This document shows positions 1-64,000 of a stretch of DNA of 64,000 bases, piece by piece. The notes under the pieces are model-generated. The model was given only the letters and a program-made list of their open reading frames with translations, searched no databases and was not told where the DNA came from. Within the stretch, counting starts at the first letter, position 1. Each line of letters begins with the position of its first letter. The stretch comes from Asanoa hainanensis. GTDB taxonomy: Bacteria; Actinomycetota; Actinomycetes; Mycobacteriales; Micromonosporaceae. Where the stretch lies: contig NZ_FZPH01000003.1 of the NCBI RefSeq assembly GCF_900188485.1, forward strand, positions 124,001 through 188,000. Direction: 5' to 3'. The position numbers and the translations under genes were made by a program.

Positions 1-849
1 GGCGACCTCGGCGGCGCCCTTGGGCCCGAGCACGATCGTGTAGTGGTTGGTGCCGGGCACCTCCCGCTCGGCGATGCCGGGGAACGCCCGGGTCGCCGCG
101 CCCGCCGCGATCATCGGGTCCGGCTGGTCGAGCATGCCCCGCTCGGCGCGCAGGAAGACGGCCGGCACCGGCAGCGCGGCGGGCGCCACCGGGTGCCACG
201 CGAACAGGTCCCGCGCGTCCCGCAGCGCGGCTTCGAGGTGGCACGCCGGGCGCAGGGCCCCGTCGACCTCGACCAGGTCGTACTCGGCGTACTCGGCCAT
301 CGTCCGCGACCAGTCGGCGAAGGACGGATGGGCCTGCCAGGTCGCGACGTACGCCGCGCGGTCCGGAAAGGTCATGGTCAGCCGCTGGTACGCCCGCCCG
401 ACCGTCTCCGTGATCGCGGCGGTCACCTGGTCCGGGGTCGGATCGGCCGGCACGCCCGGCGGCGGCGGCATCGCGGGGCCACCGTCGACGAGCACCAGGC
501 GTTCGACCAGCATCGGGTACGACCGGGCCAGCTCGACCGCCACCCACGCGCCCATGGAGTGGCCGACCACCACCGCCGTCCCGCCGTACGCCTGGATCAC
601 CTCGGCGAGGTCCGCCGCGTGCCGCGCCATGCCGTACGGCGCCGGCAGGTCCCGGCTGTGTCCCCGGCCGCGCAGGTCGGGAGCGACGAACCGGTGGTCG
701 GCGGCGAGGTCGTCACCGACCAGGGCCCAGGCGCGGTGGTGGGAGGTGATCCCGTGCACGGCCACGACCAGTGGGCCTTCGTCGCCCCAGACGCCGACCG
801 CGAGGTCGCCGCCGTCAACCGGGACTTTCGTGCTTCGGGGCCCGGTCAC
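1..849 (-). CDS. alpha/beta-hydrolase, 3' end cut by window edge
   Basis: Translation from the GTG at 849 gives an alpha/beta-hydrolase fold protein of at least 283 residues. The oxyanion region is VHG (31-33), the nucleophile elbow is GHSMG with Ser98, and the likely catalytic His is H269 in TNHYT, close to the window edge, so little more than the last helix is missing. The GTG shares four bases (GTGA) with the TGA of the preceding hydrolase gene, so the two are translationally coupled. Substrate cannot be told from sequence. The plus-strand open frames across this stretch are shadows of high-GC coding on the other strand. Confidence 0.85.
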   Translation of the reverse strand, partial: MTGPRSTKVPVDGGDLAVGVWGDEGPLVVAVHGITSHHRAWALVGDDLAADHRFVAPDLRGRGHSRDLPAPYGMARHAADLAEVIQAYGGTAVVVGHSMGAWVAVELARSYPMLVERLVLVDGGPAMPPPPGVPADPTPDQVTAAITETVGRAYQRLTMTFPDRAAYVATWQAHPSFADWSRTMAEYAEYDLVEVDGALRPACHLEAALRDARDLFAWHPVAPAALPVPAVFLRAERGMLDQPDPMIAAGAATRAFPGIAEREVPGTNHYTIVLGPKGAAEVA

Positions 850-1904
850 GGCAGCAGTTCCAGGAGCTCCGCGACGAACTCCGCCGAGCGCTCCAGGTGC
901 GGCGAGTGGCCGCAGCCGGCGTAGACGACCTCGCGGTAGCTGCCGCCGTTCTCTTGGTAGCGGTCGAGCACCGCCCGGGTCTGGCCGACCATCGGCTGCG
1001 GCGGGCTCGCCTCGGCGCCCGGCCAGCCCGGCACGACGCCCAGCGAGCCGAGGTACGACAGGTCGAAGAACGAGGTGTCCGAGACGATCGCGTCCTGGTC
1101 GCCCCGTACCCAGGTGATGTGCGGCTTGGTGGCGACAGCGACGAGGTCGTCGGCGATCCGGAAGTGGTTCGGCGCCATGGTGTTGAGGACGCCGCGGTCG
1201 CCGGGCGCGACGCCGGGCCAGTTGGGGCTCGCCGTCGAGGTGCCCGGGTAGTTGTCGTCGCCGGTGACCGTCGAGAGCACGGTGTCGAGCAGCAGCTCCT
1301 CGTCGGCGCCGAGCGAGGCGGGGTCGGCGACGTACGCGGTCCGCATGACCGTGCGGGGGCTGGTCTGCGCGTCGCTCTCGCGGTCCTTGGCGGCCAGCCG
1401 GGCGACGAAGTCGGGGTTGGCCGTGCCCGCGCCGGTGCCCGCGAAGTCTTCCGTGGTCGGCGTGCCGACGAGGTCTTTCGTGCCCCCGAAGCCGTAGGGC
1501 GACAGGGGCGCCTCCAGCAGCATGGCGCCGACCCGGTCCGGGTGGTCGACCAGCAGCTGCATCGCGACGCCGCAACCCATCGAGTGCGCGACCACGAGGG
1601 GCTTGGCGTCGGCCGGGAAGAGCTCGGTTTCGGCGAGCAATGCCGCCACGTCGTCCGCGAAATCGCGCAGGCCGCGGGTGGCGTCGACCGGCGCCGCCTC
1701 GGACGCGCCGTAGCCGCGCAGGTCCGGCGCGACGATCCGCAGGTCGGGCGGCAGGTGGCGGAGCAGCGGCCGCCAGAAGTCGGCGGACGAGCAGTTGCCG
1801 TGGATCAGCAGCACCGGCGTGCCGTCCGCCGGCCCGGCAACGAGGACGTTCTGGTCGATTCCGCGCGCGTGCACGCGCACCTGCTGGTGCTCCATGGCGC
1901 ACAT
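846..1904 (-). CDS. alpha/beta-hydrolase
   Basis: 352 residues. It has the lid-type alpha/beta-hydrolase pattern: HGN oxyanion segment (35-37), DLRGYG after strand 4, nucleophile elbow AHSMG with Ser108 (Ala instead of the usual first Gly), and a C-terminal GCGHSPH that supplies the catalytic His. The ATG at 1904 was chosen because a GGGTGG lies six bases upstream; a second ATG at 1895 is possible. It is followed by a second hydrolase through a GTGA overlap, and is divergent from the aldehyde dehydrogenase across an 81-base spacer. A two-hydrolase unit beside an aldehyde dehydrogenase suggests ester or lactone plus aldehyde catabolism, which is inference only. Confidence 0.85.
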   Translation of the reverse strand: MCAMEHQQVRVHARGIDQNVLVAGPADGTPVLLIHGNCSSADFWRPLLRHLPPDLRIVAPDLRGYGASEAAPVDATRGLRDFADDVAALLAETELFPADAKPLVVAHSMGCGVAMQLLVDHPDRVGAMLLEAPLSPYGFGGTKDLVGTPTTEDFAGTGAGTANPDFVARLAAKDRESDAQTSPRTVMRTAYVADPASLGADEELLLDTVLSTVTGDDNYPGTSTASPNWPGVAPGDRGVLNTMAPNHFRIADDLVAVATKPHITWVRGDQDAIVSDTSFFDLSYLGSLGVVPGWPGAEASPPQPMVGQTRAVLDRYQENGGSYREVVYAGCGHSPHLERSAEFVAELLELLP

Positions 1905-1950
1905 GATGCGCCACCCGCCGCGGCTCCGCTGTGTGGTGCGCCCACACCTA

Positions 1951-1970
1951 CCGATGGGTAACCGCATCGG
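1951..1970. promoter_or_regulatory. inverted repeat in divergent hydrolase/aldehyde dehydrogenase spacer
   Basis: CCGATG and CATCGG arms six bases long flank GGTAACCG. An overlapping TACC-GATG-GGTA dyad lies at its left edge. The repeat sits directly upstream of the -10-like hexamer of the aldehyde dehydrogenase gene, where a TetR- or MarR-type repressor could act on both divergent genes. No regulator gene adjoins it, so this is a guess from position and symmetry. Confidence 0.3.
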
Positions 1971-1972
1971 CA

Positions 1973-1978
1973 TAGACT
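1973..1978 (+). promoter_or_regulatory. -10-like TAGACT, leaderless aldehyde dehydrogenase promoter
   Basis: TAGACT ends seven bases before the ATG at 1986, which would put the transcript start at or beside the start codon. No Shine-Dalgarno sequence precedes this ATG, in line with a leaderless mRNA. No clear -35 element is visible. Confidence 0.45.
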
Positions 1979-1985
1979 CCGCCCC

Positions 1986-3494
1986 ATGACTGCAACGCGG
2001 GCCTACGGCGTGCCTGTCGTCGAAGACGGTGCACTCGTCTCGACCAACCCCGCCACCGGCGAGGAGGTGGGCCGGTTCCCGGTCGCCGACGCCGACGACG
2101 TGGCCCGCGCCGTCGAGCGCGCCCGGGAAGCCGCGGCCTTCTGGGTCGGGCTCGGCCACGCCGGTCGCCGCGCCCGGCTGCTGCGCTGGCGCGCCCTGCT
2201 CGCCCAGCGGGTCGAAGAGGTCGCCGGGCTGGTCAGCCGCGAGGGCGGCAAGCCGATCGCCGAGGCGATCGTGGAGACCGCGGCGGCCATCGACCACATC
2301 GACTGGGCCGCCCGCAACGCCAAGCGCGTGCTCGGCCCCCGCCGGGTGCGCGGCCGGCTGACGCTGGCCGAGTTCTCCGCCCACCTCGAATACCAGCCGA
2401 TGGGCGTGGTCGGGGTGATCGGCCCGTGGAACTACCCGGTGGTGACGCCGCTGGGCACGGTCGCCTACGCGCTCGCCGCCGGCAACACGGTGGTCTTCAA
2501 GCCGAGTGAATACACGCCGGCCGTCGGCCAATGGCTGGTTGACACGTTCGCCGAGGTGGTGCCCGAGCAGCCGGTGCTGCAGATCGTGCACGGCCTGGGC
2601 GAGGTCGGCGCCGCGCTGTGCCACGCGGGCGTCGACAAGGTCGCCTTCACAGGTTCCACGGCCACCGGCAAGAAGGTGATGGCCGCCTGCGCCGAGACGC
2701 TGACGCCGGTGCTGATCGAGGCCGGCGGCAAGGACGCACTGATCGTCGACGACGACGCCGACGTCGCGGCCGCCGCCGAGGCGTGCGTCTGGGGTGCGCT
2801 CACCAACGCCGGCCAGACCTGCCTGGCGATCGAGCGGGTGTACGCGGTAGCGCCGGTCTACGACGCCTTCGTCGCCGAGGTGGTCCGCCGCGCCGGTGCG
2901 CTCAAGGTCGGCTACGGCGAGGGCTACGACATCGGGCCGATCACCATGCCCAAGCAGATCGACATCATCCGGCGGCACATCGACGACGCGCTGGTCAACG
3001 GCGGCCGGGCCGTGCTGGGCGGCCGCGAGGCGGTCGAGCCGCCGTTCGTACACCCGACGATCCTGGTCGACGTGCCGGAGGACTCGGCGGCCGTGCGCGA
3101 GGAGACGTTCGGTCCGACGCTGACCATCAGCAAGGTCGCCGACGTCGACGAGGCGGTCCGGCTCGCCAACGCCTCCACGTACGGGCTGGGCGGCGCGGTC
3201 TTCGGCAAGCGGCGCGCGGTGGCCGCGGCCCGCCGGCTGCGCACGGGCATGGCCTCGGTCAACTCGGTGATCACCTTCATCGGCATGTCGTCGCTGCCGT
3301 TCGGCGGCGTCGGCAACTCCGGCTTCGGGCGCACCCACGGCGACGACGGGCTGCGCGAGTTCTCCCGCTCGAAGGCGATCACCACCCGGCGCGGCCCGTC
3401 GGCCCTCAAGGCGATGACCTTCGAGCGCACCCCGGCCCACGTCGCCCGGATCATCAAGGCGGTCAAGCTGGTGTACGGGCGCTCCGGTCGCTAG
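1986..3494 (+). CDS. NAD(P)-dependent aldehyde dehydrogenase
   Basis: 502 residues, the usual ALDH-superfamily length. Seen: PWNYP (cofactor binding), the VVFKPSE segment, the general base Glu245 in EAGGK, and the catalytic Cys279 in NAGQTC. The C terminus has the LPFGGVGNSGFGR segment. The family oxidises aldehydes to carboxylates; EAGGK instead of the common ELGGK and the overall pattern recall the succinate-semialdehyde or coniferyl type, but the substrate is not determined. The start at 1986 has no Shine-Dalgarno sequence and looks leaderless. The last 32 bases overlap the end of the convergent TPR gene. Confidence 0.93.
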   Translation: MTATRAYGVPVVEDGALVSTNPATGEEVGRFPVADADDVARAVERAREAAAFWVGLGHAGRRARLLRWRALLAQRVEEVAGLVSREGGKPIAEAIVETAAAIDHIDWAARNAKRVLGPRRVRGRLTLAEFSAHLEYQPMGVVGVIGPWNYPVVTPLGTVAYALAAGNTVVFKPSEYTPAVGQWLVDTFAEVVPEQPVLQIVHGLGEVGAALCHAGVDKVAFTGSTATGKKVMAACAETLTPVLIEAGGKDALIVDDDADVAAAAEACVWGALTNAGQTCLAIERVYAVAPVYDAFVAEVVRRAGALKVGYGEGYDIGPITMPKQIDIIRRHIDDALVNGGRAVLGGREAVEPPFVHPTILVDVPEDSAAVREETFGPTLTISKVADVDEAVRLANASTYGLGGAVFGKRRAVAAARRLRTGMASVNSVITFIGMSSLPFGGVGNSGFGRTHGDDGLREFSRSKAITTRRGPSALKAMTFERTPAHVARIIKAVKLVYGRSGR

Positions 3495-6192
3495 CCGCCG
3501 CGCGTTCCTTGGCCAGCCGCTCGCCGAGCTCGACGACCTGGGCCGAGTCGGCGACGACACCCGCCGTCACCGCTGACCGCAGGTCGTCTCCGGCGATCGC
3601 CAGCGTGGCCGGTGCCCGGGCCGGCGAGGTCGCCGGCAGCACCGCGATGCCCTGCGCGTAGGCGTCGGCCGCGCGTGCGCTCTCGCGGGCCGCCAGCCAG
3701 TTGAGGCCGATGTCGAACAGCAGCGCGGACCGCTCGTCGCTGGTCGGCAGGGCCAGCAGGTACGAGTCGGCCGCCTCCGCGTACCGGCCGAGCCGGTGCA
3801 GGCACCACCCGATGCCGTGCCGGGTCCACGACTCCTCCTCGCCGAACGGCTCGTACAGCTCGATCGCCGCGCGATAGTCGGCGTCCGCCTCGGCCAACCG
3901 CCCCATCGCCCAGCGCACGTCGCCGGTCCCCTGTGGACCCATCGGGTTGCCGGGCTCCTGCTCGCGCATGGCCTGGAACGCGGCCAACGCCTCTTCCGGC
4001 CGGCCGCCGTCGACGTAGCGCAGCGCGCGGCCCAACGCCCAGTGCGCCCACGGGTCGACCGGCTCGACCGCGACCGCCGCGCGGGCGGCCTCGACCGCGG
4101 CCGGCCAGTCGGCCAGCCCGCCGAACACCTCCGCGCGCAACCGGAGCAGTCCGGACGTGCGCCGCACGGCGAGCGCGCGGTCGATGGTGCGCAGCGCCGT
4201 GGCGACGTCGTCCCCGCGCGCCACGATCGTGGCCAGATCGGTCAGCGTGTTCGTGTCCGGTTGGACGTTGGCCGCCCGTTCGAGCGTCTCGACCGCGCGG
4301 GCGTGCTCGCCGAGCGCCGACTGGGCCCAACCCAACGAGCGGAGCAGGCCGACATGGTCGGGGCGCGCGACGAGCCCCCGCTCCGCCGTCGCCGCGGCCT
4401 CGGCGTAGCGGCGGGCGTCCTGCAGCGCGTCGGCGTACACCTCCTGCACGCCAGGGTCGTCCGGATAATCCGCCGCCGCCGCGCCGATCTCCGTGACCAG
4501 GTCGTCGCTGTCGACGGTGTCACGCAACGCCTCGCACAGCCACCACACCGCGAAGCTGGGCTCGGAGCCTCGGCCGATCGCGCGGCGCAGGTCCTCGAGC
4601 GCGCCGGCGGAGTCACCCAGTGCCTGCCGCGCGGCTCCCCGGCTGGCCAGCGCCCAGCCGTCGTCGGGCTGGAGCTCGATGGCCGCGGTCAGCGCGGTGA
4701 CGGCCTCGGCCAACCGGCCCTCGATCCGGAGCGCCTCCCCCAGGGCGGCGTGCGCCTCCCCGAGGTCGGGCTGGGCGCGGGCCGCGGCCGTCAGGTCCTC
4801 GACGGCCCGCTCCGTCTCGCCGACGGCCCGGAACAGCTGGCCGCGCAGCAACCGCACGAGCGGGGCGTCGGGCATTCCGGCGAGCGCCTGCTCGGCACAG
4901 GCCAGGGCTTCCTCGTACGCGCCGGTGTCGTACAGCAGCCGGCCCAGCTCGTACGCGAGTTGCGGATCGTCGGGGTTCGCGGCGCGGGCCGCCCGCAGCG
5001 CCTCCACCGCGTCGGCCGGGTCGCCGTCGCTGCGCAACCAGTGTGCGTAGCCGATCAGCCGCAGGACGGCCGGGTCGCCGGGGCTGATCGCCAGAGCCGC
5101 GTCCGCGTGCGCCATGGCGCGGTCGAGGTCGGCGTCGTCCCGGTCGGCCTGCGCGCGGAGGTAGTAGGCCTCGGCCGTGCTGAGCCGGATCCATCCGGTG
5201 CCCGGCTCGAGGGCGGAGGCCCGCTCCAGGTCGGCGACCGCCTCGTCGTGCCGGCCCTGGCCGAGTAGCGCCTGGCCGCGGTTCACCAGCGCGTACGCGT
5301 CGTCGGGGTCGACCGCCAAAGCCCGGTCGTACGCCGCCATCGCCGCCGTGTCGTCGCCGAGCAGGCGCCGCGCCGAACCGAGCAGCGCGTGTGCGCGGGC
5401 GTGCTCGGGTTCGAGCTCGATGACCTTGTCCAGCAGGGCGATCGCCGTGTCCGGCGCCTGGCCGAGCGCCCAGTCGGCGGTCTGTACCACCAACGGCACG
5501 AACTCGACTGTGTCCGCGTTGACGGCGATGGCCCGGCGCATCGTCGCCCCCAACTCGTCGAGGGCACCGGACGCGGCGCACGCCTTCGCCTTCTCCAGCA
5601 GCAGGTGGAGGTCCTTCGGGGTGCGGTCGACGGCCCTGGTGTAGGCGGTCACCGCCACATCGGCCCGGCCGGCCGCGAAGCTGAGCGCCCCCGCCGTCGC
5701 CCACGCCTCGGCGACCGCCGTCCGGTCGCTGGTGACGAGCTCGGCCCGGTCGAGGGCGACCAGCCAGTCGGTCGGGAAGGCGCGGGCGGCGGCGGCCAGC
5801 GTGCGCCGGGCGCCCGTGCGGTCGCGGGCGGCGAGCACCCGGCCCAGGCAGCGCCAGACGTCGGGGCCGGCCAGCTCCAGCATCAGGGCGCGGCGCAACG
5901 GTGGCTCGGCCTCGGCGAACCGACCGCTGAGGGCGAGCGCGATGCCGTACGCGGCGACGGAGCGCCGGCCGTCGGGTCGCTCGGCGGCGGCGAACCGGTC
6001 GGCGGCGGCGGCGAACAACGTGTCGTCCGCCGTCCCGACCCGGGCCTCGCACAGGCCGCGAAGAGTCAGCCCCACGCCCTGCGTCGCCGGGTCGGCCTGG
6101 TCACGGGCCTCGTCGGCGCTCTGCCGTGCCGTCGCGAAGTCGCCCGCGTGGTAGGCGGCCCAGGCCCGGACGAGCAGCTCGTTCGTCGTCAC
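3463..6192 (-). CDS. large tetratricopeptide-repeat protein
   Basis: 909 residues made almost wholly of TPR-like 34-residue helix pairs (recurring A-x-x-LG-x-x-L ... A-x-x-x-x-x-x-A-x-x-L-x-P units, for example ARAHALLGSARRLLGD and YALVNRGQALLGQGR). There is no signal peptide or membrane segment. The GTG at 6192 was chosen: it lies five bases after the stop of the upstream gene and GGTGAGG, which contains that stop, is its Shine-Dalgarno. It is the last gene of a four-gene operon with two metallopeptidase-like proteins and a membrane protein, so it probably acts as the scaffold or substrate-binding partner of that system. The exact function is unknown. Confidence 0.85.
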   Translation of the reverse strand: MTTNELLVRAWAAYHAGDFATARQSADEARDQADPATQGVGLTLRGLCEARVGTADDTLFAAAADRFAAAERPDGRRSVAAYGIALALSGRFAEAEPPLRRALMLELAGPDVWRCLGRVLAARDRTGARRTLAAAARAFPTDWLVALDRAELVTSDRTAVAEAWATAGALSFAAGRADVAVTAYTRAVDRTPKDLHLLLEKAKACAASGALDELGATMRRAIAVNADTVEFVPLVVQTADWALGQAPDTAIALLDKVIELEPEHARAHALLGSARRLLGDDTAAMAAYDRALAVDPDDAYALVNRGQALLGQGRHDEAVADLERASALEPGTGWIRLSTAEAYYLRAQADRDDADLDRAMAHADAALAISPGDPAVLRLIGYAHWLRSDGDPADAVEALRAARAANPDDPQLAYELGRLLYDTGAYEEALACAEQALAGMPDAPLVRLLRGQLFRAVGETERAVEDLTAAARAQPDLGEAHAALGEALRIEGRLAEAVTALTAAIELQPDDGWALASRGAARQALGDSAGALEDLRRAIGRGSEPSFAVWWLCEALRDTVDSDDLVTEIGAAAADYPDDPGVQEVYADALQDARRYAEAAATAERGLVARPDHVGLLRSLGWAQSALGEHARAVETLERAANVQPDTNTLTDLATIVARGDDVATALRTIDRALAVRRTSGLLRLRAEVFGGLADWPAAVEAARAAVAVEPVDPWAHWALGRALRYVDGGRPEEALAAFQAMREQEPGNPMGPQGTGDVRWAMGRLAEADADYRAAIELYEPFGEEESWTRHGIGWCLHRLGRYAEAADSYLLALPTSDERSALLFDIGLNWLAARESARAADAYAQGIAVLPATSPARAPATLAIAGDDLRSAVTAGVVADSAQVVELGERLAKERAAASDRSARTPA

Positions 6193-6197
6193 CGGCC

Positions 6198-7505
6198 TCA
6201 CCGTTTCCCGTAGGGAGCCTGGACCGGACGGCCGGACTGGCGGTCGCGGGCGGGTCCCGTCTTGCGCGGCCACGGCAGCGCGCGGGCGGCGTCGGCGATC
6301 TGCCGCACCGCGTCGGCGTCGTGCGGGTCGGTCAGCATCAGCCGCGCGGCCCAGGCGGCGTTGAGCCGCCCACGCGCCGTCGCCTCGCTTCCCGTGCCCT
6401 CGGTGAGCGCCGTGTGTGGCCCGGCGGCCTCCTTCTCCCACTGCGCCGAGTCGAAGCCGGGGAACACGCCGATGTTGCGCAGGGTCCCGCGCGCCTCGGC
6501 GACGAACGCGTCGAGCTCGGCCCGCCGGCCCGGCTCCGGGTCGGCACCCCGTTCGGTGACCGCGCCGCGCCAGCAGTCGGCGACCTCCTGGATCACCGCG
6601 GCCGCCATGCCGTCACCGCTCGTCGCGCGCAGCAGTTCGAGGATGACGTACGCGCGGTCCACATCATCGCCGCTGTGGGGGCGCATCCGGAGCAAGAGCA
6701 CGGCGCAGGCGTACGCCGGCCCGAGCGCGTAGGCGGCATAGGCGTCGGCGGCCAGTCCGCGCCGCTCCGGGGTGGGACTGTCGCCGAGCAGCCCGCGGGC
6801 GAGCTGGGACGTGTGGCCCCAGGCCAGGCCGGCCTCGTGCCCGAAGAGCGGGACGTCCCAGATCGTCCACTCCGGGAACCAGAGCATCACGAGGTCGCCG
6901 AGGGACTGGCCCCCGACCAGCTCGGCCGGGCGCGCCGGCACCGAGCGCAACGGCGCGGCCAGCTCGTCGAGCAGGCGGTCGGTCAGCTCGCTGACCCGAT
7001 CGTCGAGGCCGGTGTCGCGCAGCGTCAGCCCGCCGAGCAGGTCGACGTAGTCGGCGAACAACCGCCGCGCCGTCGTGTCGACGAGCCCGTCGACCGCCAC
7101 CCAGGCGGCGGCCCGGTCCAGCGTGCCGGCGCGGAACCCCTCCTCGACCCGGTCGAGCTCGGCGATGATCGCGTCGCACCGCACGCTCAGCGTGTCGGTG
7201 TTCATCAGCCTGATCATCGAGCCGTTGAGCTGTTCGAGCATCACGCCGGCCTGGTCGACCTTGCGGTCCAGGTCGATCAGCAGCGCGTCGAGGTCGCCGA
7301 GCACCTCGACCTCGGGTGCGTCGGCGCCGCGCCGGTAGTCGAGGATCAACCCCCGGGCGTCGAGCAGGCCGTCCCGGATCTCCTTGCGGATCCCCCGGAT
7401 GCCGTCGAGCCTGCTGTGCCGGCTCTCCGCCAGGTCGGCGACGCGCTTCACCTTGTCGACGTCGTCGCGCAGCTCGGCCATCCGCACCGTGAGCAGGTCA
7501 AGCAT
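6198..7505 (-). CDS. catalytically degenerate paralogue of the adjacent HELGH protein
   Basis: 435 residues. The first 140 are helical and coiled-coil-like. Residues 200-275 align by eye with the neighbour at 7498-8577: WDVPLFGHEAGL (217-228) matches WGLPILVHELGH, and AADAYAAYALGPAYACAV matches GELFADVFATWALGPAYPFAV. The second His of HExxH is lost (HEAGL) and the Glu of the second block is replaced by Ala, so zinc-peptidase activity is not expected. The ATG at 7505 overlaps the previous stop by eight bases; a GTG at 7523 is the alternative. It is probably a pseudoenzyme partner or regulator of its active neighbour, by inference. Confidence 0.8.
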   Translation of the reverse strand: MLDLLTVRMAELRDDVDKVKRVADLAESRHSRLDGIRGIRKEIRDGLLDARGLILDYRRGADAPEVEVLGDLDALLIDLDRKVDQAGVMLEQLNGSMIRLMNTDTLSVRCDAIIAELDRVEEGFRAGTLDRAAAWVAVDGLVDTTARRLFADYVDLLGGLTLRDTGLDDRVSELTDRLLDELAAPLRSVPARPAELVGGQSLGDLVMLWFPEWTIWDVPLFGHEAGLAWGHTSQLARGLLGDSPTPERRGLAADAYAAYALGPAYACAVLLLRMRPHSGDDVDRAYVILELLRATSGDGMAAAVIQEVADCWRGAVTERGADPEPGRRAELDAFVAEARGTLRNIGVFPGFDSAQWEKEAAGPHTALTEGTGSEATARGRLNAAWAARLMLTDPHDADAVRQIADAARALPWPRKTGPARDRQSGRPVQAPYGKR

Positions 7506-8577
7506 CGGCGGGGTCCAGGGCACGCAGGGCGGCGGCGCTGACGTTTCGCAGCTTCGCCGGCTTCGCCTCGTCGTGGGCCAGCCGCCACCGCCACGCCGCG
7601 GCCACCACCTCGACCGGGCTGCCCTTGGCGGGCGTGCCGGCGTCGAGCGCCGCGACCAGCGGGTCGAGGCCGCCCAGCGGGTCGAAGCGCAGCCGCGCCG
7701 GCGCGTTGCGGTCGAGCAGGTCGACCAGGCCGCGGGCGTCGCGCTCGGCCTTCTTCGGTGGATGGTCCCCGAGGCCGTTCAGTGTGGACCAGCGCCGGGC
7801 GACCTGGTCGGCACCGCGTCGGTGCCCGGCCGCGGTCAACGGGTCGGTGGCCAGCTCGGCGGTCACCCGCAGGGCCGCCACCATCGTCCACACCCGCCGG
7901 TCCCAGGACGGGTGGGTGCGGGTCGCGTCGTCGAACCGGTCGGGCCGGGCGCGCAGCGTGATGACCGCGAACGGATAGGCCGGCCCCAGCGCCCAGGTGG
8001 CGAAGACGTCCGCGAACAGCTCGCCGAGCAGCCGGTCGTCCGCGCGGTCGAGGTGGAACAGCACCGGCCGGGCGTTGCGGTCGCCGGGCTCCGGCAGCGC
8101 GTCGGCGACCAGGTGACCCAGCTCGTGCACGAGGATCGGCAGGCCCCAGACGTCGACGTCGGGGAAGCGCATCCGGACCAGCCCGGCCATCCGCTCGAAG
8201 CGTTCGCCGTCGGCGACCGACAACAGCGGGCCGCGGCCGATCCCGGTGGCCTCGACCAGCGCGTCGAGCAGGGTCTCGGCGGCCACGGTGACGCTTCGGT
8301 AGAAGGGGTGGCCACGCAGCAGGATGCCTTCCAGCACGGCGAGCGCGGCGGCTTTGACCGGCGCGATCCGGCGTGCCCGCAGCAGGTCCAGACCGGCCCA
8401 GTCGCCGTCGGGCAGGTCTTCGAGATCACGCACGCGATCGCGGAGCAGCAGCGCGAAGTCGTCGCGTACCGCCGCGGTCGTGGTGCCCAACCGCTCCTCG
8501 CGCCGCAGTGCCTCGCCGACCTGGGCCAGCTCGGTGACCTCCTGCCGGACCTGGGTGGCGAACCACTGGCCGGTCAT
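7498..8577 (-). CDS. HExxH zinc-metallopeptidase-like protein
   Basis: 359 residues with HELGH at 151-155 in WGLPILVHELGHLVADAL, followed about 30 residues later by LLGELFADVFATWALGPAY. Glu186 or Asp190 there could be the third zinc ligand, as in gluzincin-type peptidases. No signal peptide or membrane span, so cytoplasmic. I do not recognise a named family. The start ATG at 8577 overlaps the upstream stop (ATGA). The long open frame that continues upstream of 8577 is an Arg/Pro/Gly-rich shadow of the preceding gene and was discarded. Confidence 0.82.
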   Translation of the reverse strand: MTGQWFATQVRQEVTELAQVGEALRREERLGTTTAAVRDDFALLLRDRVRDLEDLPDGDWAGLDLLRARRIAPVKAAALAVLEGILLRGHPFYRSVTVAAETLLDALVEATGIGRGPLLSVADGERFERMAGLVRMRFPDVDVWGLPILVHELGHLVADALPEPGDRNARPVLFHLDRADDRLLGELFADVFATWALGPAYPFAVITLRARPDRFDDATRTHPSWDRRVWTMVAALRVTAELATDPLTAAGHRRGADQVARRWSTLNGLGDHPPKKAERDARGLVDLLDRNAPARLRFDPLGGLDPLVAALDAGTPAKGSPVEVVAAAWRWRLAHDEAKPAKLRNVSAAALRALDPADA

Positions 8578-9668
8578 GCGGTGCGCGCGGCGTCCTGGAG
8601 GATCAGCCGGGCACCGCGGACCCGACCGACGCTGACCGTGGTGTCGATGTAGTCGATCGCGAGCACCACCGCGACCGCGCCGATCAGCAACTCGGCGCCG
8701 AGCAGGGCGAGCGGCAGCCACGGCACGGCCAGCCCGAGGTGGCCCTGCACCACGAGGATCCCGCCGACGGCGGCCTGGGCCAGCGCGAGCTTGCCGATCA
8801 CGCTGTCGAACCGGTCGGCGAGCGCTTCTAGGGCCTCGGTGCCGCCGTCGAGCCGGCCCAGGTCGAGCCCTTCTCTGCTGAGCAGCGAGGCGGCCTCCTC
8901 GCGGGCGTGCTCGGCTCCGATCGCGCCGCCGAGCAGGGCGGCGCCGGCTCCGGCCTCGCCCGCCCGGTCGGCCAGGGCGACCAGCCGGTCCCGCGCGGTC
9001 TCCAGCCAGGTCGCGTCGACCAGCCGGCGCAGCGCGTCGAGGGCGGCGGACAGGGCGCGCAGGCCCAGCCGGATCAGCCGGCCACCGATGTTGTCGAGGA
9101 AGAGCTGCTTGCTGACCTTCTCCCAGGCTTCCTTCCACTGCGCGGGCGCCTTGCCGGCGATGCTCTTGATCGGGCCGGCGACCACGTCGGCGGTGCCGGT
9201 GGCGATCGCGTCCAGGGTGTCGCCGAGCCGCTCGCGGATGGTCTCCACGGCTTCCGGGAGGTCGTGCGAGACGAGCCTTGTCTGTTGAAAGCCCTGGTGC
9301 CGGGGTGGCTCCTCGAGGGCGACGGTGGTGCGGCGCAGGTCGGCGAGGGCCGTGTCGAGATCGGTCTCCGTTGTCGCCGCGCCGGCGGCCAGGGCGACCT
9401 CGCCGAGCCGGAGCTGACCCGCGACCACGGCGAGCAGGGTCTCCGGGTCGGTCGTCGTGCGCTCGGCCGCGTTGTCGCCTGCTGGCGCCTCGAAGAAGCC
9501 GGTCTCGACCCGGTTGAGGTCGGCGAGTCCACTCTCGATCGATCGGGCCAGCCGGTCCGCGGCGTCGTCGTGCCCTTCGCCGGTGGCCAGCGCGTCCTGA
9601 AGATCACGGCCAGCCCGGTGGACGGCGGTGGCCGACCGCACGAACCGTCCGATCTCGACATCACTCAC
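8574..9668 (-). CDS. helical protein with C-terminal membrane hairpin
   Basis: 364 residues. The long N-terminal part is rich in Ala, Leu, Glu and Arg heptads, predicted helical or coiled coil. Two hydrophobic stretches near the C terminus (around residues 290-345, LALAQAAVGGILVV and LPLALLGAELLIGAVAVVLAI) look like a transmembrane hairpin. GTG start at 9668. It is the first gene of the four-gene operon running to 3463, so it may tether the metallopeptidase and TPR proteins to the membrane. No family recognised. Confidence 0.78.
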   Translation of the reverse strand: MSDVEIGRFVRSATAVHRAGRDLQDALATGEGHDDAADRLARSIESGLADLNRVETGFFEAPAGDNAAERTTTDPETLLAVVAGQLRLGEVALAAGAATTETDLDTALADLRRTTVALEEPPRHQGFQQTRLVSHDLPEAVETIRERLGDTLDAIATGTADVVAGPIKSIAGKAPAQWKEAWEKVSKQLFLDNIGGRLIRLGLRALSAALDALRRLVDATWLETARDRLVALADRAGEAGAGAALLGGAIGAEHAREEAASLLSREGLDLGRLDGGTEALEALADRFDSVIGKLALAQAAVGGILVVQGHLGLAVPWLPLALLGAELLIGAVAVVLAIDYIDTTVSVGRVRGARLILQDAARTA

Positions 9669-9674
9669 CGGTAC

Positions 9675-9680
9675 AGCCTG
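9675..9680 (-). promoter_or_regulatory. -10-like CAGGCT before the four-gene operon
   Basis: CAGGCT ends six bases before the GTG at 9668. The 14-base stretch from the hexamer through the GTG is nearly the same as that in front of nucS (AGGCTG, one variable base, ACCGGTG). It is a candidate leaderless start for the operon; the first base departs from the TAnnnT consensus. Confidence 0.3.
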
Positions 9681-9704
9681 TCACCAGGGTCCACCGGGCG
9701 AAAG

Positions 9705-10364
9705 TCAGAACAACGTCAGCTCGTCGCGCTCGATGCCGCGCAGCTTGTCGTAGTCGACGACCACACACCGGATGCCGCGGTCCTCGGCGAGCACGCGGGC
9801 CTGCGGTTTGATCTCCTGAGCGGCGAAGATGCCGGCCACCGGGGCCAGCAGCGGGTCCCGGTTCATCAGTTCGAGATAACGGGTGAGCTGCTCGACGCCG
9901 TCGATCTCACCCCGGCGCTTGACCTCGACCGCGACCGAGCCACCCTGCTGGTCCTTGCAGAGCAGGTCGACCGGGCCGATCGCGGTCATGTACTCGCGCC
10001 GGACCAGCGTGTAGCCCTCGCCGAACGTGGTCGGGTTGGCGGCCAGCAGCTCTTGGAGGTGCGCCTCGACACCGTCCTTGACCAGGCCAGGATCGACACC
10101 CAGCTCGTACGACGTGTCCTGGAAGATCTCTTCCAGGGTGATCCGCAGCTCCTCGCCGGCCTTGTTGACCACCCGCCAGACGCCGGGCTCCTCCTGGATC
10201 CGGCACGGCGGGCTCATCCAGTTGAGCGGCTTGTAGGCACGGTCGTCGGCGTGCACCGACACCGAGCCGTCGGCCTTGACCATCAGCAACCGGGTGGCCG
10301 TGGGCAGGTGGGCGGAGAGCCGTCCGACGTAGTCGACGGAGCACCTCGCGATGACTAGACGCAC
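9705..10364 (-). CDS. nucS: mismatch-specific endonuclease NucS/EndoMS
   Basis: 219 residues, the full length of actinobacterial NucS. The N terminus [11 protein letters not shown] and the [10 protein letters not shown] segment form the DNA-binding domain. The C-terminal PD-(D/E)xK nuclease core shows Asp133 (GPVDLL) and Glu147-x-Lys149 (VAVEVK). The last residues DELTLF resemble the sliding-clamp-binding tail. In this phylum NucS cuts both strands at G-T, G-G and T-T mismatches and stands in for MutS/MutL. GTG start at 10364 with no Shine-Dalgarno but a TAGGCT hexamer six bases upstream, so probably leaderless. Confidence 0.96.
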
Positions 10365-10370
10365 CGGTCC

Positions 10371-10376
10371 AGCCTA
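10371..10376 (-). promoter_or_regulatory. -10-like TAGGCT, leaderless nucS promoter
   Basis: TAGGCT is separated from the nucS GTG by six bases (GGACCG). This spacing places the transcript start on the start codon. No purine-rich Shine-Dalgarno is present. Confidence 0.42.
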
Positions 10377-10430
10377 GGCGGTGGCTCGTCGGTCCTGATG
10401 GGGGTGGCTTGGTGGTGCCATGCTGAGGTC

Positions 10431-11015
10431 GTGCTGGAAGCCCTCACCGGCGCGGGCCTCGCGACCTCGGCCGGCCTCAACGCGTACATCCCGTTGCTCG
10501 CGATCGGGGTTCTGTCCCGCTACACCGACGTGATCGCGCTGCCCGCGGGATGGGGTTGGCTCGGCAACGGCTGGGTGATCCTCATCCTCGGCGCGCTGCT
10601 GGCCATCGAGGTGGTCGCCGACAAGGTGCCGGTGCTCGACTCGGCCAACGACGTGGTGCAGACCGTGGTCCGGCCGACCGCCGGCGGGCTCGCGTTCGGC
10701 GCGGGCACCAGCAGTGCGACCGTGACCGACCCGGGCGGCTTCTTCGGGTCCAACCAGTGGGTGCCGGTCGCCATCGGGGTGGTGCTCGCCCTGGTCGTCC
10801 ACGGGATCAAGGCGACCGCCCGCCCGGTGATCAACGTCGGCACGGCCGGCGTCGGGGCGCCGGTAGCGAGCACCGTCGAAGACGTGCTCAGCGTCGTGAT
10901 GTCGGTGGTGGCGCTGGTCCTGCCGATCCTGATCCTGCTGTTCCTGGTCGGGCTGGTCCTGCTGTTCGTCTGGGCGCTCCGCCGGCGCGGCGCCCGCCGA
11001 CAACGCGCGGCTTGA
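10431..11015 (+). CDS. DUF4126-type membrane protein
   Basis: 194 residues from the GTG at 10431, with the family-like opening LEALTGAGLATSAGLNAYIPLLAIG. About five hydrophobic spans follow, including WVILILGALLAIEVVADKVP, WVPVAIGVVLALVVHGIKA and the C-terminal LPILILLFLVGLVLLFVW, ending in an Arg-rich tail on the cytoplasmic side. The pattern matches the DUF4126 integral membrane family, whose role is unknown. An in-frame ATG at 10398 would add 11 residues and break the family N terminus, so it was not used. Confidence 0.8.
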   Translation: MLEALTGAGLATSAGLNAYIPLLAIGVLSRYTDVIALPAGWGWLGNGWVILILGALLAIEVVADKVPVLDSANDVVQTVVRPTAGGLAFGAGTSSATVTDPGGFFGSNQWVPVAIGVVLALVVHGIKATARPVINVGTAGVGAPVASTVEDVLSVVMSVVALVLPILILLFLVGLVLLFVWALRRRGARRQRAA

Positions 11016-11093
11016 GTCGGCGCGGCGCGCTCACCTCTCGCATTCCGGCGATAACGTAGCGTCATCGGTTCGATGCTGCGTGGAGGGGGAACC

Positions 11094-11354
11094 GTGGCGA
11101 GCGTTGCCGAGGTCAAGGCCGCCATCGACGTCGCGATGGCACATGTCCAGGAAGGACAGGAGGCCGTCCGCGCCGCGAACGACAAGCTCGACGCGGCCCA
11201 GGCCAGCCTGGCGGCGGCGGTCGACGGCAGCGCACACGAGTCGGTGGCGGCGGCGCGCTCGGCGCTCGCCCAGGCGGCCACCGAGCTCGACGACTGCATG
11301 ACGGCGACGCTGGGCGCGATGGAGCAGGCCCAGACCTACGCCGCGGCGCTGTGA
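11094..11354 (+). CDS. small helical-hairpin protein of the FtsK-like unit
   Basis: 86 residues, Ala- and Gln-rich, predicted as two long helices joined by a turn near VDGSAHES (about 50-57). The size and shape recall WXG100/ESX-type secreted proteins, but no Trp-x-Gly motif and no Trp at all is present. The GTG start follows a strong GGAGGGGG five bases upstream; an earlier in-frame codon at 11073 lacks such a site. Its stop overlaps the next start (GTGA). As first gene of the unit with an FtsK/HerA-like ATPase it may be its cargo or a coiled-coil adaptor. I recall short Micromonosporales DUF6244 proteins as similar, unchecked. Confidence 0.72.
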   Translation: MASVAEVKAAIDVAMAHVQEGQEAVRAANDKLDAAQASLAAAVDGSAHESVAAARSALAQAATELDDCMTATLGAMEQAQTYAAAL

Positions 11355-12070
11355 GCCTGCTCGCCGCGCTGGCCAGCCGGGTGGTGACGGTGCGTTCGGA
11401 CCTGCCGGTGGTGGAGATCGACGTGGCGTCGTCGCGGCTGCGATCGGCGTTGTCCCTGCTGGCGGCGACGCTCGCGGCGAGCTCGGGGCCCTCACCCGCT
11501 TTGTTGCTGGCTTCCGCGAGCTCCCACCTGGACGCGGCGGCGGGTGCGTTGGGGCGGGCCGGAGATGAGCTGTCGCGATATCTCGCGTCCGTGGGTGTGG
11601 TGTCTGGCGTTCCGGTTCCGTCCGCGGTGGCCGTCTCGGGGTCCTGCCCCTGGGCGGATCGGGTCGACGTGCTGACCGCTCAGGTCGGTGTGGCGCGGCC
11701 CTCGGTCGATGACCGGCTCTCGGTTTCCGCGGTGCTCAGGTCGGCGGTGTCCGCCGCGTCGCGCGGTGATCGGGTGGCGCTGCGGCAGTCGCTCGTAGTG
11801 GCGCCCGATTCGGTCGGGTGGTCGCTCGCGGCGCACGCTGCTGGGCGGCTGGGATCGGTCGCACCCGGCTCTTTGCAACGGGACTCCCTCGCGCTGTTGC
11901 CGCGGCTGCTTCCGGGGCTCCCGGCGTCGGATGGGGCCGCCCTGGTGGCCCAGGCGTTGCGGTTGCCGGGCGATCCGGTCTCGGCTCATCCCGCGGACGT
12001 GGCGGCCGTCGGGGTCGTGCTCGTGTCGGTGGTGCTTTCGCTGACCGGCGCCTCCCCCGAGGACCTTTGA
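11351..12070 (+). CDS. uncharacterised protein of the FtsK-like unit
   Basis: 239 residues with GTG start overlapping the previous stop. Rich in Ser, Ala, Leu and Val; residues 30-80 look helical (heptad-like AALASRVVTVRS ... LDAAAGALGRAGDEL), similar in style to the neighbouring small protein. No signal peptide, no clear membrane span and no motif I recognise. It ends one base before the ATPase gene starts, so it is tightly co-transcribed with it. Its role is unknown. Confidence 0.7.
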   Translation: MSLLAALASRVVTVRSDLPVVEIDVASSRLRSALSLLAATLAASSGPSPALLLASASSHLDAAAGALGRAGDELSRYLASVGVVSGVPVPSAVAVSGSCPWADRVDVLTAQVGVARPSVDDRLSVSAVLRSAVSAASRGDRVALRQSLVVAPDSVGWSLAAHAAGRLGSVAPGSLQRDSLALLPRLLPGLPASDGAALVAQALRLPGDPVSAHPADVAAVGVVLVSVVLSLTGASPEDL

Positions 12071-12071
12071 C

Positions 12072-14726
12072 GTGGCCAGCGCGCGATCGCGGCTGGTGGC
12101 CGAGGTGCGTGCGTCACTCGCGGCCGCGCGCGGCCAGGCCCGCACGGCGTCGGCGGTAGCGGAGTCCCGCCGGGCGGCGGCGCTCGACCGGCTGCGGGCG
12201 GTCCGGGACGCGCACCTGGCCTGTGTCAACGGCCTGGGCGCGCAGCGCGAGCGGGCGAGGCGGGCGATCGAGGCGGACTTCGTCGCGTCGGCGCGCCGGC
12301 TGGCCGACGAGTTGGCGGCGCACGAGCCGGACCTGGGCGTGGTGCGGCTCGGCACAGTGGCGGCGCCCGGCTGCCCGGTCCTGATGCCGGCGCTGGTGCC
12401 CCTGCTCGACCACGGGCATCTGTGGTTCACCGGCGCGGCGTCCGATGTGGACTCCGTCGTTCGGCTCGTGCTGCTGCGGGTGCTGGGTGCCGCCCCGCCC
12501 GGCTCGGTGCGGTTGACCGTGTACGACCCGGAGCGGCTGGGCGGCACGCTGTCCGGTTTCGCGCCGCTGGGCGCGGCGTCGCTGGTGCGGTTCGTCGGCC
12601 CGGGCGGGTTGGCGGGTGCGCTGGACGCGCTCGTCGACGAGATCCAGCGGCTCAACGCCCTGGTGCTGGCCGCGGGACATACGTCGGTGTCCGCGCTCGC
12701 GCCCCGGCCGGCGCCGTGGTCCGTGGTGGTGCTGCTCGGCGACGCGGCGACGGCCGACGAGCTGACGCCCGCCGCTTCGGCACAGCTCGACCGGGTCGTG
12801 CGGTTGGGCCCGCCGTGCGGCATCCACGTGGTCGGTCGTGGGTTGCCGCTGCCGTCGTCGCCGACGGTCGTGCGGGTCTCGGTCGATGGCCGGCGAGCCG
12901 TCTCGGCCGCGGTCGCGGAGCTGCCGATCACCCTGGACGCGCCGCCGTCGGCCGACGAGATCGCCGCCCGCTGCCGGGCCGTGGCGTCGGCGGCGACCTC
13001 GGGCCCGCCCGCCGCGACGTTCTCTTCGCTGCTGCCCGGGTCGTATTGGACGTGCGTCGCGGCCGAGGAGCTGTCGGCCCCGGTCGGCACTTCGCTAGGT
13101 GGCTCGTCGCTGGTTTCGATCGGGCTGGGCGACGACCCACCGCACGCGCTGATCGGCGGCCCGTCGGGTTCGGGCAAGACCAACATGGTGTACGCCTGGC
13201 TGGGTGCCCTGTGCGCCCGCTACTCCCCGGACGAGCTCGCGCTGTACCTGCTGGACTTCAAGGAGGGCGTGTCGTTCGCGCGGTTCGCGCCGAGTGTGCG
13301 GGACGAGAGCTGGCTGCCGCACGTACGCCTGGTCGGGGTGAACATCAACAACGACCGGGAGTTCGGCCTGGCGCTGCTCCGGCACCTGGGAGACGAGCTG
13401 CGCCGCCGGGCCGCCGCGGCCAAACGCTTCGACGCGACCAAGCTGGCGGAGCTGCGGGCCGAGGACCCGGGCTCGAGCTGGCCCCGGATCGTCGCGGTGA
13501 TCGACGAGTTCCAGGTGCTGTTGACCGGCCGAGACGCGGTGACGACGGAGGCGGTGACCCTGCTGGAGGACCTGGCCCGGCGGGGCCGCTCCCAGGGCAT
13601 CCACCTGGTGCTGGCGTCGCAGGACGTATCCGGCATCGAGGCGCTGTGGGGCCGCGCGGGCCTGGTCGCACAGTTCACCCTGCGGGTAGCTCTCCCGAAG
13701 GCCCGCCGAATCCTGGCCGAGACGAACCTGGCGGCGGAGACGATCCCGCGCTTCACGGCGGTGGTCAACGCCGACTCGGGGGTGCCGCCGGCCAACCAGG
13801 TGGTACGCGTACCGGACGCCAGCGACCGCACCACCTGGCGAGCGTTGCAGCACGCGCTGTGGTCGCGCCGCCAGTCGGGGAGCCAGCCCCCACGCCTCTT
13901 CGACGGCGACGCGGTGCCGTCGCTGCCGCCGTCCGGGGGCCCGGGCGCCGCCGTCCTGGGAGAGACGATCGACGTCGGCGCGCGACCAGCGGTGTTCCCG
14001 CTGACCCGGGCGCCGGGCCGCAACCTGGCCGTACTCGGCACCCGGGCCACAGAAGCGACCGCGATCCTGTCGGCGGCGGCCCTGTCCCTGTCCGTCGTTG
14101 ACCGCCAGGAACGGCAGGCCGCCGGCGAACAGCCCGACCCGGCTGGCGAAGCCGGCCCACCGTTGTTCAGCGTGGTCTGCCTGGACGATGGGGTTCTCCC
14201 GGCCGCGACGGCGTTGTGCGCGGCCTTACCGGGCGGGCGGTTCTTCGACCGGTCCACAGTGGCCGATTTCGTGGCCAGCCTCGACTCGTCGCCGGGCCCG
14301 TCGAGCCAGCACGTGGTGATCGGCTTCGCATGGGACGCCCGCCCGCCAGGCATCGACCTCAAACCGCTGCTGAGCCGAGGCCCGGAACAGGGAATCCACG
14401 TCCTGGGCTGGTGGCGCACGGTAGCCCGCCTCCGCGACGACCTGGGCGGCCCAGGCTCCCGAACAGACGCGATCGGCGGGTGGGTAGCGCTCGACGTACA
14501 CGGCCCGGACCTGTCCCCACTGTCCCCGCAGCCCGGCGGCCCAACCTGGTACCCACGCGAACGCCGAGCCCTCTTCTTCGACCGCAGCACGGACCGAGCC
14601 CCCCAGGTGATCGTCCCCTACGAGATCCCGCCGGACCGCCTGACCGCGCCCCCGACCGCCCTACCGTCCCAAAACCGCGGCGTCCGCCCCACGGACGCAG
14701 CCAACGCGGATGGAGGCACCCGATGA
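12072..14726 (+). CDS. FtsK/HerA-like ATPase
   Basis: 884 residues. Residues 1-95 are an Ala/Arg-rich coiled coil. Residues 100-340 form a mixed domain that ends at VSIGLGDDPPHALIGG. The motor core follows: Walker A GPSGSGKT (363-370), the LLDFKEGVSFARF segment typical of FtsK/SpoIIIE and EccC-type ATPases, Walker B IVAVIDEF (473-480), then GIHLVLASQD. There is no FtsK membrane domain and no gamma domain. The C-terminal 250 residues look like a second, degenerate nucleotide-binding-type fold. GTG start one base after the preceding stop. By family it should move DNA or protein through a hexameric ring; which of the two is not shown. Confidence 0.88.
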   Translation: MASARSRLVAEVRASLAAARGQARTASAVAESRRAAALDRLRAVRDAHLACVNGLGAQRERARRAIEADFVASARRLADELAAHEPDLGVVRLGTVAAPGCPVLMPALVPLLDHGHLWFTGAASDVDSVVRLVLLRVLGAAPPGSVRLTVYDPERLGGTLSGFAPLGAASLVRFVGPGGLAGALDALVDEIQRLNALVLAAGHTSVSALAPRPAPWSVVVLLGDAATADELTPAASAQLDRVVRLGPPCGIHVVGRGLPLPSSPTVVRVSVDGRRAVSAAVAELPITLDAPPSADEIAARCRAVASAATSGPPAATFSSLLPGSYWTCVAAEELSAPVGTSLGGSSLVSIGLGDDPPHALIGGPSGSGKTNMVYAWLGALCARYSPDELALYLLDFKEGVSFARFAPSVRDESWLPHVRLVGVNINNDREFGLALLRHLGDELRRRAAAAKRFDATKLAELRAEDPGSSWPRIVAVIDEFQVLLTGRDAVTTEAVTLLEDLARRGRSQGIHLVLASQDVSGIEALWGRAGLVAQFTLRVALPKARRILAETNLAAETIPRFTAVVNADSGVPPANQVVRVPDASDRTTWRALQHALWSRRQSGSQPPRLFDGDAVPSLPPSGGPGAAVLGETIDVGARPAVFPLTRAPGRNLAVLGTRATEATAILSAAALSLSVVDRQERQAAGEQPDPAGEAGPPLFSVVCLDDGVLPAATALCAALPGGRFFDRSTVADFVASLDSSPGPSSQHVVIGFAWDARPPGIDLKPLLSRGPEQGIHVLGWWRTVARLRDDLGGPGSRTDAIGGWVALDVHGPDLSPLSPQPGGPTWYPRERRALFFDRSTDRAPQVIVPYEIPPDRLTAPPTALPSQNRGVRPTDAANADGGTR

Positions 14727-14760
14727 TCTCTCGCCCCGCAGCCCGATCAGTGGGGCAGCC

Positions 14761-15450
14761 GTGAGTGACTACCGCGACCTGATGACCGAGCTTGCCGCGA
14801 CGGTGACGCGGCGGGCCACGAACCTGGCGATCGCCGAGCGGGCGTACCACGACGGGATGGCCGCCGCAGCGGCCGAACTCCGCCGCGCCGAGCAGGACGC
14901 GAAGGAGACCGATCGCCGCGCCGCAGCGGCGGCGTGCGCGGTAGTCGAGGTCGACCGCGAGGCCGAGCGGCTCTGGTTGGACCTCCAACGCACCCGAGTC
15001 TGGCCGGGCCAGCGCCCCGGCGCCGCGCCGGAGCCGGCGCCGGCCACCGCCCAGCCGCCCCTGGACGTGGACGACGACGCCAGCATCGCCATGCTGGCCC
15101 GCGTAGCCCACCGCATCCACGGCGGTCCACCGCGCATCGCGCTAGGCGACAACCGAAAACTGCCCGCCCTGGTGCCCCCTCTCCTGCCCCTGGTCGGCGC
15201 CGCGGCCACGGCGATCACCGCGACCATGGCCAGCGCCCTGGCGGCCCTGGCCACCCTCGACCCACCCGGCGCGGGCGTCCTGCGCCTGCTGGGTTGGCTC
15301 GCCTACTTCGCCTCCCCCTTCGCCGGCATTCCCATCGCCACCACCTGGGCCCGCCGCCGCTGGTCGGCCCGCCTCGACACTGGCGGCGTGGCCCTCATCG
15401 TCCTGGGCGGCCTGACCGCCCTCAGCGCATTGATCGTCACCCTCGCCTAA
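14761..15450 (+). CDS. coiled-coil membrane protein of the FtsK-like unit
   Basis: 229 residues from the GTG at 14761 (GGGG five bases upstream). Residues 1-75 are a charged, Ala-rich helix (RRATNLAIAERAYHDGMAAAAAELRRAEQDAKE). A Pro-rich linker follows, then about three membrane spans in the last 90 residues (LVPPLLPLVGAAATAITATMAS, VLRLLGWLAYFASPFAG, GGVALIVLGGLTALSALIV). The soluble ATPase next door has no membrane domain of its own, so this protein could be its membrane anchor or channel. An in-frame ATG at 14710 overlaps the ATPase end and has no ribosome-binding site. Confidence 0.75.
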   Translation: MSDYRDLMTELAATVTRRATNLAIAERAYHDGMAAAAAELRRAEQDAKETDRRAAAAACAVVEVDREAERLWLDLQRTRVWPGQRPGAAPEPAPATAQPPLDVDDDASIAMLARVAHRIHGGPPRIALGDNRKLPALVPPLLPLVGAAATAITATMASALAALATLDPPGAGVLRLLGWLAYFASPFAGIPIATTWARRRWSARLDTGGVALIVLGGLTALSALIVTLA

Positions 15451-15519
15451 CCGTCAACCGGCCCGAGGTGGTCCCGCTCGGCGAGGTTGGACGCCGCTCG
15501 GGCCGCCTCGGCGTGCGGC

Positions 15520-15550
15520 ACTGGGCCGGCGAGGCCAACACCGGCCCAGT
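15520..15550. terminator. hairpin between convergent FtsK-like unit and meaA
   Basis: Ten-base perfect arms ACTGGGCCGG and CCGGCCCAGT enclose an 11-base loop. It lies between two convergent genes (stops at 15450 and 15708) and has no T-run on either side. A bidirectional terminator is the natural reading. The rest of the 257-base spacer holds no gene that I can support. Confidence 0.5.
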
Positions 15551-15707
15551 CCGCCAGCGGCCTGGATGAACACGCCCGTCGACGCCGCCGGCGCGGATGG
15601 CCCGGCCGGCGCTCACCGCACACGGTTACTTGGCGCTCGGCCAAGACCAAACCGCGGCGCGGCCACGACGGCGCACCGTAGCGGCGGCCGTTTCGCTGTC
15701 GGCCAGT

Positions 15708-17699
<1,992 letters not shown>

Positions 17700-17705
17700 G
17701 GCCGC

Positions 17706-17711
17706 AGTGTA
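17706..17711 (-). promoter_or_regulatory. -10-like TACACT, leaderless meaA promoter
   Basis: TACACT fits TAnnnT and is six bases from the meaA ATG at 17699. There is no Shine-Dalgarno sequence. The AT-richer stretch just upstream (around 17718-17732) fits a promoter region. Confidence 0.42.
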
Positions 17712-17798
17712 AGGCGGCTTTTAACCACTTTTCGGGCGTTTGACCGGGGTGACGGCGCATGCAAGCGAGTGTGGCCGGCTCGCGAAGATCATTTTGAG

Positions 17799-17824
17799 TT
17801 ATCCACAGGCGGAAGTTATCCACA
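17799..17824 (+). promoter_or_regulatory. two perfect DnaA boxes
   Basis: TTATCCACA occurs at 17799-17807 and again at 17816-17824, same orientation, each within AGTTATCCACA, with 17 bases between start points. This is the exact consensus DnaA box. The site is between the divergent meaA and ABC-exporter genes, 44 bases before the exporter ATG. No dnaA, dnaN, gyr or rpmH gene is near, so it is not oriC. It could be a DnaA-regulated promoter or a DnaA-titrating site. Confidence 0.6.
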
Positions 17825-17867
17825 ACCAACTGACCCGGGCGAGCCATAAGCGAACGCGAAGGGCATC

Positions 17868-18728
17868 ATGTCCGTCATGACGCAGGAGGAGCCCGCGATC
17901 GCGGTCAGTGGCCTACGCAAGGCCTACGGCGACAACGTCGCGGTGGCGGGCGTCGACCTGGAGGTTCGCCGGGGCGAGGTGTTCGCGCTGCTCGGCCCCA
18001 ACGGCGCGGGCAAGACCACGACGGTCGAGATCCTCGAGGGCTATCGGCACCGCGACGGCGGCACGGTGAGCGTCCTGGGCGCCGACCCCGAGCACGCCGA
18101 CCGCGCCTGGCGAGCCCGGGTCGGCATCGTCCTGCAGGGCACCGGCGAGTTCGACGACCTGACCGTCGGCGAGGTGGTGACCCACTTCGCGCAGTTCTAT
18201 CCGAGTCCCGACGACCCCGCCGCGGTGATCGCCAGGGTCGGCCTGGCCGCCAAGGCGAAGGCGCGCACCCACACCCTCTCGGGCGGCCAGAAGCGCCGGC
18301 TCGACGTGGCGCTGGGCATCATCGGCCGGCCGGAGCTGCTGTTCCTCGACGAGCCGACGACCGGCTTCGACCCGGAGGCCCGGCGCGAGTTCTGGGATCT
18401 CATCCGCGACCTCTCGGCGGCCGGCACGACGATCGTGCTCACCACCCACTACCTGGAAGAGGCCGAGGCCCTGGCCGATCGGCTGGCCGTCATCGCCGAC
18501 GGCGCGCTGGTCGCGGTCTCCACACCGCAGGCGCTGGGCGACCGGCAGAACGCGCCGGCGACCGTGTCTTGGCGCACGGCCGAGGGCACCGTCGAGCGCA
18601 AGGAGACCTCCACGCCGACGGCCCTGGTCGCCGAGATCGCGGCCGGCTACGGCGGCGAGGTCCCCGGCCTGACCGTGACCCGGCCGACCCTCGAAGACGT
18701 CTACCTGACGATGATCGGACACCGATGA
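17868..18728 (+). CDS. ABC transporter ATP-binding protein (DrrA-like)
   Basis: 286 residues: Walker A GPNGAGKT near residue 45, Q-loop, signature LSGGQ near 139, Walker B LLFLDEP followed by TTHYLEEAE with the switch His. The C-terminal 70 residues are the extension seen in drug- and lipid-exporter ATPases of the DrrA/CcmA group. The ATG at 17868 has AAGGG upstream; a second ATG lies at 17877. It overlaps the permease gene by ATGA. Together they form an ABC-2 exporter; the substrate is unknown. Confidence 0.92.
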   Translation: MSVMTQEEPAIAVSGLRKAYGDNVAVAGVDLEVRRGEVFALLGPNGAGKTTTVEILEGYRHRDGGTVSVLGADPEHADRAWRARVGIVLQGTGEFDDLTVGEVVTHFAQFYPSPDDPAAVIARVGLAAKAKARTHTLSGGQKRRLDVALGIIGRPELLFLDEPTTGFDPEARREFWDLIRDLSAAGTTIVLTTHYLEEAEALADRLAVIADGALVAVSTPQALGDRQNAPATVSWRTAEGTVERKETSTPTALVAEIAAGYGGEVPGLTVTRPTLEDVYLTMIGHR

Positions 18729-19546
18729 CCGCTAGTACGCAAACGCCGGCCGCGCCGGGTCCGCTGGCGCTCGGCCTGCGGCAGGGTGGCCTCGAGGTCA
18801 AGCAGTTCACCCGCAGCCGAGAGGCCGTGGTCTTCACGATGGCCTTCCCGGCCATCATGATCGTCATCTTCGCGTCGATCTTCGATGGCGAGATCGGCGG
18901 CGGGGTCAACTTCACCCAATACTTCATCACCGGCATGATCGCGACCGGGCTGCTGTCCGTCGGCTTCCAGAGCCTCGCGATCCAGATCCCGGCCGAGCGC
19001 GACCGCGGCGTGCTCAAGCGCCTGCGGGGCACCCCGATGCCCAAGTGGGTCTACTTCGCCGGCAAAGTGATCATGGTCTTGATCGTCGGCGTGGTGGAGA
19101 CGGCGATCCTGCTCGCGGTCTCTGCGCTCTTCTTCGACCTGGACCTACCGAGCACGGGCGCCCGCTGGCTGACCTTCCTATGGGTCGGGCTCCTGGGCAT
19201 CTCGGCCTGCACGCTGCTGGGCATCGCCTTCTCGTCGGTGGCCCGCACCGCCCGCAGCGCCCCCGCGGTGGTTACCCCGGTCGCCCTGATCCTGCAGTTC
19301 ATCTCGGGCGTGTTCTTCGTCTTCACGAGCCTCCCGACCTGGATGCAGCACGTCGCCGCGGTCTTCCCGCTGAAATGGATGTGCCAGGGCCTGCGCTCGG
19401 TCTTCCTACCCGACTCCTTCGCCGCCCAAGAGCCGGGCGGCACATGGGAGCTGGGCAAGGTCGCCCTGATCCTGGGCGCCTGGTGCGTGGTCGGCCTGAT
19501 CCTCTGCATCACCACGTTCCGCTGGACGACCAAGCGCGACGGCTGA
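18725..19546 (+). CDS. ABC-2 type permease
   Basis: 273 residues with six hydrophobic spans, including FTMAFPAIMIVIFASIF, VIMVLIVGVVETAILLAV and the final VALILGAWCVVGLILCITTF. ERDRGVLKRLRGTPMP is the typical cytosolic segment of ABC-2 permeases. The ATG at 18725 overlaps the ATPase stop. It pairs with the preceding ATPase as a two-gene exporter. The longer frame reaching upstream of 18725 is a shadow inside the ATPase gene. Confidence 0.9.
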   Translation: MTASTQTPAAPGPLALGLRQGGLEVKQFTRSREAVVFTMAFPAIMIVIFASIFDGEIGGGVNFTQYFITGMIATGLLSVGFQSLAIQIPAERDRGVLKRLRGTPMPKWVYFAGKVIMVLIVGVVETAILLAVSALFFDLDLPSTGARWLTFLWVGLLGISACTLLGIAFSSVARTARSAPAVVTPVALILQFISGVFFVFTSLPTWMQHVAAVFPLKWMCQGLRSVFLPDSFAAQEPGGTWELGKVALILGAWCVVGLILCITTFRWTTKRDG

Positions 19547-20207
19547 CCCGGACCCAAACCCAAGACAACGCTTGACCCTTGCCCCGCGCCACCGCAACCA
19601 AGATCCAGGCTCAGCCGGCCCGCGGACCTTGCCCGGCACCACCCGGGCCCCCGCGCCGCCGCGCCACCAAGATCCAGGCCCGGCCGGGCGGGAGCTGACC
19701 GGTGCGGCGGTCGACCATCCGGCGCGGGGCCGAACAGGCTCAGCAGCTCGGCCGGCTGGGCTCGCGGACCTTGCCCGGCACCACCCGGGCCGCCGCGCCA
19801 CCAAGATCCAGATTCAGCCGGCCTGCGGACCTTGGCCGGCACCACCCGCGCCGTCGCGCCGCCGGGCCGCCGGGCTGCCGGGCCGCCGGGCCGCCGGGCC
19901 GCCGGGCCGCCGGGCCGCCGGGCCGCCGGGCCGCCGGGCCGCCGGGCCGCCGGGCCGCCGGGCCGCCGCGACCAAGATCCTGGTCCAGCTGGCGCCCGGA
20001 CGTTGCCCGGCACCACCCCGGGGCCCGGCGCGCGGCCACGGCAACGCCTGGCAAGGGTCAGGCGATTGCCTAGGAGGCCGAGTGGGCATAGTAACGATCA
20101 AGCCTCGTCCGAGGCCCAAGTCGACCCCCCGACCGGCGAGCACGCTCAGGCCGGATCAAGGCGAGCCAAAGACGGCCCGAATCGGCCCGCCGGGCTATCC
20201 AGGAACG
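19547..20207. repeat. gene-free spacer with degenerate ~65-bp repeats
   Basis: This 661-base spacer has no credible gene. A unit combining ACCAAGATCCAG, then CAGCCGGCC, then CGGACCTTGCCCGGCACC and ACCCGGGCC recurs with changes near 19605-19650, 19668-19680, 19763-19800, 19800-19850 and 19970-20025. The 9-base array at 19856-19969 is inserted within the last interval. The open frames here are Ala/Gly/Pro/Arg shadows of the repeat. Origin and role unknown. Confidence 0.6.
19856..19969. repeat. 9-bp tandem array (GCCGCCGGG)n
   Basis: About 12 nearly perfect copies of GCCGCCGGG in a row; one copy carries a single C-to-T change near 19875. All three forward frames and all three reverse frames stay open through it, which makes long spurious Ala-Gly-Pro-Arg frames on both strands. 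It lies in the spacer between the ABC exporter and the adenosyltransferase gene. Confidence 0.85.
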
Positions 20208-20792
20208 TCAGTTCTTCCTGGTGGCGCCCCCGCCCGGCACCCAGAGCACATCGCCGCCGGGATTGGCCGTTCTTGACAGGATGAACAGCAAGTCCGAGAG
20301 CCGGTTGAGATACTTTGCCGGGAGCGTGCTGGTTCGGTCGGGATCCTCCGCGATCAGCGACCAAGCGGCACGTTCCGCGCGGCGGGCGACCGTGCGTGCC
20401 ACGTGCAGCAGCGCGGCTCCCGCAGTGCCGCCCGGGAGGACGAAGGAGTCGAGCTTGGACAGCCTGTCGTTGAACTCGTCGCACCAGCCCTCCAACCGCT
20501 CCACGTACTCCTCGGTCACCCGCAGCGGCGGGTACGCCGGTTCGGGCTCCACCGGGGTCGCCAGGTCGGCACCCACGTCGAAGAGGTCGTTCTGGATCTG
20601 CCCGAGCACCTCCCGCACCTCCGCGGCGAGGTCGCCCAGCGCGAGCGCCACGCCGAGCGCCGCGTTGCATTCGTCGACGTCGGCGTACGCGGTGATCCGC
20701 GGGTGGGTCTTCGCCACCTGCTCGTTGTTGACCAGTCGGGTCGAGCCGGTGTCGCCGGCCTTCGTGTAGATGCGGGTGAGGTGGACGGCCAT
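20208..20792 (-). CDS. PduO-type ATP:cob(I)alamin adenosyltransferase
   Basis: 194 residues. The N terminus [15 protein letters not shown] is the ATP-binding loop of the PduO/ACA family; the helical part has DECNAALG and [15 protein letters not shown], and the C-terminal [13 protein letters not shown] is conserved. It makes adenosylcobalamin, the cofactor of mutases such as MeaA encoded 2.5 kb away. It is divergent from murA, the same arrangement as in Mycobacterium. The ATG at 20792 has a TAGGCT hexamer seven bases upstream and no Shine-Dalgarno, so likely leaderless. Confidence 0.93.
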
Positions 20793-20799
20793 GACGAAC

Positions 20800-20805
20800 A
20801 GCCTA
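20800..20805 (-). promoter_or_regulatory. -10-like TAGGCT, leaderless adenosyltransferase promoter
   Basis: TAGGCT is seven bases from the ATG at 20792, the same hexamer and almost the same spacing as in front of nucS. It lies in the 67-base spacer shared with murA. Confidence 0.4.
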
Positions 20806-20859
20806 CGGACGCCCTCGCGAGACGACCTCGGGGCCGGGACACCGACAGTCACTCCTACG

Positions 20860-22188
20860 ATGGCCGACGTGGATCTGATCCAGGTCGAGGGCGGCGCGCG
20901 GCTCGCCGGCGAGGTAGCCGTCGTCGGCGCCAAGAACTCCGCGCTCAAGCTGATGGCGGCGACGCTGCTGGCTCCCGGGCGCAGCGTGATCACCAATGTG
21001 CCGCGCATCACCGATATCGCGATCATGGCGGAAGTCCTGCGCAGGCTCGGGTGTCAGGTGGAGATCACGGCAGACGAGGTGCCCGTGGGACGCGAGGGGC
21101 CGGCGCCCTCGGTCGTGGTCACGATCGACGTACCCGACGAACCGGGCACCGAGGCCGACTACGACCTCGTGCGCCGCCTGCGGGCCTCGATCGCGGTACT
21201 CGGGCCGCTGCTCGCCCGACGCGGCTACGTGCGGGTGGCCCACCCGGGCGGCGACGCGATCGGCTCGCGCGGCCTGGACATGCACGTCGCGGGCCTGGCC
21301 CGAATGGGCGCGGAGATCTCCGGCGAGCACGGCTTCGTGATCGCATCGGCGCCGCAGGGCCTGCAGGGCGCGACCATCTGGCTCGACTTCCCCAGCGTCG
21401 GCGCCACCGAGAACCTGGTCATGGCCGCCGTCCTGGCCAAGGGCAGCACCGAGATCGACAACGCCGCGCGCGAGCCGGAGATCGTCGACATCTGCGAGAT
21501 GCTGATCGCGATGGGCGCCCGCATCGAGGGCGTCGGCAGCTCGACGCTGCGCATCGAGGGCGTCGAGGCCCTGACCCCGGTGCGGCACGCCACCGTCGGC
21601 GACCGCATCGTGGCCGGCACGTGGGCCTTCGGCGCGGCCATGACCCGCGGCGACGTCCTGGTGACGGGCGTCAACCCGGCGTTCCTAGAGATCGCGCTCG
21701 ACAAGCTCGTGTCCGCCGGCGGCGTGGTCGAAACCCAAGAAGCGGCCTTCCGGGTACGCATGGACGATCGCCCCAAAGCCGTAGACATCGTCACGCTGCC
21801 GTTCCCAGGCTTCGCGACCGACCTGCTGCCGATGGCGATCGGCCTGGCCGCGGTCAGCGACGGCGCCTCCCTGGTCACCGAGAACATCTTCGACGGCCGC
21901 TTCATGTTCATCAACGAAATGGCCCGCCTGGGTGCGGACATCAAAACCGACGGCCACCACGCAGTGGTACGGGGCCGCGAACGCCTGTCCAGCGCCCCCG
22001 TCCGAGCCACCGACATCCGCGCGGGCGCCGGCCTGGTGATCGCCGCCCTGTGCTCCGATGGCACCACCGAGGTCTCCCACGTCCACCACATCGACCGCGG
22101 CTACCCAGACTTCGTAGGCGACCTAGCGGCCCTAGGAGTAGAAGTCCACCGCGAACAGGCCCCAGAAGACCCCCAATTCTCCTTCTAA
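20860..22188 (+). CDS. murA: UDP-N-acetylglucosamine 1-carboxyvinyltransferase
   Basis: 442 residues. It transfers enolpyruvate from PEP to UDP-GlcNAc, the first committed step of peptidoglycan synthesis. Seen: KNSALK (25-30), the FPSVGATEN segment, TDLLPM and the inside-out barrel repeats. The active-site loop reads PGGDAIGSR with Asp132 where most MurA have the Cys that fosfomycin alkylates; the same Asp gives natural fosfomycin resistance in Mycobacterium tuberculosis. ATG at 20860; the frame extends to an earlier ATG at 20770 but that would overlap the adenosyltransferase gene and lacks family similarity. Confidence 0.96.
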
Positions 22189-23398
22189 CCACCAGTTCCT
22201 CACCCCGCGAACCCGTCGAGGCCGCAGGCAAGGAGCAGCCCTGCCGAGCAAAAGGCAGCAGCAGCCCCGCGACGCCGAGCGGCAGCGACCGCAGGCAACG
22301 AGCGGCGGCCGGCGACGGGCAACGGCCGCCGGGAACCGCGCAGCGGGCAGAGGCCAGCGACAACGGCCGCTGCCAGCGACCGGCGAACGGTGACCGCGAC
22401 GGGCAGCGGGCCACGAGCGAAGGCCAACGGGCCACGAACGCGGGCAGCGGGCCACGCACGCGGGGCACGGACACGGGCAGCGGGCCACGCACGCGGGCCA
22501 CGGGCAGCTGCGGACACCGGCTACGGCCGACGTCGACGACGGGCGGCGACAGCCGGCAACGGCCGCGGACGCCGACCGGCGACCGTGACCGCGGCAGGCA
22601 GCGGGACACGGACACGGACACGGACACGGACACGGGCCACAGGCCGCTGCGGACACCGGCTACGGCCGACGTCGACGACGGGCGGCGACAGCCGGCAACG
22701 GCCGCGGACGCCGACCGGCGACCGTGACCGCGGCAGGCAGCGGGCCACGGACACGGGCCACGGACACGGACACGGGCCACAGGCCGCTGCGGACACCGGC
22801 TACGGCCGGCGTCGACGACGGCCGGCAACGGCCGAGGACGCCGACCGGCGAGCGTAACCGCGGCAGGCAGCGTGAACGGACGCCGGCCACGGACGCGGGC
22901 AGCGGGCAGCTGCGGGCACTGGCTACGCCCGACGTCTACGACGGGCGGCGACAGCGGACAACGGCAGCAGTGGGCAACGGCGACCGGCGGGCGGCTGCGG
23001 GCGCCGACGGCAAACGGCAGCAACGGGCGGCCGCTGCGAGGACAGCGACCGGCGAGGAGGAGCGGCAGGCCGCGACGACGGGCGCGGCTGCGGGCGCCGA
23101 CGGCAAACGGCAGCCACGGGCGGCGGCTGCGAGGACAGCGACCGGCGAGGACGAGCGGCAGGCCGCGACGACGGGCGACGATGAGCGTCCGCCCGCTGCG
23201 GCGCGCCGTGACGACCGCGGGTGCAGCGGACTGCGCCGTCTCGCGCCGCGTTATGCGGCGAAAGGGATGGAGTGCCGCCGAAGTGGGCGACACGCCCACG
23301 GCGCGCGACACGCGCGGAGGGAACCCACCGCGAAGATCAGCCAAGGGACTGTGACCCGCGAAGCCGGCGCCGTAGGCGAACAAGGATGAGCTGGGTCA
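22189..23398. repeat. 1.2-kb gene-free GC-rich repeat region downstream of murA
   Basis: No credible gene. The stretch is built from short words (GGGCCACG, GGACACGG, GGCAGCGG) and longer repeats. A unit starting CTGCGGACACCGGCTACGGC begins at 22508, 22647, 22787 and, decayed, 22910 (period about 139-140, then 123). A separate 93-base unit is duplicated exactly in phase at 22992-23084 and 23085-23177 with only a few changes. Frames on both strands are long but are Arg/Pro/Ala/Gly-rich repeats with no recognisable domain. In Mycobacterium the rRNA operon follows murA; no rRNA sequence is seen here. Confidence 0.7.
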
Positions 23399-23482
23399 GG
23401 GCGGGGGAGGAGGTTGTGGGTGCCGACAATAGGGGTCGCGCTCTTTGCGGCCTGTCGGCACCCACAACCTCCTCCCCCGCCC
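23399..23482. repeat. 30-bp perfect inverted repeat
   Basis: Arms 23399-23428 and 23453-23482 are exact reverse complements over 30 bases, each containing GTGGGTGCCGACA or its complement, around a 24-base centre that can itself partly pair (GGTCGC with GCGGCC). It lies 54 bases past the stop of the minus-strand gene at 23537. It could be a strong terminator or a small non-autonomous mobile element; no T-run or flanking target duplication was found by eye. Confidence 0.75.
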
Positions 23483-23536
23483 AAGACAGCGCCCAACGAC
23501 GAACAGACATCCGAGGAGACGAAGAGCAACCGGTCA

Positions 23537-23818
23537 TCAATCGGCGCTGGCGTCCCGAGCCCCACCACCCACCAACCGCCGCGCACGAGCGGCGTTCTCC
23601 CGAAAGACCAGAATCCGAGTCCGCCCGTCGGTCCCAGGCGCGATAGTGGAACGGATCCCGTTGGCCGAAAGACGGCGCCGGAGCTCGTCGGCGTCGGCCT
23701 CCGTGCTCGTCTGGGCGACCGTTACCAGCAGGCCGAAGTCGGGACCCTCGTTCGTCGGTTTCCCACCCATCCCCGGCCCCCCGCCGCTCCAAGCCCGCGC
23801 CCTGTCCGCGCTGGTCAT
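23537..23818 (-). CDS. small DUF2007-like protein
   Basis: 93 residues. The core VTVAQTSTEADADELRRRL followed by ANGIRSTIAPG and ILVFRENAARARRLV has the beta-alpha-beta layout of small DUF2007-like putative signal-transducing proteins (element A-x-x-L-x-x-x-L-x-x-x-G-I, then a strand and a helix ending A-R-x-x-L). The assignment is from pattern only. ATG at 23818 with no strong Shine-Dalgarno; the Met at residue 16 is an alternative. It is divergent from the hydroxyacyl-CoA dehydrogenase gene. Confidence 0.6.
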   Translation of the reverse strand: MTSADRARAWSGGGPGMGGKPTNEGPDFGLLVTVAQTSTEADADELRRRLSANGIRSTIAPGTDGRTRILVFRENAARARRLVGGGARDASAD

Positions 23819-23953
23819 CGGGCATGGCCACAGTCTGACAGTCGGAAACCGGGCGCGGCGTGGACTCGGTCACAGCCGTGGGCTGACCGATCGTTCACCC
23901 GGGCGACTAAGTTGCTTGGCAGGTGCACCACATAGAGGAACGGAGAGTGCGGC

Positions 23954-24814
23954 ATGGCGGGTCGGCTGGCGGTCATCGGGGCCGGGCTTATGGGTTCTGG
24001 CATCGCTCAGGTGGCGGCGCAGGCCGGGTGGGAGGTGACGCTGCGGGATCTGGACGACGCGGCCACCGGGCGCGGGGTCGCCGCCATCCGGAAGTCGCTG
24101 GAGCGGTTCGCGGCCAAGGGGACCATCAGCGGCGACGACGTGGAGCGGACGCTGCAAAAGATCACCACCACGACCGAGCTCGAGGCCGCGAAAGACGCGG
24201 ACGTCGTCGTCGAGGCCGTTTTCGAGCGGCTCGACATCAAGCAGGACGTGTTCCGGGAGCTCGACAAGATCTGTAAGGCCGACGCCGTGCTGGCGACGAA
24301 CACCTCGGCCATCCCGGTCACCCAGATCGCGGCGGCGACGCAGCGGCCAGAAAGCGTGGTGGGTACGCACTTCTTCTCGCCCGTACCCATGATGAAGCTC
24401 TGTGAGCTCGTCCGCGGTTTCAAGACGGACGACGCGACACTAAACCGAGCCAAGGCGTTCGCCGAGGAGATTGGCAAGACCGTCGTGGTCGTCAACCGCG
24501 ACGTCGCCGGCTTCGTCACCACCCGGCTCATCGCCGCGCTCGCGATCGAGGCGATCAAGCTGGTCGAGTCCGGCGTGGTCTCCGCCGAGGACCTCGACAC
24601 CGCGTGCCGGCTGGGCTTCGGCCACGCCATGGGTCCGCTGGCCACCCTCGACCTGACCGGCGCCGACGTGATGCTGCACGCGGCGAAGAACATCTACACC
24701 GACACGGCCGACGCCAAGTTCTTCCCGCCGGAGCTGCTCCAGCGGATGGTGATCGCGGGCGACCTGGGCCGGAAGACCGGCAAGGGCTTCTACGACTACG
24801 AAGCGAAGAGCTGA
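23954..24814 (+). CDS. 3-hydroxybutyryl-CoA dehydrogenase
   Basis: 286 residues, the length of single-domain-pair 3-hydroxyacyl-CoA dehydrogenases. N-terminal NAD-binding GAGLMGSG (9-16); NTSAIPVTQIA; the catalytic His is in GTHFFSPVPMMKLCE; C-terminal substrate domain with RLGFGHAMGPLATLDLTG, ending GRKTGKGFYDYE. It oxidises 3-hydroxybutyryl-CoA to acetoacetyl-CoA (or the reverse). ATG at 23954 after GGAGAG. Its stop is six bases from the end of the convergent DUF2550 gene. Confidence 0.93.
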   Translation: MAGRLAVIGAGLMGSGIAQVAAQAGWEVTLRDLDDAATGRGVAAIRKSLERFAAKGTISGDDVERTLQKITTTTELEAAKDADVVVEAVFERLDIKQDVFRELDKICKADAVLATNTSAIPVTQIAAATQRPESVVGTHFFSPVPMMKLCELVRGFKTDDATLNRAKAFAEEIGKTVVVVNRDVAGFVTTRLIAALAIEAIKLVESGVVSAEDLDTACRLGFGHAMGPLATLDLTGADVMLHAAKNIYTDTADAKFFPPELLQRMVIAGDLGRKTGKGFYDYEAKS

Positions 24815-24820
24815 GAAGAG

Positions 24821-25270
24821 CTAAGCAGCCGGCGGCATCGACAGGCGGGGGCTCTGGTAGTCCGGAGGCCCTGCCTCGATCCACGAGGAGAACCCCGTCA
24901 CCGTCGAGAGGGCCATCGCGATCTCGACGGGGGCCTGGTGGCCGACGCAGCGGAGGATGATCCAGTCGGCGGGCATGATCAGCCGCTCCTGGCCCTCTGG
25001 CAGGCGGCGGCTCTCGACGGCCAGGCCACGCCGGGTCAGCACCCGTTTGGGACGCACGGCGATGCTGAAGAGCCGGTACCAGCGCATCTCGTCGCCGACG
25101 AACCGGGCGAAGCCCGGCGACCAGCCGCGGCCGACGAGCATCGTGGAGACGCGCAGGTCACAGCGGATGGTGCCGCCGGCGCGGGCGTAAATGGCCCGTC
25201 GGGCGATCAACAGGACGATCGTGACCAGGAACAGCAGGAGGCCGATGGCGATCCACTCGATGATCTGCAT
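24821..25270 (-). CDS. DUF2550 membrane-anchored protein
   Basis: 149 residues with one N-terminal membrane span (IIEWIAIGLLLFLVTIVLLIA) followed by a cytosolic RRAIYARAGGTIRCDLR and FSIAVRPKRVL segment. It matches the actinobacterial DUF2550 family, whose gene follows atpC in Mycobacterium (Rv1312). It lies 13 bases after atpC. Function unknown. Confidence 0.9.
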   Translation of the reverse strand: MQIIEWIAIGLLLFLVTIVLLIARRAIYARAGGTIRCDLRVSTMLVGRGWSPGFARFVGDEMRWYRLFSIAVRPKRVLTRRGLAVESRRLPEGQERLIMPADWIILRCVGHQAPVEIAMALSTVTGFSSWIEAGPPDYQSPRLSMPPAA

Positions 25271-25283
25271 CGGCCCGGCTCCG

Positions 25284-25565
25284 TCAGCGAGCCGCTGGTT
25301 CGGCTGGCGTCGCGCTCTCGGCGAGGACCGTGACGCCGGTCTCGGTGATCGAGAGGAAGCCGCCCGCTACGTCGTAGGCGAGCGTCTGGCCGCCGTCGAT
25401 CTTGATGCGGATCTGGCTCGGCTCGGCCAACTGGCCCAGGAGCGGCGCATGGCCCGGCAGCACACCCAGCTCGCCCTCGGTGGTGCGGGCGACGAGCATC
25501 TCGGCTTCGCCGGTCCACACCTTCTCTTCGACGGATACGAGCTCGACATGGAGCTGATTTGCCAC
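25284..25565 (-). CDS. atpC: F1Fo ATP synthase epsilon subunit (short form)
   Basis: 93 residues. The beta-sandwich domain is complete (HVELVSVEEKVWTGEAEMLV, GELGVLPGHAPLL, VAGGFLSI), but the chain ends soon after residue 85. The C-terminal two-helix domain that lets epsilon inhibit ATP hydrolysis (typical chains are about 120-135 residues) is absent. GTG start at 25565 after AGAGGAG. Unlike the usual order it does not follow atpD directly; an LCP gene and two hairpins intervene. Confidence 0.94.
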   Translation of the reverse strand: MANQLHVELVSVEEKVWTGEAEMLVARTTEGELGVLPGHAPLLGQLAEPSQIRIKIDGGQTLAYDVAGGFLSITETGVTVLAESATPAEPAAR

Positions 25566-25632
25566 TATGGCTCCTCTTCGACGCCGGACCGGGGCGAGGG
25601 GATCGCCCGGTGTCGCGGTGGAATTGGAGTGA

Positions 25633-25638
25633 AGTCTA
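25633..25638 (-). promoter_or_regulatory. -10-like TAGACT upstream of atpC
   Basis: TAGACT on the minus strand, 67 bases before the atpC GTG and downstream of the LCP hairpin at 25663-25697. The same hexamer precedes atpI and the aldehyde dehydrogenase gene. It could give atpC and the DUF2550 gene their own transcript. Confidence 0.38.
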
Positions 25639-25662
25639 ATCGGCCCAGCCGCCCCCTACGGA

Positions 25663-25697
25663 CCTGGGGTGCCCCCTGTGTCAGGAGGCACCCCAGG
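25663..25697 (-). terminator. hairpin downstream of LCP gene
   Basis: Eleven-base perfect arms CCTGGGGTGCC and GGCACCCCAGG. Inside them, after one mismatch, four more pairs (CCTG/CAGG) close a three-base loop. It begins 12 bases after the LCP stop. No T-run follows, as is common for GC-rich actinomycetes. Confidence 0.65.
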
Positions 25698-25708
25698 CGA
25701 GAGGTCGA

Positions 25709-26941
25709 TCACTTGCCGGTGTTGACCAGCTCCGGATGGGAGGCGATGAAGGCGTCCATCGTCTCGTTGCGGACGGAGGCGAAGAAGTCCTTCGCCACGG
25801 GCTGGAGGGCCTCACCGGCGTATTTGCCGTTTTCGTTGACCCCGCCGCCGGGCAGCTTGATCATGGTGATCGAGTCCTGCCGCATGCCCTTGAGGGCGAA
25901 GCCGAAGTCGGCGACGCTGTGGCCGCGGCCACTGAACACCAGCGACTCGCCGGCGGCCCGCAGCACCTTGTCGAGCTTGGGCAGGTCGGTCATCACGTTC
26001 TTGCTCAGCACCTGCTGCGCCATCGCCTTGACGAACTGCTGCTGGTGCCGCTGGCGGCCGTAGTCACCGCCGTCGACCGTGTAGCGCTGCCGCACGTAGT
26101 CGAGCGCCTGCCAGCCCTGGAACTTGTGGGTGCCCTTGGTGTAGCGGGCCTGCGGGCCGTAGTACGGGTGCGCGCAGTTGTTGCAGTCGCGCTTCGGGCG
26201 GGCCTTGCCGTTGGGCTGCAGGTGCTCGGAGAGCACCTCGGCCTCGTCGACGTACATGGTCACGCCGCCGATCGCGTCGACGATCTTCTTGAAGCCGGCG
26301 AAGTTGACGATCGCGCCGGCGTCGAAGCGCTTGATGCCGGTGTATTGCGAGATCGTGAGCGACAGGAGCTCGAAGCCCTTCGCCCGGTCGGGCTTGCCAC
26401 CCCCCTGCACCCGTGCCCCGTGCGACATCGCCGCGTTGAGCTTTTCGCGACCGCCGTTGTAGCCCGCCTTCGGGAACGGCGGGATGTCGACCAGGGTGTC
26501 GCGCGGGAGGGAGAACAGGTAGCCGCGGTCGAGACCCTCGGGGATGTGCATGATCATCACCGAGTCGGCCAGCGGCAACGTCGTCTCGTTGCGGGGGTCG
26601 ATGCCGACCAGCAGGATGTTGAGCGGACCCTTGATGTCGCTCTTGGCCTCGACCTTGGTGCCGTCGCCGAAGAGGTCCTCCTGGACGACCGCGCCCTCGT
26701 AGCGGGCCAGCAGCGCCTCGGACGTGACCAGCAGACCGCCGCTGGCGACCATCAGGATGGCACCGAGGACGGTGCACCACCGGGCCCAGCGCGGGATGCC
26801 GGACCGCTTGCGCGACTTGCCAGAGACGGCTCCGGAACCAGGTGCGCCGAAGTCCGGCGGGGCGGCGCCGGGTGTGGCCTTGCCGGTCGCACCGCGCCCG
26901 GTCGAGCGGCCCGATGAACCGCTGCCCGACCTTCTCGCCAT
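25709..26941 (-). CDS. LytR-CpsA-Psr (LCP) family protein
   Basis: 410 residues: a basic, Ser/Gly/Arg-rich cytosolic tail, one membrane span near 48-70 (WCTVLGAILMVASGGLLVTSEALL), then the extracellular LCP domain with LLVGIDPRN, ADSVMIMHI, LFSLPRDTLV, GGVTMYVDE and the LDYVRQRY ... DYGRQRHQQQ segment carrying conserved Arg residues. LCP enzymes attach secondary polymers to peptidoglycan from polyprenyl-linked precursors. The CNNC pair near residue 258 could form a disulfide. ATG at 26941 after AAGGAG. It is located between atpD and atpC, with a hairpin at each side, so it is its own transcription unit. Confidence 0.93.
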   Translation of the reverse strand: MARRSGSGSSGRSTGRGATGKATPGAAPPDFGAPGSGAVSGKSRKRSGIPRWARWCTVLGAILMVASGGLLVTSEALLARYEGAVVQEDLFGDGTKVEAKSDIKGPLNILLVGIDPRNETTLPLADSVMIMHIPEGLDRGYLFSLPRDTLVDIPPFPKAGYNGGREKLNAAMSHGARVQGGGKPDRAKGFELLSLTISQYTGIKRFDAGAIVNFAGFKKIVDAIGGVTMYVDEAEVLSEHLQPNGKARPKRDCNNCAHPYYGPQARYTKGTHKFQGWQALDYVRQRYTVDGGDYGRQRHQQQFVKAMAQQVLSKNVMTDLPKLDKVLRAAGESLVFSGRGHSVADFGFALKGMRQDSITMIKLPGGGVNENGKYAGEALQPVAKDFFASVRNETMDAFIASHPELVNTGK

Positions 26942-27123
26942 CAGAACTCCTTGTCGTCGATCCCCCGAGTGCCGCATTCCGTTAAGAAGACGTGTGCAGG
27001 GGGGTCCGCCGTTGCGCCCGAGAGCCTATATCTCATCGCTGGGTAAGTGCGCCCCGGTCCGGCGCCATGCGAAAACGGGCCAAAACGTTTACAGAGCAGC
27101 AACATCACGGTGGCAAAACGCAA

Positions 27124-27155
27124 CGATCCAGGCACCCACCGGGGTGCCTGGATCG
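27124..27155 (-). terminator. intrinsic terminator after atpD
   Basis: Fourteen-base perfect stem (CGATCCAGGCACCC with its complement) and a four-base ACCG loop, starting 17 bases past the atpD stop. On the minus strand the stem is followed by TTGCGTTTTGCC, a short T-run. This is one of the two clearest terminators in the window and would end the main atp transcript before atpC. Confidence 0.85.
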
Positions 27156-27171
27156 CTGTCAGTTAGGACGC

Positions 27172-29543
<2,372 letters not shown>

Positions 29544-29550
29544 GCGGTGC

Positions 29551-31194
<1,644 letters not shown>

Positions 31195-31260
31195 CCTCTG
31201 CTTCCTCTATTCAGGCCCGGTAGTTACCGGTGCGGTGTCAGGGTCTAAGCGGGGCGGGGA

Positions 31261-32082
31261 TCAGCGCTGGGAAAGCGCCTTGCGGGTGTCGTTGAGCCGG
31301 CGCAGCACCGTGCCGTCGTAGAGGTCGGAGCCGACAAGCACGCTCATGCCGCCCAGCACCTGCGGATCGACCGTCTGCTTGACGCTGACGTCTCGACCGT
31401 ACAGTTGTGACAGCTTTGTGCCCAGTCGGCGCTCCTCGTCATCGGACAGAGGTGCGGCAACGGTGACATAAGCGACCTGGCGATCGCGGCGTTCCGCGGA
31501 CATTTCCACCATGCGGCTCAGAGCCGACTGGAAGGACCGTCCGCCGAAGCCGCCGAGCGCCACCTCGACCAGTCGCAGGGTGACCGGCTTGGCCTTGCCG
31601 TCGAGCAGGGCCTTGACGAGCTCGGCCCGCTGCGCGGGCGGCGCGACGACGTCGGACAGCGCACCGGAGAGCTCCGGCGAGCCGTCGACGACCTGGCCGA
31701 AGCGGAACAGCTCGTCCTCGACGTCGCTGAGGTCGTCGGCGCGGTCGGCACTGGCCAACAGCGCCTCGACGCCCAGTCGCTCCGTCGCGTCGAGCAGCTC
31801 GCTCGCGGCCGACCAGCCGCCACCGGCCAGGGTGCTGGCCAGCTCGAGCGTCTCGTCACCGACCTTGCCGGTGAGCAGGGAGCGGATCAGCTCCGCCCGG
31901 TCCTGCCCGGAGCGGCCCGGGTCCGACAGCGCCCGCCGCAGCCGCGGCTGCCGGCGCAGCACGTCGGCCACGGACAGCAGTTCGTCACCGGTCGTCGCGA
32001 TGTCGGCGGCGGGCGCCGACGTCGCGTACGAGTCCAACCGATCCGCTGCGGCGCGGAAGGACTCCCGGCTGACGCCCTGCAT
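31261..32082 (-). CDS. atpH: F1Fo ATP synthase delta subunit
   Basis: 273 residues, longer than the roughly 180 of E. coli. It has the stator-stalk domain (ELVKALLDGKAKPVTLRLVEVALGG) and the C-terminal strand region VDPQVLGGMSVLVGSDLYDGTVLRRL. The added N-terminal helical part is typical of long actinobacterial delta proteins. The ATG at 32082 shares a base with the atpF stop (TGATG). Confidence 0.96.
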   Translation of the reverse strand: MQGVSRESFRAAADRLDSYATSAPAADIATTGDELLSVADVLRRQPRLRRALSDPGRSGQDRAELIRSLLTGKVGDETLELASTLAGGGWSAASELLDATERLGVEALLASADRADDLSDVEDELFRFGQVVDGSPELSGALSDVVAPPAQRAELVKALLDGKAKPVTLRLVEVALGGFGGRSFQSALSRMVEMSAERRDRQVAYVTVAAPLSDDEERRLGTKLSQLYGRDVSVKQTVDPQVLGGMSVLVGSDLYDGTVLRRLNDTRKALSQR

Positions 32083-32609
32083 CAACGACTCCCGGTCGAC
32101 TCGAGCTCCGACAGGAACCGGTCGACGGTGCCACGCTGGCGCGCCTCGTCGGCGAGGGACTCACCGACGATCCGGCCAGCCAGGTCGACGGCCAGCGTGC
32201 CCACCTCGGCCCGCAGCTCGCGAACGATCTGCTGGCGCTCGGCGTTGAGCTGCTCGCGCCCGGCGGCGATGATGCGGTCGGACTCCTCGCGGGCCCGCAC
32301 CTGGATCTCCTGACGGATCTCCTCGGCGTCGGCACGCGCGTCGTCACGGATCTTCGCGGCGTCGGTGCGCGCCTCGGCCAGCTGCGCCTTGTATTGCTCG
32401 AGCAGCTTGTTGGCCTCGGACTGGGCCTCTTCGGCCCGCTTGAGGCCGCCCTCGATCGCGTCGACTCGCGCCCGGAAGGTCTCCTCCATGCGCGGGAAGA
32501 CGAACTTCATCAGCACGAAGCAGAGCACCGCGAACGCGACGCCACCGACCACGATCTCCTGCCAGAGCGGCAGGATCGGGCTGTGCTCGACTGCTGCGCT
32601 TAGGTTCAT
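32082..32609 (-). CDS. atpF: F1Fo ATP synthase b subunit
   Basis: 175 residues: one N-terminal membrane span (LWQEIVVGGVAFAVLCFVLMKFVF) and a long charged coiled coil (RVDAIEGGLKRAEEAQSEANKLLEQYKAQLAEA), the peripheral stalk. ATG at 32609 after a perfect AGGAGG. Co-transcribed between atpE and atpH. Confidence 0.97.
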   Translation of the reverse strand: MNLSAAVEHSPILPLWQEIVVGGVAFAVLCFVLMKFVFPRMEETFRARVDAIEGGLKRAEEAQSEANKLLEQYKAQLAEARTDAAKIRDDARADAEEIRQEIQVRAREESDRIIAAGREQLNAERQQIVRELRAEVGTLAVDLAGRIVGESLADEARQRGTVDRFLSELESTGSR

Positions 32610-32643
32610 GGAAACCTCCTGGGGTTCAGCCGGGTCAGCGGGG

Positions 32644-32886
<243 letters not shown>

Positions 32887-32892
32887 TTATCA

Positions 32893-32909
32893 CGCGTGAC
32901 GTTCACGCG
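32893..32909 (-). promoter_or_regulatory. intercistronic stem-loop upstream of atpE
   Basis: CGCGTGA and TCACGCG arms with a CGT loop, about 25 bases before the atpE ATG, just ahead of the strong Shine-Dalgarno. A second small palindrome CCCCGAGGGG is near 32946. In E. coli the atpB-atpE gap also carries an element that raises c-subunit translation; the same role here is inference. Confidence 0.4.
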
Positions 32910-32962
32910 GGACGGACAACTGTTGGTGCGAAACGGTGGACCACTTCCCCGAGGGGCGGGGA

Positions 32963-33757
32963 TCAGTGCTCCTCCGAGACCGCGCCCTGGATGTAGCTCG
33001 CGGTCAACACGGTGAAGACGTAGGCCTGCAGGAAGATCACCAGCAGCTCGAGCAGCGTCAGCGCGATGGTCATCAACCAGGAGAGCACCGAGATCGGCGC
33101 CAGTGCGGTGTTCGCCTGGAGCATCGCGAACCCGCCGAGGGTGAAGACGAGCAGCAGCATGTGCCCGGCGAACATGTTGGCGAACAACCGGACCGCGAGT
33201 GAGAACGGCCGCACCAGGAAGGTGGAGAAGAACTCGATCGGGATCAGGATCGGCAGTACGAACCACGGCGCCGGCGGGATGAGCGAGTTGCGCATGTACT
33301 TGCGGAACCCGAACTTCTTGATGCCGACGTAGTTGAAGAGCACGTAGCTGATCAGCGCCAGGAACGCCGGGAACGCGATGTGCGAGTTCGGCGAGATCTG
33401 GGCGATCGGGACGATGCTCCACAGGTTGTTGAAGACGATGAAGAGCAGGAGCGTCGCGAGGTACGGCGCGAACCGCACGCCCCGCGCGCCGAGCATCTCG
33501 ATCGCGATGTTGTTGCGCACGAAGCCGTAAGTCGACTCGGCGATCCACTGCGCCTTGCCGGGAACCAGCTTGGGCTTCCGGTAGGCCAGCAGGAAGAAGA
33601 CGATGATGAGGGCGGTGCTGACCCACACCAGCGCCGTGATCTTCGTGAACCACAGCGAGTCGAGCCCGCCCCACGGCACGATCGAGGGCAGGTAGAAGTC
33701 GCCTACCTCAGGTGGAAACGGAACGTCGCTCTGGAGAGCGACCGCCTGTCCGATCAC
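32963..33757 (-). CDS. atpB: F1Fo ATP synthase a subunit
   Basis: 264 residues with five to six membrane spans. The essential Arg is in SLAVRLFANMFAGH; FNNLWSIVP and the C-terminal LQAYVFTVLTASYIQGA are conserved. It forms the proton channel with the c ring. GTG start at 33757 after GGGAAGGGA. Confidence 0.97.
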   Translation of the reverse strand: MIGQAVALQSDVPFPPEVGDFYLPSIVPWGGLDSLWFTKITALVWVSTALIIVFFLLAYRKPKLVPGKAQWIAESTYGFVRNNIAIEMLGARGVRFAPYLATLLLFIVFNNLWSIVPIAQISPNSHIAFPAFLALISYVLFNYVGIKKFGFRKYMRNSLIPPAPWFVLPILIPIEFFSTFLVRPFSLAVRLFANMFAGHMLLLVFTLGGFAMLQANTALAPISVLSWLMTIALTLLELLVIFLQAYVFTVLTASYIQGAVSEEH

Positions 33758-33770
33758 CGCGTCCCTTCCC

Positions 33771-34028
33771 TCATGAACTTCCGGGCCCCGGTGGTGGGGC
33801 CCCGATCCGCTTGATGACCAGGTAGATACCGCCAGCGCAGCCGATCACCACACCAATGCCGGTGATCACGCCGCCGGTATGCACCGAACGGTCGATCAGC
33901 CAGCCGATGAAGCCCCACACCAACATCCCACCGATGAGGTAGGACAGCGCCGTCCAGCCGAGGTCGGCCCCCGTCGGCGTTGCGTCGGGGTCCTTGTCGG
34001 AGTGTTGCGAGGGTGGGTCACCGGCCAT
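33771..34028 (-). CDS. AtpZ/AtpI-like small membrane protein
   Basis: 85 residues: a polar N terminus and two membrane spans (WTALSYLIGGMLVWGFIGWLID and VITGIGVVIGCAGGIYLVIKRI) in the AtpZ pattern. These small proteins lie ahead of atpB in many operons and help rotor assembly or ion uptake. Thirteen bases separate it from atpB. A weak CCCCCGC/GCGGGGG hairpin lies upstream at 34073-34099. Confidence 0.8.
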   Translation of the reverse strand: MAGDPPSQHSDKDPDATPTGADLGWTALSYLIGGMLVWGFIGWLIDRSVHTGGVITGIGVVIGCAGGIYLVIKRIGAPPPGPGSS

Positions 34029-34174
34029 GACGCGGGAACCGTATCAGCCGGTAGAGGGAGGCGAAGACTCGACCCCCGCACACTCAGGCTGCGCGGGGGG
34101 AATGGGATGATGGTTCCGCCTCTGCGCTCACGCTACTCCTCCGACCCGCGATGTGGGGTCACCCAGGGGTCGCG

Positions 34175-34615
34175 TTAACGGCGAAATCTCGGCGCGTGCA
34201 CGGTCACGATCCACCAGATCTGGGTCGCTGTCCACGCCAACACGCCGGCGACAATCCCGGCGGAGAGCGGCTTGATGCCGGCCCAGTCGGTCGTCGCGAC
34301 GACCAGCAGGATGCCGCCGAGCAGGCTCAACTTGGCCACGTAGACACCCATGCCGAACGGCATGACCAGCTTCGTGTCGAGTTTGTCCGCCCACGCGATG
34401 GCCAGCGTCGAGGCCAGGAAGCTGCCCGTCGCCAGCAGCACGCCGAGCGGCGCGGCGTACGCGCCGACTCCGCCCGCGAGCAGGCCGCCCAGGACGGCCG
34501 CGCCGACGGTCATCACCGCGGCGGCGATCAGGATCGGTGGCAGGTGGCGCAGCCGCCAGTTGCGGTCCGCATCGGCTGCGGCCGCGTCCGGGGTACGGGC
34601 AGAGGTCGTCGACAT
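34175..34615 (-). CDS. atpI: ATP synthase protein I
   Basis: 146 residues with four hydrophobic spans (ILIAAAVMTVGAAVLGGLLA, APLGVLLATGSFLASTLAIAW, YVAKLSLLGGILLVVATT, GIVAGVLAWTATQIWWIVTV). The layout and its position as first gene of the atp cluster match AtpI of actinobacteria. ATG at 34615; a longer frame upstream is not used because a TAGACT hexamer ends eight bases before this ATG. Confidence 0.82.
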   Translation of the reverse strand: MSTTSARTPDAAAADADRNWRLRHLPPILIAAAVMTVGAAVLGGLLAGGVGAYAAPLGVLLATGSFLASTLAIAWADKLDTKLVMPFGMGVYVAKLSLLGGILLVVATTDWAGIKPLSAGIVAGVLAWTATQIWWIVTVHAPRFRR

Positions 34616-34623
34616 CGCGTCGG

Positions 34624-34629
34624 AGTCTA
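34624..34629 (-). promoter_or_regulatory. -10-like TAGACT, atp operon promoter
   Basis: TAGACT on the minus strand, eight bases from the atpI ATG, with no Shine-Dalgarno between. TTCGGG about 18 bases further upstream is a poor -35. It would start an almost leaderless atpI mRNA that carries atpIZBEFHAGD. Confidence 0.45.
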
Positions 34630-34773
34630 CGTGCGTCCCGCCAGGTGCCCGAAACGTGTGGCTGATTCGGAAAGAGCCGGACAATTTCGGCGGGTCCGGA
34701 AAACTTGCGACGAACTCTGGGTGACGATCCGGATACCAAGCGAACGGCCGCATCGACCCGCATAGTGGGAAGC

Positions 34774-36300
34774 GTGCAATGCCTAGTCACGGGCGCGACC
34801 GGCTACATCGGTGGCCGGCTGGTCCCCCGCCTGCTGGACGCCGGCCACGAGGTCCGCTGCCTGAGCCGCTCGCCGGAGAAGCTGCGCGACGTGCCCTGGG
34901 CCGGCCGGGTCGAGGTGGCCAAGGGCGACCTGGGCGACCCCGCCTCGCTGCCCGCCGCGTTCGCCGGCGTCGACGTCGCCTACTACCTGGTCCACTCGCT
35001 CGGCCGGCCCGACTTCGAGGCGCTCGACCGGGCCAACGCGCAGGCCTTCGCCCGGGCCGCGCGCGACGCCGGGGTCCGGCGGATCGTCTACCTCGGTGGT
35101 CCCGAGCCGCCCGCCGACGGCACGAGCTCGGCCCACCTGCGGTCCCGGGCCGAGGTCGCCCGCATCCTGCTCGACAGCGGCACCCCGACCGCGGTGCTGC
35201 GCGCGCCCGTCATCCTCGGCTCGGGCTCGGCGTCGTTCGAGATGCTCCGCTACCTCGCCGAGCGGCTGCCGGCCATGGTCACCCCACGCTGGGTCCGCAA
35301 CCGGATCCAGCCGATCGCGGTGCGAGACGTGCTGCGCTACCTGATCGGCACCGCCACGCTGCCGGCCGAGGTCAACCGGGGCTTCGACATCGCGGGCCCG
35401 GACGTGCTGACCTTCGCCGAGATGATGCAGCGGTACGCCGCCGTGGCCGGACTGCCCCGGCGCGTCATCGTGCCGGTGCGGCCGCTGACCCCGGGACTCT
35501 CCTCGCACTGGGTCGGGCTCGTCACCCCGGTGCCCAACGCGATCGCCCGGCCGCTGGTGGAGAGCCTGATCCACGAGGCGATCGCGCACGAGCACGACAT
35601 CGCCGAGTACGTGCCGGACCCGCCCGACGGCCTGATCGGCTTCGACCGCGCGGTCCGGTTGGCGCTGGCCAAGGTGCGCGACTTCGACGTCGAGACCCGC
35701 TGGTCGGGCGCCGGATCGCCGGCCGACCCGCTGCCCACCGACCCGCGCTGGTCCGGCGGCAGCGTCTACACCGACGTGCGGGAGCGAGCCGTCGCGGCCG
35801 ACCCGGCGATGCTGTGGCGGGTGATCGAAGGGGTCGGCGGCGACAACGGCTGGTACTCGTTCCCGCTGGCCTGGGAGGTGCGGGGTTGGCTGGACCGGCT
35901 GTTCGGCGGGGTGGGCCTGCGTCGCGGCCGGCGCGACCCGAACCGGCTCCAGGTCGGCGACGCGCTCGACTTCTGGCGGGTTGAGGAGATCGTGCCGGGT
36001 GAGCTGCTCCGGCTGCGCGCCGAGATGAAGCTGCCGGGCCGGGCCTGGCTGGAGCTGCGGTCCGAGCCGGACCCGCCGAGCGGCGGCTCACGCTACCGGC
36101 AGCGGGCCGTGTTCCTGCCGCACGGGCTGGCCGGGCACGCGTACTGGGCGGCGGTCTCGCCGTTCCACGCGATGATCTTCGGCGGGATGGCCCGCAACAT
36201 CGCCCGGGGCGCCGAGAACCCTAGTGACCCAGGATCTCCCGTACCTGCGCCGCCGAGACCGGGCCTTCCCGGAGGACCCGCGGACCGTCCGGACCGGTGA
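34774..36300 (+). CDS. SDR-family NAD(P)-binding protein with DUF2867 domain
   Basis: 508 residues. An atypical SDR domain starts at once with CLVTGATGYIGGRLV and has YYLVHSLG and RIVYLGG. From about residue 340 a DUF2867-type domain (WRVIEGVGGDNGWYSF, DFWRVEEI, YRQRAVFLPHGLAGHAYW). Such two-domain proteins are annotated as epimerase-like oxidoreductases and occur in many actinobacteria; the substrate is not known. GTG at 34774; a GTG nine bases earlier is possible. The last 80 bases overlap the convergent YrdC-like gene; the extra Pro-rich tail after ENPSD may be a by-product of a lost stop. Confidence 0.85.
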   Translation: MQCLVTGATGYIGGRLVPRLLDAGHEVRCLSRSPEKLRDVPWAGRVEVAKGDLGDPASLPAAFAGVDVAYYLVHSLGRPDFEALDRANAQAFARAARDAGVRRIVYLGGPEPPADGTSSAHLRSRAEVARILLDSGTPTAVLRAPVILGSGSASFEMLRYLAERLPAMVTPRWVRNRIQPIAVRDVLRYLIGTATLPAEVNRGFDIAGPDVLTFAEMMQRYAAVAGLPRRVIVPVRPLTPGLSSHWVGLVTPVPNAIARPLVESLIHEAIAHEHDIAEYVPDPPDGLIGFDRAVRLALAKVRDFDVETRWSGAGSPADPLPTDPRWSGGSVYTDVRERAVAADPAMLWRVIEGVGGDNGWYSFPLAWEVRGWLDRLFGGVGLRRGRRDPNRLQVGDALDFWRVEEIVPGELLRLRAEMKLPGRAWLELRSEPDPPSGGSRYRQRAVFLPHGLAGHAYWAAVSPFHAMIFGGMARNIARGAENPSDPGSPVPAPPRPGLPGGPADRPDR

Positions 36301-36880
36301 GCGTCACGAGCGTCGAGGCGAGGGTGTGCCGGATCGAGCTGTGGTCGACCACGACCGGCACCTCCTGCGCGGTCGACCATTCGAGCTCGGCGAGCACGTC
36401 GGCGTCGACCGGCCGGGACTCCGCCCCGGACGGGTTGAGGCTCGTCGCGGTGACCGGCACCCCGGCCGCGGCGATCACCTGAAGGGTGGCCGGGTGGTCC
36501 GGCACGCGGATGCCGACCGTGCCCTCGTGGGTCACGAGCCGGTCGGGAAGCTCGCTGGTCTGCGGGACGACCACCGTCAGCGGCCCGGGCGTGAACGCGC
36601 CGATCACCTTGCGGGCCTCGGGCGTGAGCACCGCGAAGTGCGCCGCCATCTCGAGTGAGGCACAGGCGATGTGCATCGGGTGGGCCAGGTCGCGCTGCTT
36701 GGCCTTGAAGACCTGGAGCACGGCCGACTCGATCGTCGCGGCGGCGGCCAGCATGTAGCCGGTCTCGGTGGGCAGCACGGCCAGTCCGCCACCGCGGAGC
36801 ACGGCCGCGACGTCCTCGGCGTCGCCGAGCCGCAGCAGGCCGGACGGCGAGGCCGGTGCCAGCCAACGGGCGTTGACCAT
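36221..36880 (-). CDS. Sua5/YciO/YrdC-family paralogue
   Basis: 219 residues with the YrdC fold: LAVLPTETGYMLAAA, KAKQRDLAHPMHI, FTPGPLTVVV and GIRVPDHP. Compared with the second paralogue at 37514-38158 the first block is PTETGYM instead of PTDTVYGLG, and LNPSGAES replaces the usual small-residue segment. It may be a YciO-like relative rather than a threonylcarbamoyl-AMP synthase. ATG at 36880 after GAGGGGAC. It follows the phosphatase gene by ten bases. Confidence 0.82.
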   Translation of the reverse strand: MVNARWLAPASPSGLLRLGDAEDVAAVLRGGGLAVLPTETGYMLAAAATIESAVLQVFKAKQRDLAHPMHIACASLEMAAHFAVLTPEARKVIGAFTPGPLTVVVPQTSELPDRLVTHEGTVGIRVPDHPATLQVIAAAGVPVTATSLNPSGAESRPVDADVLAELEWSTAQEVPVVVDHSSIRHTLASTLVTLTGPDGPRVLREGPVSAAQVREILGH

Positions 36881-36890
36881 GTCGGTCCCC

Positions 36891-37517
36891 TCAGGACGGA
36901 ATGAGCAGGCGGGCGAGCGGGACGATGGTCTCTTCGATCTCGTCGGCCACCCGGCTGAACGTCTGGTCGCCGCGCCCCCACGGGTCGTCGAGGTCGTCGG
37001 CGGGCAGTGCGGAGGCACCCCGGCGGGCGGCGTCGACCGCCTCGACCAGCGCCACGCCGCGGGCGTAGACGCCGTCGGGGGTCAGCCCGCCGTCCGGCAG
37101 CGCGGCCGGGTCGACGGCGGGCAGGAGGCGGCCGAACTCGCCCAGCACGAACGTGCGGCCCGCGGCGTCGGCGCGCAGGGCGACCACGTACTCCTGCTGG
37201 TCGGCGGTCGCGGTCAGCACCAGGTCGGCCGCGTCGATGTGCTCGGAGAGCAGCTTGCGGGCGGCGAAGCCGGTCGGGTCACCGCCGCGGGCGCGCACCT
37301 GGCGGGCGGCCGGCGGGTTCATCTCCTCGCCGTCGTGCCAACCGCCGGTGCCGGCGCTGTGGCTGAGCACCAGCCCGTCGGCGACGGTGGTCGCCGTGCC
37401 CGCCGGCACCCGGGACAGCCGCTGCTGGACGGCGAGCGCGAGCAACCGCTCGGCCATCGGCGACCGGCAGATGTTGCCCATGCAGATGTGCAGGACGGTG
37501 AACGGCGGCACGGTCAC
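36891..37517 (-). CDS. low-molecular-weight protein-tyrosine phosphatase
   Basis: 208 residues. Active-site loop C12-MGNIC-R18-S (HICMGNICRSPMAERLL), SAGTGGWHDGEEM, and a DDPWG segment that carries the general-acid Asp. The chain is longer than the common 150-160 residues because of a His/Arg- and Ala-rich middle part. GTG start at 37517 overlaps the tsaC stop (GTGA). In actinobacteria such a phosphatase often lies between prmC/tsaC and wall genes; targets unknown. Confidence 0.88.
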   Translation of the reverse strand: MTVPPFTVLHICMGNICRSPMAERLLALAVQQRLSRVPAGTATTVADGLVLSHSAGTGGWHDGEEMNPPAARQVRARGGDPTGFAARKLLSEHIDAADLVLTATADQQEYVVALRADAAGRTFVLGEFGRLLPAVDPAALPDGGLTPDGVYARGVALVEAVDAARRGASALPADDLDDPWGRGDQTFSRVADEIEETIVPLARLLIPS

Positions 37518-38158
37518 ATCCCCGGACCGGCCAGGCCGGGCACCACGTCTTGCAGCTTCTCGATCGGGATGCCGCCGGCCCGCAGCAGCCGGGGCACGTC
37601 GCCGGTCACGTCGACCATCGCGCTCGGCACGGGGTCGGCGCTGGGTCCGGCCTCGAGGTACACCCGGACGGCGTAGTCGAGCTGCTCGCGGGCCTCCTCG
37701 GCCGTGGTCGGCGCGGGCAGGCCGGCCTTGTTGGCGGCGAGCACCGCCATCGGGCCGGTCTCGCGCAGCACCTCCAGGGCCACCGGGTGCAGCGGCATCC
37801 GCACCGCGATCTGGCCGCCGGTCTCGCCCAGGTCCCACTGGAGGGTCGGCGAGTGCTCGATGATGATCGTCAGCGGGCCGGGCCAGAACGCCTCGACCAG
37901 GTCGCGCGCCGCCTGCGGCAGCGAGAAGACCAGGCCGTCGAGGGTGTGGCGGGAGCCGACGAACACCGGCGGGGCCATGCTGCGGTCCCGGCCCTTGGTG
38001 GTCTGCAGCTGGGACACGGCGTGTGGGGTGAAGGCGTCGGCGCCGAGCCCGTAGACCGTGTCGGTCGGCAGCACCACCAGCTCACCGGACTTGACCGCCT
38101 CGATCGCCGCGGCGATCCCCTTGTCGCGGTCGGCGATCTGCCGGCAGTCATAGAGCAT
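37514..38158 (-). CDS. tsaC: L-threonylcarbamoyladenylate synthase
   Basis: 214 residues: VVLPTDTVYGLGADAF, KGRDRSMAPPVFV (Lys and Arg binding the phosphates), FWPGPLTIII, IAVRMPLHP and AANKAGLPAP. It makes threonylcarbamoyl-AMP for the t6A37 modification of ANN-decoding tRNAs. The short form (no Sua5 C-terminal domain). The ATG at 38158 shares a base with the prmC stop (TGATG). The order prfA-prmC-tsaC is conserved in actinobacteria, here with inserted genes between prfA and prmC. Confidence 0.92.
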   Translation of the reverse strand: MLYDCRQIADRDKGIAAAIEAVKSGELVVLPTDTVYGLGADAFTPHAVSQLQTTKGRDRSMAPPVFVGSRHTLDGLVFSLPQAARDLVEAFWPGPLTIIIEHSPTLQWDLGETGGQIAVRMPLHPVALEVLRETGPMAVLAANKAGLPAPTTAEEAREQLDYAVRVYLEAGPSADPVPSAMVDVTGDVPRLLRAGGIPIEKLQDVVPGLAGPGM

Positions 38159-39018
38159 CACGATGAGCCAGTCTGCCACGAGGACGCGTCCGGTCTCAGC
38201 CGGGCAGTGGTGAATCGAGGACGGCCAGTGAGATCCGCATGCCCCTCGATCCGGTCAAACCGGCCGTCAGCGCGCAGTAGCTCCGGTAGCGCCTCCGCGT
38301 GCTCCTCGTCGTGCTCGATCCCCAGGGCCCCGCCGGGCCGGAGCAGCTCGGCCGCCCGGGCGATCACGGGGCGGACCACGTCGAGACCGTCCTGGCCGCC
38401 GAACACGGCGGTCGCCGGGTCGTAGCGGTCGACCTCCGGTGGGACGGGCGTGTCCGCCGGCACGTAGGGCGGGTTGCTGAGCAGCACGTCCACCCGGCCG
38501 CGCAGGTCGCCGAGCAGCTCCGGGTCGGCCACGTCGCCCGGGACCACGTGGGTGCCCGGCGCGAGGTCGGCCGCGTTCCGCCGCAGCCAGTCGAGGGCGG
38601 CCGGCGACTTCTCCACGGCGTACACGGTCGAGGTCGGAAGCTCGGTCGCGACCGACAACGCGATCGGGCCGGGCCCGGCACACAGGTCGACCACCACCGG
38701 GGCGGGCAGGTCGCGGGCCAGGTCGATGCCCCAGCCGGCGAGGAGCTCGGTCTCCGGCCGGGGCACGAAGGCGCCCGGGCCGACGGCGAGCTCGAGATAG
38801 CGGAAGGCCGCCGTACCCGTCAGATATTGCAGCGGTTCGCGGTCGACCCGGCGTCGGACCAGCCGGCGGTACGCGTCGGCCTGCTCGGCGGTGAAGGTGT
38901 CGACCAGCGGCAGTCGACCGCGCGACACGCCGAGAACGAAGGCCGCCAACAGTTCAGCGTCGTTTCGCGGGGATTCGACCCCCGCGGATACCAATCTTCC
39001 GGCGGCATCGGCGATCAT
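38158..39018 (-). CDS. prmC: release-factor glutamine methyltransferase
   Basis: 286 residues. N-terminal helical domain, then FVPRPETELL, the SAM-binding VVDLCAGPGPIALSVA and the catalytic NPPY in LLSNPPYVPADT. It methylates the Gln of the GGQ motif in release factors, including RF1 encoded by prfA 3.7 kb away. ATG at 39018 chosen: it gives the usual spacing to the DAELL segment and keeps clear of the divergent cyclase gene. A GTG about 54 bases upstream is the alternative. Confidence 0.92.
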   Translation of the reverse strand: MIADAAGRLVSAGVESPRNDAELLAAFVLGVSRGRLPLVDTFTAEQADAYRRLVRRRVDREPLQYLTGTAAFRYLELAVGPGAFVPRPETELLAGWGIDLARDLPAPVVVDLCAGPGPIALSVATELPTSTVYAVEKSPAALDWLRRNAADLAPGTHVVPGDVADPELLGDLRGRVDVLLSNPPYVPADTPVPPEVDRYDPATAVFGGQDGLDVVRPVIARAAELLRPGGALGIEHDEEHAEALPELLRADGRFDRIEGHADLTGRPRFTTARLRPDASSWQTGSS

Positions 39019-39124
39019 TGGTGCGACGCGGATGGTCGTCCCTTCGGTCGGCTGTTGTCTGCGGCCCGTCACGCGATAATCATTGACGCTCGACACCACG
39101 AAGGTTGCGGAAGGGGGTCACTCG

Positions 39125-40672
39125 GTGGGTTGGCTCGACCGGGTCCCCGACCAGGTTGACGCGCTGCGGCAGGCGCGCGCACTGATGATGCGCAGCAAGT
39201 CGGCCGACGCCTGCCTGGTGCTCGACCAGGTGCTCGAGACCACCAAGGAGCCGGCCGCCCGCGCGGACGCGCTGGTCCAGCGGCTGTCCGCGGTGCTCAA
39301 CCTCGGCCGCACCGCCGAGTACGCGGCCGCGGTCGACCAGGCGCTGGAGTGCGCCCGCGAGGTCGGCGACCCGTACATCCTCGGCCATGCCCACGCCCTC
39401 GCCGCGCTCGCCGCGCACCACCAGGGCGCGCTCGACCGCTGCGTCACCCACTTCGTGCAGAGCGCCAGCTACCTGGGCCGCGTGCAGGACCCGGACGGCG
39501 ACACCGCCTGGGGCTGGCACGACCTGGCGATGGCCTACTCCTACCTGAGCTTCCACGGCTACGCGCTGGGCGCGATCGAGCGGGCCCGACAGCTCGGCAC
39601 GGCCGCCGGGCTCCCCGAGGAGCTGTTCGCGGCGCCCGGCATCCGGCTGCGCAACGCGGTCGCCCTCGACCATTCCGGCGACTCCGACGGCTGCCTGCGG
39701 GTGCTCCGCGACATCGGCGTCGACCTGTGCCGGTTCCTCGACGCCGACGGCGGTGTCCGGTTGCGACCGTCCACGGTGACCGCTTACGGCTACGCGGCGG
39801 CCCGCCGGAGCGCCCTGGGCGAGGAGGTCGACGACCGGGTCGACGTGCTCGCCCTGCTGGCCGCCGGCGGCGACGGTGCCCGCGCCCGCGACCTGCGCCA
39901 ACTCGGCGACGTCTGCGTGGCGATCGGCGCCGGCCGGCCGATCGAGGCGCTGGCCCGGCTGGGCACGATCACCATCTCCCCGCAGACCCTCGGCGCGGCC
40001 GAGCCCGAGCGGCTGCGCAGCCTGACCTTCGCGCGGGCCGGCGACCACGCCGCCGCGCACCGCGCCGACCGGCACGCGTTCCGGCTGGCCGCCCAGCGCA
40101 GCGACCGGCTGCAGACCGTCTACGTCGACGGCATCGCGGCGCAGATCGAGCGCGAGGAGCTGCGGCGCACCGCCGCGCAATATGCGGGAGAGGCGCTCAC
40201 CGACCCGCTGACCGGCCTGCCCAACCGCCGCCAGCTCGAGCGCTACGTGGCGGCCATGGTCGCCCGGGGCGAGCGGGCCGTGATCGGCGTCTGCGACCTC
40301 GACGGCTTCAAGGCGGTCAACACCGAGCACGGTCACCACTCCGGCGACCTGGTGCTGCAACGGATCGCCGGGGTGATCCACCGGGTGATGCGGCGCGGCG
40401 ACTTCGTGGCCCGCTACGGCGGCGACGAGTTCGTGGTGGTGCTGCCGGGCGCCGGCATGGCGGAGGCGACCGAGGTGGCCCGCCGGATCGCGGTCGCGGT
40501 GGGCGCCGAGGACTGGCACGCGCTGGTCCCGGGCACCCCGGTCGGCGTCAGCGTCGGGTTCGCCGAGGTCAACGGCTCCGGCCCGGCGCTGCGCGACGCC
40601 CTTGGCCAGGCGTTCGAGATCGCGGACCGGGAGATGCTGCGGGCCAAACGCCGCCCGCGTGCCGCTTCTTAG
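39125..40672 (+). CDS. diguanylate cyclase with N-terminal TPR-like sensor
   Basis: 515 residues. The first 340 are TPR-like helical repeats (ALECAREVGDPYILGHAHALAALAAHHQG), soluble. A short coiled coil (QIEREELRRTAAQYAGEA) joins them to the GGDEF domain, which starts at DPLTGLPNRRQLE. GGDEF is intact at 432-436, with an RRGD inhibitory-site (RxxD) five residues before it, so it should make c-di-GMP and be product-inhibited. GTG at 39125 after AAGGGGG; a TTG at 39083 is less likely. Confidence 0.9.
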   Translation: MGWLDRVPDQVDALRQARALMMRSKSADACLVLDQVLETTKEPAARADALVQRLSAVLNLGRTAEYAAAVDQALECAREVGDPYILGHAHALAALAAHHQGALDRCVTHFVQSASYLGRVQDPDGDTAWGWHDLAMAYSYLSFHGYALGAIERARQLGTAAGLPEELFAAPGIRLRNAVALDHSGDSDGCLRVLRDIGVDLCRFLDADGGVRLRPSTVTAYGYAAARRSALGEEVDDRVDVLALLAAGGDGARARDLRQLGDVCVAIGAGRPIEALARLGTITISPQTLGAAEPERLRSLTFARAGDHAAAHRADRHAFRLAAQRSDRLQTVYVDGIAAQIEREELRRTAAQYAGEALTDPLTGLPNRRQLERYVAAMVARGERAVIGVCDLDGFKAVNTEHGHHSGDLVLQRIAGVIHRVMRRGDFVARYGGDEFVVVLPGAGMAEATEVARRIAVAVGAEDWHALVPGTPVGVSVGFAEVNGSGPALRDALGQAFEIADREMLRAKRRPRAAS

Positions 40673-42102
40673 GCGCGGCGCAGGTGTAGCAAGAGGACCA
40701 GGCCCAACATCATCATCAGGCCTCCGACCACCGCTGCCTCCATCGTGGAGAACCGGATCTCGGTGTACGGCAGCGGGAAGCCGGTCCGGAAGGCCGGCAG
40801 GTGCGGTGCCGCCCCGCTGCCGGCCTCCAGGACGGTCTCGACGGCGTTGTTGGCGCTGTCCGGGTCGTCCGGCTCACCCTCCACGGTCGCCCGACCGCTG
40901 ATCCGCCCGGCCACCGCCACCCGGGCCCGCAAGGTCAACGTCGCCACGGCACCGACCGCCAGGTCGCCGACCGTCCACCGTCCGTCGTCGTAGTCGCCCG
41001 CGTCCATCGACGCCGACACGAACTCGAGCTCGGCGCCGAACGGGTCGCTGACGACCACCCCGCGGGCCAGGTCCGGCCCGGCGTTGCTGGCGGTCACGGT
41101 AACCGTGATCTCCTGCCCGAAGCTCGGGGTCCGGTTGCTGACGTCGCGCGTCAGCGCCAGGTCCGCGGCGGTCACCTTCGGCGCCGCCCGGGCGACGGTG
41201 TCACCGCCGACCGGGTCGTCGGCGCCGCTCTGGGTGACCAGCACGGCCGCATCGCCCACGGGTGCCACCGTCGCCAGTGTCCGGACCGCCCACGTGGCGC
41301 TGGCACCGGGCGCCAACGTGCCGACCCGCCAGCGGGCCGCGCTGGCCGGCCCACCGGTCCGCACCGGCATCCCGACCACCTGGCCGGCGGACGCGGACGA
41401 CGCGAGGAAGGTGCCGGTGAGTACCGGATCGGCCACCTCCACCGCGGGCGCCGCGTCGGGCCCCTTGTTGGCGATCGTGACCGCGTAGGTCACCGGGTCG
41501 CCCGGGCCGGCCAGCTCGGGCGCGACCCGCGCGCTGAGCACCAGGTCGGCGCGGGGCACGCGGGTCCCGGCCGGCGCGGCGACCCGCAGCGCGGCGGTGG
41601 CCAGGTCGTCGTGCGCGTCACCGTCCCGGGGCGTCGAGCCGACCAGGGCCGCCGTGGCGGTGACCGTCGCGGGCGTGCTGCCGCGCACCAGCAGCGTCAG
41701 CGTCGCGGCCTTGCGCACCGGCAGCGACCCGATGCTCCACAGCAGACCGTCGAACGTGCCCTGGCTGGCGACCGGCCTGGTCACCGTCACCTGGGCCGGC
41801 AGCGGCACCGCCACGCGCACGTCGCCGGCCGGCAGGACACCCTCGTTGCGGGCGGTGAAGGTCAACGTGGCGTCCTGACCGGGCCGGACCACGACCGGCG
41901 CGACCTTTCCGGTCACGGCGACGTCCACGGTGGTCGGGATCGGCCGGGGCGGCGGCAGCTTGCGCAGGACAGCGGGGCTCGCGGTCGGTGACGGTGTCGC
42001 GTTCGGGGTCGGGGTCGGGGTTGCCACCGCGAGCCCCGGCAGCACGAGCAGCAGCCCGAGCGGCAGGACGCCGGCGGCCCCAGCGAGCCGAAACCCCTTC
42101 AC
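40669..42102 (-). CDS. secreted DUF11-repeat surface protein
   Basis: About 477 residues. Signal peptide-like start (VKGFRLAGAAGVLPLGLLLVLPGLAVA), a Thr/Pro-rich stalk, then three to four DUF11-type beta-sandwich repeats (VAPVVVRPGQDATLTFTARNEG; LAGPGDPVTYAVTIANKGPDAA; FGQEITVTVTASNAGPDLA). The C terminus is a membrane span (MEAAVVGGLMMMLGLVLLL) plus short basic tail, without an LPxTG sortase signal. Exposed cell-surface protein of unknown role. Start uncertain among GTG codons 42102, 42111 and 42120. It overlaps the end of the cyclase gene by four bases. Confidence 0.82.
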   Translation of the reverse strand: MKGFRLAGAAGVLPLGLLLVLPGLAVATPTPTPNATPSPTASPAVLRKLPPPRPIPTTVDVAVTGKVAPVVVRPGQDATLTFTARNEGVLPAGDVRVAVPLPAQVTVTRPVASQGTFDGLLWSIGSLPVRKAATLTLLVRGSTPATVTATAALVGSTPRDGDAHDDLATAALRVAAPAGTRVPRADLVLSARVAPELAGPGDPVTYAVTIANKGPDAAPAVEVADPVLTGTFLASSASAGQVVGMPVRTGGPASAARWRVGTLAPGASATWAVRTLATVAPVGDAAVLVTQSGADDPVGGDTVARAAPKVTAADLALTRDVSNRTPSFGQEITVTVTASNAGPDLARGVVVSDPFGAELEFVSASMDAGDYDDGRWTVGDLAVGAVATLTLRARVAVAGRISGRATVEGEPDDPDSANNAVETVLEAGSGAAPHLPAFRTGFPLPYTEIRFSTMEAAVVGGLMMMLGLVLLLHLRRA

Positions 42103-42223
42103 CCGAGCCACATTAACCACATAACGGACAAAAGTTCGCAGAATCGAGCGTCACCTCAGCGTTGCCGATGCCAGGGCGTCAACGCAGACTTCACGGCATG
42201 GCCGCCTCGCACCGCACCGCCCG

Positions 42224-42727
42224 GTGACCCGCTACGGCGCGGTCGACGCGCACTATCCGGACGAGGGCGGCGCCCGGGCCGCGCTGGTCGTCGCCACGGA
42301 CCCGCGCTTCGCCACGCTCGTGGAGGAGCGGGTGGCCGACATCGACGCCGTGCCCGCGTACCGGCCGGGATTCTTCTTCGAACGCGAACTGCCGGCGATC
42401 CGTGCGGTGCTGGCCACGACGGAGCCGGTCGACGTGCTGCTGGTGGACGGCTACGTCGACCTGGACCCGGACGGGCGCCCCGGGCTCGGAGCCCGAGTCC
42501 ACGAAGAGACGAACAGGCCCGTGGTGGGTGTCGCGAAGACCGCGTTCCGGGCGGCGACGCACGCCGTGCCGGTGGTGCGGGGCAGCGGTGACCGGCCGCT
42601 CTACGTGACCGCGGCCGGCCTGCCGGTCGAGGAGGCCGCCGCGCTGGTCAGTGGCCTGGCCGGCGCACACCGCATCCCGGCGGCGCTGCGCCGCGTCGAC
42701 CGGCTCGCCCGGTCACTGCCGGGATAG
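42224..42727 (+). CDS. short, divergent endonuclease V-like protein
   Basis: 167 residues. The fold is recognisable from [10 protein letters not shown] (Asp8 aligns with the first metal ligand), [12 protein letters not shown] (Glu), LLVDGY (Asp), [28 protein letters not shown] and [13 protein letters not shown]. Endonuclease V cuts next to deoxyinosine, normally with about 220 residues. Here about 40 N-terminal residues are missing, the DG-x-G-x-xHPR segment is changed to [15 protein letters not shown], and no upstream in-frame start or Shine-Dalgarno is visible. It may be decaying or specialised. The last 15 bases overlap prfA. Confidence 0.72.
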
Positions 42728-43801
42728 CTCGGTCTCCCCCGCGAGCCGGGCGGCCCGGTCGGCCTCGGTCAGCGCGTCCAGCACGCCGTCGAGGTCGCCG
42801 GCCAGCACCAGGTCGAGGTTGTACGCCGTGTAGCCGATCCGGTGGTCGCTGATCCGGTTCTGCGGGAAGTTGTAGGTGCGGATCCGCTCGGAGCGGTCGA
42901 CGGTGCGCACCTGCGCCTTGCGGGCGTCGGACGCGGCCGCGTTGGCCTCTTCCTGGGCCGCGGCCAGCAGCCGGGCACGCAGGATCCGCATCGCCTGCTC
43001 GCGGTTCTGGAGCTGGCTCTTCTCGTTCTGGCAGCTCACCACGATGCCGGTGGGCAGGTGGGTGATGCGTACCGCCGAATCCGTGGTGTTGACCGACTGC
43101 CCGCCCGGACCGGACGAGCGGAACACGTCGACCCGGATGTCGCCGGGCTCGATGTTCACGTCGACGTCCTCGGCCTCGGGCAGCACCAGCACGCCGGCCG
43201 CCGAGGTGTGGATCCGACCCTGCGACTCGGTGACCGGCACCCGCTGCACCCGGTGGACGCCGCCCTCCCACTTGAGCCGCGACCAGACGCCGTTGCCGCC
43301 CTCGGGCACGCCCTTGGTCTTGACCGCCAGCGAGACGTCCTTGACGCCACCCAGGTCGGAGTCCTGCGCGTCGATCACCTCGGTGACCCAGCCGTGGCGC
43401 TCGGCGTAGCGGGAGTACATCCGCAGCAGGTCGCCGGCGAACAGGGCCGACTCCTCACCGCCCTCGCCGGCCTTGATCTCGACGATCACGTCCTTGGCGT
43501 CGTGCGGGTCGCGCGGCATGAGCAGCTCCGCGAGCCGCTCCTCCAGCGCCGGCAGGGTGGCCGCGATCGCGTCCACCTCGCCGCCGAACGACGGGTCCTC
43601 CGCGGCGAGCTCGCGGGCGGCGGCCAGGTCGGCTCGGGCCTGCTCGAGCTCGTCGTTGGCCTTGCGGATGGGAGCCAGCTCGGCGAACCGGCGGCCGACC
43701 CGCCGGGCCGTGTTCTGGTCGGCGTGGATCGCCGGGTCGGCGAGCCGCTTCTCCAGCTCCCCGTACTCGTCGAGCAACCCCGCGAGTCGATCCACGCTCA
43801 T
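42713..43801 (-). CDS. prfA: peptide chain release factor 1
   Basis: 362 residues. The codon-recognition segment is at about 180-190 ([16 protein letters not shown], containing the RF1-type P-x-T region), GAGGEES in domain 2, and the catalytic GGQ in [17 protein letters not shown]. It ends translation at UAA and UAG. ATG at 43801 after GAGGAGCG. Confidence 0.97.
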
Positions 43802-43838
43802 CTTTCGCTCCTCTGGTCCTTAGCGGCGGCGAACAGAC

Positions 43839-43878
43839 GACGGCGCCCGCCTCGCAGATTCCGCGAGGGGGCGCCGTC
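43839..43878 (-). terminator. hairpin between rpmE and prfA
   Basis: GACGGCGCC pairs with GGCGCCGTC and CCTCGC with GCGAGG, with one bulge, around an AGATTCC loop: about 15 pairs. It lies just past the rpmE stop and before prfA. No T-run follows. It may attenuate rather than end transcription. Confidence 0.5.
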
Positions 43879-43885
43879 GGCGTCG

Positions 43886-44107
43886 CTACTTCTTCTTGGC
43901 CTGGACCTTGGCGTACTTCTGCTGGAACTTGGCCACGCGGCCGGCGGTGTCGAGAACGCGCTGCTTGCCGGTGTAGAACGGGTGGCAGGCGCTGCAGGTC
44001 TCGACGTGGATCTGACCGCTCTTCGCCGTGCTGCGGGTGCTGAAGGTGTTGCCGCAGGAACAGGTGACCTCGGTGGTCACGTACTGCGGGTGGATGTCAG
44101 GCTTCAC
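43886..44107 (-). CDS. rpmE: 50S ribosomal protein L31, zinc-binding type
   Basis: 73 residues: MKPDIHPQY, then CSCGN and [12 protein letters not shown] supply the four Cys of the zinc-binding (C+) form. The C terminus is basic (KVQAKKK). Many actinomycetes also encode a zinc-free paralogue elsewhere for zinc starvation. GTG start at 44107. Gene order rho-rpmE-prfA is interrupted here by the kinase and NOS genes between rho and rpmE. Confidence 0.97.
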
Positions 44108-44180
44108 GCCTCGGTCCTCTCAATCGATGGTCGCCGGGTCGCCCCTGGGACGGGAACGGGAACCGGAACCTTGGCCGATT

Positions 44181-44203
44181 GACCAGTCTGCCATGCACTG
44201 GTC
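44181..44203. promoter_or_regulatory. inverted repeat in rpmE/kinase spacer
   Basis: GACCAGT and ACTGGTC, seven-base perfect arms nine bases apart, in the divergent spacer of rpmE and the polynucleotide kinase gene. Operator candidate with no assigned regulator. Confidence 0.35.
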
Positions 44204-44241
44204 CGACCCGTGTAACGCGACCCCCAGGGTGCGCATTCCCA

Positions 44242-44269
44242 TGGGCCATGATTCCTGTGGGCCATGATT
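44242..44269 (+). repeat. 12-bp direct repeat spanning the kinase start codon
   Basis: TGGGCCATGATT occurs at 44242-44253 and 44258-44269, a period of 16 bases. The second copy contains the ATG of the kinase gene; the first ATG is out of frame. It looks like a recent small tandem duplication at the translation start. Confidence 0.6.
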
Positions 44270-45184
44270 GATGCCATGCCGCACCGCGCACCCCGGTTGA
44301 TCATCACCCGCGGCCTGCCCGCGTCCGGCAAGACCACGTACGCGCGGAGCCTCCAGCCCTGGGTCGTCCGGGTCAACAGAGACGACCTACGCCGGATGCT
44401 GCACGGCGAGCCGCTGCTCACCGACCGCACGGAGCGCCAGGTCTCGATCGCCTCGTACACGCTGGTCGACAGCTTGCTGGGTGCTGGGATCGACGTCTGC
44501 GTCGACGACACCAACCTGATCCCCCGGCTCGCCCGCGACTGGGCGGGCCTGGCCGCCCGGCACGGCGCGGCCTTCGAGGTGCGCGACTTCACCGACGTGC
44601 CGGTCGACGAATGCGTCCGCCGCGACGCCACCCGCCCCAAGGACGAGCGGGTCGGCGAGGCGGCGATCCGGTCGATGCACCAGCGCTACCTGGCCGGCCG
44701 CACCCTGCCGCTGCCCGTGCCGACCGTGGCGACGGCACCGCCGACGGACCGCTACGAGCCGCCCGCCGGCGCCCCCGAGATCGTCCTGGTCGACATCGAC
44801 GGCACGGTGGCCCTGCTCGGCGACCGCCACCACCTGGACCTGCACCTGGTGGCCGACGACGAGCCCAACCACGCGGTGATCGCGGCGGTCCGGGCGATGC
44901 ACGCGGCCGGCTACGGAGTGATCTACTGCACAGGCCGGGAGGAAAGCGCCCGCGCCGACACGGAGCACTGGCTGGCGGCCCACGTGGGCGTCCCGTACCT
45001 GGCCCTGCACATGCGCGCGTACGGCGACACCCGCCGCGACGCGCTCGTCAAACGCGACATCTTCCAGAGCGCGATAGCCACCGCCTACCGAGTGGTGGGC
45101 GTCTTCGACGACAGACAACACGTCGTGAAGATGTGGCGCGACCTGGGGTTGACGGTCTTCCAGGTCGCCGAAGGCGATTTCTGA
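44264..45184 (+). CDS. polynucleotide 5'-kinase/3'-phosphatase (T4 Pnkp-like)
   Basis: 306 residues with two domains. N-terminal P-loop kinase: GLPASGKT (17-24), VNRDDLRRML, and a lid region RDATRPKDERVG. C-terminal HAD phosphatase: VDIDGT (176-181), YCTGREES and the final GVFDDRQHVVKMW. This order is that of T4 Pnkp, which repairs RNA or DNA ends to 5'-phosphate/3'-OH. No RNA ligase gene is adjacent. ATG at 44264 or the in-frame 44276. It begins divergently from rpmE and is likely cytoplasmic. Confidence 0.88.
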   Translation: MIDAMPHRAPRLIITRGLPASGKTTYARSLQPWVVRVNRDDLRRMLHGEPLLTDRTERQVSIASYTLVDSLLGAGIDVCVDDTNLIPRLARDWAGLAARHGAAFEVRDFTDVPVDECVRRDATRPKDERVGEAAIRSMHQRYLAGRTLPLPVPTVATAPPTDRYEPPAGAPEIVLVDIDGTVALLGDRHHLDLHLVADDEPNHAVIAAVRAMHAAGYGVIYCTGREESARADTEHWLAAHVGVPYLALHMRAYGDTRRDALVKRDIFQSAIATAYRVVGVFDDRQHVVKMWRDLGLTVFQVAEGDF

Positions 45185-45291
45185 CAGATCAAGTTCTAGA
45201 TCATGACTCGGGTTCGCGGTGGTGCGGGCCGTTCCTCCCGCGAGGGACCGCTCCGCTGCGCTCCGCTTGCCAGGTCCGCGCCCGGTTGGGC

Positions 45292-46671
45292 CTAGTGCCG
45301 GACCGGGCAGGCCGGGCGGAGGGTCGGGGACGGGGCCACGCGCGATGGGGCCGCCGGTGGGACGGGCTGAGCGGGGATGCGCTGCGGTGGGGTCGGCTCG
45401 GCGACGCGCGTTTCTGAACCGTCCGCAGCCGTCGGGCGCGGTGTCGTCTCCCGGCGGGTCTGGGTTGGTGGGGTGGGGTCCTCGGTTGGCGCGTGGGCGC
45501 GGTGGCCGTGGGTGGCTAGGGCGCGGGCTTCCGGGTCGAGGTAGAAGTTCGGGCGTTCGTCGGCCTCGTGGTAGTAGTGGTGGAAGACCTGGGTCGCTCC
45601 CCCGGACAGCGGTGGCACGATCCAGCTCCAGTCGGCCGGCACCTCGCGGCCCGCTCTGGTCTCGTTGCGGATGTGGGCCATGAAGCGGTCCGACTCGGTG
45701 TGGTGGTCGGTGATCTTCACGCCGGCGCGCTCGAAGGACCAGAGGACCGCGCGGTTGAGCTCTACCAGGGCCCGGTCGCGCCAGAGGGTGCCGGGCTTCG
45801 AGGTGTCGAGGCCCATCAGGCGGGCCACCACCGGCACCATGTTGTAGCGCTCCGGGTCGGCCAGGTTGCGGGCGCCGATCTCCGTGCCCATGTACCAGCC
45901 GTTGAACGGCGCCAGGGGATAGTGCACGCCGCCGATGGTCAGCCGCATGTTGGAGATCGCCGGGACCGCGTGCCAGCGCAGGCCGAGCTCCGCGAACCAG
46001 CCGAACTCCGGGTGGGCCAGCGGCACCTCCAGCACCGCGCGCTCGGGGAGCTCGAACAGCCGTACCCCGTGCGCCGGGGTCTCGATCGCGACCGGGAGCA
46101 CGTCGAAGGCGTCGCCCTTGCCGCGCCAGCCCAGGTCGCGCATCGACTCGGTGAAGCGGACCACCCGCGGGTCGCCGGTCACGCCACCGTTGACGTCGCG
46201 GTAGCCGGCGTAGCGGATGAGCTGTTCGTTCCAGATCCGGGCGTACGGACGGCCCGGCTGGGCCTGCGGGAAGATCGAGATCACCGGACGGATGGCGCCC
46301 GGCTCGCGGTTGGCCGCCGCGGTGCCGCCGGCCATGCACAGGTGCCGCACGATCAGGGCGAAGATCTCCTCGGGGGTACGCGCCCGGCGCCGGTCGAGGA
46401 CCACCAGGCTGCGCCAGTAGAGCCGGCCGATGCACCGGCTGGAGTTGCGCCATGCGACCCGCGCGCCGTAGGCGAGCTCGTCCGGCGTGTGCACGTAGGT
46501 GCCGGTCGCCGCGATCTGGGCCCGCACCACCGCGAGCCGGGGCTCCGCCGAGCCGAGCTTGCTGTTCTCGGCGTAGCACATCCGCAGAAAGTCTTCGGCC
46601 TCGGCGAGGTCGACCGGGGCGTCGGGATCCCAGGACTCCGGGGGCACGTCACGGTACCCAGGTGTCGTCAT
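45292..46671 (-). CDS. nos: bacterial nitric oxide synthase, oxygenase domain
   Basis: 459 residues. The NOS oxygenase core covers about 1-385: heme ligand Cys80 in WRNSSRCIGRLYW, RIWNEQLIRYAGY, the FNGWYMGTEIGARN segment with the arginine-binding Glu, and WSWIVPPLSGGATQVFHHYY. There is no reductase domain, as in other bacterial NOS. Odd: a Pro/Thr/Arg-rich tail of about 70 residues (389-459) that is absent from typical bacterial NOS of about 360-390. ATG at 46671 after GGGAGG. It lies alone between rho and the kinase gene. Confidence 0.93.
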   Translation of the reverse strand: MTTPGYRDVPPESWDPDAPVDLAEAEDFLRMCYAENSKLGSAEPRLAVVRAQIAATGTYVHTPDELAYGARVAWRNSSRCIGRLYWRSLVVLDRRRARTPEEIFALIVRHLCMAGGTAAANREPGAIRPVISIFPQAQPGRPYARIWNEQLIRYAGYRDVNGGVTGDPRVVRFTESMRDLGWRGKGDAFDVLPVAIETPAHGVRLFELPERAVLEVPLAHPEFGWFAELGLRWHAVPAISNMRLTIGGVHYPLAPFNGWYMGTEIGARNLADPERYNMVPVVARLMGLDTSKPGTLWRDRALVELNRAVLWSFERAGVKITDHHTESDRFMAHIRNETRAGREVPADWSWIVPPLSGGATQVFHHYYHEADERPNFYLDPEARALATHGHRAHAPTEDPTPPTQTRRETTPRPTAADGSETRVAEPTPPQRIPAQPVPPAAPSRVAPSPTLRPACPVRH

Positions 46672-46804
46672 CGCGCCTCCCAGATTGATGACGTATTCAC
46701 AAGCACACGCGCACGGTGGTGCCGCCGCAGTCGGGGGGCAGCTCCCGGTGCGCAGTGTGAGCAGAGTTTCACCTGGGGTCATGCGTGGATCGGACACTTT
46801 GTGC

Positions 46805-46816
46805 GACCAATTGGTC
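46805..46816. promoter_or_regulatory. 12-bp palindrome upstream of nos
   Basis: GACCAATTGGTC is a perfect palindrome 134 bases before the nos ATG and within the 235-base spacer between nos and the rho terminator. Candidate operator for nos. No regulator identified. Confidence 0.4.
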
Positions 46817-46849
46817 CGTGCGCGAGACACCAACGCGTGGCAAAAACGT

Positions 46850-46885
46850 GAAACCGGCCCTACCTGCGCAGGTAGGGCCGGTTTC
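46850..46885 (-). terminator. intrinsic terminator of rho
   Basis: A 36-base perfect palindrome, 18-base arms starting GAAACCGGCCCTACCTGC, begins 22 bases past the rho stop. On the minus strand the stem is followed by CACGTTTTTGCC, a five-T run. This is the strongest terminator in the window. Confidence 0.88.
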
Positions 46886-46906
46886 CGTATCGCGGACGGG
46901 CCGGGG

Positions 46907-48937
46907 TCACTCTCCCGGTGTCGACTTGGCGATCTGGCGCAGGAACTCGATGTTGGTGCGGCTCTGCTTGAGCCGGTCGAGCAGGAGATCCAGCGCGGCC
47001 TGCGACTCGAGCGAGTGCAGCACCTTGCGGAGCTTGTGCGTGATCGCCAGCTCCTCCGGCGCGAGCAGGATCTCTTCCTTACGCGTGCTGGACGGGTGGA
47101 TGTCGATGGCGGGGAACACCCGCTTGTCGGCGATCTTCCGGTCCAGCTTGAGCTCGGCGTTGCCGGTGCCCTTGAACTCCTCGAAGATGACCGTGTCCAT
47201 CATGGAACCGGTCTCCACCAGCGCGTTGGCGATGATGGTCAGCGACCCGCCGTTCTCGATGTTGCGGGCCGCGCCGAGGAAGCGTTTCGGCGGGTACAGC
47301 GCCGTCGAGTCGATGCCGCCGGAGAGGATCCGGCCGCTCGCCGGGGCCGCCAGGTTGTAGGCGCGGCCGAGACGGGTGATCGAGTCGAGCAGCACGACCA
47401 CGTCATGGCCGAGCTCGACCAGCCGCTTGGCCCGCTCGATGGCGAGCTCGGCGACCGTGGTGTGGTCTTGCGGCGGACGGTCGAACGTGGACGAGATGAC
47501 CTCGCCCTTGACCGAGCGCTGCATGTCGGTGACCTCTTCGGGGCGCTCGTCGATGAGCACGACCATGAGGTGCACCTCAGGGTGGTTGCGGGTGATCGCG
47601 TTGGCGACCGCCTGCTGGATCATCGTCTTGCCGGCCTTGGGAGGCGACACGATCAGTGCGCGCTGCCCCTTGCCGATCGGCATGATGAGGTCGATGACCC
47701 GGGTGGTCAGGATGTGCGGCTCGGTCTCCAGCCGCAGGCGCTCCTGCGGGTAGAGCGGGGTCAGCTTGTAGAACTCGGGACGGCGCTTGGCCTCCTCCGG
47801 GTCCATGCCGTTGACCGTGTCGAGCCGGACCAGCGGGTTGTACTTGTCGCGCCGCTGCTCGCCCTCGCGGGCCTGGCGGACGGCACCGGTGACGGCGTCG
47901 CCGCGCCGCAGGCCGTATTTCTTGACCTGGGACATGGAGACGTAGACGTCGTTGGGGCCGGACAGGTAGCCCGTGGTGCGGACGAACGCGTAGTTGTCGA
48001 GCACGTCGACGATGCCGGCGACGGGCACGAGCACGTCGTCGTCGCTGACCTGCGGGTCACGGCCCTCACGGCCGCCGCCCTCGCGGGCACCCGAGCGGTC
48101 GTCGCCCTCGCCACGCTCGCCACGACCACGCCGCCGGTCACGGAACCGGCTGCGCCGGCTCCGCCGGCCGCCGCTCTCGTCGTCGTCGTCGCCGTCGAGA
48201 TCACGACCGCCGTCGCGCTGGCCAGCGGGCTGGTTGTCACGCTGGCGGCCGTCACCGTGGCCATCGCCCCGGCGACCGTCACGCTGGCCGCGGTCGTTGC
48301 GCTCGCTGCGGTCGTTGCGGTCACCGCGGTCGCCGCCACGGTCACCACGGTCGTTGCGGCTGGATCGCTCGTCGGTGCGCTCGCCCCGCTCGTGGCGGTC
48401 ACCGCGGTCACGGGTGTCGCGCTCGCCCCGCGAGTCACGGTCGCCCCGCGAGTCGTCGTCGCCGTCGACCTTGGGCTCGGCCGGGGCCGAGGTCGAGGCG
48501 GACGCCGTGGCCCGGGTGCGCCGGGACCGCTGGCCGCCCTCGGCGGCCACGGTGGCGGCAGGCGCCTCGATGGTCGCGACGGCAATGCCCGCGGCGGCCG
48601 GTGCGGCGGCCACACCCGCCGTAGCCGGTGCAGACGCGGTGCCGGCCGGAGCGCCCGAGGGAGCCGGAGCCGTCTCCGGCGCCTTGGCCTCGGACTCGGC
48701 CCGCGGTCGCGGCGTGCTGCCGGCCGCGGCACCGTTCTGGCGCTCGGAGATCGCGGTGATCAGCTCGCCCTTGCGCATCCGGGCGGTGCCGGAGATGCCG
48801 AGGGACGCGGCCAGGCTCTGCAGCTCCGGCAGGAGCATCGCGGACAGCCCGCTGCCCCGCCGGCGTCGGGTGCCGGTGGTCGTGGCGTCGTCAGCGACGT
48901 TGGAGACATCCGACGTCACGTCGGTGGTGTCGCTCAA
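46907..48937 (-). CDS. rho: transcription termination factor Rho
   Basis: 676 residues. An N-terminal SAP-like segment (LLPELQSLAASLGISGTARMRKGELITAI), then a 200-residue Arg/Gly/Asp-rich insertion (RGDRNDRSERNDRG-type repeats), typical of actinobacterial Rho, then the RNA-binding domain (VLDNYAFVRTTGYLSG) and the ATPase with Walker A PPKAGKTM and LLDSITRLGRAYN. RNA-dependent hexameric helicase that ends transcription. TTG start at 48937 after GGGAAGGAA, the only TTG start I accept in this window. The 238-base spacer upstream (48938-49175) is probably its leader and promoter. Confidence 0.97.
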   Translation of the reverse strand: MSDTTDVTSDVSNVADDATTTGTRRRRGSGLSAMLLPELQSLAASLGISGTARMRKGELITAISERQNGAAAGSTPRPRAESEAKAPETAPAPSGAPAGTASAPATAGVAAAPAAAGIAVATIEAPAATVAAEGGQRSRRTRATASASTSAPAEPKVDGDDDSRGDRDSRGERDTRDRGDRHERGERTDERSSRNDRGDRGGDRGDRNDRSERNDRGQRDGRRGDGHGDGRQRDNQPAGQRDGGRDLDGDDDDESGGRRSRRSRFRDRRRGRGERGEGDDRSGAREGGGREGRDPQVSDDDVLVPVAGIVDVLDNYAFVRTTGYLSGPNDVYVSMSQVKKYGLRRGDAVTGAVRQAREGEQRRDKYNPLVRLDTVNGMDPEEAKRRPEFYKLTPLYPQERLRLETEPHILTTRVIDLIMPIGKGQRALIVSPPKAGKTMIQQAVANAITRNHPEVHLMVVLIDERPEEVTDMQRSVKGEVISSTFDRPPQDHTTVAELAIERAKRLVELGHDVVVLLDSITRLGRAYNLAAPASGRILSGGIDSTALYPPKRFLGAARNIENGGSLTIIANALVETGSMMDTVIFEEFKGTGNAELKLDRKIADKRVFPAIDIHPSSTRKEEILLAPEELAITHKLRKVLHSLESQAALDLLLDRLKQSRTNIEFLRQIAKSTPGE

Positions 48938-49175
48938 TGGATTCCTTCCCTCGATAGGCCGGGGCTGCCCAGGTTGGGTAGATCAGGTGGCCGGGCTGCC
49001 TCGGTGCACCCGCCTCGCTTGACGCGTCACGGGGTTTCGCACGCCAACTCATCGCGGGCTCAGGTGGTGCGGCGTAAGCCGAGGCAGGAAATTGACGGAT
49101 CGACCGTCGATAGCTTCGGGGATGCGCCGCCCCGCAGATCGCACGCTTCGCGGCTGTGCTAGGTCTAGAGCGTAA

Positions 49176-50126
49176 TCAACTCTTCCGACCTGCGGCAACA
49201 GGGGCCCGCTCGGCGTGTCCGAGTCTACCTGAACCAATCCTGGCGCCGACTACGTCTATCGCCAACTCGACGAGGCGCCAACCTATTCCCAGATCGGGGT
49301 CTTCGGGCGGGCTGGTCAGCGCCAGCACGGTCGGCCCGGCCCCACTGACCACGGCGGCCACGCCTCGACCACGCAACTCATCGACCAGGGCCGCGGTCGC
49401 CGGCATGCCCGCTGCCCGGTAGCCCTGGTGGAGCTTGTCGGCGGTCGCCGGGAAGAGCAGGTCGGGTGCCGCGGTCAGCGCGTGCACCAGCAGCGCCGCC
49501 CGCCCGGCGGTGTAGGCCGCGTCGTGGTGCGGCACCGACGCGGGCAACGCCGCCCGCGCCTCGGCGGTCAACCCGCGATCGGTCGGGATGAACACCGTGG
49601 GCCGGACCCGGGCGTCGGGCGCCAACCGCACCGCTCGGAACCCGCCGGTCGTCTCGTCGGACCACGCGATGACGAAGCCGCCGAGCAGGCACGGCGCGAC
49701 GTTGTCGGGATGGCCCTCCAGCTCGGCGGCCAGCGCCAACGCCGCCGCGTCGTCGAGGGTCGTCGTGCCGTCGCGGACCAGCGCCCGCGCGAGCTGAACG
49801 CCCGCCACGATCGCCGCCGACGACGAGCCCAGCCCGCGGGCCTGCGGGATGCGGTTGACGCACTCGATCGCCACGCCGGGCGGCTGGCCACCTAGTCGCT
49901 CGAACGTCGCCGCCATCGCGCGCGCGACCAGGTGGTCGGCCCCGGTCGGCAGCTCGCCGGCACCCTCACCGGCCACGTCGACGTGCCAGCCGCGGTCGGT
50001 GACCCAGGCGGCGACGTCGTCGTGCAGGCCCAGGGCCAGCCCGAGCGCGTCGAAGCCGGGACCGAGATTGGCGCTGGTCGCCGGCACCCGCACCTTCACG
50101 GGGCCGTCGACGAAGGTCACACCCAT
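49176..50126 (-). CDS. thrB: homoserine kinase
   Basis: 316 residues, GHMP kinase fold: VRVPATSANLGPGFDALG, the ATP-binding IPQARGLGSSSAAIVAG and the C-terminal GVAAVVSGAGPTVLAL. It phosphorylates homoserine to O-phosphohomoserine, the substrate of ThrC. ATG at 50126. In most actinobacteria thrB follows thrC directly; here 5.7 kb separates them. Confidence 0.96.
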   Translation of the reverse strand: MGVTFVDGPVKVRVPATSANLGPGFDALGLALGLHDDVAAWVTDRGWHVDVAGEGAGELPTGADHLVARAMAATFERLGGQPPGVAIECVNRIPQARGLGSSSAAIVAGVQLARALVRDGTTTLDDAAALALAAELEGHPDNVAPCLLGGFVIAWSDETTGGFRAVRLAPDARVRPTVFIPTDRGLTAEARAALPASVPHHDAAYTAGRAALLVHALTAAPDLLFPATADKLHQGYRAAGMPATAALVDELRGRGVAAVVSGAGPTVLALTSPPEDPDLGIGWRLVELAIDVVGARIGSGRLGHAERAPVAAGRKS

Positions 50127-50166
50127 GCCCGCACTCTAAAGCCAGCCACCGACAAGAAATCGCGGG

Positions 50167-50364
50167 TCAGGAATCGTCCACGGAGCGGAACTCCGGCTCG
50201 GCCTCGACCGAAGGCCGGATCGGGCGACCGGCCGCACGCAGCGCCTGGCGCAACGCGTACTCGATCTGCGCGTTGACGCTCCGCAGATCGTCGGCCGCCC
50301 ACCGGGCCAACGCGTCGTACACCTGTGGATCGAGCCGCAACAGCAGCTTCTTGCGCTCGGCCAT
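50167..50364 (-). CDS. small ribbon-helix-helix protein
   Basis: 65 residues: [38 protein letters not shown] is the beta-helix-helix core of Arc/CopG-type DNA-binding proteins (strand KKLLLRL, helix A, then [12 protein letters not shown] as helix B). The tail is acidic. ATG at 50364, four bases after the SPFH gene, so co-transcribed. It may repress its own operon through the nested palindromes at 51234-51259, by inference. Confidence 0.78.
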
Positions 50365-50368
50365 GCCG

Positions 50369-51217
50369 TCAGTAGAGCGTGCCGGCGTTGACCACCGGCG
50401 TCGCGGCCCGGTCGCCGCAGAGCACCACCAGCAGGTTGGCCACCATCTGCGCCTTGCGCTCCTCGTCGAGCTCGACCACGTGCTGCTCGCTCAGCCGCTC
50501 GAGCGCGTTGGACACCATGCCGACCGCACCTTCCACGATCTTGAATCGGGCCGCCACGATGGCCGACGCCTGTTGCCGCGCCAGCATCGCCTGGGCGATC
50601 TCCGGCGCGTACGCCAGGTGCGTCACCCGCGACTCCAGCACCTCGACGCCGGCCAGTGCGAACCGCTCGGCCAGCTCCGCGGTGAGCTGCTCGCTGACCA
50701 CGGTCGCGTCGCGCAGGCTGACCGCGCCCTGCTCGTGCGCCTCGTAGGGATAGCTGGTGGCCATGTGCCGCACGGCCGCCTCGGCCTGCACCGCCACGTA
50801 GCGCACGTAGTCGTCGACGCCGAACGCCGCGTTGGCCGAGTCGACCACGCGCCACACCACGACGGCACCGATCTCGACCGGGTTGCCGTCGGCGTCGGAG
50901 ACCTTGAGCTTCTGCGTCTCGAAGTTGCGCACCCGCAGCGTGATCCGGCGGCGTTCCGTCAACGGCCAGACCCAGTGGAACCCGGCGTCGCGTACCGAGC
51001 CGACGTAGCGGCCGAAGAACTGCACGACCTGGGCGTCGTTGGGGTTGACCACGACGAAGCCGGTCGCGCCGATCACGACGACCGCGCCCAGGACGCTGGT
51101 CACGGTGATGGTGGCCGGCCCGGGCGCCACGACGACGACCACGACCGCCACGGCGGCCAGCACGAGCAGCAGAAGCAGTGCGGCGAAACCAGGTAGCCGG
51201 AATGCGCGCTTTTCCAT
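50369..51217 (-). CDS. SPFH/band-7 (stomatin-like) membrane protein
   Basis: 282 residues. Two closely spaced N-terminal membrane spans ([17 protein letters not shown] and [21 protein letters not shown]), then the SPFH domain ([31 protein letters not shown]) and a helical part with [25 protein letters not shown] proteins assemble membrane scaffolds and often control a protease or microdomain. ATG at 51217 after GGGGAGGGG. The RHH gene follows. Confidence 0.92.
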
Positions 51218-51233
51218 CGGTGCCCCTCCCCCA

Positions 51234-51259
51234 GTATCAAAGTGATATCACTACGATAC
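51234..51259 (-). promoter_or_regulatory. nested palindromic operator upstream of the SPFH-RHH operon
   Basis: A 26-base near-palindrome from GTATC to GATAC, with a perfect 12-base core AGTGATATCACT at 51241-51252. It can also be read as two overlapping 13-base dyads, TATCA-AAG-TGATA and TATC-ACTAC-GATA, offset by 11 bases. RHH proteins bind such closely packed repeats. It lies 17 bases upstream of the SPFH ATG and overlaps the stop codon of the MFS gene. Confidence 0.6.
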
Positions 51260-52477
51260 CGCAGGCGCGCTCGCCAGCGAAAGCCGTCGGGTGGCCAGCC
51301 ACCAGCCGACCGCGTACAGCAGCGTCACCGTCCCGCAGCCGGCCAGGATGACCCGCTCGTCGAGGGTGTCCACCACGGCCGCCACGCCGAGCTGGCTGAT
51401 CGAGATCGACAGCGTCGCCAGCATCAGGTCGGTCGCGAACACCCGACCGCGCAGCCGGTCCGGCACCTCGGTCTGGAGCGCGTAGTTGGACATCGTCCAG
51501 TTGCTGCCGGCCGCGAAGTGCGCCAGGAAGACCAGCACCAGCACGAGCGGGAACCAGGTCAGGACCGAGACACCGAGGTACGCGAGCCCGTACGTCGACA
51601 TCGACAGCGCCAGCCCCGGCAACAGCAGCGCCCGGCGGGTCAGCACCGGCCGCAGCGCGAACGGGCCGACCAGCGCACCGAGCCCGCGCAGCGCGAAGAG
51701 CAGCCCGGCGCCGATCGGGCCGACCCCGTAGACGGCGGCCAGCAGCGGGAACACGGTCAGCACCCCGTTGCCCAGGCCCACCGCGGACTTCACCGTGACC
51801 AGTGCCCGCACGGTCGGCCGCCCGCCGATGTAGCGCAACGCCTCGCCGATCGCCGCGAACGCGTGCGCGGGCGGCGCCGCCATGTCCCGCGGCACCTGCA
51901 GCGGCCCGCGGATCCGGCTGCCCAGCAGCGCGGCGCCGACCAGCGCGAGGGCGGCGATCCAGAAGCAGGCGTACGGGCTCAGCACCGCGGTCAGGATGCC
52001 GCCGAGCGAGGCGCCGACCACCGCCATCGTGCCCCAGGCCGAGCCCGCCAGCGTCGTGGCCAGGCCGAGCCGCTCCGGTGGGACCACATTGGGCAGTGCC
52101 GCCGACGCGGCCGGCGAGTAGAAGCCCTTGGCCACCGCCATGCCCGCGACCACCGCGATGGCCAGCCAGGCCGTGCCGGCGCTGCGCACGAACAGCAGGA
52201 GCAGCAGGACGGCCAGGCACGCCAGGTTGGCGGCGACCATGACCTTCCTACGGTCCAGCCGGTCGGCGATCGTGCCGGCGTACGGCAGCACCAGCGCGGT
52301 GATCCCCGTGTCGGCGGCGAGCACGTAGGCGCCCCAGGTGCCGCTGCCCGTCAGCTCCGGCAGGAGCACCAGCAGCGGCACCATGACGAACCAGTCGGAC
52401 CCGAACACCACGAGCTCCGCGACGAACAGCCGGCGGAAGTCGGGGTGGCGGAACAGGAGTGAAAGGAGCGGACGCAC
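51251..52477 (-). CDS. MFS transporter
   Basis: 408 residues with about 12 membrane spans and the loop GTIADRLDRRKVMVAANL (the MFS motif A between spans 2 and 3). It resembles the enterobactin exporter-like/DHA3 group of drug or siderophore exporters. GTG start at 52477; the start lies inside a 16-base hairpin at 52466-52506 and has no Shine-Dalgarno. It follows the RND gene on the same strand. Substrate unknown. Confidence 0.9.
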   Translation of the reverse strand: MRPLLSLLFRHPDFRRLFVAELVVFGSDWFVMVPLLVLLPELTGSGTWGAYVLAADTGITALVLPYAGTIADRLDRRKVMVAANLACLAVLLLLLFVRSAGTAWLAIAVVAGMAVAKGFYSPAASAALPNVVPPERLGLATTLAGSAWGTMAVVGASLGGILTAVLSPYACFWIAALALVGAALLGSRIRGPLQVPRDMAAPPAHAFAAIGEALRYIGGRPTVRALVTVKSAVGLGNGVLTVFPLLAAVYGVGPIGAGLLFALRGLGALVGPFALRPVLTRRALLLPGLALSMSTYGLAYLGVSVLTWFPLVLVLVFLAHFAAGSNWTMSNYALQTEVPDRLRGRVFATDLMLATLSISISQLGVAAVVDTLDERVILAGCGTVTLLYAVGWWLATRRLSLASAPAVS

Positions 52478-52506
52478 GAGGAGACGTTAGCCTCGTGCGT
52501 CCGCTC
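52466..52506 (-). terminator. hairpin between RND and MFS genes, covering the MFS start
   Basis: Sixteen-base perfect arms (GAGCGGACGCACGAGG and its complement) with a nine-base loop, beginning eight bases after the RND stop. No T-run follows. The MFS GTG at 52475-52477 lies inside one arm. It can act as terminator for the RND gene and as a lock on MFS translation. Confidence 0.6.
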
Positions 52507-52513
52507 GCGAAGA

Positions 52514-55500
52514 TCAGTCCTCGCTGGGCGGGCGGGGCCGGTTGCGGGGCAGCCGCAGCACCTCGAACTGGTCGGTGCCCTCGAAGAGCGCGGCCGACGG
52601 CCGGCTCGGGTCCGGGTCGGCGGTGCGCTGCAGGGGCGATCCGGCCGGCGTGGCGACCTGGTTGGGCGCCACGTCGTCGAAGTTCTTCGGCCCGTGCCCG
52701 TTCGACGACGGGTCCGGGCCGGTGCCGGCCCGGCGCAGCCGGATCCGCTCCTTGGTGCCCTCGACCATCGTGTACAGCGTCGGCACCAGCACCAGCGTGA
52801 GCAGCGTGGAGCTGATCAGGCCACCGATCACCACCACGGCCAGCGGCTGCGAGATGAAGCCGCCCTCGCCGGTCAGGCCGAGGGCCATCGGCAGCAGCGC
52901 GAAGATCGTCGCCACGGCGGTCATCAGGATCGGGCGCAGCCGGCGCCGGCCGCCCTCGATCACCGCGTCGCGCACGTTCATGCCCTGGTCGCGGTACTGG
53001 TTGATCAGGTCCATCAGCACGATCGCGTTGGTGACCACGATGCCGACCAGCATCAGCATGCCGATCAGGGCCGGCACGCCCATCGGGGTGCCGGTCAGCA
53101 GCAGCAGGCCGATCGCACCGGTCGCCGCGAACGGCACGGAGACCAGCAGGATCAGCGGCTGCACCAGGCTGCGGAAGGTGGCCACCATGATGACGAAGAC
53201 GATCGCGATGGCCGCGAGCACCGCGAGCAGGAGCTGCTGGAACGCGTCGGCCTGCTCGGCGCTGACGCCGCCGATCTCCCACGTCGCGCCGCCCGACATC
53301 GTCAGCCCGTCGAGCGTCTTCGTGAGGTCGGCCGTCGTCTTGCCCAGGTTGGACCCGGTCGCCGTACCGGTCACGGTGACGCTGCGCTCGCCGTCGATCC
53401 GGTCGATGGTCACCGGGCCCTCGACCGACTGCACCGTGGCCACCTGGCCCAGCGTCACCGGACGGCCCCGATGGATCGGGCCGACCGGCAGTGCCTTCAG
53501 CTCGTCGACGGTGGTCGGTGCCGTGCCGCCCTGCAGCACCACGTCGACCCGCTCGCCGTCGACCGTGATCTGGCCGACCGGCGCGCCGCGCATGGCGCCC
53601 GCGACGAGCTGGCCGACCGACGCGTCCGTGAGGCCGAAGGCCGCCGCCGACTGCCGGTTCAGGGTGACGTCGAACCGCGTCGAGCTCTCCGCGAGGCTGC
53701 TCTGCACGTCGACCACGCCGGCCGTGCCGGCCAGCGCGGCCCGCACCTGCTCGGCCGCGGCGGCCAGGGCGTCCTGGTCGGACGCGCGGACCACGACGGC
53801 GAGCTGGTCGGCCGAGGCGCTGCCGCCGTTGCCGAAGGTGAACTCGCCGGCGTCGGACAGCTTGCCGACCTCGTCACGCAGCTTCGCCTCGACGTCCTTG
53901 GACTCGACGCCGTCGCGCAGGGTCAGCGAGTAGGTGGCGGTGCGGCCGCCGGCCGCGCCCTCCCACGGCAACCCGGAACCGCCGGCGGTGACCTGGTAGG
54001 ACTCGACGCCGTCGGTGCGCTTCAGGATCGCCTCGACCTGGCCCGCGGCCGCGTCGGTCTGGGCCAGCCCACTGCCGAGCGGCAGCTCCTGGCTCACCGA
54101 CAGGGTGTTGCCGCCGCTGTCGTCGAGGAAGTTGGTCTCCAGCCGGCTGGCGAGGGCGAACGTGCCGAGCAGCACGACCAGGCCGATGCCGACCGTGGTC
54201 CACCGGCGCACGGTCGCGAACCGGATCACCGGCACGTACGCCTTCTGCAGCGGGTTGTCGCGCTCCTTGGCCTCGGCCGCGGCACGGACGCGCTCGTCGT
54301 CGGCGCCGGCACCGGCCGGGCGGAGGAACCAGTACGCCAGCACCGGGATCACGGTCAGCGAGACGAGCAGCGAGGCCAGCAGCGCGACCGTGACGGTGAT
54401 CGCGAACGGCGCGAAGAGCTGCCCGACGAAGCCGCCGACCAGGGCGATCGGTGCGAACACCGCGACGGTGGTCAGCGTCGAGGCGGTCACCGCGCCGGCC
54501 ACCTCACGCACGCCGGTGAGGATCGCGGTGCTCTTGGCCTCGCCGTACGCCAGATGTCGTTTGATGTTCTCCAGGACGACGATCGAGTCGTCGACCACCC
54601 GGCCCACCGCGATGGTCAGCGCGCCGAGGGTGAGCAGGTTGAGCGAGTAGTCGCCGAGGTAGAGCACGATCAGCGCGACCAGCACGGACAGCGGGATCGA
54701 GACCGCGGTGACCAGGGTCGAGCGCACCGAGAGCAGGAAGACCAGGATCACGATCACGGCCATCACCAGGCCGAGCAGGCCCTCGGTGGTCAGGCTGTCG
54801 ATCGACTTCTCGACGAACGGCGCCTGGTCGAAGACCACGGTCAGCTCGGAGTTGACCGCCGTGCCGAGGTCGCCGAGCTGGTCGCGGACCCCGTGGGAGA
54901 CCTCCACCGCGTTGCTGTCCGGCGTCCCGAAGATCTCGATGCCCAGGCTCGCGGTGCCGTTGGTGCGGGTGAACGAGGTGGCCGGCGCGAGGTCCTCGAC
55001 CACGTCGGCGACGTCGCCCAGCTTGGCCGGGCGCGCGGGCGGCGTGGCCGGCAGGTACAGGTCCTTGAGGGCGTCCAGCGAGTCGATCTGGCCGCCGGTC
55101 TGCACGGCGTACGTCTTGTCCGCGTCGGTGATCGAGCCACCCGGGATCGTCACGCCGTTGGCCTGCAGCACCGTGGCGAGCGCGACCGGGCTCACCTTGG
55201 CCGCGGCCAGCTTCGCCGGGTTCGGCGTGATCTTGACGATCTGCTCGCGGGCACCGGAGATGTTCACGGTGCGGACGCCGTCGACGCCTTCGAGCTCCGG
55301 CACCACCTGGGTGCGCAGCCGGTCGGCCAGCGCGCGCTCGTCGTCGCGGACGGTCGCGGCCAGCACGAGCACCGGCAGGTCGTCGGTGCTGCCGGCGAAC
55401 ACCGTCGGGTCGACGTTGTCGGGCAGCTGCGGGCGGATCCGGTTGATCGCCGTCTGCATCTGGTTGACGGCGTTGTCGAGGTCGGTGCCGAACTCGTACT

Positions 55501-55783
55501 CGACCTGGACGGTCGCCGAACCCTCACGGCTCGACGAGTTGACCTTCGATAGCCCGTCGATGCCCTGGATGCTGTTCTCCAGCGGCTCGGTGACCTGCTG
55601 CTCGACCACCTCCGGCGACGCACCCGGGTAGGTGGCGATGATGAACGCGCCCGGGAACTCCAGCGAGGGCAGGAGCTGTTGCTTGAGCTGGGGCAGGGTG
55701 AAGACGCCGAACAGGGTGATGACCACCGCGATCAGCGCGACGAGGCCCCGGTTGGCAAGACTGAGCCGGGCGAGTAGCGACAT
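52514..55783 (-). CDS. RND-family (AcrB/HAE1-like) efflux transporter
   Basis: About 1089 residues. The first membrane span (ANRGLVALIAVVITLFGVFTL) is followed by a large periplasmic-type loop, then spans 2-6 with GRVVDDSIVVLENI, whose Asp pair in span 4 relays protons in AcrB; a second loop and spans 7-12 repeat the pattern. The tail is Pro-rich and cytosolic. It is HAE1-like and not the MmpL type usual in actinobacteria. No membrane-fusion protein or outer-membrane channel gene adjoins it. ATG at 55783; a GTG at 55813 is possible. Confidence 0.92.
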   Translation of the reverse strand: MSLLARLSLANRGLVALIAVVITLFGVFTLPQLKQQLLPSLEFPGAFIIATYPGASPEVVEQQVTEPLENSIQGIDGLSKVNSSSREGSATVQVEYEFGTDLDNAVNQMQTAINRIRPQLPDNVDPTVFAGSTDDLPVLVLAATVRDDERALADRLRTQVVPELEGVDGVRTVNISGAREQIVKITPNPAKLAAAKVSPVALATVLQANGVTIPGGSITDADKTYAVQTGGQIDSLDALKDLYLPATPPARPAKLGDVADVVEDLAPATSFTRTNGTASLGIEIFGTPDSNAVEVSHGVRDQLGDLGTAVNSELTVVFDQAPFVEKSIDSLTTEGLLGLVMAVIVILVFLLSVRSTLVTAVSIPLSVLVALIVLYLGDYSLNLLTLGALTIAVGRVVDDSIVVLENIKRHLAYGEAKSTAILTGVREVAGAVTASTLTTVAVFAPIALVGGFVGQLFAPFAITVTVALLASLLVSLTVIPVLAYWFLRPAGAGADDERVRAAAEAKERDNPLQKAYVPVIRFATVRRWTTVGIGLVVLLGTFALASRLETNFLDDSGGNTLSVSQELPLGSGLAQTDAAAGQVEAILKRTDGVESYQVTAGGSGLPWEGAAGGRTATYSLTLRDGVESKDVEAKLRDEVGKLSDAGEFTFGNGGSASADQLAVVVRASDQDALAAAAEQVRAALAGTAGVVDVQSSLAESSTRFDVTLNRQSAAAFGLTDASVGQLVAGAMRGAPVGQITVDGERVDVVLQGGTAPTTVDELKALPVGPIHRGRPVTLGQVATVQSVEGPVTIDRIDGERSVTVTGTATGSNLGKTTADLTKTLDGLTMSGGATWEIGGVSAEQADAFQQLLLAVLAAIAIVFVIMVATFRSLVQPLILLVSVPFAATGAIGLLLLTGTPMGVPALIGMLMLVGIVVTNAIVLMDLINQYRDQGMNVRDAVIEGGRRRLRPILMTAVATIFALLPMALGLTGEGGFISQPLAVVVIGGLISSTLLTLVLVPTLYTMVEGTKERIRLRRAGTGPDPSSNGHGPKNFDDVAPNQVATPAGSPLQRTADPDPSRPSAALFEGTDQFEVLRLPRNRPRPPSED

Positions 55784-55843
55784 GCGGAAGATTTTGGCGT
55801 AGCCGGTTGTCACCCTTCCGCGCGGGGTGCGCGGGAACGACGC

Positions 55844-56893
55844 CTACGCGAGGTCCAATGCCCGTGCTGCCACCAACACGTCGTTACGGATGGTAGTGGG
55901 GGAAGGTGCGGTGGAAATGGCCCATTCAGGGTCTTTGAGGCCGTGCCCGGTGACCGTGCAGACCACGGTCGAGCCGCGCGGGATCAGCCCGGCCTCGGCG
56001 CTCTGCAGCAGGCCGGCGACGCTGGCCGCGCTGCCGAGCTCGACGAAGACGCCGATCTCGCGGGCCAGCAACCGGTAGGCGGCCAGGATCTCGCGGTCGG
56101 TCACGGCGTTGATCAGCCCGCCGGAGGCGTCACGGGCGTCGACGGCCTTGGTCCAGCTCGCCGGGTTGCCGATGCGGATCGCGGTGGCGATCGTCGACGG
56201 CTCGCGGACCACGCTGCCGGTCACGATCGGAGCGGCGCCCGAGGCCTGGAAACCGAACATCTTGGGCGTACGCGTGGCCCGCCCGGCCGCCGCGTCCTCC
56301 TGGTAGCCCATCCAGTAGGCGGAGATGTTGCCGGCGTTGCCGACCGGCAGGCAGTGGATGTCGGGCGCGTCGCCGAGGGCCTCGACCACCTCGAACGCGG
56401 CCGTCTTCTGCCCGTGCAGGCGGTCGGGGTTGACCGAGTTGACCAGCGCGACCGGGTAGTCGATCGCGAGCTTCGAGGCGAGCCCGAGGCAGTCGTCGAA
56501 GTTGCCGGCGACCTGGAGCAGCCGGGCGCCGTGCACCAGCGCCTGGGCCAGCTTGCCCAGCGCGATCTTGCCCTGCGGCACGAGCACCGCACAGGTGATG
56601 CCGGCCCGGGCGGCGTACGCGGCCGCGGAAGCGCTGGTGTTGCCCGTGGAGGCACAGATGATCGCCTTGTTGCCGGCCTCGACCGCCTTGGACACCGCCA
56701 CCGTCATGCCGCGGTCCTTGAAGGAGCCGGTCGGGTTGGCCCCCTCGACCTTCAGGTAGACCTCGGCGCCGAGCCGGGCGGAGAGCACCGGCGCCGGCAG
56801 CAGCGGCGTGTTGCCCTCGTGCAACGTGACAATCGGGGTGGCGTCGGTGACCGGCAGGCGGTCCCGGTAGGCGTCGATCAGTCCCCGCCACAT
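55844..56893 (-). CDS. thrC: threonine synthase
   Basis: 349 residues, PLP fold type II. The PLP Lys is in [28 protein letters not shown]; the phosphate-binding Gly loop is [12 protein letters not shown]. It converts O-phosphohomoserine to threonine. ATG at 56893 after GAGGAGAG. It is downstream of hom but an ArsR-type regulator and a small TPR gene lie between them. Confidence 0.96.
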
Positions 56894-56957
56894 GGCGCTC
56901 TCCTCGTCGCAGCTGTTGCGGCTAGCGTAGGCACACGCTAAGTGATCTTTGTCAGGG

Positions 56958-58025
56958 CTACCGGCTGTTTCCACCGCTCGGGACGTCGACCGCAGCGGTG
57001 CCCAGCGCCGTGCGGCGGTAGCGGATCTCGTGCCGGTGGCGCTCCCCCGTGACGAACCCGGCGTCGCGCAGCACCGTCAGATGCTCGGAGACCGTGGCCG
57101 GGGCCAACGCGTGCCGATGGGCGAGCGTGGTCGTGGCCGCGGGCTCGGTCAAACCGATCAGGAGCGCGGCCCGGGTACGCCCGATGAGCCGCCCCAGCGC
57201 GGCGTCGGTCGTGCCGGGCCGCGTCTCCCACAGGCCGCCGGTGCCCCGGGCCGGGTAGATCACCGTGGGCTGCCACGGCTCGTCGAGCACGACGATCACC
57301 TGGTCCCACTTGAAGACGCTCGGCTGCAGCACGAGGCCCGCGCCGGCCAGGTCGCGATGGTCGTCGTCGCCGCGCGCCCGGATCAGGGTGTTGTCGTGCC
57401 AGCGCAGCGCCGGATGCAGCTCCGCGAAGAGCCGGTCCAGACCACCCTCGGCCAGGCGCCGGGTCTGGAAGCCGACGTCGGCGTCGAGCAGCGCCCGCAC
57501 GCGGGGCCAGAACGGCTCGACCAGCTCCTGCCACGCGGTGCGGATCAACCCGACGAGGAGGTCGACCGGGTTCCCGCTCAGCAGTCGTCCGACGTCGCTG
57601 TCGGCCGCGCCCGGCGTGTCGTGCAGCGAACGGGCGATCTCGGCGGCGACCCGCTCAGGCGGAGTGGCCGCGATGCGGGCGAGCTCGTCGTCGAAGCTGA
57701 GGGACGCTCCGGTCGGCGGCGGCGCCAGGAAGTCCGGGGTGTAGCCACGCCGAGGTTGCAGCACGGTGATCGGCCGCAGGTCGAGGCCGGCGACCCGGTC
57801 GGCGACCGCCGCCAGCCAGGGCCGGTGCTGCCCGGGCGACTCCTCGGGCAGGGTCAGCCGGATCGCCGACAGCGTCTCGAACGCCGGCGAGATCGCGAAG
57901 CGGCAGCGCAGCAGGTCGGCGGCGCTGAACCGCAGGGTGACCGCGATGGTTGCCCCCTTTGGTGATTCGGCGGTCGCCGAATCACTGGTGCCGAGGCTAG
58001 CGCGCCTCCCAGGATGGGCGCGCAC
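56958..58025 (-). CDS. ArsR-type regulator with DUF5937-like N-terminal domain
   Basis: Up to 355 residues. The N-terminal part ([24 protein letters not shown], about residue 29 onward) matches the DUF5937-like domain of actinobacterial ArsR-type regulators; the C terminus is a winged helix ([25 protein letters not shown], recognition helix [12 protein letters not shown]). The only canonical start is the GTG at 58025, but that places an operator-like palindrome (57962-57985) inside the gene. An ATC at 57947 after AAAGGGGGC would start at the domain; I keep the GTG while doubting it. Divergent from the TPR gene. Confidence 0.75.
57962..57985. promoter_or_regulatory. perfect 24-bp inverted repeat, ArsR-type operator candidate
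   Basis: GTGATTCGGCG and CGCCGAATCAC, 11-base perfect arms two bases apart, directly before the regulator's domain-matching start and 66 bases before the divergent TPR gene. This is the size and place of an autoregulatory ArsR-type site that serves both genes. Confidence 0.6.
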
Positions 58026-58050
58026 AACCGCACGACGAGATGGAGCAGCG

Positions 58051-58545
58051 ATGACCGAGATCAGTGCCGGCTGGGAGCAGCGGGTGGCCGAGGCGTGGGC
58101 CGCGATCGACAGCTACACCGAGGACGACTTCGTGCGCCTGATCGGTGAGCTCGCCGACGAGCTGCCGGCCGGGAGCGCGGTCGCGGCGTTCGAGCGGGCC
58201 TGCGCGTGGGACTCGACCGGGCACTCCGACCTGGCCGTCCCGCTCTACCGGGAGGCGTTGGAGATCGGGTTGACCGGGATCCGGCGGCGGCGGGCCGTCA
58301 TCCAGATGTCGAGCTCGCTGCGCAACATCGGTCGGGCGCACGAGAGCGTGGAGCTGCTGACGGCGGAGCGGGCGGCCGGCCACGACGAGCTGGACGACGC
58401 GATCGCCGCGACGCTGGCGCTCGCTCTGACGGACGTCGGACGCGAGCGGGAGGCCGTCTCGATCGCGGTGGCGGCACTCGCCCCGCACCTGCCGCGCTAC
58501 CAGCGCTCGATGGCGAACTACGCCCGCCTGCTCGTGGAGTCCTAG
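58051..58545 (+). CDS. small TPR protein
   Basis: 164 residues: helical repeats AFERACAWDSTGHSDLAVPLYREALEIGL and LTAERAAGHDELDDAIAATLALALTDVGREREAVSIAVAAL fit a three- to four-TPR protein. ATG at 58051 after GGAG. It is divergent from the ArsR-type gene and probably its target. Function unknown. Confidence 0.82.
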   Translation: MTEISAGWEQRVAEAWAAIDSYTEDDFVRLIGELADELPAGSAVAAFERACAWDSTGHSDLAVPLYREALEIGLTGIRRRRAVIQMSSSLRNIGRAHESVELLTAERAAGHDELDDAIAATLALALTDVGREREAVSIAVAALAPHLPRYQRSMANYARLLVES

Positions 58546-58554
58546 GCCCGCGGC

Positions 58555-59859
58555 TTAGACGCTGCCCTCGACGCGGAGGACGCTGGCGATCGCCCGGACG
58601 AACTCGAGCTCGCGGAGCTCTTCGACGGTCGCCGCCAGCGCCGCGTCGGGGGCGCCGTGGGTGACGATCACCAAGACTGCGTCGTCGCCCCGGCCGGACT
58701 GGCGCACCGTGGCGATCGAGACGTCGTGCTTGGCGAAGACGCCGGCCACGGCGGCCAGCACGCCGGCGCGGTCGGCCACGTCGAGGCTCACGTGGTAGCG
58801 AGTGACGGCCTCGCCCATCGGGCGGATCCGCAGGTCGGCGTACGACGACTCGCTGGCCGCGCGCGTGCCCGCGAGGTGGTTGCGGGCCACGGCGACGATG
58901 TCGCCCAGCACCGCGCTGGCGGTCGGCGCACCGCCCGCGCCCCGGCCGTAGAACATCAGCTGGCCGGCCGCCTCGGCCTCGACGAACACCGCGTTGAAGG
59001 CGTCGCCGACGCTGGCCAGCGGGTGGCTGGTCGGGATCATCGCCGGGTGCACCCGCACGGCGACCGAGGCCTGCCCGGTGCTGTCGACGGCCCGGGTGGC
59101 GATGCAGAGCAGCTTGATCGTGCAGCCCATCTGCTTGGCGCTGGCCACGTCGCGGGCCGAGACCGCGGTGATCCCCTCCCGGTAGACGTCGGCCGCGCCG
59201 ACCCGGGTGTGGAACGCCAGCGACGCGAGGATCGAGGCCTTGGCCGCGGCGTCGAAGCCCTCGACGTCGGCGGTCGGGTCGGCCTCGGCGTAGCCCAGCG
59301 CGGTCGCCTCTTCCAGCGCCTCCTCGAAGCCGGCGCCGGTGGCGTCCATGGCGGAGAGGATGAAGTTGGTGGTGCCGTTGACGATGCCGGTGACCCGGTT
59401 GATCGTGTCGCCCTGCAGCGACTCGCGCAGCGGGCGCAGCAACGGGATGGCGCCCGCGACGGACGCCTCGTAGTAGAGGTCGGCCCCGCCCTCGGTGGCC
59501 GCGTCGTGCAGGGTGCCGCCGTCTTCGGCGAGCAGGGCCTTGTTGGCGGTGACCACGCTCTTGCCGGCGCGCAGGGCCTCGACCAGCCAGGTGCGGGCCG
59601 GCTCGATGCCGCCGACCACCTCGACCACCACGTCGACGTCTTCGCGCTTGACCAGGCCGAGCGCGTCGGTGGTGAACAGCGCGGGGTCGACCGGCAGGTC
59701 GCCGCGGTCACGCCCCGGCCGCCGCACGGCGATGCCGACGATCTCCAGCGGTGCGCCGACCCGCGCGGTCAGGTCGGCGGCCTGCTCGTGCAGCAGGCGG
59801 ACGACCTCGGTGCCGACGGTGCCACAGCCGAGCAGGGCCAGGCGCACGCTTCTACTCAT
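58555..59859 (-). CDS. hom: homoserine dehydrogenase
   Basis: 434 residues. NAD(P)-binding LALLGCGTVGTEVV, catalytic-domain segments VTANKALLAE, GIVNGTTNFIL and EADPTADVEGFDAAAK, and a C-terminal ACT domain (VSLDVADRAGVLAAVAGVFAKHDVSIA) expected to bind threonine for feedback control. ATG at 59859 overlaps the lysA stop (ATGA). Confidence 0.97.
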   Translation of the reverse strand: MSRSVRLALLGCGTVGTEVVRLLHEQAADLTARVGAPLEIVGIAVRRPGRDRGDLPVDPALFTTDALGLVKREDVDVVVEVVGGIEPARTWLVEALRAGKSVVTANKALLAEDGGTLHDAATEGGADLYYEASVAGAIPLLRPLRESLQGDTINRVTGIVNGTTNFILSAMDATGAGFEEALEEATALGYAEADPTADVEGFDAAAKASILASLAFHTRVGAADVYREGITAVSARDVASAKQMGCTIKLLCIATRAVDSTGQASVAVRVHPAMIPTSHPLASVGDAFNAVFVEAEAAGQLMFYGRGAGGAPTASAVLGDIVAVARNHLAGTRAASESSYADLRIRPMGEAVTRYHVSLDVADRAGVLAAVAGVFAKHDVSIATVRQSGRGDDAVLVIVTHGAPDAALAATVEELRELEFVRAIASVLRVEGSV

Positions 59860-61241
59860 CCCACATCCAATGCCAGGAGGTCGTCTTCGGTCTCCCGCCG
59901 GACGATCACCCGTGCCTGCCCGCCGCGGACGGCGACCACCGGTGGCCGGGGCACGTGGTTGTAGTTGCTCGCCATGCTCCGGCAGTAGGCACCGGTGCCG
60001 GGCACGGCGAGAAGATCTCCGGGCTGCACGTCAGCGGGCAGGAATTCATCCTTAACTACGATGTCCCCGGACTCACAATGTTTTCCCACCACCCGGGCAA
60101 GGATCGGGTCGGCGGTCGACGCGCGCCCGGCCACCGTCGCCGAGTAGGACGCGTCGTACAGCGCCGTCCGGATGTTGTCGCTCATCCCGCCGTCGACGCT
60201 GACGTAGGTGCGCAGGCCGTCGACGTCCTTGACGGTGCCGACCTCGTACAACGTGAACATCGCGGGGCCCACGATGGCCCGGCCGGGCTCGACGGACAGC
60301 TTCGGCACGGCCAGGCCGCGGGCCTCGCACTCGTCGTCAACGATCTTGAGCATCCGCTCGGCCAGGTCGGCCGGGGCCGAGGGATCGTCCTGGGTCGTGT
60401 ACGCGATGCCGAACCCGCCGCCGAGGTCGATCTCGGGCAGCTCGACACCGCGCGCGTCCCGGATCTGGGCCTGCAGGCCCAGTACCCGCCGGGCGGCGAC
60501 CTCGAACCCGCTCGCGTCGAAGATCTGCGAGCCGATGTGCGAGTGCAGCCCGCGCAGGTCGAGCACGTCGTCGTCGAGGATCTTGCAGACCGCCTTGAAC
60601 GCCGCTCCCCCGCCGACCGAGAAGCCGAACTTCTGGTCCTCGTGCGCGGTGGCGATGAACTCGTGGGTGTGCGCCTCGACGCCGACGGTCACCCGTACGA
60701 GGACGGGCTGTTTGACGTCGCGCTCGCGGGCGAGCTCGGTGAGCCGGTCGATCTCGTCGAACGAGTCGACGATGATCCGGCCGACGCCGGCGTCGACGGC
60801 CCGCGTCAGCTCGGACACCGACTTGTTGTTGCCGTGGAAGCCGATCCGCTCGGGCGGCATGCCGGCCGACAGCGCCGTGGCGAGCTCGCCGCCGCTGCAG
60901 ACGTCGAGGAACAGGCCCTCTTCGTCGATCGCCCGCACCACGGCCCGGCAGAGGAACGCCTTGCCGGCGTAGTAGACGTCGTGCCCCGCGAACGCCTTCT
61001 TGAAGTCGCGGGCGCGGGCCCGCAGGTCGTCCTCGTCGAGGATGTACGCAGGTGTGCCGTACTCCTGGCGGATGTCGTCGATCTTGAGCCCCGCCACCGT
61101 CAGCGCGCCGTCGGTGTCCCGGGTCACGCCCTTCGGCCACAGCTGCGGCACCAAGGCGTTGACGTCGTCCGGAGTACGCAGCCAGGCGGGACCCCGATTG
61201 CCGAGCTCCCCGTGCAGCGCGCCAGCTTCGTGCGCCCTCAT
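59856..61241 (-). CDS. lysA: diaminopimelate decarboxylase
   Basis: 461 residues: PLP Lys in VYYAGKAFLC, HSHIGSQI, the GGGFGI Gly loop, and the C-terminal EPGRAIVGPA and GAYCRSMASNYN (Cys and Tyr of the other subunit's active site). Last step of lysine synthesis. Eight bases downstream of argS, the usual pair in actinobacteria. Confidence 0.97.
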   Translation of the reverse strand: MRAHEAGALHGELGNRGPAWLRTPDDVNALVPQLWPKGVTRDTDGALTVAGLKIDDIRQEYGTPAYILDEDDLRARARDFKKAFAGHDVYYAGKAFLCRAVVRAIDEEGLFLDVCSGGELATALSAGMPPERIGFHGNNKSVSELTRAVDAGVGRIIVDSFDEIDRLTELARERDVKQPVLVRVTVGVEAHTHEFIATAHEDQKFGFSVGGGAAFKAVCKILDDDVLDLRGLHSHIGSQIFDASGFEVAARRVLGLQAQIRDARGVELPEIDLGGGFGIAYTTQDDPSAPADLAERMLKIVDDECEARGLAVPKLSVEPGRAIVGPAMFTLYEVGTVKDVDGLRTYVSVDGGMSDNIRTALYDASYSATVAGRASTADPILARVVGKHCESGDIVVKDEFLPADVQPGDLLAVPGTGAYCRSMASNYNHVPRPPVVAVRGGQARVIVRRETEDDLLALDVG

Positions 61242-61249
61242 GTTCCTTG

Positions 61250-62914
61250 TTACATCCGTTCAGGTGCGGTGACGCCGAGCAGCCGCAACCCGTTGGCGAT
61301 CACGGTGCGGGTGGCGTCGTTGAGCCACAGGCGCGCGCGGTGCGTGTCGGTGATCTCCTCGTCGCCCCGGGGCAGGATGCGGCAGTTGTCGTAGAACCGG
61401 TGGTAGGCACCGGACAGGTCTTCCAGGTAGCGCGCCACCCGGTGGGGCTCGCGCAGCTCGGCCGCGGCGGTGACCGCGGCGGGGTAGTCGCCGAGCGACT
61501 TGAGCAGGTCGAGCTCCTTCTCGTGGTCGAGCAGCTCGGGGTGGAACTCCGCGCCGGCGCCCCGGGTCAGTCCGACCTCGGCGGCGTTGCGGCCGACGCT
61601 GGCCGTACGCGCGGCCACGTATTGCACGTAGTAGACCGGGTTGTCCCGGGTGGACCGGGTCCACAGGTCGACGTCGATGTCGATCGGCGAGTCGATCGAG
61701 TAGCGCGCCAGCGCGTAGCGGGCGGCGTCGACACCGATCTTGTCGACCAGGTCTTCCAGCGTCAGCGTGGTGCCGGCCCGCTTGGACATCCGCAGCGCCT
61801 CGCCGTTTTCCACGAGGTTGACGAGCTGCCCGATCAGGATCTCGAGGTTGCGGTCGGGGTCGTCGCCGAAGCACGCCGACATCGCCCGCATCCGGCCGAT
61901 GTAGCCGTGGTGGTCGGCGCCGAGCATGATCACGGCGCGGTCGAAACCGCGCTGGCGCTTGTCGAGGTAGTAGGCGCAGTCGCCGGCGAAGTAGGTCCAG
62001 TCGCCGTCGGACTTGCGCAGCACCCGGTCCTTGTCGTCGCCGAAGTCGGTGGTGCGCAGCCAGACGGCGCCGTCGGCGTCGAAGATGTGGCCCTCGGCGC
62101 GCAACCGGGTCAGCGCCAGCTCGAGCTCGCCCTCGTCGTGGAGCTGCTTCTCGTTGAAGTAGACGTCGAAGCGCACACCGAAGTCGACGAGCGACGACTT
62201 GATCTCGTCGAACATGATGTTGACGCCGGCCACCCGGAAGATCTCCAGGCTCTCCTGCTCGGGGGCCGTGAGCGCGTCCGGGTGCTCCTTGACGACCGTG
62301 TTGGCGATCTCGCCGATGTAGGCGCCGCGGTAGCCGTCCTCGGGCGCCGGCTCGTCGTTGGCCGCCGCGCGCAGCGACCGGGCGAACCGGTCGATCTGCG
62401 AGCCGGCGTCGTTGAAGTAGTACTCGGTGGTCACGTCGGCACCGGCGGCCCGCAGCAGCCGGCTCAGCGCGTCGCCGACGGCGGCCCAGCGGACGCCGCC
62501 GATGTGGACGGGGCCGGTCGGGTTGGCGGAGACGAACTCGAGGTTGATCTTCTGACCCGCGAACCGGTCACTGTGCCCGTACGCCTCTCCCGCCTCGACC
62601 ACCACACGCGCGAGCTGGCCGGCGGCGGCGGCGTCGAGCCGGATGTTGAGGAAGCCGGGCCCCGCGATCTCCACCGATTTGATGCCTGACGCCCGGCCGA
62701 GCTGCTCGGCGATCGCCGACGCGAGCTCGCGCGGCGGCACGCCGGTCTTCTTGGCGAGCTGAAGTGCCAGCGTGGAGGCGTAGTCGCCGTGCTCGGGGTT
62801 GCGGGGTCGCTCGACCGTCGTGCTCTCGGGCAGGGCGGACAGATCAAGGCCACGGCCGGTGAAGACGGCGTGGGCGGCGGCGAGCACGACCTCGGCGAGC
62901 TTGGCGGGAGTCAC
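61250..62914 (-). CDS. argS: arginyl-tRNA synthetase
   Basis: 554 residues, class [16 protein letters not shown] holds the HIGH motif as [21 protein letters not shown] corresponds to KMSKS; the C-terminal DALR anticodon domain ends [13 protein letters not shown] at 62914 with TAGCAT six bases upstream and no Shine-Dalgarno, so probably leaderless. It is the first gene of the argS-lysA-hom unit. Confidence 0.97.
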
Positions 62915-62920
62915 TGATCC

Positions 62921-62926
62921 ATGCTA
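62921..62926 (-). promoter_or_regulatory. -10-like TAGCAT, leaderless argS promoter
   Basis: TAGCAT, six bases from the argS GTG. A TAGACT hexamer on the plus strand at 62934-62939 may drive the divergent DUF3105 gene with a leader of about 65 bases. Confidence 0.4.
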
Positions 62927-63010
62927 GCGGGGGTAGACTCTGTCACTCGGTGGCGACCCTGCGCGCCCGATGATGCATCCCCCCATCACCGACCGAACTG
63001 ACGAGGCACC

Positions 63011-63820
63011 ATGAGCATCAGCACTCCGGCCGGCGACTCGAGCCGTCAGACAGCGCCGCCCGCCGCCAAGAAGGCCACGGCCGGCGCGGGCCGACCCCCA
63101 GCCGCACGCGGCGCCCGCCCTTCGGGAGGCGGCGGAGGCAAGGGCACCCGGCCGGGCGGCGGAGGCAAGTCGCGCAAGCCGATCACACCGGTCAAGGTCA
63201 GCCAGGGCCGGAGCTGGGGCCCGATCGCGCTGTTCAGCGCCGTCGGCGTCATCGCCGCCGCAATCATCGGGTACGGCATCTACGCCGTCTCGGTCGGTCC
63301 GAAGGACTGGAAGGAAAAGGCCGAGGGCATCTCGGGGATCAGTGACTTCCGCAAGTCCGACCCCAAACTGGTCGACACCCGCTCGCACAAGAGCGGCTCG
63401 ATCCAATACCCGCAGACGCCTCCGGTCGCCGGCGACCACAACGTGAGCTGGCAGAACTGCATGGGCGACGTCTACGACGCGCAGATCGCCAACGAGAACG
63501 CGGTGCACAGCCTCGAGCACGGCGCCGTCTGGGTGACCTACCGCCCCGACCTGCCCAAGGACCAGGTCGACGCGCTCGCGTCCAAGGTGCGGGGTCAGGA
63601 GTTCACCATGATGAGCCCCTTCCCGGGGCTCGACAAGCCGATCTCGCTGCAGGCCTGGGGCTACCAGCTCAAGGTCGACAACGCCAGCGACGACCGGGTC
63701 GACGAGTTCATCCGCGCGCTGCGGCTCAACGCCACCCTCGAACCTGGCGTCGGCTGCTCGGGCGGCGTGACCGCTACCGGGACGACCCCCCGGGAGCTCC
63801 AGCAGCCGCAGGGACAGTGA
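63011..63820 (+). CDS. DUF3105 membrane-anchored protein
   Basis: 269 residues. A 70-residue Gly/Pro/Lys-rich cytosolic tail, one membrane span (PIALFSAVGVIAAAIIGYGIY), then the DUF3105 domain: YPQTPPVAGDHNVSWQNCMGDVYDAQI, ENAVHSLEHGAVWVTYRPDL and WGYQLKVDN. The His-rich HSLEHG and conserved Cys suggest a metal-binding or redox site. Role unknown. It usually pairs with a DUF305 gene, as here. Confidence 0.9.
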   Translation: MSISTPAGDSSRQTAPPAAKKATAGAGRPPAARGARPSGGGGGKGTRPGGGGKSRKPITPVKVSQGRSWGPIALFSAVGVIAAAIIGYGIYAVSVGPKDWKEKAEGISGISDFRKSDPKLVDTRSHKSGSIQYPQTPPVAGDHNVSWQNCMGDVYDAQIANENAVHSLEHGAVWVTYRPDLPKDQVDALASKVRGQEFTMMSPFPGLDKPISLQAWGYQLKVDNASDDRVDEFIRALRLNATLEPGVGCSGGVTATGTTPRELQQPQGQ

Positions 63821-63823
63821 TCC

Positions 63824-64000
63824 ATGAGCACGACCTATGACGACACCGCGGTGTCTGACTCGTCCGTCGCGGCACCGCCGCGCCGAAGGGCTTTGTTGCT
63901 CACGTCCGCCGTCGTCGCGGCCGTGCTCGTGGTGATCGCCGCCTTCGGAGCGGGGTGGTTCGCGTCGTCGCGTAACCACCCCGGCGAAGACTCGGTCGAG
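63824..64000 (+). CDS. DUF305-type protein, 3' end cut by window edge
   Basis: 59 codons visible, starting three bases after the DUF3105 stop: a polar N terminus, a membrane span (LLLTSAVVAAVLVVIAAFGAGWF) and ending NHPGEDSVE. A P-x-x-x-SVE run is where DUF305 proteins (usually followed by a GFARDM-like helix) begin. Assigned mainly from this end and its partner; the rest is off the window. Confidence 0.65.
   Translation, partial: MSTTYDDTAVSDSSVAAPPRRRALLLTSAVVAAVLVVIAAFGAGWFASSRNHPGEDSVE

Follow-up and report, generated by a model that had tools for sequence, protein, structure and literature searches.

Four genes lie together on the minus strand of the window, the 64,000-nucleotide stretch of Asanoa hainanensis DNA analysed here (contig NZ_FZPH01000003.1, positions 124,001 to 188,000), and form a cassette read in the order mem, pep, par, and TPR (Table 1). 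The tight packing that a first, sequence-only reading had noted, with all genes overlapping or within 5 bases of each other, was borne out: mem and pep share 4 bases (ATGA), the overlap of pep with par is 8 bases, and a gap of 5 bases separates par from TPR. Across the four genes, GC content is 0.91-0.95 at codon position 3 but 0.50-0.55 at position 2; with this bias, and with orthologues arranged alike in three further Asanoa genomes, the frames have the look of genuine genes. The start of TPR lies most likely at 6192, giving a protein of 909 aa instead of the listed 992-aa frame. Upstream of the cassette, nucS lies 36 bases from mem, and an aldehyde dehydrogenase gene is found downstream in convergent orientation.

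Table 1. Features of the cassette and its surroundings, in window coordinates.
Feature	Position	Strand	Description
mem	8574-9668	-	First cassette gene; ORF of 364 aa with a hydrophobic C-terminal region at ~289-345
pep	7498-8577	-	359 aa; zinc-peptidase-like, predicted active
HELGH motif of pep	8113-8127	-	Residues 151-155, read from the sequence
ELFAD block of pep	8008-8022	-	Third zinc ligand (E186) and second-shell Asp (D190), both predicted
par	6198-7505	-	435 aa; pep paralogue, zinc site lost, N-terminal extension
HEAGL in par	6825-6839	-	Residues 223-227; former HExxH
GLAAD in par	6744-6758	-	Residues 250-254; Glu ligand lost, Asp kept
TPR	3463-6192	-	909 aa; tetratricopeptide repeats (Pfam)
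nucS	9705-10364		NF002876
FtsK-like cluster	11073-15450	+	Conserved in Asanoa; encodes an FtsK/SpoIIIE-type ATPase (PF01580, E 1.8e-16) and three proteins of 93, 239, and 246 aa
Repeat-bearing frames	~19500-20200 and 22000-23400		Short repeated peptides in open frames (PGRRAAGP..., RQRPRTPTGD...)

The pep product had been taken for an active-type peptidase with HELGH at 151-155 and an acidic block downstream, and these residues, the latter as E186xxxD190, were confirmed in the sequence. When eight pep and eight par proteins were aligned, H151, E152, H155, E186, and D190 were found intact in 8/8 pep; HExxH with a downstream Glu, the sequence signature of a gluzincin-type zincin, is thus present in all eight orthologues. 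A chance occurrence of the motif was rejected, the site being kept in every pep and par being homologous. Among the 283 called genes of loci >10 kb, a set enriched for HExxH by the way in which the loci were fetched, 11 carry the motif and ten of these also have a downstream ExxxD. No Pfam, NCBIfam, or PADLOC model was matched by mem, pep, or par at E 0.1, and the curated peptidase families in Pfam and NCBIfam, M48 included, yielded no match for pep or par at that threshold. The AlphaFold model of pep is mostly helical (mean pLDDT 79.7, poor at residues 119-137) and places HELGH inside helix 143-160 and E186/D190 inside helix 184-197, which in the model would be the layout expected for an HExxH...E site. 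The putative zinc site is argued from the motif and its conservation. A record of A. ishikariensis holds a pep 93% identical to that of the window.

When pep was used as a query against its own genome, par was recovered at E 2.3e-5 with 30% identity. Profile comparison of six pep with seven par sequences gave 99.2% (E 2.6e-19, 262 columns), and that of seven with seven gave 99.2% by hhalign (E 6.5e-20, 192 columns), the match taking in the HExxH and ExxxD segments and a GPAY motif. Judged by these profiles, par is a true paralogue of pep. The corresponding blocks of the window par read HEAGL at 223-227 and AADAYAAYALGPAYA, and the sequence-only reading had concluded from them that the zinc site is gone while the fold is kept. 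The former point was upheld: the equivalents of H155 and E186 have disappeared in 8/8 par, with D190 retained in 8/8. The first His and Glu positions vary, being HE in the four Asanoa (HEAGL), YD in G848, RR in G935, RR in G1022, and RS in G1054. The claim of a kept fold stood in part, in that the homology is established by the sequence profiles; the AlphaFold model of par, in which a similar order of helices can be seen by eye after residue 217 together with long N-terminal helices, is of low confidence (pLDDT 62.4). An N-terminal extension of ~75 residues relative to pep is visible in the alignment. In trees that included four outgroup sequences, par formed a single clade (FastTree support 0.954, UFBoot 91) and pep was separated into two subtypes with the outgroup falling between them, which makes both the root and the date of the duplication uncertain. 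On the simplest reading, the dead copy would have arisen once and persisted as the cassette diverged into two subtypes.

Two hydrophobic segments, 289-307 and 320-338, were located in mem by hydropathy, and C-terminal segments of this kind were detected in 9/9 mem proteins. The same scan returned none in seven pep and seven TPR proteins and one in 1/7 par, G1054 being left out of all of these counts. The C-terminal region of mem probably comprises two membrane helices, to judge by hydropathy. The large gene had been called a giant TPR protein, an identity that was endorsed, at the corrected length, by Pfam TPR_2 (E 5.1e-47) and TPR_16 (E 1.3e-45); all models above cut-off were TPR-like, and in PADLOC TPR-type models were matched.

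Conservation of the four genes as a unit in other actinobacterial genomes had been put forward as a check on their acting together. The order mem, pep, par, TPR proved identical in all eight genomes found to hold both pep and par, a TPR counterpart being found in every one, with spacings of -26 to +28 bases. These comprise four Asanoa, three genomes from two other genera of the family (G848, G935, and G1022), and one from another family (G1054). A search of 61 relatives, six of them Asanoa, detected pep in four, all Asanoa. At E 0.1, 11 of 250 family genomes were matched, strongly in the case of the four Asanoa, G848, and G935; weak fragments in G901, G854, G998, G971, and G861 (E 0.005-0.06) were left out of the counts. 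The mem gene was found in 8/250 of the same genomes, namely six Asanoa, G848, and G935. Within the genus of G935, the cassette is present in 2/67 genomes (G935 and G1022), and within that of G848 in 1/6 (G848). Three of 210 order genomes were matched by par: its own, G1054, and G401 (6.5e-4). A pep search of 394 class genomes and a joint-profile search of 396 phylum genomes each returned the own genome only; since just a few first-look candidates were scored per genome in these large and overlapping sets, such absences are not proven. No description of the cassette was recognised in the literature searched, which lay mostly outside subscription journals.

The cassette is flanked by nucS and the aldehyde dehydrogenase gene at one site in all four Asanoa carriers. 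Its surroundings differ among Asanoa, G848, G935, G1022, and G1054; the gene adjoining mem in G848 is presumably miaB-like, judged from its first residues. Neither nucS nor the FtsK-like cluster was accepted as part of the cassette, neither having been found beside the cassettes of these four genomes outside Asanoa. The FtsK-like cluster, which adjoins nucS and a DUF4126 gene, also occurs in both Asanoa genomes devoid of pep, and its 239-aa and 246-aa proteins gave no Pfam match at E 0.01.

These two Asanoa genomes, G002 and G004, retain nucS and mem at the site, and the aldehyde dehydrogenase gene was called in G002. In the two corresponding loci, mem stands without pep, par, and TPR (L046 8548-9567 and L047 9897-10952). 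No pep match was obtained genome-wide in either G002 or G004, and tblastn over the 20-kb stretch (E 0.01) detected no trace of the pep, par, and TPR genes, the three genes thus being missing together in 2/6 Asanoa genomes. Loss of the trio within Asanoa is likelier than gain, because G848, G935, G1022, and G1054 possess all four genes. In a tree of seven flanking proteins covering five of the six genomes, G004 grouped with G000 and G001 (0.956) and G002 was placed elsewhere, a topology that would mean two losses; in the mem tree, G004 and G002 lie at the base of Asanoa and the carriers group together (0.856). Two separate losses are suggested by the former tree and not by the latter. The presence of mem without its three partners in 2/6 Asanoa points to a separable role or a remnant, and counts against a single complex of all four proteins. 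That the three genes are missing jointly and mem persists would fit a trio acting together, with mem as its anchor or target.

Pairwise dN/dS values within Asanoa, which are rough because dS may be underestimated at high GC, amounted to 0.20-0.48 for mem (15 pairs), and to 0.28-0.49 for pep, 0.20-0.54 for par, and 0.36-0.63 for TPR (six pairs each). All are below 1, and par appears to be constrained much like pep. Identities to G003 were 97% for nucS, 92% for the aldehyde dehydrogenase, 81% for mem and pep, 68% for par, and 57% for TPR, as compared with 78% for the neighbouring FtsK-like gene and 66% for the 239-aa gene. The cassette therefore changes faster than nucS, and not faster than all of its neighbours.

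More distant relatives were uncovered outside the cassette. Within the genus of G935, the pep profile retrieved two proteins in other genomes at 8.7e-6 and 6.2e-5. Both are HExGH proteins (L057 and L058) encoded in a row with a giant protein and, beyond it, a CHAT protein, with CHAT above cut-off at E 6.1e-20 in L057 and 1.3e-19 in L058; AAA_22 was above cut-off in the giant protein of L058, and no ATPase match was obtained for that of L057. In PADLOC, the HExGH protein of L058 matched peptidase_U41 (1.8e-5) and its CHAT neighbour SAVED_CHAT (1.8e-10). A search of 296 genomes matched nine: the own genome, the pairs L076 and L077, L078 and L079, and L080 and L081, the PF04228 peptidase L082 that served as control, and L083, which was dropped as its called gene has no HExxH. 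L076 and L077 are two further HExGH relatives from other families, situated after giant proteins, of which that of L076 was scanned and showed NACHT and TPR matches below curated cut-offs; the scan for CHAT covered L057 and L058. By hhalign, the pep profile aligned to the four HExGH proteins (L057, L058, L076, and L077) at 97.2% with E 3.2e-11 over 122 columns, around a common core of HExGH...ExFxD...GxxY, as against 26% over 19 columns for the control HExGH peptidase. The match of par to the HExGH proteins of L057 and L058 was weak (20%, E 0.0011). From these alignments, pep is apparently one member of a broader family devoid of a Pfam model, some members of which reside in what look like conflict loci.

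Other architectures were encountered among the remaining matches. In L080 (439-2463, minus strand), an HExxH protein is fused at its C terminus to a dCTP-deaminase-like domain (PF22769, E 7.8e-33), and an HExxH protein with a C-terminal dCTP-deaminase-like part was recognised by eye in L081 (8408-10387, plus strand); dCTP deaminases are known in phage defence. A recurring cluster around an HEVxHN protein was seen in two different actinobacterial families (L078 8651-13896 and L079 4106-11026), in which partners of 414 and 379 aa with similar sequence stand beside the HEVxHN protein together with other genes. The HEVxHN protein of L079 aligned to the giant-associated HExGH family at 98.7%.

An active peptidase accompanied by a dead homologous subunit is familiar from the mitochondrial processing peptidase (M16) and from ClpP/ClpR, whose motifs and folds are other than HExxH with a downstream Glu. 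In pep and par a homologous pair was likewise found in which one member has lost catalytic residues and the two are conserved together, the sequence mark of an active/pseudo-peptidase pair; a complex is here only proposed. The HExxH motif is shared with M48 (PF01435) and PF04228, from which pep is set apart by the lack of a Pfam match at E 0.1. The loci with CHAT and giant proteins come closer, for their peptidase core is homologous to pep and a large partner is adjacent, with weak TPR matches in L076. Unlike them, the cassette lacks genes for CHAT and an ATPase, in whose place stand mem, par, and a TPR-only protein; a scan of window genes that took in the cassette, nucS, DUF4126, the FtsK-like cluster, and the aldehyde dehydrogenase detected neither a CHAT nor a giant ATPase-like gene. 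VMAP/MoxR-vWA and related conflict systems include, in passages of two published analyses, metallopeptidases, zincin-like and inactive zincin-like domains, and TPRs (PMC7159879, PMC8195603). They differ from the present locus in having vWA and MoxR, and no vWA, MoxR, VMAP-type, or STAND Pfam match was returned for the 11 window genes scanned between 1986 and 15450.

On balance we lean towards the view that the four genes encode a single membrane-recruited complex for regulated proteolysis with a pseudo-peptidase subunit, perhaps of a conflict or stress type. The sequence-only reading had likewise spoken of regulated proteolysis or stress signalling; of that claim, the conserved four-gene unit, the homologous pair, and the site loss shared by all par were substantiated, and the complex itself is carried forward as a proposal. 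We infer zinc binding, proteolysis, physical association, location, and the direction of regulation. In the mechanism envisaged, pep would act in the cytosol as a zinc endopeptidase, representing an undescribed and mostly helical HExxH...ExxxD family, and par would be its catalytically dead sister, a pseudo-enzyme subunit that may pair with pep, or present or mask the substrate, acting through its kept fold and extra N-terminal helices. The TPR protein could serve as scaffold or sensor, and the C-terminal membrane segments of mem would recruit the complex to the membrane's inner face, unless mem is itself the output. There is precedent for a dead subunit that holds the substrate, restrains its active partner, or completes the fold of the partner.

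The distant link to the HExGH proteins that accompany CHAT and giant proteins tilts the guess as to function, without proof, towards regulation of a conflict or cell-death type. In a system of that kind, par and the TPR protein would restrain pep, which upon triggering would cleave a membrane effector (mem) or a host target, in analogy to effectors activated by proteases; this possibility is worth keeping in view, though it is not a probable one. The position of the nearest outside relatives of pep beside giant proteins, with CHAT in L057 and L058, speaks for it, as do the PADLOC matches in L058, the patchy distribution (4/6 Asanoa, and 2/67 and 1/6 genomes of two other genera), and the changing neighbours of the cassette. 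Against this, the relationship is distant, and for par weak; the cassette holds no effector domain, NTPase, or CHAT, and PADLOC is silent on mem, pep, and par; an unsystematic look recognised no mobile element beside it; and its evolution, faster than that of nucS, does not outpace the neighbouring FtsK-like cluster. The fixed nucS/aldehyde dehydrogenase site of the four Asanoa carriers would fit housekeeping or envelope-stress proteolysis in some Micromonosporaceae and their kin, directed at a membrane or cytosolic target during growth or sporulation. Such a role is nonetheless decidedly unlikely, as strong matches are confined to 6/250 family genomes and two Asanoa lack the trio, a rarity which implies that the cassette is not essential to the group.

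The mostly helical model of pep and its lack of a Pfam peptidase family at E 0.1 would also agree with a protein that is no peptidase at all, its HExxH zinc being structural or a remnant and pep and par being scaffold proteins. The contrast between the two paralogues makes this very improbable: five site residues are kept in 8/8 pep and H155 and E186 are lost in 8/8 par, and E152, the predicted catalytic Glu, would be needless in a structural site.

Under the favoured reading of a regulated proteolysis complex, should both the complex and cleavage prove true, a new zinc-peptidase branch would be added to the bacterial protease-switch systems. A bolder and rather unlikely version holds that the cassette is a new actinobacterial conflict or cell-death module, in which a zinc peptidase is checked by a co-evolved dead copy on a TPR sensor and releases or processes a membrane effector; if true, it would be a zincin counterpart to the control of a caspase-type protease by a pseudo-protease. 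The locus offers a peptidase-like family with neither a Pfam nor an NCBIfam model and a fixed active/dead pair in one operon, and the pep/par pair is a natural test case for the control of proteolysis by a pseudo-peptidase.

Elsewhere in the window, the short peptide units that recur in the open frames at the foot of Table 1 suggest tandem repeats.
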